Origin: a virus
IMG/VR virus record: IMGVR_UViG_3300005253_000019
Span: 1 to 45,308 of that record
Length of the DNA stretch: 45,308 bases
Reading direction: 5' to 3' (one strand)
Shown: positions 1 to 45,308 of the stretch, piece by piece
How the letters are laid out: every line of letters starts with the position of its first letter
Position numbering within the stretch: position 1 is the stretch's first letter
Made by a program: the position numbers and the translations under genes
Notes under the pieces: generated by a model
What the model was told of the DNA's origin: nothing
What the model saw: the letters and a program-made list of their open reading frames with translations, nothing else
Database searches by the model: none

Positions 1-121
1 AAACTCTAAACGCATCTGGAACATTACCACCAACTAACAAATCTGCTGGAATTAAAGCTGAATCTAATCCAATCCAATCTACATGAGTCCTTGGATGAAA
101 TTTATCTGGAATAATTACATT
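1..121. repeat. Left copy of 121-bp terminal direct repeat
   Basis: These 121 bases are identical, by eye, to the last 121 bases of the window (45188-45308). A gene reads open through both ends and stays in frame when the copies are merged. This is the signature of a circular assembly, and the unique length is then about 45,187 bp. It could also be a real terminal redundancy, but 121 nt is a common assembler overlap length. Confidence 0.95.
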
Positions 122-1444
122 AGGATCTACCATTACAGTTTGACCATTATTAGTTGATGCATGTTTTGCACCTGCTAAGGCATTCAGCCAATATTGGTTT
201 CCAGCATTATCTTTTGTTAGTGGTGAATAATCAACTGTAGGTGGAAAATGCACTCTTACCCAATTAGTATCATCAGGTGGCTCATTACCAGAATTTGATG
301 TGTGAGCTAAAATTGCCTTGTATGCAATATCATTATGCCTTACTAGATCATTTAGCACATAAGCTGTTGCTGTTAACCATAATGCAGGTTTTACAAAAGT
401 TCTGACAATCCAAAATGTAGCATTAGGTGGAACATTATTTGTGTTAGCTAAAATGCATTCATAAGTTATTAGAAGATGTTGTACTAAATGTCCCACTTTG
501 TATGCTGCAGTAGAATCCCATTCTCTAGCAGAATTAAAAACTGATTTTGCACCAAAATATTTCATTAATTCTACAGGATAAGAACCTGAAAATTTGTCAC
601 CAATTGCAATTAAATTTGTTCCTTCTTCTGGATCTTCATCTGAATCTAATGTTAGATAATTTGGCCTGCCTACGCCTTCTAATGGGTGCACTAATGTAAG
701 TGATGGAATATTTGTCGTGTTTCCAGCACCATCATCTTTTGTACCTTGTTCAAAAGCTTGTAGTTGTACTACATCAAGATCTACTCCAGGATGAACATAT
801 TTTGATTTGAATCTAACATAAACTGGTTTGAAAGATCCGCCACCTTCAATTGGCTGAACTTCAGTATCTTTAATTTCTTTAATTGCTGTTGCCACTTTAG
901 CAGAATCAAAGAAATAATTATTTCTAGTATTTGGATCTAAATCATTTCCAACTTTTTTCACTGTATCAAATGTTGGAATTTCTATTAATGGTTCTGCAGT
1001 ACCTCTATTTGCATTTATTCCAGAGATAACAAGAGCTAAAGCTTCATTTCCAGATATTCTTTTACCACGTTTTCTAAATGATGCAGTCTTATTCCAATGA
1101 TTTTCGGATTGGTGAGGGCAGAATAATTCTAGCATTTTACCTGCACCGATTTGTCTTTTTCGTTTTATTCTTCTTACATGGAATACATCTTCATGAATTG
1201 TGCCATCAACTTCTGTAATTCTTACATAAATCCTATCTCTTTTTCTAATAATTGGATCTTCAGTTAGAAATCTTCCATGTGCTGCATTAAGAATAATTCT
1301 TACACTTTGAGGTTGTTCATCTCTGTATTCAACAACGACCCATTTTTTGGATAAATCAAAATCACCATTTACATCTGCACCAGGATCTCCAGAGTGATCT
1401 TTTAAAATTACCAGTACATCATGAACAACTGCAAATACACCCAA
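1..1444 (-). CDS. Large tail-tip/baseplate protein, N-terminal part (continues at 45187)
   Basis: This is the N-terminal 481 codons of a gene that runs across the circular join into 43698-45187, 977 aa in all. The only start near its beginning is TTG at 1444, immediately after the TAA of the upstream gene and in the same frame. Residues about 306-350 and 355-399 form two similar segments (W-x-x-x-x-A-Y...V..N/H..Y.......P...T.W) like the carbohydrate-binding CBM5/12 fold found in chitinases and phage tail proteins. It lies between a distal tail protein and a fibre, so a tail-tip, hub or receptor-contact role is inferred. No enzymatic motif was recognised. Confidence 0.75.
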   Translation of the reverse strand, partial: MGVFAVVHDVLVILKDHSGDPGADVNGDFDLSKKWVVVEYRDEQPQSVRIILNAAHGRFLTEDPIIRKRDRIYVRITEVDGTIHEDVFHVRRIKRKRQIGAGKMLELFCPHQSENHWNKTASFRKRGKRISGNEALALVISGINANRGTAEPLIEIPTFDTVKKVGNDLDPNTRNNYFFDSAKVATAIKEIKDTEVQPIEGGGSFKPVYVRFKSKYVHPGVDLDVVQLQAFEQGTKDDGAGNTTNIPSLTLVHPLEGVGRPNYLTLDSDEDPEEGTNLIAIGDKFSGSYPVELMKYFGAKSVFNSAREWDSTAAYKVGHLVQHLLITYECILANTNNVPPNATFWIVRTFVKPALWLTATAYVLNDLVRHNDIAYKAILAHTSNSGNEPPDDTNWVRVHFPPTVDYSPLTKDNAGNQYWLNALAGAKHASTNNGQTVMVDPNVIIPDKFHPRTHVDWIGLDSALIPADLLVGGNVPDAFRV

Positions 1445-1972
1445 TTAGGTGCCATCCCCACGATTAACCCTTAACCAAAGTGTAAATAATTCACGGTTGC
1501 CTACAATATCAGATACAAATTCTATTCTTTCCCATAGTAAAGCAATTGTTAGATTAGCTGGAATCCCAGCACCATCAGGTGTGAAACTTGAATTGATGTT
1601 ATCATTACTTTCTATTCCCATCCTTCCCAATCGCCAAGTGGTTTTGATTTGTTTTGGTTCATCGGCCCACTGATGTAATAATGCTAAGAATGCATTATTG
1701 CCATCATTAAGATCACCATTTCTTTTAGAAATAAATCCTTCAAGTCTTATAATATTTTCAACTGATCCTAAAGCTTGGAGAGTACTATCTTTTTGTTCTG
1801 AACCTTGATTGTTTCCTATGCCATCAGTTGGATTTTGTGTAATTTTTGTAATGAATGCATTTTCTATACTGGTGTCTTTTGTTGCATCAGAAGGATCATT
1901 AAAATCAATTCTATCAGATACGGTTGGGCCATCTCCAGGAGATGTAACTCTAAATACATTAATTATTGCCAT
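1445..1972 (-). CDS. Putative distal tail / baseplate protein (175 aa)
   Basis: Not recognised by family. The 175-aa product is mostly beta-strand-like and mentions no catalytic motif. It starts with ATG overlapping the TAA of the tape-measure candidate (TAATG) and ends with a TAA directly followed, in the same frame, by the TTG start of the 977-aa tail protein. Position after the tape-measure candidate and before the tail-tip protein is where distal tail proteins sit in siphovirus maps, and that is the only basis for the call. Confidence 0.5.
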   Translation of the reverse strand: MAIINVFRVTSPGDGPTVSDRIDFNDPSDATKDTSIENAFITKITQNPTDGIGNNQGSEQKDSTLQALGSVENIIRLEGFISKRNGDLNDGNNAFLALLHQWADEPKQIKTTWRLGRMGIESNDNINSSFTPDGAGIPANLTIALLWERIEFVSDIVGNRELFTLWLRVNRGDGT

Positions 1973-2670
1973 TATGGAACACTACTCATATTTTGTAATG
2001 CATAATCTGCCTGTAATGCTTGTTGACTAGTTTCGAATATTTCAAAAGTATTATAGCTGTCTCTTACTTCAGTACCTCCTGATGCAGTAGTAATTATTTT
2101 CTGTGCTAAACCAGCTCCAATATTAGCCTGCTCCTGTCTAGAACGAAATAAGCTAATTCTATTATCTGCAATATCAAAAAACTTTTTCAAAAATGCATCT
2201 AGTTTTACTATTTCATTTACGATAAATAATGCAATTGCTGTAGCTTGTAACACCTGGCCTAATATTGGAACCTTTTTCAAAATACCAATCATTGCTCCGG
2301 CTGGGTTTTTTCCAAAATTAAAAAGATTTTTTCCTATTTTGCCAGCAGTAAGGCCCTTCAGCAATCCTTTATTTTTACCAAATTGTTTAAACTCAGCCTT
2401 GGCAATTTTAGCTTCTGCTCTAGCTAGTTTCTTTTCAAAAGCTTTATCTTGTTTAGATAATGGTGCAATATCTCTGGGTGCACCTCCACCTTTTGGTATA
2501 TTGGGACCCTGGAATATTCCACCGCCTTTTTCTCTTTGTTGTTGTGCTTTTTCTAATGCCTTACGTTGTTTCTCCAGAGCTTTAGTTGCTTTCTTAGCTT
2601 TACGATCTAATTCATCCAGGTTAGAAGTATCTGCATCTAGATCAGCATCTAATGTTTCTTCAACCGGCAC
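1972..2670 (-). CDS. Short tape-measure-like protein (232 aa)
   Basis: Residues about 15-50 are a charged coiled coil rich in Lys, Ala, Glu and Gln. A glycine- and proline-containing linker follows, then a second helical stretch (about 75-115), then hydrophobic segments around 120-165 that could insert in a membrane. This helix-plus-hydrophobic layout, and the place between tail-tube and distal tail genes, fits a tail tape measure, but 232 aa is far shorter than the usual 600-2000. The start is GTG at 2670, overlapping the previous gene by 11 nt. It could instead be a membrane-active virion protein. Confidence 0.45.
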   Translation of the reverse strand: MPVEETLDADLDADTSNLDELDRKAKKATKALEKQRKALEKAQQQREKGGGIFQGPNIPKGGGAPRDIAPLSKQDKAFEKKLARAEAKIAKAEFKQFGKNKGLLKGLTAGKIGKNLFNFGKNPAGAMIGILKKVPILGQVLQATAIALFIVNEIVKLDAFLKKFFDIADNRISLFRSRQEQANIGAGLAQKIITTASGGTEVRDSYNTFEIFETSQQALQADYALQNMSSVP

Positions 2671-3181
2671 GAACTATCCCTCCAAGATTTTCAGCGTACC
2701 ATTCAAGTTGTACTAATCGATAAGCATCTTGAAATTGCCGTTGTAATTGTTTTACTGTATTTTTTACAATCTTTAATGCAACTATACCAGAAACTTCATG
2801 ACCTTTAGAGAAAAAAGGCCATTTACTCCCACCGTGTAAAGCTTTTTTCTTTACTGGTTTTATGAAATGTTTTTTTGTTCCTTTTTCTCTTGCTAATGCA
2901 ACATCAAAATGCGTATCAGACCAATATTCTGATCGAAAGAATAATCTTACTTTTTTTGTACCACGTACTTCTATATTATCAAGTATGGTTCCATCAATAA
3001 TTTTTTCTGAAAATCCAGCTGCTCTCATTCTAGCATGGATTGTACCTAAAACCAATATTTCACCAATGTTTCTTACTGTTGCAGCTTGAAATTGGAAAAG
3101 TTGAAGTCTTATACCTTGAAGTTTTGTACGAAAATTTTTTACATCTTCAATCGTTTTAAATTGAACTATTAATTCGGCCAT
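2660..3181 (-). CDS. HK97 gp10-like tail-completion/neck protein (173 aa)
   Basis: The protein begins with a helical region. Its middle (about residues 95-125) has a basic, glycine-containing stretch followed by a long C-terminal helix, the general plan of HK97 gp10-type head-tail connector proteins (a loop ending in a proline, then a helix). Similarity is by pattern only. It starts with ATG 9 nt after the tail-tube candidate. In most phages gp10-like genes come before the tube gene; here it comes after. Confidence 0.45.
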   Translation of the reverse strand: MAELIVQFKTIEDVKNFRTKLQGIRLQLFQFQAATVRNIGEILVLGTIHARMRAAGFSEKIIDGTILDNIEVRGTKKVRLFFRSEYWSDTHFDVALAREKGTKKHFIKPVKKKALHGGSKWPFFSKGHEVSGIVALKIVKNTVKQLQRQFQDAYRLVQLEWYAENLGGIVRAG

Positions 3182-3190
3182 AATATAATA

Positions 3191-3685
3191 TCATGATGCC
3201 TGTCTTGGTGCAGAAGTGAATTCGATTACCTCAAAATCTACATTAACACCATCTACTGCTTGGCCAACATCAGTATCAACTTCTGGTTTCATTATTCTAA
3301 TTTTGATGTTAATTCTAGCAAATTTATTGCCTGCACCTTTTGGAGCATTGAATGTTTGAATTATATCTAATTCTCTGGGTGTGAAGTTAGCAATCTGAGT
3401 CCACCAATCAGAAAGTGTTTCCGTATCTACAGCTGGAATTGTGTTATCATACAGATCAACAGTATTTTTAGTATTAAATGAACCATTACCAATTACATCT
3501 CCATTCTGAGTAAAAACAGATTGGCCAGTGCCAATGAAATCTCTGGTGAATACACCAGCATCTAAAGCAAAAATTAAACCTTGAATAAAAACTAGTGTAC
3601 GTTGATTAGCACCCTGATCAATCTGAGTTATGCCATTGATTTTGAAAGTTCTTTCGTCTTTTAGGTTGTAATTAATAACTGCCAT
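3191..3685 (-). CDS. Putative major tail tube protein (164 aa)
   Basis: A compact 164-aa product of alternating strands with a GNGSFNTKNTVDLYD segment (around residue 70), reminiscent of the central strand-loop of tail-tube proteins. It is preceded by the tail-terminator candidate and followed by connector and tape-measure candidates, which is the gene order expected for a tail tube. No signal peptide or membrane segment. The ATG lies 42 nt after the preceding stop, so it is one of the few genes here with its own leader, consistent with a highly expressed structural protein. Confidence 0.5.
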   Translation of the reverse strand: MAVINYNLKDERTFKINGITQIDQGANQRTLVFIQGLIFALDAGVFTRDFIGTGQSVFTQNGDVIGNGSFNTKNTVDLYDNTIPAVDTETLSDWWTQIANFTPRELDIIQTFNAPKGAGNKFARINIKIRIMKPEVDTDVGQAVDGVNVDFEVIEFTSAPRQAS

Positions 3686-3727
3686 GAAAAACTATGGATT
3701 TATTGAATTAAAGGAATTATTCTTTGA

Positions 3728-4558
3728 TTATACATCAATAATTTCTAGATGTAATATTGATCTTTCTATTTCATCAAATTGTGCAGTGGGGTTAATTTCT
3801 ACAAATAAAACATTTAGAATACGATTTATACCACCTGTGGTTAATGTAATAGTTTCTTCAGTGCCATATTTGGCTCTAAACTGATCATCTAATGTTGCAT
3901 TGGCTTCATATTCACAAAACATGCTGCCAAAATCCCCTTTTTCTGTTACATTTCTCTGGCCATTTTGAATAAAATTTTCATCAAAAATTATTCCGTCTGG
4001 ATTAGATGGTTTAGATAATAATGTAATTATTCCAATTGGTGACTGGAATGTTATTTTGTAAGTTTCGCCTATTGTGGCCAATAATATAATATCTGCTGAT
4101 GTAATTAGCTGGCCCCTGGTATTTTCATCATAAGGTACATCAGACGATACGCTTCTAGAAAATATTGCACCAGTTCCAGGTGCGTCAGGATCTTCGAATA
4201 AAGGATCTGCTTCGACCATAATGTGTAAGTTTTTTAGAATATCATATAGCTGTTGTTGTGCTTGTGCAGTTCTTATTTGTGAATTAGAAACTACAGTTAT
4301 CTTATATTCTATTGTGACTTGCCTGAGATTTGTAGCTGCAGTTACACCAAAGTTTCTTTTAGATGTTTGTAATGAACTTATAGTGGTTACATAGGCATAG
4401 GGCATCATTGTGTTTGCTTGTTTGTTATCATTTTCAGGATCACCAAATAATACTTCTCTTAATTTACCTGGTGTTTTTCCACTGTCGAATAAAGCAGTAT
4501 CAGCTTTTATTCTTGCAATAATTCTGTTAATATTCTTTGTGTGATCAATTACTGGCAT
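3728..4558 (-). CDS. Putative tail terminator with extra C-terminal domain (276 aa)
   Basis: The first half (about 1-165) has the layout of tail-terminator/minor tail proteins: an N-terminal helix, a strand with a Tyr-rich turn, then a helix beginning RTAQAQQQLYDI and a final strand. The second half (about 170-276) is a beta-rich domain containing FGSMFCEYEA. The ATG directly follows the TAA of the upstream gene. Assignment rests on order (upstream of the tube candidate) and secondary-structure pattern; no motif proves it. Confidence 0.4.
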   Translation of the reverse strand: MPVIDHTKNINRIIARIKADTALFDSGKTPGKLREVLFGDPENDNKQANTMMPYAYVTTISSLQTSKRNFGVTAATNLRQVTIEYKITVVSNSQIRTAQAQQQLYDILKNLHIMVEADPLFEDPDAPGTGAIFSRSVSSDVPYDENTRGQLITSADIILLATIGETYKITFQSPIGIITLLSKPSNPDGIIFDENFIQNGQRNVTEKGDFGSMFCEYEANATLDDQFRAKYGTEETITLTTGGINRILNVLFVEINPTAQFDEIERSILHLEIIDV

Positions 4559-5119
4559 TTAACTCACCCAAAACACAAATCTTTCACTAGTTGCAAATTC
4601 ATCTGAGTTAGATAACACAACTCTTCCAGCAAACTCCCATTTTCCAATGATGTCTAAGATTGTAGATTCAGGATTTGTATTTTGATAATTAAGTAGAAAC
4701 TCCCCTGGTGTTGTTGCAGTTCCTGAACTTTCTGCAGATACACTTCCTGGTGAACCCAAATCATAAGTAAATGTAGTCGCACTGACAATTTTAACTGGTT
4801 TACGTGTTGCGTTAAAATTAGTAGTTCCTGTTATGGTTATCAATTCTCCTTCTGCCAAAAGATTTGTTGCTGCAACTGTAACTGTAACAATTCCATCTAC
4901 ACCATTTCCAACAATATTAGTTATTGTAAGAGCTTGACTTGGATTCTCAGGATCAGCGATAAGTGTGGCAGCTTTCTCAAAGTTTGTTCCATCTGGTTTG
5001 TAAAATACTATAAATTGACTTGTAATATCAGTTGTATCCACATCAGAATCATCAAGACAGTCTGTTAATTTTACTTGAAAAGTAGCTCCCAGATGATTTA
5101 AACCAAAAACGGTTGCCAT
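4559..5119 (-). CDS. Ig/FCCH-domain virion protein (186 aa)
   Basis: Residues about 63-125 match by eye the FCCH-type beta domain common in phage structural proteins (ITNIVGNGVDGIVTVTVAAT ... ITGTTNFN ... VSATTFTYD). The N-terminal part resembles a BppU-like beta-sandwich that describes deviation of a value, and the C-terminal part repeats strands ending FVFWVS. It is first in the tail operon, behind a 246-nt control region. It probably forms a head-tail or tail decoration piece; exact role unknown. Confidence 0.5.
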   Translation of the reverse strand: MATVFGLNHLGATFQVKLTDCLDDSDVDTTDITSQFIVFYKPDGTNFEKAATLIADPENPSQALTITNIVGNGVDGIVTVTVAATNLLAEGELITITGTTNFNATRKPVKIVSATTFTYDLGSPGSVSAESSGTATTPGEFLLNYQNTNPESTILDIIGKWEFAGRVVLSNSDEFATSERFVFWVS

Positions 5120-5136
5120 AATTATTGATATTAAAA

Positions 5137-5146
5137 TTAATTAAAG
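5137..5146 (-). promoter_or_regulatory. Candidate TATA box of the tail operon
   Basis: On the minus strand the sequence CTTTAATTAA lies 18-27 nt upstream of the ATG at 5119. That spacing suits an archaeal TATA box driving a leaderless or short-leader transcript. The composition is AT-rich throughout, so this is only a candidate. Confidence 0.35.
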
Positions 5147-5337
5147 AGAATTATCTACAGAGTGTGCTTTTCACTTTATTAATACTGCAAAGTAAAGTGG
5201 TGACAGTTCTCATTTTAATACTTCCAACCAGATCGTAATTTTCCCCATAATTTGTACCATATCTACTCAAATTAGATATCAACCATAACAATTATGCAGA
5301 TTTCGTGGTTTTTAAGTGGTTTTTGAGGAGAACATTA
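5147..5337. other. Divergent intergenic region between tail operon and secreted-protein gene
   Basis: No gene was found here. It must hold the start signals for two divergent units. Around 5172-5199 there is a short inverted repeat (CACTTTA ... TAAAGTG). Just before 5338 there is a GAGGAG ribosome-binding-like sequence. Confidence 0.5.
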
Positions 5338-5361
5338 ATGTATTGTTATATTTTCAGATAA
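5338..5361 (+). CDS. Seven-codon upstream ORF
   Basis: ATG at 5338 is preceded by GAGGAG with 8 nt spacing, the best ribosome-binding-like site in this region, yet it opens only seven codons (MYCYIFR, then TAA). The secreted-protein ATG follows 4 nt after that stop. This looks like a leader ORF that could feed ribosomes by reinitiation, but it may be chance. Confidence 0.3.
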   Translation: MYCYIFR

Positions 5362-5365
5362 TATA

Positions 5366-6025
5366 ATGACAAGAATACACACATTAGGAATATGCCTAAT
5401 ACTCTTAATTCCATTCTCAGTTGCAGGTGCAGTCACTCTTCCAGGCAGTTTTGATGAACCATGTCCAACCAGTGGACCACAATTTCATCAAGATGTATGT
5501 GCTGGAGTTAATGCCATAAATGATGCATTAGAGGCTACAATAAGTGACGTTACAACATTACAGGGAAATGTAACATCCATTGAGAATAGAACAACAATAG
5601 CAGAAGCACACATACTAAATCATCATACTGTAACTGAACCAGAAGTTGACGTTTTACAAGCAAATGCAACGTTACAGCAAATAGAACTTGGAGCATTGGA
5701 GATTGATATTGGTACTCTAAATTCAACACTCTTCTTTGTTAATGGAACAGCTAAAGTGCCGTCAATATCCATTCAAGAGAGATTCGCTTCCAGTCCAGTA
5801 TTTAATGCAGGTGAACTAGGTAATGTTATTGTTGAATGCAACAGTGATGAAACAGTCCTAGGTGGTGGTTATAGTCTTGCTCTTAACAGTGTAGCCACAG
5901 CAGTAATAATAACATCAGAAAAAATATCTGGTGGAGATTATACCATTGAAGGTCGTAATATTGGCACTGATCCTAACCGTATAGATGCAATAGCTTACTG
6001 TGCTACATTATCAGCCTCTGAGTAA
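5366..6025 (+). CDS. Secreted thaumarchaeal-type surface protein (219 aa)
   Basis: One of only two convincing plus-strand genes. Residues 1-22 are a signal peptide (short basic start, hydrophobic core, likely cleavage after AGA). The middle (about 45-110) is a helical, Asn/Thr-rich stalk with several N-x-S/T sites. The C-terminal domain (about 140-219) has paired cysteines and a GGGYS turn, and resembles a domain recurring in secreted thaumarchaeal proteins. It interrupts the minus-strand late region between fibre and tail modules, like a moron. Possible roles are host-surface change or superinfection exclusion; this is inference. Confidence 0.65.
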   Translation: MTRIHTLGICLILLIPFSVAGAVTLPGSFDEPCPTSGPQFHQDVCAGVNAINDALEATISDVTTLQGNVTSIENRTTIAEAHILNHHTVTEPEVDVLQANATLQQIELGALEIDIGTLNSTLFFVNGTAKVPSISIQERFASSPVFNAGELGNVIVECNSDETVLGGGYSLALNSVATAVIITSEKISGGDYTIEGRNIGTDPNRIDAIAYCATLSASE

Positions 6026-6037
6026 TCAATCACCATC

Positions 6038-6053
6038 TTTTTTTTATTTTTTT
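6038..6053 (+). terminator. T-rich terminator after the secreted-protein gene
   Basis: Eight Ts, one A and seven Ts follow the stop at 6025 on the plus strand. T-rich tracts without a hairpin are typical archaeal intrinsic terminators. It separates the rightward gene from the convergent minus-strand gene ending at 6044. Confidence 0.5.
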
Positions 6054-6376
6054 CCTCTAGATGCTATTATTTCCGCTTTTGTAAATTCTCGATTATTAAT
6101 TCGATTTAGAGTATGTTTGACCCCATGACAATCCCACTCTAAATCATCAAATGATTTTCTGTTTGTTCTCTCACTAGTCGTTAAAAGTTCTAATGGTTTT
6201 CGTTCATCATCGTTAATCACATACAAATATTTTTGGGTAATTGTTGGATGTTCTACTATTCTACCCCATTGTTTAGCATTATAATTATTTACATTTTGTT
6301 TCATGTAGTTGTTTAGTTTTTGGTCTATTGCTTCAAGTTCTGCTGCTGAATTTGATATTATTCCTGTAAATCCCAT
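6044..6376 (-). CDS. Small protein downstream of the lectin gene (110 aa)
   Basis: Not recognised. The product is soluble, with two helical stretches and a C-terminal Lys/Arg tail. I place the start at ATG 6376 because it overlaps the TGA of the upstream gene (TGATG); GTG at 6385 and TTG at 6379 are alternatives. As the last gene of the fibre unit it could be a fibre-assembly partner or chaperone, as short genes in this position often are, but there is no sequence proof. Confidence 0.55.
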   Translation of the reverse strand: MGFTGIISNSAAELEAIDQKLNNYMKQNVNNYNAKQWGRIVEHPTITQKYLYVINDDERKPLELLTTSERTNRKSFDDLEWDCHGVKHTLNRINNREFTKAEIIASRGKK

Positions 6377-7218
6377 CAAGCCCACCTCGCCATGTAAGTT
6401 TCTAAATCTGTTAAATCATCACCCGATTTATTATCACTATAAAGTAGAGTTTCTGCAATTTCTTCTTCCCACCATCCATCATGTCCACCGAGTCTAAAAC
6501 CGCCCCATGCAGTATCAGTATGGGTGCCTGTTGCTTTTTCGACTGCATTGGATCTTATACTAGAACTTGAACCATTAGATAAACATGATATATAACGCCA
6601 TAATCCAACCAAAGTTTCTGTAAATTGTATATTACCGCTAGATGAATCAAATCTATGCACATTACCTGCAAGCTCAAACCAGAACGGTTGTGTTATCTCA
6701 TTAGTAAATCCGTTTCGTTGTGCTGATGTTGGAAATTTCCAAGCGACAAAAAGACTGAAAGGGTTTGCTGTAACTGATAAAGTGCTATCATTTAAAAATC
6801 TAGTATCTGTATAATCAATAGTGTCTAGTCCGTTTTGACTTGCTGATAACAATAAGGGTTGCTCTCCTCCTGTTGCTTGTGTTAAATCTGCACCTGAAAT
6901 GCTCTTATCATCCATTTGTGAAACTCTACCTAAGGACTCAGTTATCGTTGCTGAATCATCGGGATTCCACCAACCAACTAAATTTGATAAATCAGAAGGT
7001 GTGAATTCACCGCTACCAGCAACTCCAACAAAAGCAGGATCAAATAAATTTAATGGGTGATTGAAAACTGTTGGGTGATACTTGCCTATCCCCGAATATT
7101 TATTTAATCTACTTTGAAAACTACTAAATTTATTAGTTTTTAGAAATTGATAATTATTTCGATGATTTTCAAATGCTAACTGTTGAGCAGATTTGTAAAG
7201 TAGTTGTTGTTTCATCAT
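6376..7218 (-). CDS. LamG/concanavalin A-like lectin virion protein (280 aa)
   Basis: From residue about 75 the sequence follows the concanavalin A-like lectin pattern common in phage and bacterial surface proteins: LSNLVGWWNPDDS near the start, a substitution of the DQSG turn as DDKSISG, a Q.LL...NGLDTIDY block, and a C-terminal EEEIAETLLYSDNKSGDD...YMARW helix. The first 70 residues are a basic, helical attachment region. It follows the 1125-aa fibre with ATGA overlap. Host-surface glycan binding is inferred from the fold. Confidence 0.65.
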   Translation of the reverse strand: MMKQQLLYKSAQQLAFENHRNNYQFLKTNKFSSFQSRLNKYSGIGKYHPTVFNHPLNLFDPAFVGVAGSGEFTPSDLSNLVGWWNPDDSATITESLGRVSQMDDKSISGADLTQATGGEQPLLLSASQNGLDTIDYTDTRFLNDSTLSVTANPFSLFVAWKFPTSAQRNGFTNEITQPFWFELAGNVHRFDSSSGNIQFTETLVGLWRYISCLSNGSSSSIRSNAVEKATGTHTDTAWGGFRLGGHDGWWEEEIAETLLYSDNKSGDDLTDLETYMARWA

Positions 7219-10200
7219 GCCTCAACTGCATATGCACATCTAATTCCTGCCTCTGCAGCAGTGGTACATGTTAATGTTAACGTACCGACTTTACTTGCTG
7301 CTTGTTCTGTTGGTTTTACACCCTGAAATATCCAACCAGCAGGAAATGTCAAAGTTCTAATACTTGCATCTGTGGTGATAAAGACAGTCTTGCTTACACC
7401 AATTGCATAATTAACTCCAGTAAATGTTGTATTAGCTGCTATGGAAATGGTTTGTTGCATATCTTCAGTAAAATCAATATCTGTTCCACTGACTGACTGA
7501 TCAAGAATTAGATTTTGGATATTATCGATGTTATTTCCTGCAACATCAATTGCTGCTGTAGTTAGAGCAGCACCCAACAAAAGTGCACCAGTGATATCAG
7601 TAATTGTTATAGAAGCAACCGTGCCTGTTTCGTCAAAGATAACTCCAGTATCTAATGATGCCAAGTTTTCAATGGTTTTATCATTTCCTAAGATGTTCGC
7701 ACCAAGTGTCATTATGCCTGTTGTATCAGTAATTGTAATACTTGCGATTGTTCCAGTTTCATCACTTAATATTCCTGCATTAATCCTTCCTACATTGTCT
7801 AAAGTTTGTGTTCCGATATCCACAATTCCTGCAGCAGCTGCAAAAGCATCTAATGTTGTTGCAGTATTTGCCACTGTGAAATCTGTGCCAACATCATCTG
7901 TAAACATTAAAACATTTGGTACGGCTGTTAACACCCAAGTCTGTCCTTTACCTGCAACATCAACTTCTGCTGCTGCCTGTTCAGTGAGGAATAATACACC
8001 CATATTGTTAAGATCGTTTCCTTGGCCATCAAATGCACCGCCTAATTGCGGAGTTGTATCTTCAACAACGTTCACCAAATAAGTTTGTAAATCAGAGATA
8101 GATGCCTCTGTAATTGTTCCACCACCTGCTGCATTAAGATGTGAATGTGTTGCATTTGCAAATGATGCAATTGTGGGTGTTACAATCGTAGGTGAAGTTC
8201 CAAATACCAATAGACCTGAACCTGTTTCATCTGAAATTACCCCTGCTAATTGAGCTGATGTTGTAGCTGCAAACACGCTTAGATTATCTGCCACCAACGC
8301 AACGGCAGTACCTAAATTAGATATTGCAGCTTCTGTGATAGTTCCGCCTCCTGCTGAGTTAAGGTGAGAGTGATTAGCATTAGCAAAACTAGCTATTGTT
8401 GGTGTCACTATTGTAGGACTTGTTCCGAATACTAATAATCCTGAACCAGTTTCATCAGAGATAACACCTGCAAGTTGTGCTGATGTGGTAGCAGCAAATA
8501 CTGATAAGTTATCAGTGGATATGGCATAATTGCCTATTGCTACACCATTTAGATTTGTAATACTTGTAATATCTGCAATATCTGTAAGCGTGTTAGATTG
8601 GAAGTCTATTGTTGTAGCTGATATGGTCATTTGTGAAATTGTATTTACTTGGAAATCGTGAATATCTCCTGTTGGCACATTATATGTCCAAGCGTTACTG
8701 ACAGTTGTTGCGATAATTGTATGTCCTACTTCTTCTCCTTGTAATCCAAATGTCACAGATTTTATAATCTCAGTGGCAGTATGATTTCCTAAATTATCTG
8801 CAGCGCCTGCAGCTACTAATTCAAACTCATCATTTGTCGCATTATATGATATAACATGACCACCAGTAGGAGTGCCAAACTGTGCAATAGGCATTGAGAT
8901 AACACCCAATTCCTCACCATCAAAATATTTCATAATTCCATGAGAGAAATCTGTCACTAGTGTATCAATTGCAAAATCACCATCAACTGCCATTGTTGGA
9001 GTTGTAGATAATGGAATACGCATTGTGCCTGCTGTAATTTGAACTGCGCCTGTAACTACATTGGTTGAAGCAAATGTCATAAAAGTGTCTGATTGAAGTG
9101 CAGTATTGAATTCTGCAACTGAACCTGTCAAAACGTTTCCTGTACCACCCAAATCATAAGATTTGTTAGTCATTACATCAGTGGTTGCTTTTCCCATTAG
9201 AGTGTCTGTGGCATCTGGAAGTGTAAGTGATCTTGCTACTGTCTGACTGGAAACTATTGTCATTATTGTACCAGTTGTTGCACCTGACAATTGAAAATCT
9301 AGGGCTTTGGTTATATCACCATCATCAGATATTTGGAATATTGCATCAGATTGTGAATTTGGTATATCATTGCTTCTTTCCATCGATGCTACTTCTATCA
9401 CACCAAGAGAAGCATGGCTCCTTAGAACAAGTCCCATGTTTTGAACTTCTACTGTTGAGCCAGTTGGTCTTGTAGTTAATGCGCCAGGTGTTTCAGATAC
9501 ATAAATTGTGTCTCCTACTGAAAATGCAGATGTGTTAATCCCTGCTAATCTTCCTGTAATAGTAACTTGACCATTAGCATTATTGGCTATACTAGTATCT
9601 GCCACTATACCCAAAGCTGGCATTGTTGATGTTGAACTAGCATCAGCTAATACCACCAAAGGTAAATCTTGACCTACACTATAACCTGAAATAAACACTA
9701 CTTGGCCAATTGTTATAGCTCCACCAGACTCATTTCGAACCTGAATGTGAACGCTATCTGCATGAACTGTATTTGAAAAATCATCAATAACCTTGTTTGT
9801 TAAAGGTTGAATGAAAGCCTGAGTTACAAAAACATCATTTCCAGTAAGTAGAGGTAATGTTACTGTTCTATCTGCTATAATAGCAGAACCAGCAAAAATA
9901 TACTCATTCCCATTACTTTGTAACTGCAATTGTGTGGAAGGAAATATCTGAGCAAACGCACCAAATGTGTTTGTTTGGTCTGTTTGTACCACTGTTGAAG
10001 CAACTGCTAATGTGAGTACATCTGTTGCTAACGCAGCATTAATTCCATCACCATTAGATATTGAAATTAATCTTAAATCAACGCCAACTTTTGGTGTTGC
10101 TGCTGTAAGATCAAACGTTCCACCACCAACTGAACTGTGAGTGTTAGCTTCTCCAGCAGATGGAAGGGCTGCATCAGATATGATATGCCAGTTAGCTCCA

Positions 10201-10592
10201 TCACTTACTATGGAAACAGATTCATTATCTGCTGTTAATGTTTTGGTTAAAGCACCATCTATTGTTTCAGTTCCATTACCATCTATGATTAAATTATTAG
10301 CTGGATCAATTTTTTTGATAATGTATAATTTTCTGATAATTCCTGCAACCAATGCAGATGGTAAAGTAAGAGTAACATCGCCACCATTAGTATCCCCTAA
10401 AATTATCACATCGTCATGCACTATTGTATAGTCAATAGCTTTAGTTACACTTGGATATTTCACCTGGAGATAATTAACATCGTCTAATCCTTCGAGAATA
10501 TTTCTGATAAGATTATGCTGGTCAGTTCTAATGATAGTTCCATCAGTGGTAACACCTGGAGATGGATCTGCAATTAAGCCAGTGCTTGTCAA
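7215..10592 (-). CDS. Long tail fibre with internal repeats (1125 aa)
   Basis: A low-complexity, Thr/Ala/Ile-rich protein with repeats typical of phage fibres (LAGVISDETGSGLLVFGTSP...). A 70-residue unit occurs twice in tandem (codons within 8151-8288 and 8376-8513), identical over 46 residues. Shorter units built on DETGT-ASITITD recur in the C-terminal third, and a strand-rich tip ends CAYAVEA. The start is TTG at 10592 behind GGTGA. It follows the head connector genes and precedes the lectin gene, forming a receptor-binding block. Trimeric beta-helical shaft and distal adhesin are inferred. Confidence 0.8.
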   Translation of the reverse strand: MTSTGLIADPSPGVTTDGTIIRTDQHNLIRNILEGLDDVNYLQVKYPSVTKAIDYTIVHDDVIILGDTNGGDVTLTLPSALVAGIIRKLYIIKKIDPANNLIIDGNGTETIDGALTKTLTADNESVSIVSDGANWHIISDAALPSAGEANTHSSVGGGTFDLTAATPKVGVDLRLISISNGDGINAALATDVLTLAVASTVVQTDQTNTFGAFAQIFPSTQLQLQSNGNEYIFAGSAIIADRTVTLPLLTGNDVFVTQAFIQPLTNKVIDDFSNTVHADSVHIQVRNESGGAITIGQVVFISGYSVGQDLPLVVLADASSTSTMPALGIVADTSIANNANGQVTITGRLAGINTSAFSVGDTIYVSETPGALTTRPTGSTVEVQNMGLVLRSHASLGVIEVASMERSNDIPNSQSDAIFQISDDGDITKALDFQLSGATTGTIMTIVSSQTVARSLTLPDATDTLMGKATTDVMTNKSYDLGGTGNVLTGSVAEFNTALQSDTFMTFASTNVVTGAVQITAGTMRIPLSTTPTMAVDGDFAIDTLVTDFSHGIMKYFDGEELGVISMPIAQFGTPTGGHVISYNATNDEFELVAAGAADNLGNHTATEIIKSVTFGLQGEEVGHTIIATTVSNAWTYNVPTGDIHDFQVNTISQMTISATTIDFQSNTLTDIADITSITNLNGVAIGNYAISTDNLSVFAATTSAQLAGVISDETGSGLLVFGTSPTIVTPTIASFANANHSHLNSAGGGTITEAAISNLGTAVALVADNLSVFAATTSAQLAGVISDETGSGLLVFGTSPTIVTPTIASFANATHSHLNAAGGGTITEASISDLQTYLVNVVEDTTPQLGGAFDGQGNDLNNMGVLFLTEQAAAEVDVAGKGQTWVLTAVPNVLMFTDDVGTDFTVANTATTLDAFAAAAGIVDIGTQTLDNVGRINAGILSDETGTIASITITDTTGIMTLGANILGNDKTIENLASLDTGVIFDETGTVASITITDITGALLLGAALTTAAIDVAGNNIDNIQNLILDQSVSGTDIDFTEDMQQTISIAANTTFTGVNYAIGVSKTVFITTDASIRTLTFPAGWIFQGVKPTEQAASKVGTLTLTCTTAAEAGIRCAYAVEA
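8151..8513 (-). repeat. Tandem protein-level repeat inside the tail fibre
   Basis: Two copies (8151-8288 and 8376-8513) encode the same 46 residues, but I count 35 differing bases of 138, all silent. Three serines are switched between TCN and AGY codons. Flanking residues are nearly the same too, so the protein unit is about 70 residues. Confidence 0.9.
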
Positions 10593-10637
10593 TATATCAC
10601 CATACTAAAAGTTAATGCGATACCTAAAAGGAACTTT

Positions 10638-11051
10638 TTAGACGAAATGTCTTTCTGCAAAATGATCATCTTCAAAGTCTGTATCCCTGGCAGATAATTT
10701 TTTACTGGTCCTGGTAGGTGCCTGAGATCTAAATTCGCCAAGATAAGTTTCCATCATGGCATCAAATCTGAGCATGATTTTATTGGCTTCTTCGTATAGT
10801 TTGTTTATCAGCCTTCTGATTTCAGCTTCTACAAAAACCAATGCTGCATTTTGTCCAGGTTTGAATAGTGGTGTACCTTCAATTGTATTAACATCATCAG
10901 TTACTGTAAGCACTTGTTTTTTGACTTCTAGATTTGCAGCTTGTACTATAGATAATAATGTATTATCATCTTGTTTATCAGTAATTCCAAAATGAGATTT
11001 TACAGAATCTAAAGTCACAAATTGTAAATCGTTATCTGTGCCAAGAGTCAT
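10638..11051 (-). CDS. Head-tail connector, gp6-like (137 aa)
   Basis: The N-terminus has the layout of phage gp6-like head-tail connectors (LDSVKSHFGI......DN.LL.IVQAANLEVKKQV): a first helix, an acidic turn and a second helix, then two long helices (about 75-115). The C-terminal tail is charged. It starts by ATGA overlap with the 54-aa gene and lies after the capsid gene, where such adaptors are found. It would form the ring under the portal. Head completion protein is the alternative. Confidence 0.6.
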   Translation of the reverse strand: MTLGTDNDLQFVTLDSVKSHFGITDKQDDNTLLSIVQAANLEVKKQVLTVTDDVNTIEGTPLFKPGQNAALVFVEAEIRRLINKLYEEANKIMLRFDAMMETYLGEFRSQAPTRTSKKLSARDTDFEDDHFAERHFV

Positions 11052-11212
11052 TTAGTTACCCTATCATCACGATAATGTTGCCTAACTCTTGTTGGTCTTA
11101 ATGCCAAACTAAGATCATTAATATCTCCTCTTCGATCTAATCTATTTTGCACATAGACCTCCAGGTCTGATTTTAAATCTCTAATTTCTAAAGGTGTTTT
11201 TTTAGTTGCCAA
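11048..11212 (-). CDS. Small basic head-region protein (54 aa)
   Basis: The frame starts with TTG at 11212, has an in-frame stop just upstream, and ends in TGA overlapping the next ATG (ATGA), which supports it as a real gene. The product is charged (12 Arg/Lys in the C-terminal half) with a helix about residues 7-30. Function not recognised; a minor capsid or connector accessory is possible from location. Confidence 0.6.
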   Translation of the reverse strand: MATKKTPLEIRDLKSDLEVYVQNRLDRRGDINDLSLALRPTRVRQHYRDDRVTK

Positions 11213-11233
11213 AAGTAAAAGGAGAAGTTATGT

Positions 11234-12580
11234 TTAGGTTGCTACCTTATTCAATAGGCCAGTTGCTCCTCGTACATAGGTATCTAGTTTAGCATCAGTA
11301 TCAATTTCATCTAAGACGGCTGGGTCGAATTCATCTCCAGACGCTGTTGTGGCATCAATCTGTACTTTCCTAATGTACCTGTTTGGGTTCACTGGTAGGA
11401 ATTGAATATAGTCTCTCATGACAAAGGCATCTGCATCTCTGGTATATTCTCTCCAGAATTCAGTCTCAAAAGGCCCTTCACCTTTTAGTGTGCCCTGGCT
11501 GGATGCTGCATAGAACATGCCTCTTGGAACTCTTCTATCCAAGATTGCTGCCACATCTGGAATACCTGCTAATTGTAGTACTCCGGAAACAGTTACTGCT
11601 CCACCAACATCTAACTTACCATGAGTGAAATAGTTGGCTTCATATCGTGCATAATCGATAGGATTCCAATATGTTACATCTACCAATGCTTCATTACTAT
11701 TTAGAAAGTCCTGGAATTGATCTAATAATTCTCTTTTAATGTTAAAGTCTGCATGTGGTACACCTGTAACTACTGCAGAAGCATCAGGGTCACTAATTGA
11801 AAATGTTGCAGATGGTGCGTCTTTATCGACTAGTGTTCCATCACCTTCAGATAATCCTTTTAATCCCTGACCATTTCTCATTCTTGCAAATGATACCATA
11901 GCATCTGTGCTGTTTAATTGCATTACGTTAAAGTCTGCTCTCTTACTGGTTTCGCTTGGGAGTAGTGTAGCGTGTGCGTTTTTCTTTAAGTTAAATCGGT
12001 CTTCAGCAAACTTTAGTTTATCAAAGTCAATTTTCTCAAGTGGGTTCATTTGCACTTGGCCAGTTCTGGTATCCTGTTCTGGAACTCTGGCATCTAGTTT
12101 GGCAACATTTACAGTTGTCCATCCCTGCTCTACGAAAAATATGTTTGGTCTTACACCAAGTATTTTTCTGATAAGTGGGATAACTCGTATAGGGGAAACT
12201 TCGTCTAAACCAACACCACCGATAGCTGCATCCATCTGTGCTAATTGTTGTGCTGCCAACAATCCTTTTGCAGTATATCCATTTTCCTGGATTGATGCTT
12301 GTAGTCTTTTTCTAGCAACTAATTTTTTAAGATCATCTTTTGCTGATGCTGCGTATGTTAATTTATAATCTCGATATTTTATTGCTCCAGGTGCGGATTT
12401 TATATTTTGAACTGACGCATTAAATTCTTTTACAGTTTCAGTCATGTGGCCTATTTTCTTTATGCCAATAAAATCAAATGGTTTTTCAAAATCATTTTCA
12501 GCTATAGCACCTCGGCCATAATATAGAGATCCATTATATGGAGAATATACTATTTTATCGCCATGTTTCATGCCGTTCAT
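11234..12580 (-). CDS. Putative major capsid protein (448 aa)
   Basis: The only large, globular, non-repetitive product between the protease/scaffold and the connector, in the place of the HK97-fold capsid gene. An extended N-terminal arm and long helices (about 85-125, KDDLKKLVARKRLQ...) are followed by mixed strands and a C-terminal segment with NPNRYIRKVQ. There are two early Met codons (residues 1 and 4). The gene for a probable decoration protein comes just before it (2-nt gap). The HK97 fold is inferred from order, not from a motif. Confidence 0.65.
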   Translation of the reverse strand: MNGMKHGDKIVYSPYNGSLYYGRGAIAENDFEKPFDFIGIKKIGHMTETVKEFNASVQNIKSAPGAIKYRDYKLTYAASAKDDLKKLVARKRLQASIQENGYTAKGLLAAQQLAQMDAAIGGVGLDEVSPIRVIPLIRKILGVRPNIFFVEQGWTTVNVAKLDARVPEQDTRTGQVQMNPLEKIDFDKLKFAEDRFNLKKNAHATLLPSETSKRADFNVMQLNSTDAMVSFARMRNGQGLKGLSEGDGTLVDKDAPSATFSISDPDASAVVTGVPHADFNIKRELLDQFQDFLNSNEALVDVTYWNPIDYARYEANYFTHGKLDVGGAVTVSGVLQLAGIPDVAAILDRRVPRGMFYAASSQGTLKGEGPFETEFWREYTRDADAFVMRDYIQFLPVNPNRYIRKVQIDATTASGDEFDPAVLDEIDTDAKLDTYVRGATGLLNKVAT

Positions 12581-12582
12581 GA

Positions 12583-13092
12583 TTAGACTACTCTCCCTGT
12601 TTTGATTATTGCGTCATCGTTAAGTACAGAAGTTGCTGCTAGTCTGGCAAATTCTTTGTTAGAATAAGTTCCTAAAGTTTCATCTAAAGTTGGTGCTAAT
12701 GCATTTGCAACATCTGCAACTGCGATAATTGGAACTCTTGAATCAAGTCTGCTGATTCCAACCCTTCTTCCTGGTTCAATGCCAACTGCTACTTTGGTCA
12801 CCCAATCAGATCCACCTCTAATTACTGAAACTTCAGTTCGTCTATCTGCAACTGGTGTAGTAGTTAGGTTGTTTGCATCTTCTGCAGCCTGGAAAACTCC
12901 ATCGACGCCATTTACACCTTCACTGGATAAATCTAAAAATCTGTCATCTGCTGAAAAATCTGTGGCTAATAATGGTCTGTAACCATCTGTATCAAAAATT
13001 ACATATTCGCCTTTTAGAATTGCGATGTTTGTTTTTACTGTAATAGTTTTTACATCTAAATTCTCAATGTGAACAATATCTCCAACTGGCAA
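12583..13092 (-). CDS. Putative capsid decoration protein (169 aa)
   Basis: A beta-rich 169-aa protein with an N-terminal domain reading as short strands (VKTNIAILKGEYVIFD) like DUF2190/lambda gpD-type decoration proteins that bind the capsid surface. A helix near residues 65-80 and a C-terminal arm ending KTGRVV follow. It starts with TTG at 13092, one base after the protease/scaffold stop, and is directly upstream of the capsid gene. The position is usual for decoration proteins. Alternative: a small capsid component. Confidence 0.5.
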   Translation of the reverse strand: MPVGDIVHIENLDVKTITVKTNIAILKGEYVIFDTDGYRPLLATDFSADDRFLDLSSEGVNGVDGVFQAAEDANNLTTTPVADRRTEVSVIRGGSDWVTKVAVGIEPGRRVGISRLDSRVPIIAVADVANALAPTLDETLGTYSNKEFARLAATSVLNDDAIIKTGRVV

Positions 13093-13093
13093 T

Positions 13094-14551
13094 TTAGAGT
13101 GCCTCCGCTTCTTCTAATAGTTGATCAGTAGTTTTGTCATCTAGATCACTAGTTGATCCAGTATAGTCTTTAGGATAATAACCAATTTCTGATTCTTGAC
13201 TAGAATCTTCTTCTACGTTAATTTGGTTAACTGCTACAAATGGTGCTATCTCATTCCATTTTTCTTCTACTTCATCTAATGTTTTAGCATTCAATTGTTT
13301 TGTTAAAGCTGTTGCTTGTGCTTCATCAAAACCTGGTGTATTCATTTTAGCAGCAATATATTTTTTAATTAATGGTGTTTTGAATTTGCCTTCTAGTGAT
13401 GCAATTTTGGCATCTTTTTTCTCGTCTTCTTCCAGGGCTTTCTTTTCTTCTTCAGTAATGTCTTCATTACCTTTTTTGCCTTTCTTACCTTTTTTGCCTT
13501 CTGTAATATCATCTTCATCTTCTTTAGCTTTACGTGCTTTTAATCTGGCTTTCTTTTCTTCTTCAGTTTCTGCATCTTTATTTTCTTCTTCAGTTTCTGC
13601 TTTAGCTTTAAGAGCTTCCTTTACTTCTTTTTCGATCTCTGCAATTTTAGCTTTAACAGCAGTGTCTACTTTCTCTTTAATCTCATCTTCTTCAGGCATT
13701 TTATTATTTTTTTTCTTCTTTTCAGCTATAAGAGAATTATTCGATCTTTTACTGTTCAGGTTTTTTCGAGCTTCGCTGAAACAAATAGCTGTATCTTCAT
13801 CAGTAGCTTTTTCACCAGGACCTAATTTCTTAGATAAGCACCTGGCCACTTCATCAGTAAGCTCAGATGCTTCCATTTCAATTACTAGATTGCCGGTCTT
13901 GCTGCATTTTGAAACGATTAATGGAACTGTTCGTAATGGATCAATATTATCAGTATCAATTCCTGCATTTACTTGTTGTAATTTTATCAGGCAATCTTTA
14001 CTATTGCCATCACAGGTTAAACCGATTCCAGCATCTCCACCATAAGCTGGCTCATCTACCATTGCTCGGTGCAGTGCTTTGTATCTATGAACAATATGGA
14101 TGTGGGTGTTAGGACCAGTTTGAATAATTTCCACATCTTCTAAGCTACGTGGAAATATGGCTGGGCTGTACCATTGAATTTCTTTATTTTTAATTTTTTG
14201 TATAACTAGAGGATCTGTAATTTGAGATACTGCAGTTAATCTTATTCCATCATCTGTGCCTTTTACTATTTTGATGGTTCCTTTTCTAAATGGTTCCTGG
14301 GCTTTGAGTGATTTTTCTACAGTATCACCGGTTGTATGATCTCTTTTTCCTTTAGGATTAATGAATTCAATATCTGGTTTACCTACAAAATCTTGGCCGT
14401 CTAATTTGTTAGCATTAGCCGTGGCCATCCAGCCATTGGCATTTATTTTATCTGAAATTAAAAAACCGTCTAAAAAGAATCCATCTTTTGTTTCTGTAAA
14501 AGTGAATTTGGTAGCTGCAAGATAAATTGGTTTCTTTAAATTACATTCCAT
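13094..14551 (-). CDS. Prohead protease-scaffold fusion candidate (485 aa)
   Basis: The N-terminal about 190 residues form a mixed domain with histidine-rich segments (THIHIVHRYKALHRA) where phage prohead proteases have their catalytic region, but I cannot name a catalytic triad. Residues about 265-400 are a highly charged coiled coil with GKKGKKGKKG and many Glu/Lys, typical of scaffolds. A helical C-terminus (about 400-440) precedes an acidic tail. A fused protease and scaffold immediately upstream of decoration and capsid genes is a known arrangement. Confidence 0.5.
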   Translation of the reverse strand: MECNLKKPIYLAATKFTFTETKDGFFLDGFLISDKINANGWMATANANKLDGQDFVGKPDIEFINPKGKRDHTTGDTVEKSLKAQEPFRKGTIKIVKGTDDGIRLTAVSQITDPLVIQKIKNKEIQWYSPAIFPRSLEDVEIIQTGPNTHIHIVHRYKALHRAMVDEPAYGGDAGIGLTCDGNSKDCLIKLQQVNAGIDTDNIDPLRTVPLIVSKCSKTGNLVIEMEASELTDEVARCLSKKLGPGEKATDEDTAICFSEARKNLNSKRSNNSLIAEKKKKNNKMPEEDEIKEKVDTAVKAKIAEIEKEVKEALKAKAETEEENKDAETEEEKKARLKARKAKEDEDDITEGKKGKKGKKGNEDITEEEKKALEEDEKKDAKIASLEGKFKTPLIKKYIAAKMNTPGFDEAQATALTKQLNAKTLDEVEEKWNEIAPFVAVNQINVEEDSSQESEIGYYPKDYTGSTSDLDDKTTDQLLEEAEAL

Positions 14552-14573
14552 AAAAAAAGAGAACTATTTGTGA

Positions 14574-14834
14574 TTATTTAGAAGTGTTTTTCTTTTTGGT
14601 TTCTTTTGCTTTGGCTTCTAAAGCTCTTTCTATTTCTTGATCTTCATCATCAGCAAATTCTTTTGCAGATTCTTCTATTGATTTTGTTCTATGTGCTTCA
14701 GGTTCAGGTTTAGGTCCTGCTCTTTTACCCTCTAAAACTAATTTTGCTTCGACAGCTAATAGTTTTGCAGTTTTAGGAGTTGTGGAATCAGAATAACATC
14801 TTCGGGATTGGCCTCTATGTTCATCCATTATCAT
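14574..14834 (-). CDS. Charged helical head-region protein (86 aa)
   Basis: An 86-aa protein made mainly of Lys, Glu and Ala, with a helix in the second half (about 50-80). There are two possible starts two codons apart (ATG ATA ATG). No family recognised. It lies between portal and protease/scaffold and is preceded by a TATAGGAA element at 14851-14862. It could be a scaffold helper or internal core protein. Confidence 0.55.
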   Translation of the reverse strand: MIMDEHRGQSRRCYSDSTTPKTAKLLAVEAKLVLEGKRAGPKPEPEAHRTKSIEESAKEFADDEDQEIERALEAKAKETKKKNTSK

Positions 14835-14850
14835 TTACCATATAATGAAG

Positions 14851-14862
14851 TATATAGGAAAT
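14851..14862 (-). promoter_or_regulatory. Candidate promoter element TTCCTATATA
   Basis: Reads TATATAGGAAAT on the plus strand, TTCCTATATA on the coding strand, about 20 nt upstream of ATG 14834. The same core appears before genes at 19588 and 41208. Distance fits an archaeal BRE/TATA pair. Confidence 0.4.
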
Positions 14863-14864
14863 GT

Positions 14865-16823
14865 CTATTGGTTTGGTTGTGGTTGCTTTCTCATTTTAGT
14901 TTTAGTTTGAGTTAATGTGGTTTTACTGCCATCCCCACCATCAATAGTCATTTCATTATCCATTGGTGAGCCTTCAGGATCTATCATGTTTTCAAAGTTT
15001 TGTAATCCTAATAGTTCACCAATTGCGTCTGCCTTTAGTGGTTTTATGGTCATTAGTTCTTTAACAGATGCCACTAGATCAGCCCATGATTCTAATTTGA
15101 AGTCATCAAATTCTGCCTCTATATGGAATTGCTTTAGCACTTCTGGTTTTTTGCCATAAATTATTCTGAAATTTTTCATGTACCATTGTTGGGCTATTTG
15201 TTTTCCAATCTTGATTCTATGACGCTTAATTACATTTTCCATAAACAATCTTAGAATGCCCAATAATGTATCTCGGTTAGGATCTTTTTCTTTAGATACC
15301 AAAGTGGTTGGTACCTCTGCAGATTTAGCTGATGCTTCAGCATGGTAATGGGCCATCTCAATCATTTCTTTAATTTTAGCATCTGTGTTTACATCATGTA
15401 CTTTCATATCATGTTCAGGATCTTTTAGTGTTACTGCATTTGGTGATCCGATAGTTAGTGAATTTACAAATGCAGTGTTTTGATCTTCTTCTTCTTGTGA
15501 GCCCATTCCTTTTTCGTCACCTTTGAATGCAATAACTGAGAAGCCAGCATAGCCTATTGTGGATACGTTAGGGAAATCTCTATCAATTAATTTTCTTAAT
15601 GATCTACCATGCCCAATCATTCTTTGCATTTTTGAATAACCGTAAAATTTACCATTGTAAATTGCAGAGTTTGCACTATGTTCCAGGTATAGCATATCTG
15701 GTGATTCAATCATTGCAGTTGCAAACATTAATTGTATTCCTCTAAGCTGTAAGGTGGATTGTTCTATCTGTACGAATCCCATATCCCTGGGATGCATTAC
15801 TTTTAGTACATTTGGAATATTTGGGTATTTTGTATTTTCAAATTCGAATACATTATCTGTGAAATATTCATAGGTCATCATACACCTGCCATAAATCCAG
15901 TGGTTCCTTACCATAGCTTCAATCTTACTGTTGAAATCTTCATCCAGCATTGGATTGGAACCTTCAGGATCTGAAAAGCTTTCATCAATTGCAATTATAG
16001 GATCTAAAAGTTCTTTGTTTTCATCCAATACTCTAACTATAGCTTCTTGTTTTGTTTCATCTCTCTGACCTGGTTTTTCTTGTATTACACCTTCTTTAGA
16101 TTCTGGTCCTTTACTTTCTGGTGGTTTAGTTTGGCTATCATCTTTTTGAATGGTTTCTGTTGGTGGGGTTTTTGGTATAGGTAAATCTACCTTTTTAATT
16201 TCCACAGCATCTTCTTTATTTAATTTTAAAATTGGTCTAATACCTCGGCCCATGGTAAAAGATGTAAGCACATCAATTACTGAGCCACATATTGTATGCA
16301 TGTAAATGTCTTGTAAGACAATATAATCCAAAGCTTGTAATGGGTTTATGAAAAATTTAGGGAATATTGGTCGGCCTTTTCTGTCTTCTCTAGCAGTAAA
16401 TGGAGTTGGCGCATTTAGTATTTTCTTATCTTCAACTTTAACATCTACAGCCTGAACATTGTATTGAGGTTTGTAATTATCTAGAAAATTATTATGATGC
16501 TGCTGGGATTCCAGCATGGTACTATCACCAAATGAATCTAAATTGCCATCAGCTAATGATCTTTTTAATGGCCATACTCTTAGAATAAATTTTTTGACTT
16601 TACCTTCTTTTTCTAATTTCTTTTTTTGTCTGTATTCATTGTATAATTCTAATTCTTCATCAGATAGTAAATTAGGATCTAACAATGCTTTTGATTTTCC
16701 CCTAGACCTAACTCTCCATACTGTGGTCCTGCTAATTTTTAATTGATTGGCAATCCTTTGATCTCCCCACTTTGGATTCTTTTTAATTAAACTTAGAATC
16801 TTTTCTAATAGCTCATCATTCAC
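14865..16823 (-). CDS. Portal protein with N-terminal helix-turn-helix (652 aa)
   Basis: From about residue 130 the sequence has the portal pattern: NPLQALDYIVLQDIYMHTICGSVIDVLTS, then a wing region, with a long helical stem and DUF-type crown to the C-terminus (NFRIIYG.KPEVLKQF). A 35-residue Pro/Lys/Glu linker (about 207-255) is inserted. Unusually, residues 5-45 look like a helix-turn-helix (GDQRIANQLKISRTTVWRVR), of a kind usually seen in small terminases or regulators. It lies after terminase and four zinc microproteins, before the head genes. A gene fusion is the simplest explanation. Confidence 0.8.
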   Translation of the reverse strand: MNDELLEKILSLIKKNPKWGDQRIANQLKISRTTVWRVRSRGKSKALLDPNLLSDEELELYNEYRQKKKLEKEGKVKKFILRVWPLKRSLADGNLDSFGDSTMLESQQHHNNFLDNYKPQYNVQAVDVKVEDKKILNAPTPFTAREDRKGRPIFPKFFINPLQALDYIVLQDIYMHTICGSVIDVLTSFTMGRGIRPILKLNKEDAVEIKKVDLPIPKTPPTETIQKDDSQTKPPESKGPESKEGVIQEKPGQRDETKQEAIVRVLDENKELLDPIIAIDESFSDPEGSNPMLDEDFNSKIEAMVRNHWIYGRCMMTYEYFTDNVFEFENTKYPNIPNVLKVMHPRDMGFVQIEQSTLQLRGIQLMFATAMIESPDMLYLEHSANSAIYNGKFYGYSKMQRMIGHGRSLRKLIDRDFPNVSTIGYAGFSVIAFKGDEKGMGSQEEEDQNTAFVNSLTIGSPNAVTLKDPEHDMKVHDVNTDAKIKEMIEMAHYHAEASAKSAEVPTTLVSKEKDPNRDTLLGILRLFMENVIKRHRIKIGKQIAQQWYMKNFRIIYGKKPEVLKQFHIEAEFDDFKLESWADLVASVKELMTIKPLKADAIGELLGLQNFENMIDPEGSPMDNEMTIDGGDGSKTTLTQTKTKMRKQPQPNQ

Positions 16824-16830
16824 AGAACAA

Positions 16831-16850
16831 TTTATGAGCTAGCTCATAAA
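16831..16850. repeat. 20-bp perfect palindrome before the portal gene
   Basis: TTTATGAGCT followed by AGCTCATAAA, a perfect 20-base palindrome ending 8 nt from the portal ATG. It could be an operator for a dimeric regulator, or a hairpin in the leader that affects portal translation. Confidence 0.8.
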
Positions 16851-16862
16851 GGAATTATATTA

Positions 16863-17024
16863 TTAGAATAATTTAGTTTGATTCTTCTTTTCTTCTATTT
16901 CTTTCAGGTGCATAAACTCATGGTCTTGTTGTTGTTTCCAAGATAATTTACTAACATCTTTTCCGCATTTGGTACATAGTCCTTTCTTCATTGATCCATA
17001 GGTTTGAGATTTACTAATTCCCAT
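16863..17024 (-). CDS. Zinc-finger microprotein (53 aa)
   Basis: CTKCG at residues 17-21 with two histidines in a D-H-E-F-M-H helix (about 35-39) make a C2H2-like finger, followed by a Lys/Glu-rich helical tail. Preceded by a strong AGGAGTGAAAGATAG leader. It is the last of four zinc microproteins between terminase and portal. DNA, RNA or protein binding is inferred from the fold. Confidence 0.65.
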   Translation of the reverse strand: MGISKSQTYGSMKKGLCTKCGKDVSKLSWKQQQDHEFMHLKEIEEKKNQTKLF

Positions 17025-17047
17025 CTATCTTTCACTCCTAAGATTAA

Positions 17048-17167
17048 TTATGATGATAACTCCCAATATTCTTTTAGGCTGCCTCTACATTGAACACAAT
17101 TATCTGATGAGGAATAATTTGTATGGTCACAAGTCATGCAAGTTCTTGGTTTAAAATGTGCAGGCAT
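17048..17167 (-). CDS. Zinc-ribbon microprotein (39 aa)
   Basis: Two CxxC knuckles (CMTC at about 10-13 and CVQC at about 24-27) in 39 residues form a minimal zinc ribbon. GGAG leads its ATG with 9-nt spacing. It is the third of four such genes between terminase and portal. Confidence 0.7.
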   Translation of the reverse strand: MPAHFKPRTCMTCDHTNYSSSDNCVQCRGSLKEYWELSS

Positions 17168-17180
17168 CTAGTCCTTACTC

Positions 17181-17297
17181 CTATGTTTTAATTTCAGGAT
17201 TATTACATGCTCCATAATGTGCGTGCATTAATGCACCGCTTTCATGTTGAACTAAAGGTTTTCCACAGTTTTTACATTCATTATCTACTATTGACAT
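17181..17297 (-). CDS. Zinc-knuckle microprotein (38 aa)
   Basis: CKNCG (residues 8-12) with HxH and a later Cys (HAHYGAC, about 25-31) make a C2HC-type metal site. Its ATG lies 10 nt inside the previous gene's end. Function unknown; family of tiny zinc proteins abundant in this genome. Confidence 0.65.
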   Translation of the reverse strand: MSIVDNECKNCGKPLVQHESGALMHAHYGACNNPEIKT

Positions 17298-17374
17298 TTT
17301 CTAAGTAAACACCTACGACATATTTGAAACGAACCTAAAGGACGTTCACAAATACAAATATTGTATTTATTCAT
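17288..17374 (-). CDS. Cysteine-rich microprotein (28 aa)
   Basis: 28 codons with six cysteines paired as CIC, CRRC and later Cys (ICRRCLLRKC). It starts with ATG at 17374 right behind the terminase stop (17401) and overlaps the next small gene by 10 nt. Cysteine density and overlap support a real zinc-binding peptide. Confidence 0.55.
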   Translation of the reverse strand: MNKYNICICERPLGSFQICRRCLLRKCQ

Positions 17375-17400
17375 CCTGTTTCTAAATATTTCGATATTAT

Positions 17401-19218
17401 TTAACTTGGTGGAGATGCTGAATATCCATCTTTAAATGGATCTTTATCTTTGAATTGTGAGAATTTAATTCGTTTGGCACCCCTGCCAATATCCCAGGCT
17501 ATGAATGCATAGTTACAAGCTTGTAGTGCATCATCAGGTTCAGAGTCTTTATGATCATATTTGATGTATGTCTGGCCAGTGGATTTTAGATGTTCTTTGG
17601 TTCCTACTAATGCAGTAAATTGTTTTACAATCCATTTTACTTCTTCATAATCCTTACCTGGTAAAATAATTCTATTGCATGTAAAGCCTGGCTCTTTGTG
17701 AGGATATTTGATTAAGCTAATTATTCTATTTATGGAAAATGTTCTATCTATAACATAACGCATCTCACGATTAAATTTTACTAACTCAACTCTTGTTGGT
17801 AAAGCTAGTTCTGGCCTTGGATGATATGAATTTCTAATACAAGTGGAACCATAGTATTTCTGAAGAGATTGTACTTGTTCAGTTCCACCTCCAGCATCAA
17901 CTATTATTTTCTTTGGTTCATAGGCATCACAAAGATTCTTACAGATTCTAATTTGCTCTTGAACATCACTAGTCATAACTTGCTCAACCCATAATAATTT
18001 GAATATTGGTGCAGTATTATCGATGCATTGCCAAATCCAAATTATTGTTTTGCCACCACCTCCCCAATCTATTCCAATAAATACTTGCCCTGCTGCATGA
18101 TCAACATCTGCTGCTTTAGTTAATCCCATAGTTTTATCGAATAGATTCAAAATCATTTCTGATGTGATTGGTTTTAATTCACCCTCTACAGATTCAGCTA
18201 AAATGTTCCTTACATAATCAGCAAATGAATAATTAGGATCTTTTTTCTCTTTCCATTCAATTGAAAACTCAGGGGATACTTTGTAATCGTTTATTGCATG
18301 TTCAATCTTTAATGGTATTCTAGGATTTTGTAATTGTGATAAATGATAGCCGTGTCTTGAATAGTTTCTTGGTACGTCTGCAATATATTCTCCATCTAAT
18401 ACATCCAGTAAATATGCACCTTCTACTAATCCCTCATCATCAAATTCTAAATCATTACGCCATGACATATTTTCGTAACCTTTCCAGGGTTCTGATCTTT
18501 TGAATTTGTATTGCATTTGGTTTGTGGATTTCCACAGTCTATCATAATCAGTATCTTTGAATCCACCTACACCGGCAATTTCTAAATCGCCCATTGTATC
18601 AGCTTGTGTTTCTCTTACATTACCAAAGCCAGTCCAATCATGGTCCTGGCCTTCATCTATTTCTAATCTCTGGTTGGAGCCACCTAATGCATTTTCCCAA
18701 AGCATTCCAGGTAACATCATATCTATGGCAGATTTTGTTTTGGATAGTATTCTTCTTTGAGATCCTAATCTGGATATGCCTGCAACATATTTTGATAATG
18801 GTCCTTGGCCAAATACATCTTCCCTAAATTTATTTTCTGTAAATGTCTTAAGATTAGGCTCTTTAAAATTAAAATACATTTGATCAAAGTGATGTTTAGT
18901 AGTTGCATGGAATGCTAGATTAGATGCAATCATTGTTGTTTTGCCCCACTGCCTGGCCAGCATTAACATAATGAATGGGAATATATCGTTTACAATTTTT
19001 AGTAACATAGGTCTATACTTTAATCGATTTTTTGTACCTTTGATTAATGCCCTACAAAAATATTCCCACTCTACTCTATCGGTTGGTAAATCAGGCAGCT
19101 CTTCTATTTCTTGTTCTGTATGAACATTTAGAGCCCTGGCTACTGCAGCAGCTTCTTTAGCTTGTAATCTCTTTCTATGTTCCGAGAGTGGGTAAATTGA
19201 GATTCTTTTCATGGGCAA
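17401..19218 (-). CDS. terL: Terminase large subunit
   Basis: ATPase plus nuclease motor that packages viral DNA through the portal. The ATPase domain shows an atypical Walker A (ARQWGKTT, about residues 88-95) and Walker B RLEIDE (about 184-189) followed by GQD. The RNase H-like nuclease domain has the three acidic motifs: GIDWGGGG (about Asp384), IIVDAGGG (about Asp441) and SEPDDA (about Asp562/563). Length 605 aa is normal. It overlaps the TerS candidate by 44 nt. Sequence-level match to the TerL family is clear. Confidence 0.95.
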   Translation of the reverse strand: MPMKRISIYPLSEHRKRLQAKEAAAVARALNVHTEQEIEELPDLPTDRVEWEYFCRALIKGTKNRLKYRPMLLKIVNDIFPFIMLMLARQWGKTTMIASNLAFHATTKHHFDQMYFNFKEPNLKTFTENKFREDVFGQGPLSKYVAGISRLGSQRRILSKTKSAIDMMLPGMLWENALGGSNQRLEIDEGQDHDWTGFGNVRETQADTMGDLEIAGVGGFKDTDYDRLWKSTNQMQYKFKRSEPWKGYENMSWRNDLEFDDEGLVEGAYLLDVLDGEYIADVPRNYSRHGYHLSQLQNPRIPLKIEHAINDYKVSPEFSIEWKEKKDPNYSFADYVRNILAESVEGELKPITSEMILNLFDKTMGLTKAADVDHAAGQVFIGIDWGGGGKTIIWIWQCIDNTAPIFKLLWVEQVMTSDVQEQIRICKNLCDAYEPKKIIVDAGGGTEQVQSLQKYYGSTCIRNSYHPRPELALPTRVELVKFNREMRYVIDRTFSINRIISLIKYPHKEPGFTCNRIILPGKDYEEVKWIVKQFTALVGTKEHLKSTGQTYIKYDHKDSEPDDALQACNYAFIAWDIGRGAKRIKFSQFKDKDPFKDGYSASPPS

Positions 19219-19588
19219 ATTGTTTTATCGCATCCTCCAGGATTCCCTGTGTAGATTCATCATAAGCAGATATGTATGGTTGTAATTCTCTTAATTCCTT
19301 TAATGTTCTAACTTTGAATCTAGGAACATTTTCTTTGTGGTATTGTATCCACATTTCTTTTTTAATGAGATCTAATTCTTCAATTCTTTCTAAGTGTCTT
19401 TCCTTCATGGTTTTACAAATTTCGTATAATCTTTTTCTAGTCTCGGCTTCTACACGGCCTAAAATTCTATAATATGATGAAGCTACCATTTCATGATTTT
19501 TTAATTTCATATAAGCTAGTGATTCCTTTTCACTGAACCTCATTACCTTGGTAGCAACTACAAGTAATTCTCTCTCATTTAATGGCAA
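19175..19588 (-). CDS. Putative terminase small subunit (137 aa)
   Basis: The N-terminal 45 residues (VVATKVMRFSEKESLAYMKLK...) resemble the helix-turn-helix DNA-binding part of small terminases, and residues about 45-90 are a long charged helix suitable for oligomerisation. It is upstream of TerL with a 44-nt overlap. The start is TTG at 19588; no ATG exists in frame. It would recognise packaging sites. The family match is by order and pattern only. Confidence 0.65.
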   Translation of the reverse strand: MPLNERELLVVATKVMRFSEKESLAYMKLKNHEMVASSYYRILGRVEAETRKRLYEICKTMKERHLERIEELDLIKKEMWIQYHKENVPRFKVRTLKELRELQPYISAYDESTQGILEDAIKQFAHEKNLNLPTLGT

Positions 19589-19591
19589 TAG

Positions 19592-19621
19592 TTAGTCATA
19601 AGATGGGAGTAAAACTCTCAT
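19592..19621 (-). CDS. Nine-codon leader ORF before TerS
   Basis: ATG at 19621 opens nine codons (MRVLLPSYD) and stops 3 nt before the TTG of the TerS candidate. It could help ribosomes reach that weak start, but may be chance. Confidence 0.25.
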   Translation of the reverse strand: MRVLLPSYD

Positions 19622-19629
19622 ATAGGAAA
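19620..19629 (-). promoter_or_regulatory. Candidate promoter element TTTCCTATA
   Basis: Plus-strand ATATAGGAAA, coding-strand TTTCCTATAT, lying 32-41 nt before the TTG of the TerS candidate and shared with elements at 14851 and 41230. Confidence 0.35.
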
Positions 19630-19637
19630 TATTGGAA

Positions 19638-19823
19638 TTATTTAGATTTCTTAGTAGATTTTTCTTTTAGTTGTTTATGCCACTCTTTGAATGATTTTAA
19701 AGAAGCTGTATTATCCTTTGGATCTTTCATCTTTTTGTTACAGTTAGGGCACAGCCACAGATTATCTGTAGGATCTTGTTTTGCTCTAGGTTGATAACTA
19801 CCTTGGCATCCGTTACAGATCAT
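19638..19823 (-). CDS. Zinc-ribbon protein (61 aa)
   Basis: CNGC at residues 3-6 and CPNC at about 25-28 make a zinc ribbon, followed by a Lys-rich tail (KEWHKQLKEKSTKK). It overlaps the previous 33-aa gene by 11 nt. A nucleic-acid-binding accessory of packaging or of the HNH endonuclease upstream is possible. Confidence 0.7.
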   Translation of the reverse strand: MICNGCQGSYQPRAKQDPTDNLWLCPNCNKKMKDPKDNTASLKSFKEWHKQLKEKSTKKSK

Positions 19824-19914
19824 TAAATAGACCTATATTTTTAAGACCACATATCATTTCATCAACAGCTCTGTGAGCATCGCCCATAGCATGTAGATAT
19901 TTAGTAGAATTCAA
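19813..19914 (-). CDS. Microprotein with TTG start (33 aa)
   Basis: TTG at 19914 follows GGAGG with 8-nt spacing and overlaps the TGA of the preceding gene (TTGA). The end overlaps the next ATG region by 11 nt. The product is a soluble helix with one Cys. Unknown function. Confidence 0.5.
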   Translation of the reverse strand: MNSTKYLHAMGDAHRAVDEMICGLKNIGLFNDL

Positions 19915-20009
19915 ATTGATTGCCTCCAATATTTTCCACGTAATTGTTTTAAAATTAGCTGATCATAGTATTGATATGGATTCCAAAAGTATTTTGGATG
20001 ATATATCAT
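19911..20009 (-). CDS. Aromatic-rich microprotein (32 aa)
   Basis: 32 codons rich in Tyr, Trp and Phe (YHPKYFWNPYQYYDQL) then a basic helix. ATG lies in a 12-bp palindrome (ATGATATATCAT, 19998-20009). Its TGA is overlapped by the next TTG. The coupled overlap supports a real gene. Confidence 0.5.
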   Translation of the reverse strand: MIYHPKYFWNPYQYYDQLILKQLRGKYWRQSI

Positions 20010-20029
20010 GTTATTGATGTATCAGTAAG

Positions 20030-20686
20030 CTAATTTAGTATTTTCTTTGCCTTTTTTCTTCCCCAAGTGTCAGTTTTCTTATGACAGTCGATACAGATAG
20101 TCCTGCCATTAGATAACATTGTTCTTAGTTCTGGATATATTGAAAATGGTTTAATGTGATCTGCGTGTAATATTGGTCTGAATCCTTTCTTGCCTCTAGC
20201 TCCACATATTTGACATGTGAAATTATCTCGTTTTAAAACAGCTAACCTCCAATTGGTGTAATCTATTGTATCTCTTTCTCTTGAATCAGTTCTATTAGGA
20301 TTCCAGAAAGGATGTAGTTTTCCAGGCTTCCAAGCATTTTTTGGAATTATGCCTTTGTGAGACAATTTTATTTTTTCAATAGTTTCCAGAGATAATTTTC
20401 TTCCTGTGTATGCCTTGTTTCTGCAGGCATAAGAACAATATATTTTTGATTCTCTTTCTTTACTATATGTCTTGAATTCTTTTTGACATATTAAACATGA
20501 TTTAACAGTGGGTGGATTACGTTTAGACCAACACTCTTTAGAGCAAAATTTTTGTTTTCTATTTTTGTGTTCCTTAGTTGGAGTGAATTCTTGATTACAA
20601 ATAGGACAAACTCGTTTAATTATCAGTTTTAATTTTAAACCATTTTCAGCTCCACATCTATCGCATGTTTCTACCATGATTATCAT
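20030..20686 (-). CDS. NUMOD3-HNH homing-type endonuclease (218 aa)
   Basis: Three zinc modules at the N-terminus (CDRC; CPIC with FCSKEC; CLIC with YCSYAC) precede a NUMOD3-like DNA-binding segment (GRKLSLETIEKIKLSHKG, about 115-132). The HNH core is about 165-215: FTCQIC, ADHIKPF (His-Ile-Lys) and ICIDCHKK. These are the hallmarks of free-standing phage homing endonucleases. It sits next to the terminase genes, a usual target. Either of two ATGs (codon 1 or 4) may start it. It is presumably selfish and nicks allelic copies. Confidence 0.8.
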   Translation of the reverse strand: MIIMVETCDRCGAENGLKLKLIIKRVCPICNQEFTPTKEHKNRKQKFCSKECWSKRNPPTVKSCLICQKEFKTYSKERESKIYCSYACRNKAYTGRKLSLETIEKIKLSHKGIIPKNAWKPGKLHPFWNPNRTDSRERDTIDYTNWRLAVLKRDNFTCQICGARGKKGFRPILHADHIKPFSIYPELRTMLSNGRTICIDCHKKTDTWGRKKAKKILN

Positions 20687-20809
20687 TGTCAGTCCACAGA
20701 TTAATATAATTAGCGTTAGATTTTAGGCACAGATTTACGTGCATCTTAAAGCAGTCCAGATTTAGCATATTTGAGACAAATGATTCCTCTAGTCATTTAA
20801 TCTGGCAAT
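20687..20809. other. Intergenic space before the HNH gene
   Basis: No convincing gene. Short frames exist (16 codons from 20796; 28 codons from 20744 running into the HNH gene) but without supporting overlap. Nothing else seen apart from AT-rich sequence. Confidence 0.45.
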
Positions 20810-22210
20810 TTACCGGATGAATCCCATCTCTGATTTGACTGCACCAGGAGATCCACCAGCAGTTTCCTTGAATCTGAATTTCAAAGCTGTGATTTCTGGC
20901 GATATTGCAGTATTTGAAAATGCCACACTTTTGCCATTTGCACCACCAGAGAAATTAACATCGGTTGTTGTGAGAACGGTGGTAGAACTGACAACAACAA
21001 ACGTTGATGCTTCCTGTTCCACCTTGGTAATTGTAATTAATGAACCAACTGCAACTGCTGTATAATTTGGAATGGATGTGTTGGCAGTAATATTGGCTGC
21101 AACATTTGTGGCAGTTGTATCATCATCTGTATCAAATGGTACAGGACCACTCATAATTTCTATGTCATCAACAGTGATTCCATCCATTGAAGATGAAACT
21201 CCACTTGCTAATGTTGCACCTGCTGCTGTAATATTTGCAGATCCAATTGTATCAATTGCATTTCCTGCTGCACCGTCATTAATTGGAGCCTCTACTGTAA
21301 CAACGCCCAAGGAATTTGTAGCTATCACATCAATGGTTGGAACTGTTATTGGAGTTCTAGTATCATTGGTAATTGAATCAGCTAAGTCTGTAGCAGCTGC
21401 AGTATCACTGGTATCTATTGAAAATTGTGTATTGTCAGCTTTTGCTCCTGCAACACCCAAGTAAACAAGACCGTTGACTATCACTTGGTCAGCAGTTACT
21501 CCACCTGAAAATGTGGCTCCTGACAGGGTAATTGTTCCACCAGTTTGTGCCAGAGTTATAGCGTCTCCAGTAGTTCCTAAAACATCAGTGGTGATTGTTA
21601 CTGTATCACCTGACGATGTTGCTGTTTGGTCACCAAGAGTACCAGTTCTTGTATCGTTTGTAATTGAATCAGCTAAATCTGCTGCACATGCAGTATTTGA
21701 AGTATCTATGGAAAATTGTTCATTATTGGCTTTTACTCCAGCTACACCAGTGTAAAGTATTCCATTAACTGTTATTGTGTCAGTCGCAATGACTGAAGTA
21801 CATTGAGCAGTTCCTGTTGCAAATGCGTTTGCCACTGCAGAAACTAGAGTTAAATCTCCTTCAGCTTTTACAGATGGTCCACCAGTTACATCAACTGTGC
21901 CAGTTGCTGCAACACCTGCTGCTATTGCATCTTCTATAACTTCATCCTCAAAATCAACTTCTGTTAATGTTGTAATATCAGTAAATTCTTTATGGGTTTT
22001 TTCAATTAACATATCAATACTATTGGCACCCACATTTTTGAATTGTGCCCAACCTTTACCCATTCCATGGACATCATATAACCTATCCTTGGTAGCCAGA
22101 TAAGCTGCGTTATCAATAACTATCGAAGCATTTTCTAAAGCCTTATCAAAAAATATCGGTACCCTACTGGAAATACTAGGTTTCTTTGGAACAAGTGTAA
22201 TAGCTGTCAT
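20810..22210 (-). CDS. Virion protein with three repeated adhesin-like domains (466 aa)
   Basis: Residues 1-135 are a helical N-terminal domain with mixed charge. Then similar about 100-residue domains follow at about 139-237, 237-338 and 339-423 (key line ITVNG..Y.GVAG.KA.N.QFSIDTS.TA.A.DLADSITNDTRT). This resembles beta domains repeated in phage head fibres and tail adhesins. It is transcribed just before the packaging genes, so it is likely a surface-displayed or fibre component. Protein repeats are conserved while codons differ. Precise structure unknown. Confidence 0.65.
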   Translation of the reverse strand: MTAITLVPKKPSISSRVPIFFDKALENASIVIDNAAYLATKDRLYDVHGMGKGWAQFKNVGANSIDMLIEKTHKEFTDITTLTEVDFEDEVIEDAIAAGVAATGTVDVTGGPSVKAEGDLTLVSAVANAFATGTAQCTSVIATDTITVNGILYTGVAGVKANNEQFSIDTSNTACAADLADSITNDTRTGTLGDQTATSSGDTVTITTDVLGTTGDAITLAQTGGTITLSGATFSGGVTADQVIVNGLVYLGVAGAKADNTQFSIDTSDTAAATDLADSITNDTRTPITVPTIDVIATNSLGVVTVEAPINDGAAGNAIDTIGSANITAAGATLASGVSSSMDGITVDDIEIMSGPVPFDTDDDTTATNVAANITANTSIPNYTAVAVGSLITITKVEQEASTFVVVSSTTVLTTTDVNFSGGANGKSVAFSNTAISPEITALKFRFKETAGGSPGAVKSEMGFIR

Positions 22211-22240
22211 GATTTCTTAATATTTAGAACAATTTTGGTG

Positions 22241-22360
22241 TTAAAAGAAATAAAGATTAGACTCTTCGTCTTCATCGTAATCAAAGCCTGGTTCTGGTCT
22301 TCCAGGTGCATTTTCAGGATTCCTTTCTTCTGGTATTACATTAGGTTCTATATCATTCAT
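22241..22360 (-). CDS. Acidic microprotein (39 aa)
   Basis: 39 codons with a C-terminal run of Asp/Glu (DYDEDEE) and a Phe-Phe end. ATG overlaps the stop of the previous zinc gene (ATGA). Such acidic tails can mimic DNA, or bind basic partners; function not shown. Confidence 0.55.
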   Translation of the reverse strand: MNDIEPNVIPEERNPENAPGRPEPGFDYDEDEESNLYFF

Positions 22361-22449
22361 CCCTCATTATCTCCAAAACCATACAGGCATTTTTGATTCT
22401 GGCACCTGGAACCGTTACCAAAGTATTTGTGGCATTTAGGGCACAGCAT
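22357..22449 (-). CDS. Zinc-knuckle microprotein (30 aa)
   Basis: CPKCHKYF with CQNQKC forms a compact CxxC...CxxxxC site in 30 residues. ATG overlaps the preceding TAA (TAATG) and its TGA is overlapped by the next ATG. Clearly part of the coupled array. Confidence 0.65.
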   Translation of the reverse strand: MLCPKCHKYFGNGSRCQNQKCLYGFGDNEG

Positions 22450-22652
22450 TATTTCTTACCTTTTTTAAATTCCACAAACCAATGTAATTTTGCAAATACA
22501 AATCCATCTAGCACTTCATAATCAACAGCGACAGCTTCGATTTTATGATCTAAAAGAAATTTGTTTATTGGGTTATCGATATCATTGCTGCTAATCTCTT
22601 TCTTAATCGTTGGAAATATGAAGGTTTTAGTCTGGGTGTATTTCAGGACCAA
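22449..22652 (-). CDS. Small hypothetical protein (67 aa)
   Basis: Mixed alpha/beta 67-aa protein with a C-terminal basic patch (FKKGKK). TTG start at 22652 overlaps the preceding gene by 26 nt; no ATG in frame. Unknown function. Confidence 0.55.
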   Translation of the reverse strand: MVLKYTQTKTFIFPTIKKEISSNDIDNPINKFLLDHKIEAVAVDYEVLDGFVFAKLHWFVEFKKGKK

Positions 22653-22815
22653 TTCTGTTTTGCAGCTCCTTTATTTCTTTACTGTGTATTCTCATTATGG
22701 TTTCAAAATCAACATCATTTTTGCCAGCAATAATTAATGCTTCCTGGTGATCATCTACTCTGTTTTTTAACTCTTGAAGCTGGTCATCTATATTATATTC
22801 TGTAGTAGTTGGCAT
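22627..22815 (-). CDS. Small helical protein (62 aa)
   Basis: Mostly helical with two heptad-like stretches. I choose ATG 22815, preceded by GAGGG at 8-nt spacing; GTG 22830 would add five residues and overlap the previous stop. Unknown function. Confidence 0.55.
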   Translation of the reverse strand: MPTTTEYNIDDQLQELKNRVDDHQEALIIAGKNDVDFETIMRIHSKEIKELQNRIGPEIHPD

Positions 22816-22816
22816 A

Positions 22817-23023
22817 TCATTTACCCTCACATTTTATGCAGGTGCAATCTTCTGAATGTTCTTGGTCTTCTTGGTTTTGTGTATTTTCTAAATCTTCCAA
22901 TTCATGTCGAGTTTCTGAATATTGATTAACCGCATCCAATAATTGAATAATGTAAGCTTCTTTAATTTTTTCTATATTTTCTAACTGTAATTTCTTTTCT
23001 CTAATCTGATCATCTAAGGTCAT
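22817..23023 (-). CDS. Coiled-coil protein with C-terminal Cys pair (68 aa)
   Basis: Residues 5-50 form a charged coiled coil, then HSEDCTCIKCEGK provides a C-x-C-x-x-C cluster. ATG overlaps the preceding TGA by four bases. Small adaptor-like protein; function unknown. Confidence 0.65.
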   Translation of the reverse strand: MTLDDQIREKKLQLENIEKIKEAYIIQLLDAVNQYSETRHELEDLENTQNQEDQEHSEDCTCIKCEGK

Positions 23024-23367
23024 TTTGGAAACTCCTTTCTAATTCGTTTTAATTCTTTCATTCCAGGTCTTGTGAGACTGTAAATAGTACCTATCTCACA
23101 ATCTAAACATCTGCTTTTCTTGACAAATTGTTTAGCTAAAACAATAGATAGTTTATCACTTGGATGATCATTACCTTGACTCATTCCAGTAATGAGTTGT
23201 TTCCAGGATGCATGTCCACCCAGATCATCAAGTGTAACAAGAATAGATTCCCAAACTCTCATCCAATGCATTTTTTTATATTGTCGTTTAGTCCTTCGTG
23301 GCACAACAACAGTTTCACCACGCATGGGTTTTTGTTCTAAGGCACTGGATTTACTATCTCGTTCCAT
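23020..23367 (-). CDS. Winged-helix DNA-binding protein candidate (115 aa)
   Basis: A basic N-terminus (RRTKRQYKK) is followed by helices and a turn (LDDLGGHASWKQLITGMSQG) then a wing-like strand (CEIGTIYSLTRPG). This matches the winged helix pattern of small archaeal regulators. A CxxC pair (CLDC) lies in the wing. Its ATG overlaps the phosphoesterase stop, so both are one operon. Possibly a transcription factor of the early genes. Confidence 0.55.
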   Translation of the reverse strand: MERDSKSSALEQKPMRGETVVVPRRTKRQYKKMHWMRVWESILVTLDDLGGHASWKQLITGMSQGNDHPSDKLSIVLAKQFVKKSRCLDCEIGTIYSLTRPGMKELKRIRKEFPK

Positions 23368-24251
23368 TACAAATGACCTTTTAAATCTCCATCGTATGGC
23401 ACCATTTCGATTGTGATAGTTCCAATTTTTGAGACTCTTGATCTAATTGCTTTTTTCTCAGGATAGTTTCTAATGCCAAAATTATGTGTTTTGAGGAATG
23501 TTCCGCCATTAGCAAAAATTAATGTTCTTTCAAACATCTTCAATGATTTGCCTGTTCCTCTCTTGAAAATTTCTTGAGCTTGATCAGTAATTCTCTTATC
23601 ATGTGAGTGACCAACAATGAACATATCAGCATCAACTTTGGCTGGCCATCTTTGCATTGAGTTAACTTCACCACCAGATTGGTCACCACCATAAGCTCCA
23701 TGTGTTACAACAGCAGTGAATTGTCTGAGTAGTTCACTATGCCAATAAAACTCAAACCAAATAACAGCTTCATCTTCCAGATTTTTTAATTTGGCTGGCT
23801 TGCAGAAAGCTTTCTCGAATCTTTGTGATGAATAGTAATGCCTGGCGTATTCATGGTTTCCCATTAACGCACCATGTATTTTGATATCACTCCAAGTTTT
23901 AGGATCTTCATGTCTCTGATATTTTTTAGTCAATAATTTCTTGTGTTGGTTTATCAATGGTTCAGTTAGTCTTTCAAATGCATCCTCCTGTTCCACATCT
24001 TCAAACATGGTCATGTCTTTGGACCTTGTATCTAATCTAAAATCAGCAGCAGGAATATTATCTATAATATCACCACCGATGAAAGTTGATCTGTTTGTTT
24101 GCTCAGCTATTGCGTTTACTCGTTTTACATATTTCTCAGCCTCAAAATTTTGATGGCCAATATGAATATCATATAATGGTTCTAAGAACCATGAATCATC
24201 TTTTTTAAGACCTAGCTTTGCAAGATCTATTTGGATTACATTATATTCCAT
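23367..24251 (-). CDS. Metallophosphoesterase (294 aa)
   Basis: Calcineurin-like two-metal phosphoesterase. All five motifs are visible: DIH (Asp28, His30), GGD (Asp61), GNHE (Asn132, His133), VVTHGAY (His184) and GHSH (His215, His217). Cleaves phosphomonoesters, phosphodiesters or nucleic acids depending on member; an insertion (about 70-120) may set specificity. It heads the operon with the winged-helix gene. Without nuclease partners the substrate is unclear; a DNA repair or nucleotide-second-messenger role is inference. Confidence 0.85.
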   Translation of the reverse strand: MEYNVIQIDLAKLGLKKDDSWFLEPLYDIHIGHQNFEAEKYVKRVNAIAEQTNRSTFIGGDIIDNIPAADFRLDTRSKDMTMFEDVEQEDAFERLTEPLINQHKKLLTKKYQRHEDPKTWSDIKIHGALMGNHEYARHYYSSQRFEKAFCKPAKLKNLEDEAVIWFEFYWHSELLRQFTAVVTHGAYGGDQSGGEVNSMQRWPAKVDADMFIVGHSHDKRITDQAQEIFKRGTGKSLKMFERTLIFANGGTFLKTHNFGIRNYPEKKAIRSRVSKIGTITIEMVPYDGDLKGHL

Positions 24252-24276
24252 ATACTAACCCTGCTTAATTGCAAAT

Positions 24277-24284
24277 GATAAAAG
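24277..24284 (-). promoter_or_regulatory. Candidate TATA box of the phosphoesterase gene
   Basis: CTTTTATC on the coding strand lies 26-33 nt upstream of ATG 24251, the distance expected for a leaderless archaeal transcript. Confidence 0.45.
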
Positions 24285-24320
24285 CATCATTTTTTAGAAA
24301 TGAAAATTAGTTGTGAAGAA

Positions 24321-24355
24321 TAGTTCCGAATTTTTTTATGTAGATTCGGGAACTA
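24321..24355. repeat. Inverted repeat with 14-nt spacer
   Basis: TAGTTCCGAA (24321-24330) pairs with TTCGGGAACTA (24345-24355), ten base pairs with one bulged G, around an AT-rich 14-nt loop. Located in the only non-coding gap of this area (24252-24419). Candidate operator, terminator or replication element. Confidence 0.7.
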
Positions 24356-24419
24356 CAGCCAAGAAAACGACTTTCTCATTTAGTAAATAATTACTATGTT
24401 ATAATAGAAATAATATTAA

Positions 24420-25460
24420 CTATTTTTGATCTAATATGATCTGTTCTGATAATGCATAATTAATTACTTCTTGTGGTAATTTAATTTCAGTGTCACAGTT
24501 TTCACATTTTTTTGTTTTGATGATGTGTAGTAAATCTTCTTTGTAAAGTGGAATTTGGCAGTACCTACATTTTGAAACCGTTTTTGCAGAAAATGATTTA
24601 TCACAATCATAGCATTCTACTTCATCACTATCGGATTTTGGTCTAACTCTCCAGGAACCGCATACACATTGCACACCGTAGTAACCTAAGAAAATTGCCG
24701 TATCCCTGGTCCTGGGTTTTAACAATGGTAGCTTACTAATTTTTTCTCCACGTTGAAACTTGATAGCTTGTTTTGGTGACAGTAATTTTTTATTTTGTTC
24801 TTTAAATAATTCTATACGTTTTTCCATGTAGTGTTCTGCACCATTGCTTAAGCTTCCCAATGCAGTTGCCAAACAGTGCAGTAAAATTTGTTCAGTGTTA
24901 ATTGAAACTTTTGTTTTATCATCAAATGCATCATTCATATTTTTTATGATTGTAGATTGTTGTTGATAAAATTCTTTTACATTTTTTTGATCAAAAAAAA
25001 TCCCTAATTCTTCTTGTTCTTTTAATTTTTTAGATGTAATTTTACAAATCTCTTCAATGTGAAATAATAGGTGGATCGCTTGCTTATTTGGAGTATTTAT
25101 AGAACTATTTTCTAGTTCCCTGGGGGGAACCTCTCTGAAATTTCTTTCTTGATTAGTCCAATCGTTCTTCTTCATAACTCTATAAAAGTGTCCCGAATGC
25201 CAGGTATATTCTTCACGACTAATTTCTAATTCTTTATATTCTAATTCCCAAATTCTATCTTCGATTGATCTTTTCATTAATGTTGAAATTTGATCATTAG
25301 GGAAGCCAGTAATTTCTAATTCATTTCCCATGCTGATCCAGGTAGTTTCTTTTGTGGCATCACTTCTGCTGTAAATTTCTTCTTTAGCAGCTTGTTCAGC
25401 TAATTTAAAAAATTCATTAGATGGTTTTTCAACCTGTACGGTCTTTGAGAAAGTGTCCAT
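24420..25460 (-). CDS. Zinc-ribbon-containing protein of unknown function (346 aa)
   Basis: Residues about 1-225 are mostly helical with no recognised motif. The C-terminal part has two zinc modules: CVC...CYDC (about 269-290) and CRYC...CENC (about 302-328). It lies just upstream of the phosphoesterase and downstream of a zinc-ribbon gene and the putative annealing protein. A nucleic-acid-processing role is plausible; helicase, primase and nuclease motifs are not seen. Confidence 0.6.
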   Translation of the reverse strand: MDTFSKTVQVEKPSNEFFKLAEQAAKEEIYSRSDATKETTWISMGNELEITGFPNDQISTLMKRSIEDRIWELEYKELEISREEYTWHSGHFYRVMKKNDWTNQERNFREVPPRELENSSINTPNKQAIHLLFHIEEICKITSKKLKEQEELGIFFDQKNVKEFYQQQSTIIKNMNDAFDDKTKVSINTEQILLHCLATALGSLSNGAEHYMEKRIELFKEQNKKLLSPKQAIKFQRGEKISKLPLLKPRTRDTAIFLGYYGVQCVCGSWRVRPKSDSDEVECYDCDKSFSAKTVSKCRYCQIPLYKEDLLHIIKTKKCENCDTEIKLPQEVINYALSEQIILDQK

Positions 25461-25515
25461 TGATGCTTTACTAAAATAGTTCGTATAGAAAAAGTAAGGT
25501 AGAAGCTGATGTTGA

Positions 25516-25704
25516 CTAGTTTCTCAGCTTCTTTTTGGTTAGATCACTCCTGGTGTATGGCTTATTCCAGTATGGGCTTCTGCAGCCTGGGCATCTATTA
25601 GGCAGGGATTGTATTTTCCCTTTTTTGATAGTGGGATAAACTAGTGTGCCACAGGTTCGGCATTTGTATTCAGGCACACTAATCTTTTTTCCAGTTTTAG
25701 TCAA
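25516..25704 (-). CDS. Zinc-ribbon protein with SPYWN motif (62 aa)
   Basis: CRTCG (about 15-19) and CPGCRSPYWNKPY (about 38-50) form a zinc ribbon of a type common in thaumarchaeal genomes. The start is TTG overlapping the TGA of the annealing-protein candidate (TTGA). Likely DNA-binding; a regulator or recombination accessory. Confidence 0.75.
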   Translation of the reverse strand: MTKTGKKISVPEYKCRTCGTLVYPTIKKGKIQSLPNRCPGCRSPYWNKPYTRSDLTKKKLRN

Positions 25705-26246
25705 GCTCTAGTATCCTGGCCACCACAGGTATTGCAGGTCCTGGAGTTTTTATCACAGTTAGGTTTTACACATTTGCATGCAAATTTTTCTCCTTTATGG
25801 AGTTCTTTTACATCTTTAGCTTCTACAACTTTTAACAAACTCATTATTTCTAACTCTGGTATTTGTTTTCTCCAGGCGTTTCTTTCAGCTTTAGATAGTG
25901 CTTTAGTTCTTCCAAACTGATCATAACCAGTTCCATCTTTTGTTTTGGCCATGTATGGTGCTTCTGATATTCCTACAGATTCATGTTTTGTTTTTTGGTT
26001 TCTTACTTTGATTGATGCATACCAGATCCAGGTAGATGTATCTGTATCATCATGTTTTACCAATTCTACTTTTTCATCAAAAACTTCTAACGGTTGGCCA
26101 GCCTGGCTCATTTTTAGTGTTAAAAATTTTAATCCAATGTAGGTAATTTGTTTTACATCTTTACCACCAACTGATAAGCTATACACCATAGCTTGTTTCA
26201 GTGCTTTATCTGCTGCTAGGATCTGATCTTCATCTGCTTTTTCCAT
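25701..26246 (-). CDS. Possible single-strand annealing/recombination protein (181 aa)
   Basis: The segment DQFGRTKALSKAERNAWRKQIPE (about 115-137) recalls the KA.SKA.RNA line seen in phage annealing and related DNA-binding proteins, although an exact family is not recognised. A C-terminal zinc-binding tail has CKCVKPNC and CNTCGG. It sits upstream of zinc-ribbon and phosphoesterase genes and next to a DNA methyltransferase. If correct it would bind single strands during recombination-dependent replication. Confidence in the function is low, in the gene high. Confidence 0.5.
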   Translation of the reverse strand: MEKADEDQILAADKALKQAMVYSLSVGGKDVKQITYIGLKFLTLKMSQAGQPLEVFDEKVELVKHDDTDTSTWIWYASIKVRNQKTKHESVGISEAPYMAKTKDGTGYDQFGRTKALSKAERNAWRKQIPELEIMSLLKVVEAKDVKELHKGEKFACKCVKPNCDKNSRTCNTCGGQDTRA

Positions 26247-26310
26247 GATAGCAAATTCTGTTTTGGTTAATTGATTATTCGATATTTTATTTCACCTCCT
26301 CTAATTATTT

Positions 26311-27222
26311 TTAGTGTAACTCCAATAATTTTGATAAAATGAATTCTACCACTGGCACCGTCACTGCGTTTCCTAGCTGTTTGTATCTTTGTGCATCACT
26401 AACTCCGGATGTCCATCCATCTGGAAAACCTTGTAATCTTTCACATTCCAGAGGAGTCAATCTTCTAATACTTCCTTTTTCTATAATCCCAAAATCATTA
26501 TTTGCTGCTGTTAGGATCCAGGTTGTATCTCGTTTTTGTATTCTTTGTTTCATATTGGCACTTTTAAAACTCATGTAAATCATTGCTCTATTTCCATAGC
26601 CTTTTTGGTATCCTGAGTCAATTGTTGGAATAGTTTGACTCGATACCAATTTCCTAGATTTTTGTGTCTTTGATCGTGTTTCAACATTCCTTTCAATGCT
26701 TTCTTTGATAGGAAATATTTTTGGTGTGGATGCTCCTCTAAGATGTCCGATAATGAAGATTCTCTCTCTGTTTTGTGGGACGAAATATTTGCTGTTAAGC
26801 ACTTGCCATTCTGCATCATACCCGAGCTCATCCAGCGTTTTGAGGATTGTTTCGAATGTTCTTCCTTTGTCGTGGCTGAGCAGTCCTTTGACGTTTTCAA
26901 GGAGTAAAATCTTAGGTCTTTTTTGTTTTGTAATCCTAGCGATTTCAAAAAATAGCGTGCCTCTTGACTCTTCAAATCCGAGCCTTTTTCCAGCAATGCT
27001 GAAAGCTTGACAAGGGAATCCTGCACAGAGTCCGTCAATGTTTGGGAGTTGTTCTGGAATAATTTTTGTTGCATCTGTTTCGGAGGGATATCTTCCAAAA
27101 TTTTTTTTGTAGGTTTCCCTGGCGTATTTGTCAATTTCACATGCACCTACAATTTCTTGACCGGTGTTTTGTAATGCCAAATCGAAGCCACCTATACCTG
27201 AAAACAGTGAAAACCATTTCAT
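26311..27222 (-). CDS. C5-cytosine DNA methyltransferase (303 aa)
   Basis: All main motifs are intact: motif I FSGIGGFDLA (about 6-17), PCQ with catalytic Cys71, ENV (about 109-111), QNRERIF (about 149-155) and the C-terminal LTPLECERLQGFPDGW with QLGNAV. The region about 165-240 is the target-recognition domain. No companion restriction nuclease is adjacent. Likely methylates viral DNA against host restriction. ATG overlaps the TGA of a 34-aa gene. Confidence 0.95.
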   Translation of the reverse strand: MKWFSLFSGIGGFDLALQNTGQEIVGACEIDKYARETYKKNFGRYPSETDATKIIPEQLPNIDGLCAGFPCQAFSIAGKRLGFEESRGTLFFEIARITKQKRPKILLLENVKGLLSHDKGRTFETILKTLDELGYDAEWQVLNSKYFVPQNRERIFIIGHLRGASTPKIFPIKESIERNVETRSKTQKSRKLVSSQTIPTIDSGYQKGYGNRAMIYMSFKSANMKQRIQKRDTTWILTAANNDFGIIEKGSIRRLTPLECERLQGFPDGWTSGVSDAQRYKQLGNAVTVPVVEFILSKLLELH

Positions 27223-27323
27223 TTACACACCTTACAATCTTTTAGAGAGCAAGTTTTAGCACCTAATGCTCTAAATTTACTCCATGCTATATGATTGAGA
27301 TAATCTGTTAATGTGAAACTCAT
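27219..27323 (-). CDS. Cys-rich microprotein (34 aa)
   Basis: 34 codons; a helix followed by CSLKDCKVCK. Starts 1 nt after the stop of the preceding gene and ends overlapping the methyltransferase ATG (ATGA). Function unknown; possibly a zinc-binding adaptor. Confidence 0.6.
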   Translation of the reverse strand: MSFTLTDYLNHIAWSKFRALGAKTCSLKDCKVCK

Positions 27324-27324
27324 T

Positions 27325-27405
27325 TTATTTACAATCACATTCTGTAAGTAAACAGTTTTTATGATCTCCTTTTTCACAATTTTCACAAAGCAGTTTTTCT
27401 TTCAT
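27325..27405 (-). CDS. Cys-rich microprotein (26 aa)
   Basis: 26 codons with CENC, C and CDC (about 7-25). ATG overlaps the preceding TGA. Too short for family assignment; fits the coupled microprotein run. Confidence 0.55.
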   Translation of the reverse strand: MKEKLLCENCEKGDHKNCLLTECDCK

Positions 27406-27635
27406 TCATTCAATTCCATAATTAAAATAGGTATATCTGTTTCAGGATCAAAAATTTGACCCTCTCTTTCACATATTCTTTCAGAACAAATTAAAAATGA
27501 GTCAGGGTCCATTCTTATACAAAATTTCCCTTCCAGGGATTCACCACAAATGTAACATTCATCTTTATCTTCACCCATTAGTGCAGGAATCATGTTACCA
27601 CTTTCTAATTGTATGCTGCTAAAAATGTAGGCCAT
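27402..27635 (-). CDS. Zinc-binding small protein (77 aa)
   Basis: CYICG (about 27-31) and CSERICE (about 50-56) suggest a treble-clef-like metal site within an acidic beta protein. ATG overlaps the TAA of the 38-aa gene (TAATG). Unknown role. Confidence 0.65.
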   Translation of the reverse strand: MAYIFSSIQLESGNMIPALMGEDKDECYICGESLEGKFCIRMDPDSFLICSERICEREGQIFDPETDIPILIMELNE

Positions 27636-27751
27636 TATGGCTCAATCTCTTTATACAAGATACCTAAAATTTCATCTAAAGATTTTCTGGAAACATCATG
27701 TTTGTTTACGATGTAAATAACTTCTAATTTTGCTTCGTAGTCTGTAGCCAT
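27635..27751 (-). CDS. Helical microprotein (38 aa)
   Basis: 38 codons forming two short helices (YEAKLEVIYIV and SLDEILGILYKEI). Ends in TAATG overlap with the next gene. Possible protein-protein adaptor. Confidence 0.55.
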   Translation of the reverse strand: MATDYEAKLEVIYIVNKHDVSRKSLDEILGILYKEIEP

Positions 27752-27753
27752 AG

Positions 27754-27846
27754 TTACTTTTCCTCTACCCCACAAGTTAGACATTCATATTCATCATCAT
27801 CTAATTTTATTATAGAGTGTCCTTCGTGTTTGTCGAACCAGTTCAT
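27754..27846 (-). CDS. Zinc-knuckle microprotein (30 aa)
   Basis: Acidic 30-aa peptide with CLTCG (about 22-26) and His6/His10. ATG overlaps the preceding TGA by four bases. Part of the early coupled array. Confidence 0.6.
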   Translation of the reverse strand: MNWFDKHEGHSIIKLDDDEYECLTCGVEEK

Positions 27847-28169
27847 TTTTTCCTCATGTTAATTAGAAGGTTGTTTCTTGTTTCCATTATGATAGCCATC
27901 ACAGTCGCTTTTGTGGCATCAAATAGATAGTAAAATAAGTTTACATAATAGTTTCCATACTCATCCGTAATTCTATCAGTTCCTAGAAGCTTGGCATCTA
28001 AATGGTCAAATTGGATGGGAATAGATTTTATATACTTTCTAGGTTTTAGCATTCCTCCACATGACCTGTGTGGAATTCTAAATATTGGTTTTATCCAATT
28101 TTTCTCTTCCGCATCATGTACTGTCTGTCTTACTTGATCATTGACATAGATTGTTATTGTGCCTTTCAT
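27843..28169 (-). CDS. Hypothetical protein (108 aa)
   Basis: Alpha/beta protein with an N-terminal strand pair, a middle strand run and a C-terminal helix. No motif recognised. Start overlaps the preceding gene's stop. It is the largest product of the first unit leaving the 28.5 kb control region. Confidence 0.65.
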   Translation of the reverse strand: MKGTITIYVNDQVRQTVHDAEEKNWIKPIFRIPHRSCGGMLKPRKYIKSIPIQFDHLDAKLLGTDRITDEYGNYYVNLFYYLFDATKATVMAIIMETRNNLLINMRKK

Positions 28170-28285
28170 TTTTCTCTCTTTGGTAATAGTTGACCAACAT
28201 GTGGATTTGAATCTAAACGATTTGATTCTTCAATGAGAAAAGCTAGTGCTCTGAATCCTTCCCTTATCTTTTTTCCTGACTTCAT
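28166..28285 (-). CDS. Basic microprotein (39 aa)
   Basis: 39 codons: Lys/Arg-rich start (KSGKKIREGFRALAF), acidic middle, Arg/Lys end. Both ends overlap neighbours by ATGA. Unknown function. Confidence 0.6.
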   Translation of the reverse strand: MKSGKKIREGFRALAFLIEESNRLDSNPHVGQLLPKREK

Positions 28286-28398
28286 TCCTCACAAATCTCC
28301 ATTATCTCATTTACTATATCATTATCCTCATAAGATGATGGTGATAAGTTGGATGCTGGCTGATAGATGCGGTCTAGTTTTTGTTCAGGTGTTAATAT
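28282..28398 (-). CDS. Microprotein with non-standard start (38 aa)
   Basis: The frame is closed by TAA upstream and has no ATG, GTG or TTG until near its end. The likely first codon is ATA at 28398, inside a six-codon ORF whose TAA lies four bases on. The end overlaps the next ATG (ATGA), supporting translation. The peptide is helical and acidic (LTPEQKLDRIYQP...MEICEE). A -1 slip from the MGYKQY frame is an alternative start route. Confidence 0.45.
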   Translation of the reverse strand: MLTPEQKLDRIYQPASNLSPSSYEDNDIVNEIMEICEE

Positions 28399-28412
28399 TG
28401 TTTATACCCCAT
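28392..28412 (-). CDS. Six-codon ORF (MGYKQY)
   Basis: ATG at 28412, two bases after the preceding gene's TAA, encodes six residues and stops inside the region where the 38-aa gene opens. It may be a reinitiation leader for that gene, or the N-terminus of a -1 frameshift product. Confidence 0.3.
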   Translation of the reverse strand: MGYKQY

Positions 28413-28414
28413 TA

Positions 28415-28537
28415 TTAACGCAACTCTCTTACTGGTTTCCCTGCTGTCACATGAACACTTTTCACGGTACAGCTTGTTATTTTAGTTTCTAGACCAAATT
28501 TTCTTTTTTTATTTTCCGTTTTTGTTATTGTTTGCAT
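28415..28537 (-). CDS. First leftward gene from the control region, basic peptide (40 aa)
   Basis: 40 codons rich in Lys, Thr and Arg (MQTITKTENKKRKFG). A TATA box candidate is 23-31 nt upstream, implying a leaderless mRNA starting at this ATG. A small DNA-binding or regulatory peptide is possible. Confidence 0.6.
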   Translation of the reverse strand: MQTITKTENKKRKFGLETKITSCTVKSVHVTAGKPVRELR

Positions 28538-28636
28538 ACTATAGTGTATCCATACTTGGTTATAAAAGTATATACTTTTAGTATATTATATTAGTATTAA
28601 TACTAGTGTATGGTATGATAATCATTGGCAATAGTA
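28538..28636. promoter_or_regulatory. Divergent control region with two palindromes
   Basis: Separates leftward ATG 28537 and rightward ATG 28637. Holds perfect palindromes TAAAAGTATATACTTTTA (28563-28580) and TAGTATTAATACTA (28592-28605), with AGTGTAT repeated near both ends. Dimeric regulator sites overlapping TATA boxes are inferred. Confidence 0.75.
28560..28568 (-). promoter_or_regulatory. Candidate TATA box of the leftward early unit
   Basis: CTTTTATAA on the minus strand, 23-31 nt from ATG 28537. It overlaps the 18-bp palindrome, so a bound regulator would block TBP. Confidence 0.55.
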
Positions 28637-28747
28637 ATGGTAGAGGCTTGTAAATGTAATGTTTGTAAACATGTATGGTTTCCACGTTCGGATAATCCTG
28701 ATCCTGTTTCCTGTGCAAAATGTAAGACTCCTTACTGGAATCGATGA
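28637..28747 (+). CDS. Zinc-ribbon protein with SPYWN-like motif (36 aa)
   Basis: One of two clear plus-strand genes. CKCNVC (about 5-10) and CAKCKTPYWNR (about 26-36) are the same zinc ribbon type as at 25516. It is alone downstream of the palindromic control region, the usual position of a regulator controlling divergent operons. Repressor or activator role is inference. Confidence 0.7.
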   Translation: MVEACKCNVCKHVWFPRSDNPDPVSCAKCKTPYWNR

Positions 28748-28770
28748 AAAAAAGGTTTCATTAGAGAATA

Positions 28771-28947
28771 TTATTTTCGCATTTTTGTGGCTTTTATAAT
28801 TACGGTTCTGGTGTAATCCCAGGCTGTGGCATCAGCAACTCCCATCCTTTTTGCTTCAGAAAATATCTCAGCCTGGTTTCCCCTGGCCAGGTAGATTCTT
28901 AATAATGAATTTAGTCTGCCTGATCTAATTACATCTTTACTGACCAT
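28771..28947 (-). CDS. Small helical DNA-binding-like protein (58 aa)
   Basis: Two helices (DVIRSGRLNSLLRIYLA and QAEIFSEAKRMGVADATAWDYTRTV) with a turn resembling helix-turn-helix. The leader is TAGGAAGTGAAATAG just before ATG, and the gene ends 24 bp before the convergent zinc-ribbon gene. Possibly a regulator; no family named. Confidence 0.55.
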   Translation of the reverse strand: MVSKDVIRSGRLNSLLRIYLARGNQAEIFSEAKRMGVADATAWDYTRTVIIKATKMRK

Positions 28948-28952
28948 CTATT

Positions 28953-29300
28953 TCACTTCCTAAGATTAAGACATTCATCACAATCAATAGTCTTGCATAC
29001 CCATTCTTGTTTTTCATTACTCCAACGATACTCATGTCTTTTTTTAGGTCTAGTTTTAGTATAACGTTCAGGTTTTAGTGGACAGTCTTTATGATAACAT
29101 ATCCATCCATCATCATTATAATTCATATTATTATTACAATGTGGACATTTCTTTAAAGCTAATTTTTCCCATTTTTCAAAAGTATCATCTGGAACATCTT
29201 GAAACAATGGCCAACTTCCTCGATAATTGTCAATACATTTAGAATGATCTGCCTGCCACCCATCATATTCATAATTACAATCATTACATATTTGCTTCAT
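28953..29300 (-). CDS. Multi-zinc-site protein (115 aa)
   Basis: Cysteine pairs at CNDC (about 5-8), CPHC (about 52-55), CYHKDC (about 69-74) and CKTIDCDEC (about 103-111) suggest two or three zinc modules. ATG follows GGAGTGAGAAATAG. Likely nucleic-acid binding; specific role unknown. Confidence 0.65.
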   Translation of the reverse strand: MKQICNDCNYEYDGWQADHSKCIDNYRGSWPLFQDVPDDTFEKWEKLALKKCPHCNNNMNYNDDGWICYHKDCPLKPERYTKTRPKKRHEYRWSNEKQEWVCKTIDCDECLNLRK

Positions 29301-29325
29301 CTATTTCTCACTCCAATGTTTTATT

Positions 29326-31092
29326 TCAATCATTCCCCAACATCTCCTTTGATACACTGTATAATCCATCATATAATCTATTCATTAATCCCAATGAAAC
29401 TAATTTAGATACACTGTTACTAAAGCCACCACTGTTTGCAGAATAATTTGTAGCTTCTGCCAGTGAATCTTTAGTATGATCTCCTGGATTTTCGCATATT
29501 ACTTTTAGAATTGCTGCAGGGCATTTACCTAATTTAGTCATCCAGAAATTTAATAGATCTTGTGTAGTGGCCGGGATTGGTTCATAGTCTTTTACATTAT
29601 CCATACCAAGATCAGTAAGCTGTAGACCATCACCATTTCCTGCAATCAATGCTAGAGATTTTAATCTAGATATTGAATTACTAAAGCCACCTGATTTGAA
29701 ACTATAACCTGCAATGATTGCTATCTGCTGTTTGGAAGATGATTTACCACGTTGAGCTAGTGCGATTAAGATTTGTGTTTCACATCTTCCTAATTTACCA
29801 TCTTCTGTAAATGGTATTGCTCTCGATGTAAGTTCTAATGGTTTTGAATATAATGTGTGTTTAACTGGTAGTGATCCACTGGTACCAGGTTTTGATAATC
29901 CAGGTGGAGTTAAAAATTTCTTTAAATCTAAATGTAATACTGGATCAACGTTTCCTTTGATAAATTCATTATCCTGGTCTAATGTGGCTTGAAGTCTAAC
30001 AGCTAATTCTTTTAGCATTTGCCGATTTGCTTTATTTTGCCTAACATAGATTGCATGATTTTTGATAGCTTCTTCAAATTTATTCTTGGCATCATTTATG
30101 GCTTTGTTATATCCTGTAGTATATGCCTTCTCAATTGCTTTAGGATCTTCTTTAGGTTGGCCAGCCTTTAATTTTCTATTCTCTACAGTTAATTCAGTAA
30201 TTTTTAATTTACAGTCTTGGATAGTTTTCATTTCATTTGCAGCTTCTTTTGGTAACTCTGCAAAGTTTTTCATTAATCCCTGGATTTTAGATTTGTTTAC
30301 AGGTGTGTATTCTCTAATTGATCCAATCTCTTCATGCATAGATTTTGTTTCATAAGCTTTTACCTTGATTGTATCTTCTGAAATTGCTGGACCAAATGCA
30401 TAAAATTCATGTTTTAGTTTTCTTAATACAGTACTGTCTTTGATTCCAAGTTCTTCTGCTGCTCTTTTCCTATCATTATCCAGGGAACATCTGCCAATGA
30501 ATTTTGTATTTAATTCTGCAGCAACATCCTTGTTAAATTTGGATATCCTTTGAGTTGCACAGACTAAAGCATATCCTCTTTTACGCCCTCTGCTGGCCAT
30601 ATCTGCAACTGCTTCTAGTGATTCTGCATGGGTTTTTTCAGGAGCAAATACGTGGGCTTCATCTAAAATAATTATACAAGGATGCCAAAGATTTTTTGGA
30701 AGGTTTACCATTGCGTTAAAAAATGCTTTTACAAATCTAATTCTCTCAAATGGATTTAATTCATAAAGATCAATGATTGTATTTGCTGAAGTTTCCATTA
30801 GTTTTTTTGCAAGTAGTGGAGCATGTTTTACATCTGCCTGGATATCAGCTGCTGGACCTTTGGCAACTAAGAGAAATTCATATTTTTCTCGTAAAGTGTG
30901 AAACTCTCCCTCTGGATCTAATAATATTAGTTGAACTTTGCCATGAGATTCTTCATTAAGTTTTCTAATCCAATGACTTTTTCCACCTCCAGAGTTGGCT
31001 TGTAGTAATACTCTGGATTTTATTATCTCCTGAAGATTTATTGGGACATCTTTTTTTGTGTTGACATCATAAACGATTTTAAGATCAGTCAT
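29326..31092 (-). CDS. HerA/FtsK-like ATPase with two C-terminal winged helices (588 aa)
   Basis: Residues 1-260 are a HerA-type ATPase: Walker A NSGGGKS (about 33-39), Walker B IIILDEAH (about 140-147) and an Arg-finger region near RGRKRGYAL. A coiled coil follows (about 290-370). The C-terminus carries two similar winged-helix units, marked by GYSFKSGGFSNSISRLKSL and NYSANSGGFSNSVSKLVSL. HerA proteins pump or remodel DNA in archaea. In a virus without its own polymerase this may serve replication, segregation or genome modification. Confidence 0.85.
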   Translation of the reverse strand: MTDLKIVYDVNTKKDVPINLQEIIKSRVLLQANSGGGKSHWIRKLNEESHGKVQLILLDPEGEFHTLREKYEFLLVAKGPAADIQADVKHAPLLAKKLMETSANTIIDLYELNPFERIRFVKAFFNAMVNLPKNLWHPCIIILDEAHVFAPEKTHAESLEAVADMASRGRKRGYALVCATQRISKFNKDVAAELNTKFIGRCSLDNDRKRAAEELGIKDSTVLRKLKHEFYAFGPAISEDTIKVKAYETKSMHEEIGSIREYTPVNKSKIQGLMKNFAELPKEAANEMKTIQDCKLKITELTVENRKLKAGQPKEDPKAIEKAYTTGYNKAINDAKNKFEEAIKNHAIYVRQNKANRQMLKELAVRLQATLDQDNEFIKGNVDPVLHLDLKKFLTPPGLSKPGTSGSLPVKHTLYSKPLELTSRAIPFTEDGKLGRCETQILIALAQRGKSSSKQQIAIIAGYSFKSGGFSNSISRLKSLALIAGNGDGLQLTDLGMDNVKDYEPIPATTQDLLNFWMTKLGKCPAAILKVICENPGDHTKDSLAEATNYSANSGGFSNSVSKLVSLGLMNRLYDGLYSVSKEMLGND

Positions 31093-31489
31093 TAGTTAGC
31101 TCCGCAAATATTGTTCTGTAGAAGTTTGGTTTTTTTGCATCAGTATCAGCAGGATCATAATCTTGTGCCCATTGATGAATTATACTATGTGCTGTTTGAT
31201 TCATGTATAACATCCAGACGGTAAAATATTTGTAATTTCCACCATCTTTTATTGCATGTAAAAGATGTTCTGATTCCATCATTCCAGTGTTATGAGGTTC
31301 CCAATCATATTTGGAACCCTTTAATCTTTCATACATTTTCATTGCCATTTTTTTTACTGTTCTTCTAGCTACCATTTGAGCATGATTAGTATGGCAATCA
31401 TATTTTGCTTCGTGAGTGTAAATGTAAATAACAACTGCATACTTAGCTACCTTTGGCACAGTTCTACTACCAAATATTCTATGTTTCAT
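31085..31489 (-). CDS. Hypothetical protein upstream of the HerA-like gene (134 aa)
   Basis: Not recognised. Basic N-terminal half, central helices with several Met and His residues, acidic turn (DYDPADTD). Its end overlaps the ATPase start by 8 nt, so the two are coupled. A HerA accessory is possible: partner nucleases normally lie here, but no NurA motif is seen. Confidence 0.65.
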   Translation of the reverse strand: MKHRIFGSRTVPKVAKYAVVIYIYTHEAKYDCHTNHAQMVARRTVKKMAMKMYERLKGSKYDWEPHNTGMMESEHLLHAIKDGGNYKYFTVWMLYMNQTAHSIIHQWAQDYDPADTDAKKPNFYRTIFAELTND

Positions 31490-31635
31490 GTAGTTACCAC
31501 CTTGTATTTTTTACACCATTCATCTACATGATCATGGCTGCAAAACCATAAGATTATGCCTTTATGCTCTTTGTAAACTCCATCATCTTTATTGGAATAG
31601 TTTCCACACCAGTGGCAGCATTCTTTTTCATTCAA
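31486..31635 (-). CDS. TRASH-like zinc microprotein (49 aa)
   Basis: CCHWCG with a later WFCSHDH...WC makes a treble-clef pattern like the TRASH/YHS zinc domain. The TTG start overlaps the previous TGA (TTGA), the TGA overlaps the next ATG (ATGA). Metal or nucleic-acid sensing is possible. Confidence 0.6.
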   Translation of the reverse strand: MNEKECCHWCGNYSNKDDGVYKEHKGIILWFCSHDHVDEWCKKYKVVTT

Positions 31636-31787
31636 GATTCTACTGCCTCCTGGAAGCAATGTTTACAAATTACGCAATCATCATCTATAACACCAAAGAC
31701 ATTTTTGAACAAAACTAATCTATAACAATCACAAATATGTAAACCAATCTTATGTAAGATCCGATTAAATTTTATCCAATTAATCAT
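31632..31787 (-). CDS. Cys-rich microprotein (51 aa)
   Basis: 51 aa with CDC in the first half and CVICKHC at about 39-45, forming a zinc knuckle after a basic, hydrophobic N-terminal helix. Coupled at both ends. Unknown function. Confidence 0.6.
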   Translation of the reverse strand: MINWIKFNRILHKIGLHICDCYRLVLFKNVFGVIDDDCVICKHCFQEAVES

Positions 31788-31941
31788 CTACAAACCTCTC
31801 AAAAATTCCATGATTCAGTATAATTATGTAGGTGTCTTTTGGTTCATGTAAAAATGAAAAAATAACAAAACCGTAAATCGATATTGATATATCAGTAACT
31901 TTTGTCTCAGTAGATAATTTTCTCCAGCAAAAACGTTTCAT
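31780..31941 (-). CDS. Hydrophobic small protein (53 aa)
   Basis: Residues about 20-33 (SISIYGFVIFSFL) are hydrophobic enough for one membrane helix; basic start, no cysteine pair. ATG overlaps the preceding TGA (ATGA) and its end overlaps the next ATG region by 8 nt. Membrane peptide candidate. Confidence 0.5.
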   Translation of the reverse strand: MKRFCWRKLSTETKVTDISISIYGFVIFSFLHEPKDTYIIILNHGIFERFVDD

Positions 31942-32186
31942 TGTGCTACAGCTTTCCTATACTTATTTTTGTACTTCATAGCTCGGGGTTTAGTTCGTAA
32001 TCTATATCCACAGCATGGGCACCATCTGCCATCAAATTGCATGAAGATATTACAGATTTGGCAGCGTTTTTGTCCACTGGAATATCTAGCACCACCATTG
32101 TTTCCTGGTTTCCCAGCTTTGTATCTTTTACAAATTTCTTTACAGGTCATGGATTTAGTAAAAACCTCGCCAGATGTTGTTTCCAA
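31938..32186 (-). CDS. Thaumarchaeal-type zinc-ribbon protein (82 aa)
   Basis: CKEICKRYK followed by RYSSGQKRCQIC and CPCCGYRLRTKPR gives the pattern of a small zinc protein widespread in thaumarchaeal genomes, as I recall it. It is one of the best host markers here. It overlaps the nuclease gene by 40 nt. Probable nucleic-acid binding. Confidence 0.75.
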   Translation of the reverse strand: METTSGEVFTKSMTCKEICKRYKAGKPGNNGGARYSSGQKRCQICNIFMQFDGRWCPCCGYRLRTKPRAMKYKNKYRKAVAQ

Positions 32187-32668
32187 TTATTTTTTTTAAG
32201 ATCATATTCGTAAATTTTCCAAACTCTAAAACCAGCTAGTGAATAATAATTATCTCTTTTACTATCACGTTTTGTTGGTAAATCTCCTTCACGACCATGG
32301 CCTTTTGTAGCTAATCTTGCACCTGCCCGACGTCTTCCACCTTCTTCTTCATATTCAATAATAATTTTATTTTCAAAATCTAAAATGTCTGGGCAGTAAA
32401 CTTTATCTCCAATTTTTATTATTTCTTCTTTAGATTGAATTGGTGGATGGAATGGAATAACTCTTGAATCTCCTTCTTGAACCAGTGGTGGAACCATTGT
32501 CTTGAACTGAATAGCTGTTTCATAATCTCCACCATCTTCTTTAAATCTAAATGGTAATTCTAATAACATGCTAAGATCTGTGGCAAACCTGTAAATCTTG
32601 TGTAGCTTTTCTATATCTATTTCCCCCAAGGTTTGTTGCCTCCTAACGGATAATTTCTTTTTCTCCAT
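32147..32668 (-). CDS. PD-(D/E)XK / DUF559-like nuclease (173 aa)
   Basis: The core about 95-165 has PDILDFENKIIIEYEEE (Asp then Glu-x-Glu), and RDNYYSLAGFRVWKIYEYDL, the order of Vsr/DUF559-type endonucleases. Central insert is Gly/Arg-rich. ATG 32668 overlaps the upstream gene by 52 nt; TTG 32629 behind GGAGG is an alternative start. Adjacent to methyltransferase genes, so it may be a nicking or restriction-like activity on unmodified DNA. Confidence 0.6.
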   Translation of the reverse strand: MEKKKLSVRRQQTLGEIDIEKLHKIYRFATDLSMLLELPFRFKEDGGDYETAIQFKTMVPPLVQEGDSRVIPFHPPIQSKEEIIKIGDKVYCPDILDFENKIIIEYEEEGGRRRAGARLATKGHGREGDLPTKRDSKRDNYYSLAGFRVWKIYEYDLKKNNWKQHLARFLLNP

Positions 32669-32823
32669 TTGTTATAGATGTCTAAACATTTTACCTCACC
32701 AAGTTTCTCAATTAATAATTTTCTTAAGATGTCGACATTATCATCTCCTGGATAAGATGTAAGGTGCATACAATCTAGAACCCAACCAGGAACAGTGATT
32801 GTTACATAACCCTCTTTAGGCAA
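32617..32823 (-). CDS. Small hypothetical protein (68 aa)
   Basis: Compact 68-aa protein, with a first strand-like part (YVTITVPGW) then helices with basic C-terminus. TTG start overlaps the stop of the ParB/MT-A70 gene. Could be a ribbon-helix-helix regulator; not proven. Confidence 0.55.
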   Translation of the reverse strand: MPKEGYVTITVPGWVLDCMHLTSYPGDDNVDILRKLLIEKLGEVKCLDIYNKWRKRNYPLGGNKPWGK

Positions 32824-34006
32824 ATTTACCTACCTTTTTTTTAATTTCATTGCCATGTGAAGACCATCCTTTTCTTTTTCTACGTGCATATAGTTCCAGG
32901 TAATTTCTTTTAGGATACATCTGCTCTATTATTTCATAAAGCTTTTCTGGTTTCTTAGAATGCTGTGATCTTCTTTCTTTTATGATGCTAGAAAATAGTT
33001 TAGCAGGTGTAGGCATATTTCCTTTTATTGCAATAATACAGTTTTCGTGTTGGTTTCTAACCCAGGAACCTACACCAATAATTTCTTTATCCCATACATA
33101 TTCATTTTTTATTATTTTAAATCCCCATGCATCCAGTATAGCTTTGTAAGTTGGTGTTGGTATATCTCTAACAAACATATTCTTTCCACCTGCCCATGCA
33201 AATTTTGTAGTTACAGGAATTTCATAATACATTATGCTTGGGCTCATCCAAAAGAATATGATTGCGTTATCTGCAGATGGGATTTTTAGTTTCATTAATT
33301 TATGTGGTGGTATTGTAGAGTAATGATTTTCTGCTGCACCTCTTCCACCTTTATCAATAAAGGCAATTGGCACATCACATAAAATTACATCATAACTCCC
33401 TTTAGGGATCTTAGTTTTTGGTAAGCTTCTTTCTTCTTTTGTAAGTAAATTGTAAACTGTTTTGATTGTAGTCTTGCCAGATTCTAGTGCGTTTTGTTTG
33501 TTAACACGAGCTGGTGAATCATTAATTACTACAAATCTTTCAAATGTAGGTGTAGAAACACCTGCTGCTTTTGCTGCAATTGCAGCAGCCTTACCCTTAG
33601 CATCCTGGGATGCTAGGGTTCCCTTTTTTTGTCTGGTAACTGCTTCTTTTTTTGCTTGATCATAAACTGGTAATCCCCATTGGCATTTTTGGTATATGGA
33701 TAAATGCCTTCTTTTTCTATTCACTGAAACAATAAATCCTAATTTTTCAGATTCGGAGCTAAAGCTGTATTGATTGTAAAGTATAGTTACAGATTTTAAT
33801 AATCCTAAGATTTCATCCCTGGTGTAACCATCTAATAAATTACAATCTCTATCAAGAGATACTGGTATTTTCTGGCCAGTTTTTTTAAGGTCATCATACA
33901 TTACATCAAAGTCTTCATCAGTAAGATTTTGATGGAATTTGTAATACTTTAATGGCCGTTTTAATTTACTACGTTCAATTAATTTATTGGTTTCAACTAA
34001 TCTCAT
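32816..34006 (-). CDS. ParB-like domain fused to MT-A70-family methyltransferase with altered motif (396 aa)
   Basis: Residues about 1-75 follow a ParB/Srx-like fold with DGYTR (about 59-63); a helix-turn-helix-like part spans about 130-160. From about 200 the MT-A70 plan is clear: GAAENHYSTIP, FFWMSPS, AWGFKIIKNEYVWDKEIIGVGSWVRNQHE, HSKKPEKLYEIIEQM, LELYARR. The catalytic DPPW is replaced by DVPI (about 211-214), so activity is doubtful. Normally adds N6-methyl to adenine. It may be a DNA-binding pseudoenzyme or active with altered chemistry. Confidence 0.8.
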   Translation of the reverse strand: MRLVETNKLIERSKLKRPLKYYKFHQNLTDEDFDVMYDDLKKTGQKIPVSLDRDCNLLDGYTRDEILGLLKSVTILYNQYSFSSESEKLGFIVSVNRKRRHLSIYQKCQWGLPVYDQAKKEAVTRQKKGTLASQDAKGKAAAIAAKAAGVSTPTFERFVVINDSPARVNKQNALESGKTTIKTVYNLLTKEERSLPKTKIPKGSYDVILCDVPIAFIDKGGRGAAENHYSTIPPHKLMKLKIPSADNAIIFFWMSPSIMYYEIPVTTKFAWAGGKNMFVRDIPTPTYKAILDAWGFKIIKNEYVWDKEIIGVGSWVRNQHENCIIAIKGNMPTPAKLFSSIIKERRSQHSKKPEKLYEIIEQMYPKRNYLELYARRKRKGWSSHGNEIKKKVGKFA

Positions 34007-34155
34007 TTTATTAAATCAATCTCTGTAAATGAGTATGCAAAAGGATCATCTTGTTTGTCAATGTATGCAAAAGCTTGTGCTTTATCTAGAAATGCTGGTC
34101 CAGCTTTAACAAATCTAGTGTTAGAATCCCATTGGTGTATTATAAAACATTTCAT
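34003..34155 (-). CDS. Microprotein between the two methyltransferase genes (50 aa)
   Basis: 50 aa, mixed sequence (MKCFIIHQWDSNTRFVKAG...), start and stop both overlapped by ATGA. Unknown. Possibly a partner of the adjacent modified methyltransferases. Confidence 0.6.
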   Translation of the reverse strand: MKCFIIHQWDSNTRFVKAGPAFLDKAQAFAYIDKQDDPFAYSFTEIDLIK

Positions 34156-34838
34156 CTTAGTTTCCTGCCATCGATTTTAAAATTAGATGTTAGCATAACT
34201 TTTGGATATTTGCCAGACACTACATATTCACTAGTGACTAATGTGTTGTAGAATTTTGATTTTTTCATTCGGATAGATTCCTTTCTAGTAGTTATGATGA
34301 ATTTACCCTGGATTGTTTCACAGATTTTTAATATTTCTTCTTCATATTCTTTTACAGCGTATCTATCAAAACAGGAAAACTTTTGATCATAATATGATCT
34401 GTTCCAGGGAATATCAAATAAGAAAAATGTTTCTGGTCCATCCCAGCATTTTATACAATTAGTAAAATCTTCTACTAATATAACTACATTAGAATCATTA
34501 AAAAATTCTTTAAGGAGCCAATTAAAGATAAATTTTGATTTATCATTTAGAACAAATTGTGTGTTTGTAAATTTTTTTGATTTTAAGATTTCTTGAAATA
34601 CCTTAGCTGTTCCTGCAAATGGTTCTACATACCATCTACATTCAGGAATAACATTAGTTATTCTTCTAGCTACACCAGATAAACCAGGAAAGCCAGCCCA
34701 CCTTTTACCATCATCTATTCTAGGTAGTGAGATTGATTTCTGGCCTAATCTGTTTACAATTGTTTTAGGTGCATATTCATTAAGTGGTTCCTGTGTGGTT
34801 TTGATGCCACGAAACTTTTTTGGGAGTGCTCCAGTCAA
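34152..34838 (-). CDS. D12-class N6-adenine methyltransferase homologue with altered motif IV (228 aa)
   Basis: Motif I is YVEPFAGTAKVF (about 70-81), followed by LND (about 97-99), as in Dam-type D12 enzymes. Motif IV, normally DPPY, is DIPW (about 142-145) in LFDIPWNRSYY. The remaining fold (KFIITTRKES) is kept. TTG starts with TTGA coupling. The enzyme may be weak, or specific for a different target; this is the second methyltransferase here with motif IV changed. Confidence 0.75.
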   Translation of the reverse strand: MTGALPKKFRGIKTTQEPLNEYAPKTIVNRLGQKSISLPRIDDGKRWAGFPGLSGVARRITNVIPECRWYVEPFAGTAKVFQEILKSKKFTNTQFVLNDKSKFIFNWLLKEFFNDSNVVILVEDFTNCIKCWDGPETFFLFDIPWNRSYYDQKFSCFDRYAVKEYEEEILKICETIQGKFIITTRKESIRMKKSKFYNTLVTSEYVVSGKYPKVMLTSNFKIDGRKLR

Positions 34839-35083
34839 CGACCAAACCTCTTTTTTACATTTTTGTTGGCTGCCAGGAATGGTTTACCTTTTCTTATTTC
34901 TACGATATCTAATGATATGATAACCATCATCCCAGCGTTAATGCATTTCTGCTCTATTTTTTTAATATCCCACATTGCATCCAGGTAATCCACACAATCA
35001 GGATTATTGGTTATTATTTTTTCTCTGATTAATTTCCTGTATTCTTCTTCTAATAGATCAGGATCTAAAGGATTGTAACTCAT
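34835..35083 (-). CDS. Helical small protein (82 aa)
   Basis: Acidic N-terminal helix (LEEEYRKLIREKI), central helix, then strand and basic C-terminus (NKNVKKRFGR). Stop coupled to the methyltransferase start. Function unknown. Confidence 0.6.
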   Translation of the reverse strand: MSYNPLDPDLLEEEYRKLIREKIITNNPDCVDYLDAMWDIKKIEQKCINAGMMVIISLDIVEIRKGKPFLAANKNVKKRFGR

Positions 35084-35232
35084 TTTTGAGTTACCTCAAC
35101 CTCTACATATTTTTTGCATTTCCTGCACCAAACGTATGGGTCTGTAGTTTCGTATTTTGTTTCACCTTGTTCTTTAAAAATAATTTTTGGTGTGTAAAGT
35201 GGTTCCCCACATACATCATGTTTTGGTAACAT
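35080..35232 (-). CDS. Zinc-ribbon microprotein (50 aa)
   Basis: VWCRKCKKY (about 34-42) and one Cys at position 8 may make a half ribbon with His5. Coupled at both ends (TAATG and ATGA). Function unknown. Confidence 0.6.
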   Translation of the reverse strand: MLPKHDVCGEPLYTPKIIFKEQGETKYETTDPYVWCRKCKKYVEVEVTQK

Positions 35233-35402
35233 TACAATACAGACTCCAGGAATAAATCTAATTGGTCAATTGCGGTCATCATTCCATCTATTAGCGGATC
35301 AAATTTTTCAAATAGGTGAATCATTTTATCCATTAATTCATTTATCTTATCCAACTGAAGTTGGAGCTTTGCTGCCATCTCGCCCATCTGACCAGTTTCC
35401 AT
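35232..35402 (-). CDS. Met-rich coiled-coil microprotein (56 aa)
   Basis: Long amphipathic helix (about 3-55) with heptads and nine Met residues; likely oligomerises. ATG overlaps the previous TGA (TGATG). Might be a spacer or inhibitor protein. Confidence 0.55.
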   Translation of the reverse strand: METGQMGEMAAKLQLQLDKINELMDKMIHLFEKFDPLIDGMMTAIDQLDLFLESVL

Positions 35403-35644
35403 CAGCAGTTTATTCTCCCTGATTTTTCACATTTTTCTTTTTCTCTTGCTGCAGCTTGTTCTTCCAGACATTCTGTACCTGCTTTAATGTAACCGTTTTT
35501 GAAATAGTGCACACATATTCCATCAGCACCTTCACCAGCTACAGCACTGTTTGCATAAGCTTCGTAATATATTCCGCCTAATGTAAAACCTAATGAAAAG
35601 AAAGCAAAAACAAGAGCTATTGTTGCCCACCATATAATATTCAT
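35402..35644 (-). CDS. Small membrane or secreted protein (80 aa)
   Basis: Hydrophobic helix 5-28 (ATIALVFAFFSLGFTLGGIYY) serves as a signal anchor, then an external part with four Cys and charged C-terminus. It may sit in the cell membrane; role in egress or exclusion is open. Confidence 0.65.
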   Translation of the reverse strand: MNIIWWATIALVFAFFSLGFTLGGIYYEAYANSAVAGEGADGICVHYFKNGYIKAGTECLEEQAAAREKEKCEKSGRINC

Positions 35645-35874
35645 GTTTGTGTTTTTAACTCCGCATATTTTGGTTCGTGAATATCTAGCTTTATTTCTAT
35701 TACAGGAATGCCAGTTTGATTATTTAATGCCATAATACCATCTGAAATTACCAGCTTTGCGACTAAACCAGGATCGTTTATTGCAGCATTCACAATTTTA
35801 GATACTTCTTCTAATTTTCTTTTCATGTATTTTTCGGTATTCAATTGGTTTGGTGTTTTTTTTGGCACACTCAA
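35641..35874 (-). CDS. Hypothetical protein (77 aa)
   Basis: Basic helical N-terminus then strand-like second half. Start chosen as TTG 35874, overlapping the preceding TGA (TTGA); TTG 35883 would add three residues. Unknown function. Confidence 0.55.
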   Translation of the reverse strand: MSVPKKTPNQLNTEKYMKRKLEEVSKIVNAAINDPGLVAKLVISDGIMALNNQTGIPVIEIKLDIHEPKYAELKTQT

Positions 35875-36080
35875 TTTACCCAACCCTTCCTAATTTTGCA
35901 AATGTAATACCATTCAGCTCTGCCATTATGATTTCTATTCCACCAGGTAGATTTTGGCGCATACATCTGTACGACTGCTACATTTAATTCAGCTGCTATA
36001 CTTTTTTGTGTTGGATTTCCTGTAGTTATTATTCGTGATAAACCATATCTTGTTTCAAATTCTTTTCTAGTTTCACACAT
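35871..36080 (-). CDS. Hypothetical protein with HTH-like centre (69 aa)
   Basis: ATG 36080 is chosen because GGAGGA precedes it with about 10-nt spacing; a TTG six codons upstream is the alternative. The TRKEFETRYGLSR and QKSIAAELNVAVV segments resemble a helix-turn-helix. Regulatory role possible. Confidence 0.5.
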   Translation of the reverse strand: MCETRKEFETRYGLSRIITTGNPTQKSIAAELNVAVVQMYAPKSTWWNRNHNGRAEWYYICKIRKGWVN

Positions 36081-36225
36081 GATCTCTAATTCCTCCAAAC
36101 TTTTTTTTACAATATTTAGTTAGGGCTGGCTTTAACGAAAGATAATCTAATCCTAATTCTGGATGATAATATTTTGAAATTAGCTGCCAAATTTCATTAC
36201 GAATTTGTAAATGTTTTTTTACCAT
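36073..36225 (-). CDS. Basic microprotein (50 aa)
   Basis: 50 aa, Lys-rich ends, Tyr in the middle; start overlapped by TAATG, stop overlaps the next gene. Unknown. Confidence 0.55.
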   Translation of the reverse strand: MVKKHLQIRNEIWQLISKYYHPELGLDYLSLKPALTKYCKKKFGGIRDHV

Positions 36226-36485
36226 TATTCAGCAACTCCCATAGGTTTGCCGTTTACAATTACCATATTATTACGATCAATTCTTACAGTGTGATCACCA
36301 TTGTTTTGGGCGTTTCTAATATTTACTATAAAATCATTTTCAACTCTTACTCTACCAAATAATGCACAGCCGGCCAAGGCGTCAGTTGTTATACATACAA
36401 ATTCAACATTTCCAATTTCAAAATCATTACTGCCTGATCTTTTTCTATTCCTATAAAATCCATGAATATCTAAACTGCCTAACAT
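36225..36485 (-). CDS. Hypothetical beta-rich protein (86 aa)
   Basis: Strand-rich small protein with many Asn residues and paired Cys (about 30 and 40). TAATG coupling at both ends. Unknown. Confidence 0.6.
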   Translation of the reverse strand: MLGSLDIHGFYRNRKRSGSNDFEIGNVEFVCITTDALAGCALFGRVRVENDFIVNIRNAQNNGDHTVRIDRNNMVIVNGKPMGVAE

Positions 36486-36823
36486 TATTTTTCCACTGGA
36501 ACCTTTCTTAAATCATAATAAATTTTTAAACCTAATTTTTCAGCAAGTTTTAATTCTGCATCTGCACCATGAGAATGGCTTCGAAGAAATAGTGCATCAC
36601 ATTTTGGAATTATTATATTATCAAATTTATACCAAAATGGATTATCTCTTGGTGGTTCACCATTATAATCCATTCTTTCATCAATGTAATGTGTTAGATG
36701 TGGAATTAAGACATAATGGCCTAGCTTCATTAACTCTATTCCAATGTCAATAGCCTCATGTGTGTTTTTTAACTTCTCACCAGAAGTTTTAGCGTTGTAC
36801 TTACCAGCTATATAGATTATCAT
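36485..36823 (-). CDS. DUF4406 / nucleoside 2-deoxyribosyltransferase-like protein (112 aa)
   Basis: Starts MIIYIAGKYN, then GIELMKLGHYVLIPHLTH and CDALFLRSHSHGADAELKLAEKLG, the line-up of the DUF4406/deoxyribosyltransferase fold (Rossmann-like). May cleave or transfer deoxynucleosides, or ADP-ribose, as in nucleotide salvage. First in a series joined by TTAAAAAATGA junctions. Substrate not predictable. Confidence 0.7.
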   Translation of the reverse strand: MIIYIAGKYNAKTSGEKLKNTHEAIDIGIELMKLGHYVLIPHLTHYIDERMDYNGEPPRDNPFWYKFDNIIIPKCDALFLRSHSHGADAELKLAEKLGLKIYYDLRKVPVEK

Positions 36824-37074
36824 TTTTTAATCCCCATTAATTTTTCTAAATTCATTCCCCAATTTCTTAGAAGATCCATTTTCATTATTATGTTAGAATA
36901 TTCGCCATCCTCATATTCACGCATGGCTAATTTCTCGTTTAGTGATTCAAGTTCTTTTTTAATTTTATTGTATTCTGTTTCTGCAGCTTCATAAAATTTT
37001 AAAGCTTTTAGAATTTTTTCTATCTCCTCTAATTTTAATATAGAGTATGCTTTAAGATATTCTGCATTAATCAT
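36820..37074 (-). CDS. Coiled-coil protein (84 aa)
   Basis: Nearly all helix with heptads (ILKLEEIEKILKALKFYE...). ATGA overlap inside an oligo-A junction. Unknown function. Confidence 0.6.
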   Translation of the reverse strand: MINAEYLKAYSILKLEEIEKILKALKFYEAAETEYNKIKKELESLNEKLAMREYEDGEYSNIIMKMDLLRNWGMNLEKLMGIKK

Positions 37075-37361
37075 TTTTTAACCACCTCAAATTCTATATG
37101 TTCTAACCAAAATTTTTGAAAATCTTCTTGTAGCTTTTCAAGTTTTGATTTGTTTTCTCCAGGCAATGACATTTTTCCCCAATGTGATTCGTCTAGTTTC
37201 ATCATAAATTCATTTACAAAAAATTCTTTAAAGACACAATAAACTTGTATGTTAGCATCAGTTTCATTGCGACAGTTTTTTACAATAAATGAAACTTTGA
37301 TATTTTTAACATCTTCCCAATTGTATTTTTTAGATGCTTCTGCTAAATCAAAACTATCCAT
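37071..37361 (-). CDS. Hypothetical protein (96 aa)
   Basis: Alpha/beta with strand KVSFIVKNC and helical C-terminus rich in Lys. No family. Ends with an oligo-A junction. Confidence 0.6.
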   Translation of the reverse strand: MDSFDLAEASKKYNWEDVKNIKVSFIVKNCRNETDANIQVYCVFKEFFVNEFMMKLDESHWGKMSLPGENKSKLEKLQEDFQKFWLEHIEFEVVKK

Positions 37362-37555
37362 TATTTTTTAAATCTCCCTTTGAATCTTTCATACATTGCA
37401 ATATCAACTGCATTAGTTGATACGCCCATTCCAACAGTGCTTTCTAATAATCCACACTTACTACAAATTTCAGTTTTATTATCAATATGTGAAATTGAAT
37501 TCCTAACTCCTTCTTCATGTAATACTTCTCGATAACAACATGGACATACTTTCAT
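37361..37555 (-). CDS. Zinc-ribbon protein (64 aa)
   Basis: CPCC (about 4-7) and CSKCG (about 31-35) make a zinc ribbon; the rest is helical with an Arg/Lys end. ATG 37555 chosen because it overlaps the preceding TGA after the oligo-A tract; a TTG eight codons upstream is the alternative. Confidence 0.65.
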   Translation of the reverse strand: MKVCPCCYREVLHEEGVRNSISHIDNKTEICSKCGLLESTVGMGVSTNAVDIAMYERFKGRFKK

Positions 37556-37695
37556 TTTTTTAATTTCTCCGTTTTCCAATCATCTTGATGTATCATAAAA
37601 CAATAATTACATACACCATCAGCAGTACCACTTGTTGAACCACAATATTTGTAGTGTACTAATCCAAACTCATCTCGTTTTAATTCTTCACTCAT
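37552..37695 (-). CDS. Zinc-knuckle microprotein (47 aa)
   Basis: YKYCG with CNYCF gives a CxxC knuckle plus Cys19 and His (about 36). Both ends overlapped at oligo-A junctions (TTAAAAAAATGA). Unknown. Confidence 0.6.
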   Translation of the reverse strand: MSEELKRDEFGLVHYKYCGSTSGTADGVCNYCFMIHQDDWKTEKLKK

Positions 37696-37823
37696 TTTTT
37701 TAACATCCTAAAATTTAATTTTACATTTTGTGGTACTGGTGCTTTGTAATCACCAGTTATTTCCAATTCAGTCATCGAAAATTTATCAGTGTTTTTTCCA
37801 AAATCAATACCAAATATTTTCAT
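37692..37823 (-). CDS. Microprotein (43 aa)
   Basis: MKIFGIDFGKNTDKF... then strands and a basic end. IDFG is reminiscent of a nuclease or ATPase first strand but far too short. Coupled both sides by oligo-A junctions. Confidence 0.55.
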   Translation of the reverse strand: MKIFGIDFGKNTDKFSMTELEITGDYKAPVPQNVKLNFRMLKK

Positions 37824-38488
37824 TTTTTTAACCTCAAAATAATTATGCTTTTACCAATTGGTCCAGGGTATCCATTTTCACCATCAGGTTTTACTATTTG
37901 ATAATCCCCTTCAGTAGAACAGTATGCGTCTATAGCTCTTCTTATTGCAGGCTGCACACCACGGCCTTTAGATTTTCGTCTGCAGATTAATGAAATGGAA
38001 TCTAAAACATCTTTGAAATATAACCACCTTTGATCCAATGGTGTTTTTTGTTTTTCTAATAATTTGTTAAGGTAACGCTGGGTTTCATTATCAATCATAA
38101 TGCTAACCTGTTCTTGGGTTAGTCCATCATCGCTTGTGTTTACTGGTGCGTGTGTTTTATTATTTCTCTCACTCTCACACCACGACTCGAATGTTAAAGT
38201 GGATTTCATATTTTCTTTGAATTTATCTAAAGCTATTTGCTGCAGATCAAAATTATTTATTTTATCTTCGTTACATTTCCAATGGGCAAATGCTAAATTT
38301 TCAGGCACGTTGTATTTTTCGTTATTGTTTAGGTGTTCCCATACTTTTTTCCATAGTGGATCACCTTCAATAAAACGCTGTTCACAAAATATGCAGCATG
38401 GCTCTATGCCTAAACTAGTATAATCTCTATGCATTACAAAGGGTTCGTACTTTACTTTCTGGCCCTGGGTTAACTGTACGGTTCCCAT
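37820..38488 (-). CDS. HNH-like zinc-binding protein (222 aa)
   Basis: CCIFCEQRF (about 31-39) and HLNNNEKYNVPENLAFAHWKC (about 52-72) resemble an HNH or treble-clef nuclease with Asn and His, though catalytic residues are not certain. A helical central part and a C-terminal RRKSKGRGVQPAIRRAID helix with basic patch may bind nucleic acid. ATG is overlapped by the TAA of a 13-codon ORF. Confidence 0.55.
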   Translation of the reverse strand: MGTVQLTQGQKVKYEPFVMHRDYTSLGIEPCCIFCEQRFIEGDPLWKKVWEHLNNNEKYNVPENLAFAHWKCNEDKINNFDLQQIALDKFKENMKSTLTFESWCESERNNKTHAPVNTSDDGLTQEQVSIMIDNETQRYLNKLLEKQKTPLDQRWLYFKDVLDSISLICRRKSKGRGVQPAIRRAIDAYCSTEGDYQIVKPDGENGYPGPIGKSIIILRLKK

Positions 38489-38529
38489 TAGGTGCCACCG
38501 TTTGGTATTGAGAGGGAAACTATTTTCAT
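38488..38529 (-). CDS. Thirteen-codon ORF
   Basis: MKIVSLSIPNGGT between genes; its ATG overlaps the previous TGA (ATGA) and its TAA overlaps the next ATG (TAATG). Coupled at both ends, so translation likely occurs even if the peptide has no function. Confidence 0.4.
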   Translation of the reverse strand: MKIVSLSIPNGGT

Positions 38530-38639
38530 AATGTTTTATCTCCCCGATTAATGTGATTATTAATATGATCCACTATTTCACTACTTGGAATCCCTTCAAA
38601 TTTTACTCCACAATAATCACATAATTTAGTACCACTCAT
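38526..38639 (-). CDS. C2H2-like zinc microprotein (37 aa)
   Basis: CDYCG (about 7-11) with IVDHINNHI (His about 25, 29) is a classic C2H2 finger layout in 37 residues. ATGA overlap at both sides. Candidate DNA-binding peptide. Confidence 0.65.
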   Translation of the reverse strand: MSGTKLCDYCGVKFEGIPSSEIVDHINNHINRGDKTL

Positions 38640-39115
38640 TGAGCCATTACCGTTTTAATTCTAATATTATGATCTATGCAGTAGTGTAGATTTGTAGTAC
38701 CATCTTCTCCAGGAGAAACATAAGTCACACCTGTTTTATTGCATCCAGGCTCTGCACAAGTAGCAGGTACTAATATTTTTAGTTCTGGTGGATTTGATGA
38801 TCTAAATATTAATTTTTTTAATTTCCTAATTAATTGATGTTTGCTAACTTCTTTTGGTGGTGCATTTTTTTCTGAAAATGATGGATAGCCTAATTTTTTA
38901 TAAAATCCGTACGCATATTTACAGTTCCCACAAATTTTTTTATCGTTTTTGAAATTAGTAGGATCTCTTTCTCTTAATCTTCTATATTTTGGATCAGGTA
39001 TTTTTTTCCCACATAATGATTGATCATATCCTTTTGGGAAAAAATGAAATTGACCAAATCCTTTAGCGGTACACCATACATCATCAAAGGTTTGTAAGGT
39101 TTTCTTTTTAGTCAA
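38636..39115 (-). CDS. Zinc-binding protein (159 aa)
   Basis: CGNCKYAYG (about 61-69) and CAEPGCNKTG...HYCIDH (about 120-150) provide two metal sites; a long helix with Lys lies between. TTG start overlaps the preceding TAA by 8 nt. Function unknown. Confidence 0.6.
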   Translation of the reverse strand: MTKKKTLQTFDDVWCTAKGFGQFHFFPKGYDQSLCGKKIPDPKYRRLRERDPTNFKNDKKICGNCKYAYGFYKKLGYPSFSEKNAPPKEVSKHQLIRKLKKLIFRSSNPPELKILVPATCAEPGCNKTGVTYVSPGEDGTTNLHYCIDHNIRIKTVMAQ

Positions 39116-39458
39116 GTGTTACACTCTCCATGACTGCAACTTCTTTTGTGGCTTTATGTGCCAGGTATGCTTTACTAGTAGGCCCATATTTTTCAGGTTC
39201 ATCTTCTACTAGTTTTTGGTGCATCCTACGAATAGATTCAAAATCTGTTAACACCTTTCTAAGCTTTGGTGGTACTACAAATCCATGCACGTAATGTAAA
39301 TATAAAAATACAAATTCCTTATTGGATAAATTATTAGAGTCTGGTACATCGTTTAAAATACATTTTACTTTTTCTTTAATGGTTTTTAATGATTCTAAAT
39401 AATTTTCATAATCTGCTAATGAGGGAAATTTATGTACTGTTGGCCATACAAAACGCAT
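39108..39458 (-). CDS. Helical protein, possibly with a longer N-terminal zinc extension (116 aa or more)
   Basis: From ATG 39458 it is an all-helical soluble protein. The same frame extends to 39569 with a Cys/His-rich stretch (C-x4-C-x-H ... CTHRGCFC) that looks like a metal site, but the only plausible start is ATA at 39569, overlapping the preceding TAA. If the extension is translated the protein has 153 aa. ATG 39458 is the conservative start. Confidence 0.55.
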   Translation of the reverse strand: MRFVWPTVHKFPSLADYENYLESLKTIKEKVKCILNDVPDSNNLSNKEFVFLYLHYVHGFVVPPKLRKVLTDFESIRRMHQKLVEDEPEKYGPTSKAYLAHKATKEVAVMESVTLD

Positions 39459-39565
39459 ACAGAAACAGCCACGATGTGTGCATATACTAAGTTCAATATC
39501 ATGTTCTATTTCATTATGTAAACATTCACTATTCTGGCACGGTAAAAGATAGGAAGAAGATGTGA

Positions 39566-39919
39566 TTATTCACCATCTCCTGGTTCGTCTAACGTGGTTT
39601 GGCCACCTTTCTTTTTGATAAAAGTATCAAAAGTTTCTTTTATCTCTCTGCCTCTGGCTTCACTTTCACATGTTTTTACCTTAGTTTTCAGTTTAACTGC
39701 CTGCTCTGTAGTTCCATGATCAGTGATCAAAAGATCAAAAGTCATTTCATCGTCTACAAGATTTGTAAACTCTTCTTCTAGTGCAGCCACATCTTTTGCA
39801 GATTTTATGTTAAATGTGGTGTATGTGAGAGTGATGCATTCTGATTCAGAATTTAGATTTGAGACTCCTAGGGTTCCATGACCAGTTAGGATCTTAGTTT
39901 TTTGTTTTTTTGCAATCAA
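39566..39919 (-). CDS. Hypothetical protein (117 aa)
   Basis: Mixed alpha/beta, Lys-rich start, acidic end (TLDEPGDGE). TTG start with no ATG in frame near. An ATTTTAT box lies 22-28 nt before TTG. No family recognised. Confidence 0.6.
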   Translation of the reverse strand: MIAKKQKTKILTGHGTLGVSNLNSESECITLTYTTFNIKSAKDVAALEEEFTNLVDDEMTFDLLITDHGTTEQAVKLKTKVKTCESEARGREIKETFDTFIKKKGGQTTLDEPGDGE

Positions 39920-39940
39920 TTTCTTGGCAGTTAAGAGAGA

Positions 39941-39947
39941 ATAAAAT
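39941..39947 (-). promoter_or_regulatory. Candidate TATA box
   Basis: ATTTTAT on the coding strand, 22-28 nt before TTG 39919, within a 74-nt non-coding gap. It would start a separate transcript for the 39919-36073 genes. Confidence 0.35.
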
Positions 39948-39993
39948 TAGTTATTAAAGTTAGCTAGGTTATAACATTTACAGCTTTAGTTGA

Positions 39994-40182
39994 TTATGAT
40001 TTAATAATGCAAGTTTTAGATTTTGTTTTTACCATTAATTCCAGATCCACACCCAACTGCTCTTCTATAATTTTTTTATCTTTCTCAATGGAATCAACTA
40101 AATTTGTTATATTTTCAGGGAATGGTCCATTTTTTTTACAGCGTTCATGCATCCAGTGTGAGATCGGAGTATGGTCTATCAT
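39994..40182 (-). CDS. Hypothetical protein (62 aa)
   Basis: Helical 62-aa protein with a Cys and Lys-rich C-terminus. ATG overlaps the preceding stop. Unknown. Confidence 0.55.
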   Translation of the reverse strand: MIDHTPISHWMHERCKKNGPFPENITNLVDSIEKDKKIIEEQLGVDLELMVKTKSKTCIIKS

Positions 40183-40637
40183 AGGTTTTTACCAAAATTC
40201 CTAATCCATAATTTATCTCTGGTCCACCAATAACCCTGATTAAATGAACATATTTTTCTGCCACGATAATATAGCTTAATTGGTGCAGCGCCAGTGTTTA
40301 GAATTTCTGCAGCAACATTATTGGTGCCAGCTTTTACATCTGATCCTCTAATGTGTAATCTAATATCTATTTCATCATCATAGCCTGGCCAGCCCACATA
40401 AAGGCATAATACAATTTCATCTTCTTCTCCACCTGGTTTATAATTTGGTTCCCCTAGCTGTTTCATTACAGCAAAAAAACGATAAGGAAATATTTTAGAA
40501 TCCCATGTACCAGGGAACTTTACTACTTTACCTTTGTATTCTTGTATAGCAGTCCAATGTTTTAGGAATGGTTTTAATCTCCAATCTATGTTATTATAAT
40601 CTTCTAGATTTAATGAAAAAATACTAATTGCAGGCAT
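40179..40637 (-). CDS. Hypothetical protein (152 aa)
   Basis: Beta-rich and aromatic (many Trp and Tyr), including VLCLYVGWPGYDDEIDIRLH and YYRGRKICSFNQGYWW. No family recognised. It follows the basic 96-aa gene with TAATG-like overlap. Could be a virion or cell-surface interaction protein. Confidence 0.6.
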   Translation of the reverse strand: MPAISIFSLNLEDYNNIDWRLKPFLKHWTAIQEYKGKVVKFPGTWDSKIFPYRFFAVMKQLGEPNYKPGGEEDEIVLCLYVGWPGYDDEIDIRLHIRGSDVKAGTNNVAAEILNTGAAPIKLYYRGRKICSFNQGYWWTRDKLWIRNFGKNL

Positions 40638-40927
40638 CAGAGAATGTTAAAGATTTCACCATTTCTCAGCCTAAGCATAATCCTTTGTTTCATGCGATAG
40701 ATATTTTTTTCAGATACTATAACGCCTCTTTTGTGCTGGGCCACCATAGATTTTAGTCCTGGATTATTCCATCCTTTTCTGATATAGCTTTGGGCTTTCT
40801 TTAGTGATTTTTTCTCTAATTCTAAATCTTTAAGATAAAATCCTAGTTGTGCTTTAAGCTGTTTTGTAAGATTAGTTTTGGCTCTTTTACTATGGTAAAG
40901 ATTTGGGTTTGATCTTCTTCTTCCCAT
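40637..40927 (-). CDS. Basic helical protein (96 aa)
   Basis: MGRRRSNPNLYHSKRAK then long basic helices; net strongly positive. It could bind nucleic acid or membranes. Overlaps neighbours by one base. Unknown family. Confidence 0.6.
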   Translation of the reverse strand: MGRRRSNPNLYHSKRAKTNLTKQLKAQLGFYLKDLELEKKSLKKAQSYIRKGWNNPGLKSMVAQHKRGVIVSEKNIYRMKQRIMLRLRNGEIFNIL

Positions 40928-41208
40928 TATGCTTTACGACCTACAGTTCGGCCTAATCCAAATATGGCATAAGCTGCTCCCATTCCTGCAATCACCAGTG
41001 CCATCATAGCAATTGCTAGAGTTTCTAAAAATTGATTACTAGCTTTGAATGCAGCATACCAAGCTAGATATCCTAATGAAGAAATAATTAAAACTAACGC
41101 TATTGAGATTTGGCCATATTTTCTAACCTTATCTGTTTTCACTATCGCCATTCTTTCAGCAGTGGATAATTCTTCTAAATGTTCTGCTGTAATATCTCCT
41201 GGAGGCAT
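40927..41208 (-). CDS. Two-helix membrane protein (93 aa), holin-like
   Basis: Two hydrophobic helices, about 33-53 (ISIALVLIISSLGYLAWYAA) and about 63-85 (LAIAMMALVIAGMGAAYAIF), with a charged N-terminal tail. The layout fits a small holin or egress membrane protein; no family is named. It lies beside a second membrane protein and far from the early genes. Confidence 0.6.
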   Translation of the reverse strand: MPPGDITAEHLEELSTAERMAIVKTDKVRKYGQISIALVLIISSLGYLAWYAAFKASNQFLETLAIAMMALVIAGMGAAYAIFGLGRTVGRKA

Positions 41209-41229
41209 GATTTGATCAAAGGGGAATAA

Positions 41230-41240
41230 TATATAGGAAT
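41230..41240 (-). promoter_or_regulatory. Candidate promoter element ATTCCTATAT
   Basis: Plus-strand TATATAGGAAT, coding strand ATTCCTATATA, 22-32 nt upstream of ATG 41208. Same core as at 14851 and 19620. Confidence 0.35.
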
Positions 41241-41243
41241 TAT

Positions 41244-41267
41244 TTTTAGTAAAAATTTTAGTAAAAT
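41244..41267. repeat. Tandem 12-bp repeat
   Basis: TTTTAGTAAAAA and TTTTAGTAAAAT in direct tandem between two membrane-protein genes, next to the promoter element at 41230. Possible regulatory site; short and AT-rich. Confidence 0.6.
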
Positions 41268-41277
41268 TTTTTTATTA

Positions 41278-41547
41278 TTAATCTACTGGTGTAACCTTCA
41301 TTTTACCCATTAATAGGAATAAGTTCCTTTCTAATCTATCTATTTTATTATAAAGATCGGTATGTGTATCATGTGATCCTGTAGCTATTTTATCTAATTG
41401 CTCAATTTTTTGTTTCATTAGATGGAAGCATTTTGTTTTTTCCCAAAAGTGACGAATTACAAAAAATGCTGCTGCACATCCAGGTACTCCAAGACCTGTT
41501 AAGATTCCTAAAAATAATTCAATTTGAATACCAAATACTTCAGTCAT
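41278..41547 (-). CDS. Membrane protein with coiled-coil tail (89 aa)
   Basis: One hydrophobic helix (about 8-31, LFLGILTGLGVPGCAAAFFVI) and a heptad tail (about 40-82). This resembles small phage holin-like proteins of the BhlA/XhlA sort but without a motif. Could be part of virus release with the 41208 protein. Confidence 0.55.
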   Translation of the reverse strand: MTEVFGIQIELFLGILTGLGVPGCAAAFFVIRHFWEKTKCFHLMKQKIEQLDKIATGSHDTHTDLYNKIDRLERNLFLLMGKMKVTPVD

Positions 41548-41583
41548 AAAATTAGACTAGATTTGTTGGTATATGAGAATAAT

Positions 41584-42048
41584 TTATTTTTTAGGATTAG
41601 AATTCAATCTAACTATTTCAGCATAATACTCTTCTAAGGTATTATGTATCTGGCCATTGATAACTACGGATATGTTATCAGTGGCAGTTTCCAATAAATC
41701 CATAAATTTTTTTAATTCATCTTTGGTGACAGACCATTCAGCTTTTGTAGTTTCACAAATATTGTTAATTTTAGAGATATACACAAATAATTTTGCAGCA
41801 TCTTCATTGTTTTTGGATTTAATACAGTTGGCCAGAATAGTTTTGATGCCATCACCAACAGTATTTGCTGGGCATAGATTCAATATTGCTTTAGTAGACA
41901 TATCTTTTACGGATTCTGCATATTCTTTATCGTTCATATCCAGGTATTTGTCTAATTGCCTGAGTTTGGTAGGTTGTTTCATTTCTTTACCATCCAAGCC
42001 AATCATGGGTTTTTTTAATAATAATTTTACAGTAGGTTCATCAGCCAA
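41584..42048 (-). CDS. Hypothetical helical protein (154 aa)
   Basis: All-helical protein with basic N-terminal part, two Cys. TTG start at 42048; a CTTATACTA box lies 20-28 nt upstream. First gene after the late region, so it may be a regulator or assembly factor. No family. Confidence 0.55.
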   Translation of the reverse strand: MADEPTVKLLLKKPMIGLDGKEMKQPTKLRQLDKYLDMNDKEYAESVKDMSTKAILNLCPANTVGDGIKTILANCIKSKNNEDAAKLFVYISKINNICETTKAEWSVTKDELKKFMDLLETATDNISVVINGQIHNTLEEYYAEIVRLNSNPKK

Positions 42049-42065
42049 TGATTCAGATAAAAGCT

Positions 42066-42077
42066 ATTAGTATAAGA
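42066..42077 (-). promoter_or_regulatory. Candidate TATA box of the 42048 unit
   Basis: CTTATACTA on the coding strand at 20-28 nt from TTG 42048, in the 111-nt gap after the late operon. Archaeal spacing; otherwise unproven. Confidence 0.4.
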
Positions 42078-42099
42078 GTATTTTTAATGATTTTTTTTG

Positions 42100-42130
42100 A
42101 CATAAATTTTTGTTAAAAAATTAATTAAAT
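42100..42130 (-). terminator. T-rich terminator of the late tail operon
   Basis: Downstream of the fibre stop (42160) the minus strand carries T-rich stretches around TTTAATTAATTTTTTAAC. Archaeal terminators are T tracts. Exact end unknown. Confidence 0.35.
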
Positions 42131-42159
42131 ATAGTATGGAAATTACTAATAAGATTTTA

Positions 42160-43698
42160 CTAAGAATTTGCAAACCATCCAAGTTGTTCCAAGCGTAATA
42201 TTGTTGCATTTATTGCTGTAATCGCTGATGCTAGATCAGTTGCATCAGCTACGTGACTTCGTTGTGGTACAGGACTGATGCCATAAGCTCCTATATTATC
42301 AGTTGTGGCATTTCCAATTTTTGTGTTTAGGGCATTAATAGTAAAAGTGTTTGAATCAACAACCAACTCTATTCCTGCTGGCACGGTGATTTTATTGCCA
42401 TTTGCATCTATTGTTAAAAGTAGATTGGCATAATTGTTATCACGAAATTCAAAAGATCCTGCAGGGCCTACATTAAACAACATATCTGAACTAGCATGAA
42501 CATATTTTATTTTACCAGCACCTGCATTGAAAAAGAACTCTGAATCATTAGGAGAATTATCAAGACCCATAGTAGCACCAAACCAAGTTAATACATCAGT
42601 GCTAGTTACACCTAATGTTAGATTTGCTGAATCAGTTTGATTATTCCATGCTATTTTATCTACTCTTGCTAATCTTATTTCTTCTGCATCTGCTGGATTA
42701 GCTGTATTTGATTCAAGAAATGTAAAGCCTGTTATTTCCTTTCCATTCATATCTATACTGACATTTGTAAGATTTAGTAGGGTGTTTGTCAATACCATTC
42801 TATCAGTCAACGCTATCTGAAAAGCTAGTTCAGTCGGATCTGATAGAAAAGTTTCTGCTGCTAACTTTCCAATTGAAAATGATGTGGGACCTGTAGTATC
42901 TGTTAATATGAATAATGGAGTTACATCAGAAATTGTAAATGAATTAACTCCCATAGCATATTGTAATCTATCATCTACACCATTTTCCTGTACTAGAAAA
43001 TTCTGGTTTGTTGGAATGTTAATTGCTAAAGTTCCACCGCCGCCTGCCGAACCAAATATGCTTCCTCTGGCAACATCTGCTGCATCTACAAAAGTAATCT
43101 GTTCAGCATCTAAAATTTGAAATCCATCAGCATCTAAGTTTTGTCTAAGTAAATGATCTCCTAAATTATCACCCGAACTGCTAGATGAAACAGAAGTAAC
43201 CATCCAGCCAGAGATAAATGTAGAAAATGTAAATTTTACAATTGAGTTAGCCGGTACAACCAGATCTCCACCTAACGGAGTTACAATGTTATCAGTTTCT
43301 TTAATTGTAATCTCATTTACCATCTGCATCCATAATTCCTGATAAAAGAATACATCACCACCTGGGGTAATTGTCGCCAGATCATCAGCTACAGCACCTT
43401 CGCCATTTACCACCAATACAGGTGCCGTTGCTCCATTGGTTTTAGAAACATCTAATATATCACTTACAATATTTGCAATTTCAAAATTTCTGCCTAGCTG
43501 TCCAAGCATAGTATCACCAGATTTTTGAAGGGCGTTTACTGATCCTCCAGGTAAACTGCTTATTTCTCCACCAGTAACACCTAATCCAACATCTGTAAAA
43601 ATTTTCAGTGATTGAATAAATTGTGTTTCATTTTCGATTAACCCTTGTACTGTTCTTTGTTGAGTAGAATTTGGTAGACGTACACCAGAAATAGGCAT
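42160..43698 (-). CDS. Tail fibre / receptor-binding protein (512 aa)
   Basis: N-terminal part (about 1-45) is a helical attachment segment; then beta-strand, Gly/Asn-rich repeats like phage fibres (LGDHLLRQNLDADGFQILDAEQ...), and a C-terminal coiled tail ending with TDLASAITAINATILRLEQLGW, a pattern seen at the ends of many phage fibres. It directly follows the 977-aa tail-tip gene. With the 1125-aa fibre this makes a second adhesin. Trimer formation is inferred. Confidence 0.7.
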   Translation of the reverse strand: MPISGVRLPNSTQQRTVQGLIENETQFIQSLKIFTDVGLGVTGGEISSLPGGSVNALQKSGDTMLGQLGRNFEIANIVSDILDVSKTNGATAPVLVVNGEGAVADDLATITPGGDVFFYQELWMQMVNEITIKETDNIVTPLGGDLVVPANSIVKFTFSTFISGWMVTSVSSSSSGDNLGDHLLRQNLDADGFQILDAEQITFVDAADVARGSIFGSAGGGGTLAINIPTNQNFLVQENGVDDRLQYAMGVNSFTISDVTPLFILTDTTGPTSFSIGKLAAETFLSDPTELAFQIALTDRMVLTNTLLNLTNVSIDMNGKEITGFTFLESNTANPADAEEIRLARVDKIAWNNQTDSANLTLGVTSTDVLTWFGATMGLDNSPNDSEFFFNAGAGKIKYVHASSDMLFNVGPAGSFEFRDNNYANLLLTIDANGNKITVPAGIELVVDSNTFTINALNTKIGNATTDNIGAYGISPVPQRSHVADATDLASAITAINATILRLEQLGWFANS

Positions 43699-45308
43699 TA
43701 TACTGGCCAGAACCTCTTAATGATACGCAGTAATTTTTTGATGCCAGCTGGACCATCTTTTGTTTTTGAACAGGTAATAGTAATTCCATCCACAACACCT
43801 TTGAAAGTATTAGAAATTGCATCATTATTATCATCAAAAACTTCTGCATCAGTAACATAAACTGGATCACCAAACGCAACTGCTCTTCCTGGTCTAACTT
43901 CCATATTTAGTGCCCTTCTATCAATTCCTAAATACCCAGCTAATCCTAAAACATAATTTTTTAATTGTTCATATCCAGTAATCGATGATTTGTTAATTTT
44001 TAATGGTTCAATATTTACAGTAGGTTTAGCAGCTGGCTCATCAACGTTTGTACAAACTAGTGGCTTAATCATTCGATACATATCTAAATGCATTCTCATT
44101 GGGCTTTTATTAAGAAATCTGGATCGTAAAGCTCCTTTGTATCTGCCCTGTGTATCAAATGAATCTCTTGTATAAATTCCGCCTACTAAGAATTCACTAG
44201 GATCAAACGCAACTGTGCCTTCTGGTTCCTGTGCATTAAGCCATACTGCAGGTCCTGGAACACCAATGTATGGTTTTAATTTTCCAAACTCACCAGATGC
44301 AGGTAAGTTTTCGTTGTTTCTACCAACTGGAAATTCTAAAATTTTTACAGCATCCTGCCTATCTGCCATCCATATCCCTACAATAAAATCTCCATCTAAT
44401 GGATCAAGAAATCCAAGAATTGAATCACTGATGGATAATTTTATCCATGCAGCAAAAGCCTGGAATGGATAATAATCTTCCACCTGTGGACCAAACCATT
44501 CAGATAGCAATGTGTGTGTAAGATCCATATTATTCAAATCAGTTGTAGGGTTTTTGATTTTTTCACCAGCTGATACAGAAGCAAATGGTGTACCTTGGCC
44601 AGTTCGTGGCCATCTACTGTGAATATTAAATCCAATATAAGCTGGATTTTGAATAAATGATGCTAAGAACTGTGCCCCACCTTCTGAAGAAATGAATACG
44701 CCAGATGTTGAACCATCTAATTCAGTTAGCATTGATGAATTTCCCATATCAACTCTGCCAGCTCCAGTATCAAATCTTACAGAATGTTGACATTCAAATG
44801 GTCTATTAGGAACAAAACCTCCAATTCTACCACGAATTGGTACTTCAAACATTTGATAACTTCCTTTAATCCATACAGTAGCTCTAGCCTTTGGACTATT
44901 AGTGATAATATTTCTACAAATTCCAACAGTGTCTACATAATCAAGAGGAAGTGTTAAAACAAAAGTTGTTTCACACGGATTTTTCACCCAGGGTTCCCCT
45001 TCATACCAATTGAAAACTTCTTGGTCATCTCCAGCAACTTTACTTTTGAATACTCTCCAGGTACCAGTTCCATCATTATCATCATCAAAAAATTCCACTA
45101 TGTTCCCAGCTTTTAGAAGGCCAGCTGGGTCATTTCCTGCAAAATCATTGAGTCCTATTCCAGCTCCTGTTGCTTCATCTATTACTAAAACTCTAAACGC
45201 ATCTGGAACATTACCACCAACTAACAAATCTGCTGGAATTAAAGCTGAATCTAATCCAATCCAATCTACATGAGTCCTTGGATGAAATTTATCTGGAATA
45301 ATTACATT
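43698..45308 (-). CDS. Large tail-tip/baseplate protein, C-terminal part (continues from position 1)
   Basis: C-terminal 496 residues up to the join, then in frame with 1-1444. Frame stays open to 45308, so the window end is not a real terminus. Contains mixed beta segments, TPFASVSAGEKI, and near its end EVRPGRAVAFGDPVYVTD and a strongly basic C-terminus (LLRIIKRFW). Role inferred as tail tip or hub; precise domains not recognised. Confidence 0.75.
   Translation of the reverse strand, partial: NVIIPDKFHPRTHVDWIGLDSALIPADLLVGGNVPDAFRVLVIDEATGAGIGLNDFAGNDPAGLLKAGNIVEFFDDDNDGTGTWRVFKSKVAGDDQEVFNWYEGEPWVKNPCETTFVLTLPLDYVDTVGICRNIITNSPKARATVWIKGSYQMFEVPIRGRIGGFVPNRPFECQHSVRFDTGAGRVDMGNSSMLTELDGSTSGVFISSEGGAQFLASFIQNPAYIGFNIHSRWPRTGQGTPFASVSAGEKIKNPTTDLNNMDLTHTLLSEWFGPQVEDYYPFQAFAAWIKLSISDSILGFLDPLDGDFIVGIWMADRQDAVKILEFPVGRNNENLPASGEFGKLKPYIGVPGPAVWLNAQEPEGTVAFDPSEFLVGGIYTRDSFDTQGRYKGALRSRFLNKSPMRMHLDMYRMIKPLVCTNVDEPAAKPTVNIEPLKINKSSITGYEQLKNYVLGLAGYLGIDRRALNMEVRPGRAVAFGDPVYVTDAEVFDDNNDAISNTFKGVVDGITITCSKTKDGPAGIKKLLRIIKRFWPV
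45188..45308. repeat. Right copy of 121-bp terminal direct repeat
   Basis: Same sequence as 1-121; see the left copy. Duplicate of the interior of the large tail-tip gene. Confidence 0.95.

Follow-up and report, generated by a model that had tools for sequence, protein, structure and literature searches.

In METTL3, W398 is modelled as stacking on the acceptor adenine and the D395A substitution abolishes activity. Within the same MT-A70 family, METTL14 carries the motif EPPL, does not bind SAM and is inactive, and MTA9 carries NALW and was not seen with SAM bound. To our knowledge, every MT-A70 protein so far recognised as non-catalytic is a eukaryotic partner subunit of this kind (METTL14, MTA9). 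For MTA1, the residues in contact with SAM include D209, S332, R357, N360, N370 and E371 (PMC9852454). In a phage MT-A70, changing the motif IV sequence DPPW to APPA abolished the in vivo effect (PMC10810198), and fusions of a ParB-CTPase fold with MT-A70 have been reported as enriched in archaea (PMC12704722).

The window, that is, the whole stretch of DNA analysed here, is a 45.3-kb virus record of about 34% GC. It contains tailed-virus structural genes and a minus-strand stretch crowded with small overlapping ORFs. The following features of the window are of interest here.

26311-27222, minus strand: C5-cytosine DNA methyltransferase (PF00145, E 2e-88; PCQ, ENV and QNRERI motifs intact)
32147-32668, minus strand: 173-aa ORF, earlier called nuclease-like, a label from appearance only
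32816-34006, minus strand: P0001, 396 aa, fusion of a ParB-like domain and MT-A70 (Pfam, PHROG and structure matches)
32846-32962, minus strand: retained donor-site segment of P0001, HSKKP...LELYAR...GWSSHGNE, aa 349-387 (MTA1 alignment, conserved columns)
33137-33211, minus strand: 25-aa insertion in P0001, about aa 266-290 with alignment-dependent edges, present in none of the aligned relatives
33365-33376, minus strand: altered motif IV of P0001, DVPI instead of DPPW, aa 211-214 (codons GAT GTG CCA ATT)
33626-33928, minus strand: ParB-CTPase-like N-terminal domain of P0001, about aa 27-127 (PHROG ParB models, PDB profile matches)
34003-34155, minus strand: 50-aa ORF separating the P0001 and P0002 genes, with a 4-base overlap with each
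34152-34838, minus strand: P0002, short D12/Dam-like methyltransferase, 228 aa, TTG start (PF02086, fold match)
34404-34415, minus strand: motif IV of P0002, DIPW, aa 142-145, where relatives have DPPW or DQPW (alignment)
34599-34625, minus strand: motif I of P0002, EPFAGTAKV, aa 72-80, intact (alignment)

The two methyltransferase-like ORFs, their strands and the motifs DVPI and DIPW are as the original prediction described them, and Pfam confirmed the MT-A70 and D12 families. The 50-aa peptide that it named is also present, and family libraries including Pfam and PHROGs gave no match to it. The nuclease-like gene could not be established, the 173-aa ORF having zero matches in Pfam, PHROGs, NCBIfam, PADLOC and PDB; by eye, its sequence (CPDILDFENKIIIEYE...) looks PD-(D/E)xK-like. 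Judged by its motifs, the C5-cytosine enzyme is a canonical methyltransferase in the same virus as P0001 and P0002.

P0001 matched the MT-A70 family PF05063 with an E value of 1e-16 and 61.4 bits (curated cut-off 23.9), and it is the only PF05063 match in the window. Its structure model (pLDDT 86) gave the catalytic domains of METTL3 and MTA1 as the best PDB matches, with E of about 1e-12. The ParB-like domain that had been proposed held up as well. PHROG ParB models matched the N-terminus with E of about 1e-3, and a family profile matched solved ParB structures (ParB nuclease, Noc/Spo0J) with E values from 1e-7 to 1e-9. The Box II-type GxxR is found as GYTR at aa 60-63. P0001 shares its domain order and this N-terminal Box II GxxR with the reported ParB-CTPase/MT-A70 fusions, and it shares N-terminal similarity with its closest full-length relatives (L012, L145, L253). 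Because the archaea-enriched fusion had already been described (PMC12704722), the combination of ParB and MT-A70 is not new. The novelty of P0001 lies in its changed active site and its insertion: the fusions examined have DPPW, whereas P0001 has DVPI and 25 additional residues. P0001 also resembles M.EcoPA8orf6770P (PMC10810198), a virus-borne MT-A70 with a nucleic-acid-binding part. This part is a separate subunit in M.EcoPA8orf6770P and a fused domain in P0001, and in the former DPPW is intact and required. Stand-alone ParB-like proteins with a zinc-finger-like tail, related to the P0001 N-terminus, were seen at L103:11738-12382 and in L104; they sit in both records that bear the closest D12 relative of P0002.

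For the comparison of motif IV, we gathered MT-A70 relatives from viral contigs, phages and cellular genomes, using sequence collections that may omit near-identical records. The set comprised 163 alignable relatives (84 viral and 79 cellular), and one further cellular locus that could not be aligned at motif IV was left out. The viral relatives carry DPPW (64), DPEW (14), DPAW (5) or DCPW (1), and the cellular ones DPPW (78) or DPPY (1). DPPW was found in 142 of the 163, position 4 is Trp in all but one (Tyr), and none of the 163 has DVPI. Six complete archaeal relatives from the genome search, read by eye, all have DPPW; the archaeal phyla searched for close P0001 relatives yielded few MT-A70 proteins, and every readable one has DPPW. 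In the aligned sequences of this set, the Asp of motif IV is invariant and the Trp nearly so, and the prolines at positions 2 and 3 are replaceable. DVPI differs from DPPW at the second and fourth positions.

A pattern scan restricted to YDVIxxDVP recovered one further MT-A70, L225, with DVPA; the remaining matches were unrelated. This protein with its eroded motif (L225:8620-9285, minus strand) lies in the prophage-like IMG/VR record 2896003607, and those of its relatives that were opened have DPPW, DPAW or DIPW. Sinorhizobium meliloti pSymB (L239) holds the remnant of an MT-A70 gene, frameshifted and with DIPW at motif IV, and several pSymB records repeat its broken match pattern. A viral MT-A70 at L034:2477-3031 has DCPW, with the first proline replaced and the Trp kept. 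Given DVPA in L225 and DIPW in the frameshifted pSymB locus, an eroded MT-A70 motif IV is, by alignment, rare, yet it also occurs outside the window.

Aligned with MTA1, residues D211, S350, R375, N386 and E387 of P0001 fall on the SAM contacts D209, S332, R357, N370 and E371, and the counterpart of N360 is not matched (R378). P0001 retains the general catalytic Asp, D211, together with P213, and its Y229 aligns with METTL3 Y406 in an invariant column. By analogy with METTL3, Val in place of P396 need not cost the main-chain contact, and Ile in place of W398 would remove the stacking. In view of this lost stacking residue and of the METTL14, MTA9 and phage APPA cases, P0001 is likely inactive or very slow on adenine, and SAM binding may persist. 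METTL14 and MTA9 are like P0001 in combining the MT-A70 fold with an eroded motif IV, and METTL14 also lacks the aromatic residue, although its motif is eroded further than that of P0001. Those two proteins have lost SAM binding, whereas P0001 keeps the mapped SAM-contact residues; METTL14, for instance, has P362/T363 where P0001 keeps N386/E387. Furthermore, METTL14 and MTA9 pair with an active MT-A70, whereas the window encodes no MT-A70 partner for P0001, which carries a ParB-like domain.

The reading that we hold, with slightly more confidence than doubt and on the strength of sequence comparison, is that P0001 is a pseudo-methyltransferase and P0002 a separate, Dam-like and probably active enzyme. 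P0001, a complete and well-conserved protein of the ParB-fused MT-A70 group, has lost the motif IV Trp and first Pro and has retained the fold, D211 and the mapped SAM-pocket residues. It would bind SAM and would use its ParB-like domain, perhaps with nucleotide gating, to bind nucleic acid; it would transfer no methyl group to adenine, or do so very slowly, and its role would be that of a factor for binding, masking or targeting, not of a writer. P0002 would belong to an archaeal-virus-type Dam-like subfamily in which the first Pro can be replaced, and would probably still methylate adenine. If so, the split into active and inactive MT-A70 proteins also arises in viruses of prokaryotes, and P0001 would provide a small experimental system in which to study the MT-A70 fold in a non-catalytic role, as well as a warning against labelling each PF05063 match a methyltransferase.

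The retention of D211 and Y229 speaks against a pseudoenzyme, and some P0001 activity may survive, because MT-A70 proteins tolerate DPEW, DPAW and DCPW, and DVPA (L225) and DIPW (frameshifted) also occur. P0001 could thus still be active, on a different substrate or at a different rate, if D211, P213 and the SAM site are enough and another residue replaces the Trp. We consider this unlikely, though it deserves real weight. In its favour, P0001 keeps the donor site together with the catalytic Asp, P213 and Y229, positions 2 and 3 of motif IV differ among natural MT-A70 proteins, the prophage protein has DVPA, and the unique insertion could supply residues. However, position 4 is aromatic throughout the 163 relatives (Trp, with the single Tyr), METTL14, the known MT-A70 with a non-aromatic residue there (EPPL), is inactive, and the insertion was modelled at lower confidence (pLDDT about 60).

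The pattern of change across P0001 bears on whether DVPI reflects decay or error. Conserved columns were defined as those with one residue in at least 85% of the MT-A70 relatives, which gave 32 columns. P0001 matches 24 of them and differs conservatively in 6 (C/A, I/L, S/T, M/L, I/L, Y/F), the only radical differences being P212V and W214I. P0001 has 46 residues in the stretch that separates the FFW strand from the WGF helix, against 21-23 in all other sequences. Conservation is among the highest in the C-terminal donor segment, which is 47-51% identical to some relatives. The picture suggests relaxed constraint on the acceptor side and a retained donor site, rather than uniform decay. Relatives do carry canonical motifs, which the original prediction had linked to random decay or assembly error, but the conservation pattern argues against both.

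At least five base substitutions in two codons separate DPPW from the DVPI encoded by GAT GTG CCA ATT. Because five base changes are needed, a base-call error is an unlikely source of DVPI, and this candidate was ruled out. A sequencing or assembly artefact more broadly could be suspected in a single metagenomic contig whose read data are absent here; it would, however, require at least five substitutions plus a 75-base in-frame insertion within an open, conserved frame, and we regard it as barely credible.

A recent loss is a different matter: the catalytic site would have gone in this lineage, with the ParB-like half alone still under selection. The terminal branch of P0001 is 1.08, against a median of 0.24 in the 133-row tree, and is among the two longest; since it is so long, the position of P0001 among its relatives is uncertain. 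With DVPI in none of the aligned relatives, the altered motif is known from a single sequence and may not be maintained. MT-A70 was also not found in the related virus G002, so the gene may be dispensable. On the other hand, the 396 codons run without a stop in DNA of about 67% AT, the donor segment is well conserved, and drift that produced five changes in two codons should also have damaged other conserved columns. We judge recent loss to be distinctly improbable.

P0002 matched the D12 family PF02086 with an E value of 1e-5 and 25.4 bits against a cut-off of 22, and its score to TIGR00571 was under the cut-off. In its structure model (pLDDT 83.5, pTM 0.84), the top fold match was E. coli Dam, with a TM of 0.50. 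P0002 shares with the D12/Dam family the profile, the fold, the EPFAG motif I and an LND motif. It differs in being shorter, in having no separate target-recognition domain and in motif IV, with Trp for Tyr and Ile at the first Pro; the Lys normally present in motif X is missing from its subfamily.

A single-sequence scan of viral contigs, a tblastn search against phages and a D12-alignment scan of genomes found no relatives of P0002. Close relatives were recovered by a DNA pattern for motif I (EPFAGTAK), followed by an alignment scan. The closest, L092, has 62% identity and DPPW, and L094 is identical to it over its readable extent. L107 (53%) has DQPW, and L108 and L109 (37% and 31%) both have DPPW. 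The aligned D12 relatives comprise 33 with DPPY (other phage D12 proteins), 5 with DPPW, among which the L092 sequence is counted three times, and 1 with DQPW; DIPW is absent among them. A scan with position 2 left open (TFF[LF][IF]DxPW) found more distant D12 members, all with DPPW. From these alignments, the first proline is variable in the nearest clade of P0002 (P, Q or I), with the Asp, the second Pro and the Trp kept. Several D12-like domains (L111, L116, L121, L132 and others) open frames of more than 1000 aa, which suggests large fusions.

The active rRNA N6-dimethyltransferases Erm and KsgA have I, L or V at the first-proline position, and PikR1, reported as mono-methylating, has NVPF (PMC3814359, PMC6787224). 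DIPW has only the Ile and Pro in common with the Erm/KsgA consensus (A/S/N)(L/I/V)P(Y/F), its Asp and Trp being outside it, and it is also outside the D12/Dam motif IV consensus (N/D)PP(Y/F/W). Taken together, P0002 is probably still an adenine-methylating enzyme and its motif change a mild one; because the subfamily has no motif X Lys, activity is likely, not certain. The idea of two modified or inactive enzymes thus stands for the MT-A70 protein, which is modified and probably inactive, and, as regards inactivity, is not supported for the D12 protein, whose clade varies at the first proline. Nor are the two motif changes equivalent, and their treatment as one shared event is not supported.

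A small hydrophobic residue at the first proline has been described as separating di- from mono-methylating N6-adenine enzymes (PMC3814359). Since P0002 has such a replacement, it could convert adenine in viral DNA to N6,N6-dimethyladenine, or methylate m6A a second time, with the pseudoenzyme P0001 as a reader of methylated adenines. By this analogy P0002 and P0001 would form an archaeal-virus writer/reader pair from two methyltransferase folds, a proposal that we rate as a long shot.

Whether P0001 and P0002 belong together was also addressed through their relatives. Four records with D12 relatives (G003, G007, G008 and G009, two of them close at 53-62%) gave no PF05063 match, in a family search that does detect the P0001 gene of the window. 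Conversely, the flanks of the 84 MT-A70 loci yielded no P0002-like D12; the only D12 there was a borderline, ordinary one in L071. A METTL3-METTL14-like heterodimer had been suggested. The two genes are codirectional, one small ORF apart and joined by 4-base overlaps, and pairs of an active and an inactive subunit are known among MT-A70 proteins. But P0002 has the Dam-type D12 fold, a different class from MT-A70, the families do not co-occur, in either direction, in the records and flanks examined, and the window holds a single MT-A70, although a host-encoded partner is conceivable. The 4-base overlaps, moreover, are common throughout the early region on the minus strand. Such a heterodimer is thus highly improbable, and the D12 protein as partner subunit of P0001 was ruled out by fold and co-occurrence. 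On our reading they are simply adjacent members of an early-gene run, and do not encode two halves of a single enzyme.

The virus is probably archaeal-like, because the window has a HerA-type ATPase and because L109, a record with a D12 relative, has a RadA-like gene, assigned by eye. A terminase-based search for related viruses returned two records, with P0001 and P0002 in neither. One of these viruses, G002, carries a methyltransferase-like ORF (L009:12048-12845, minus strand) whose motif IV is SLPF, another replacement of the first proline by a hydrophobic residue.
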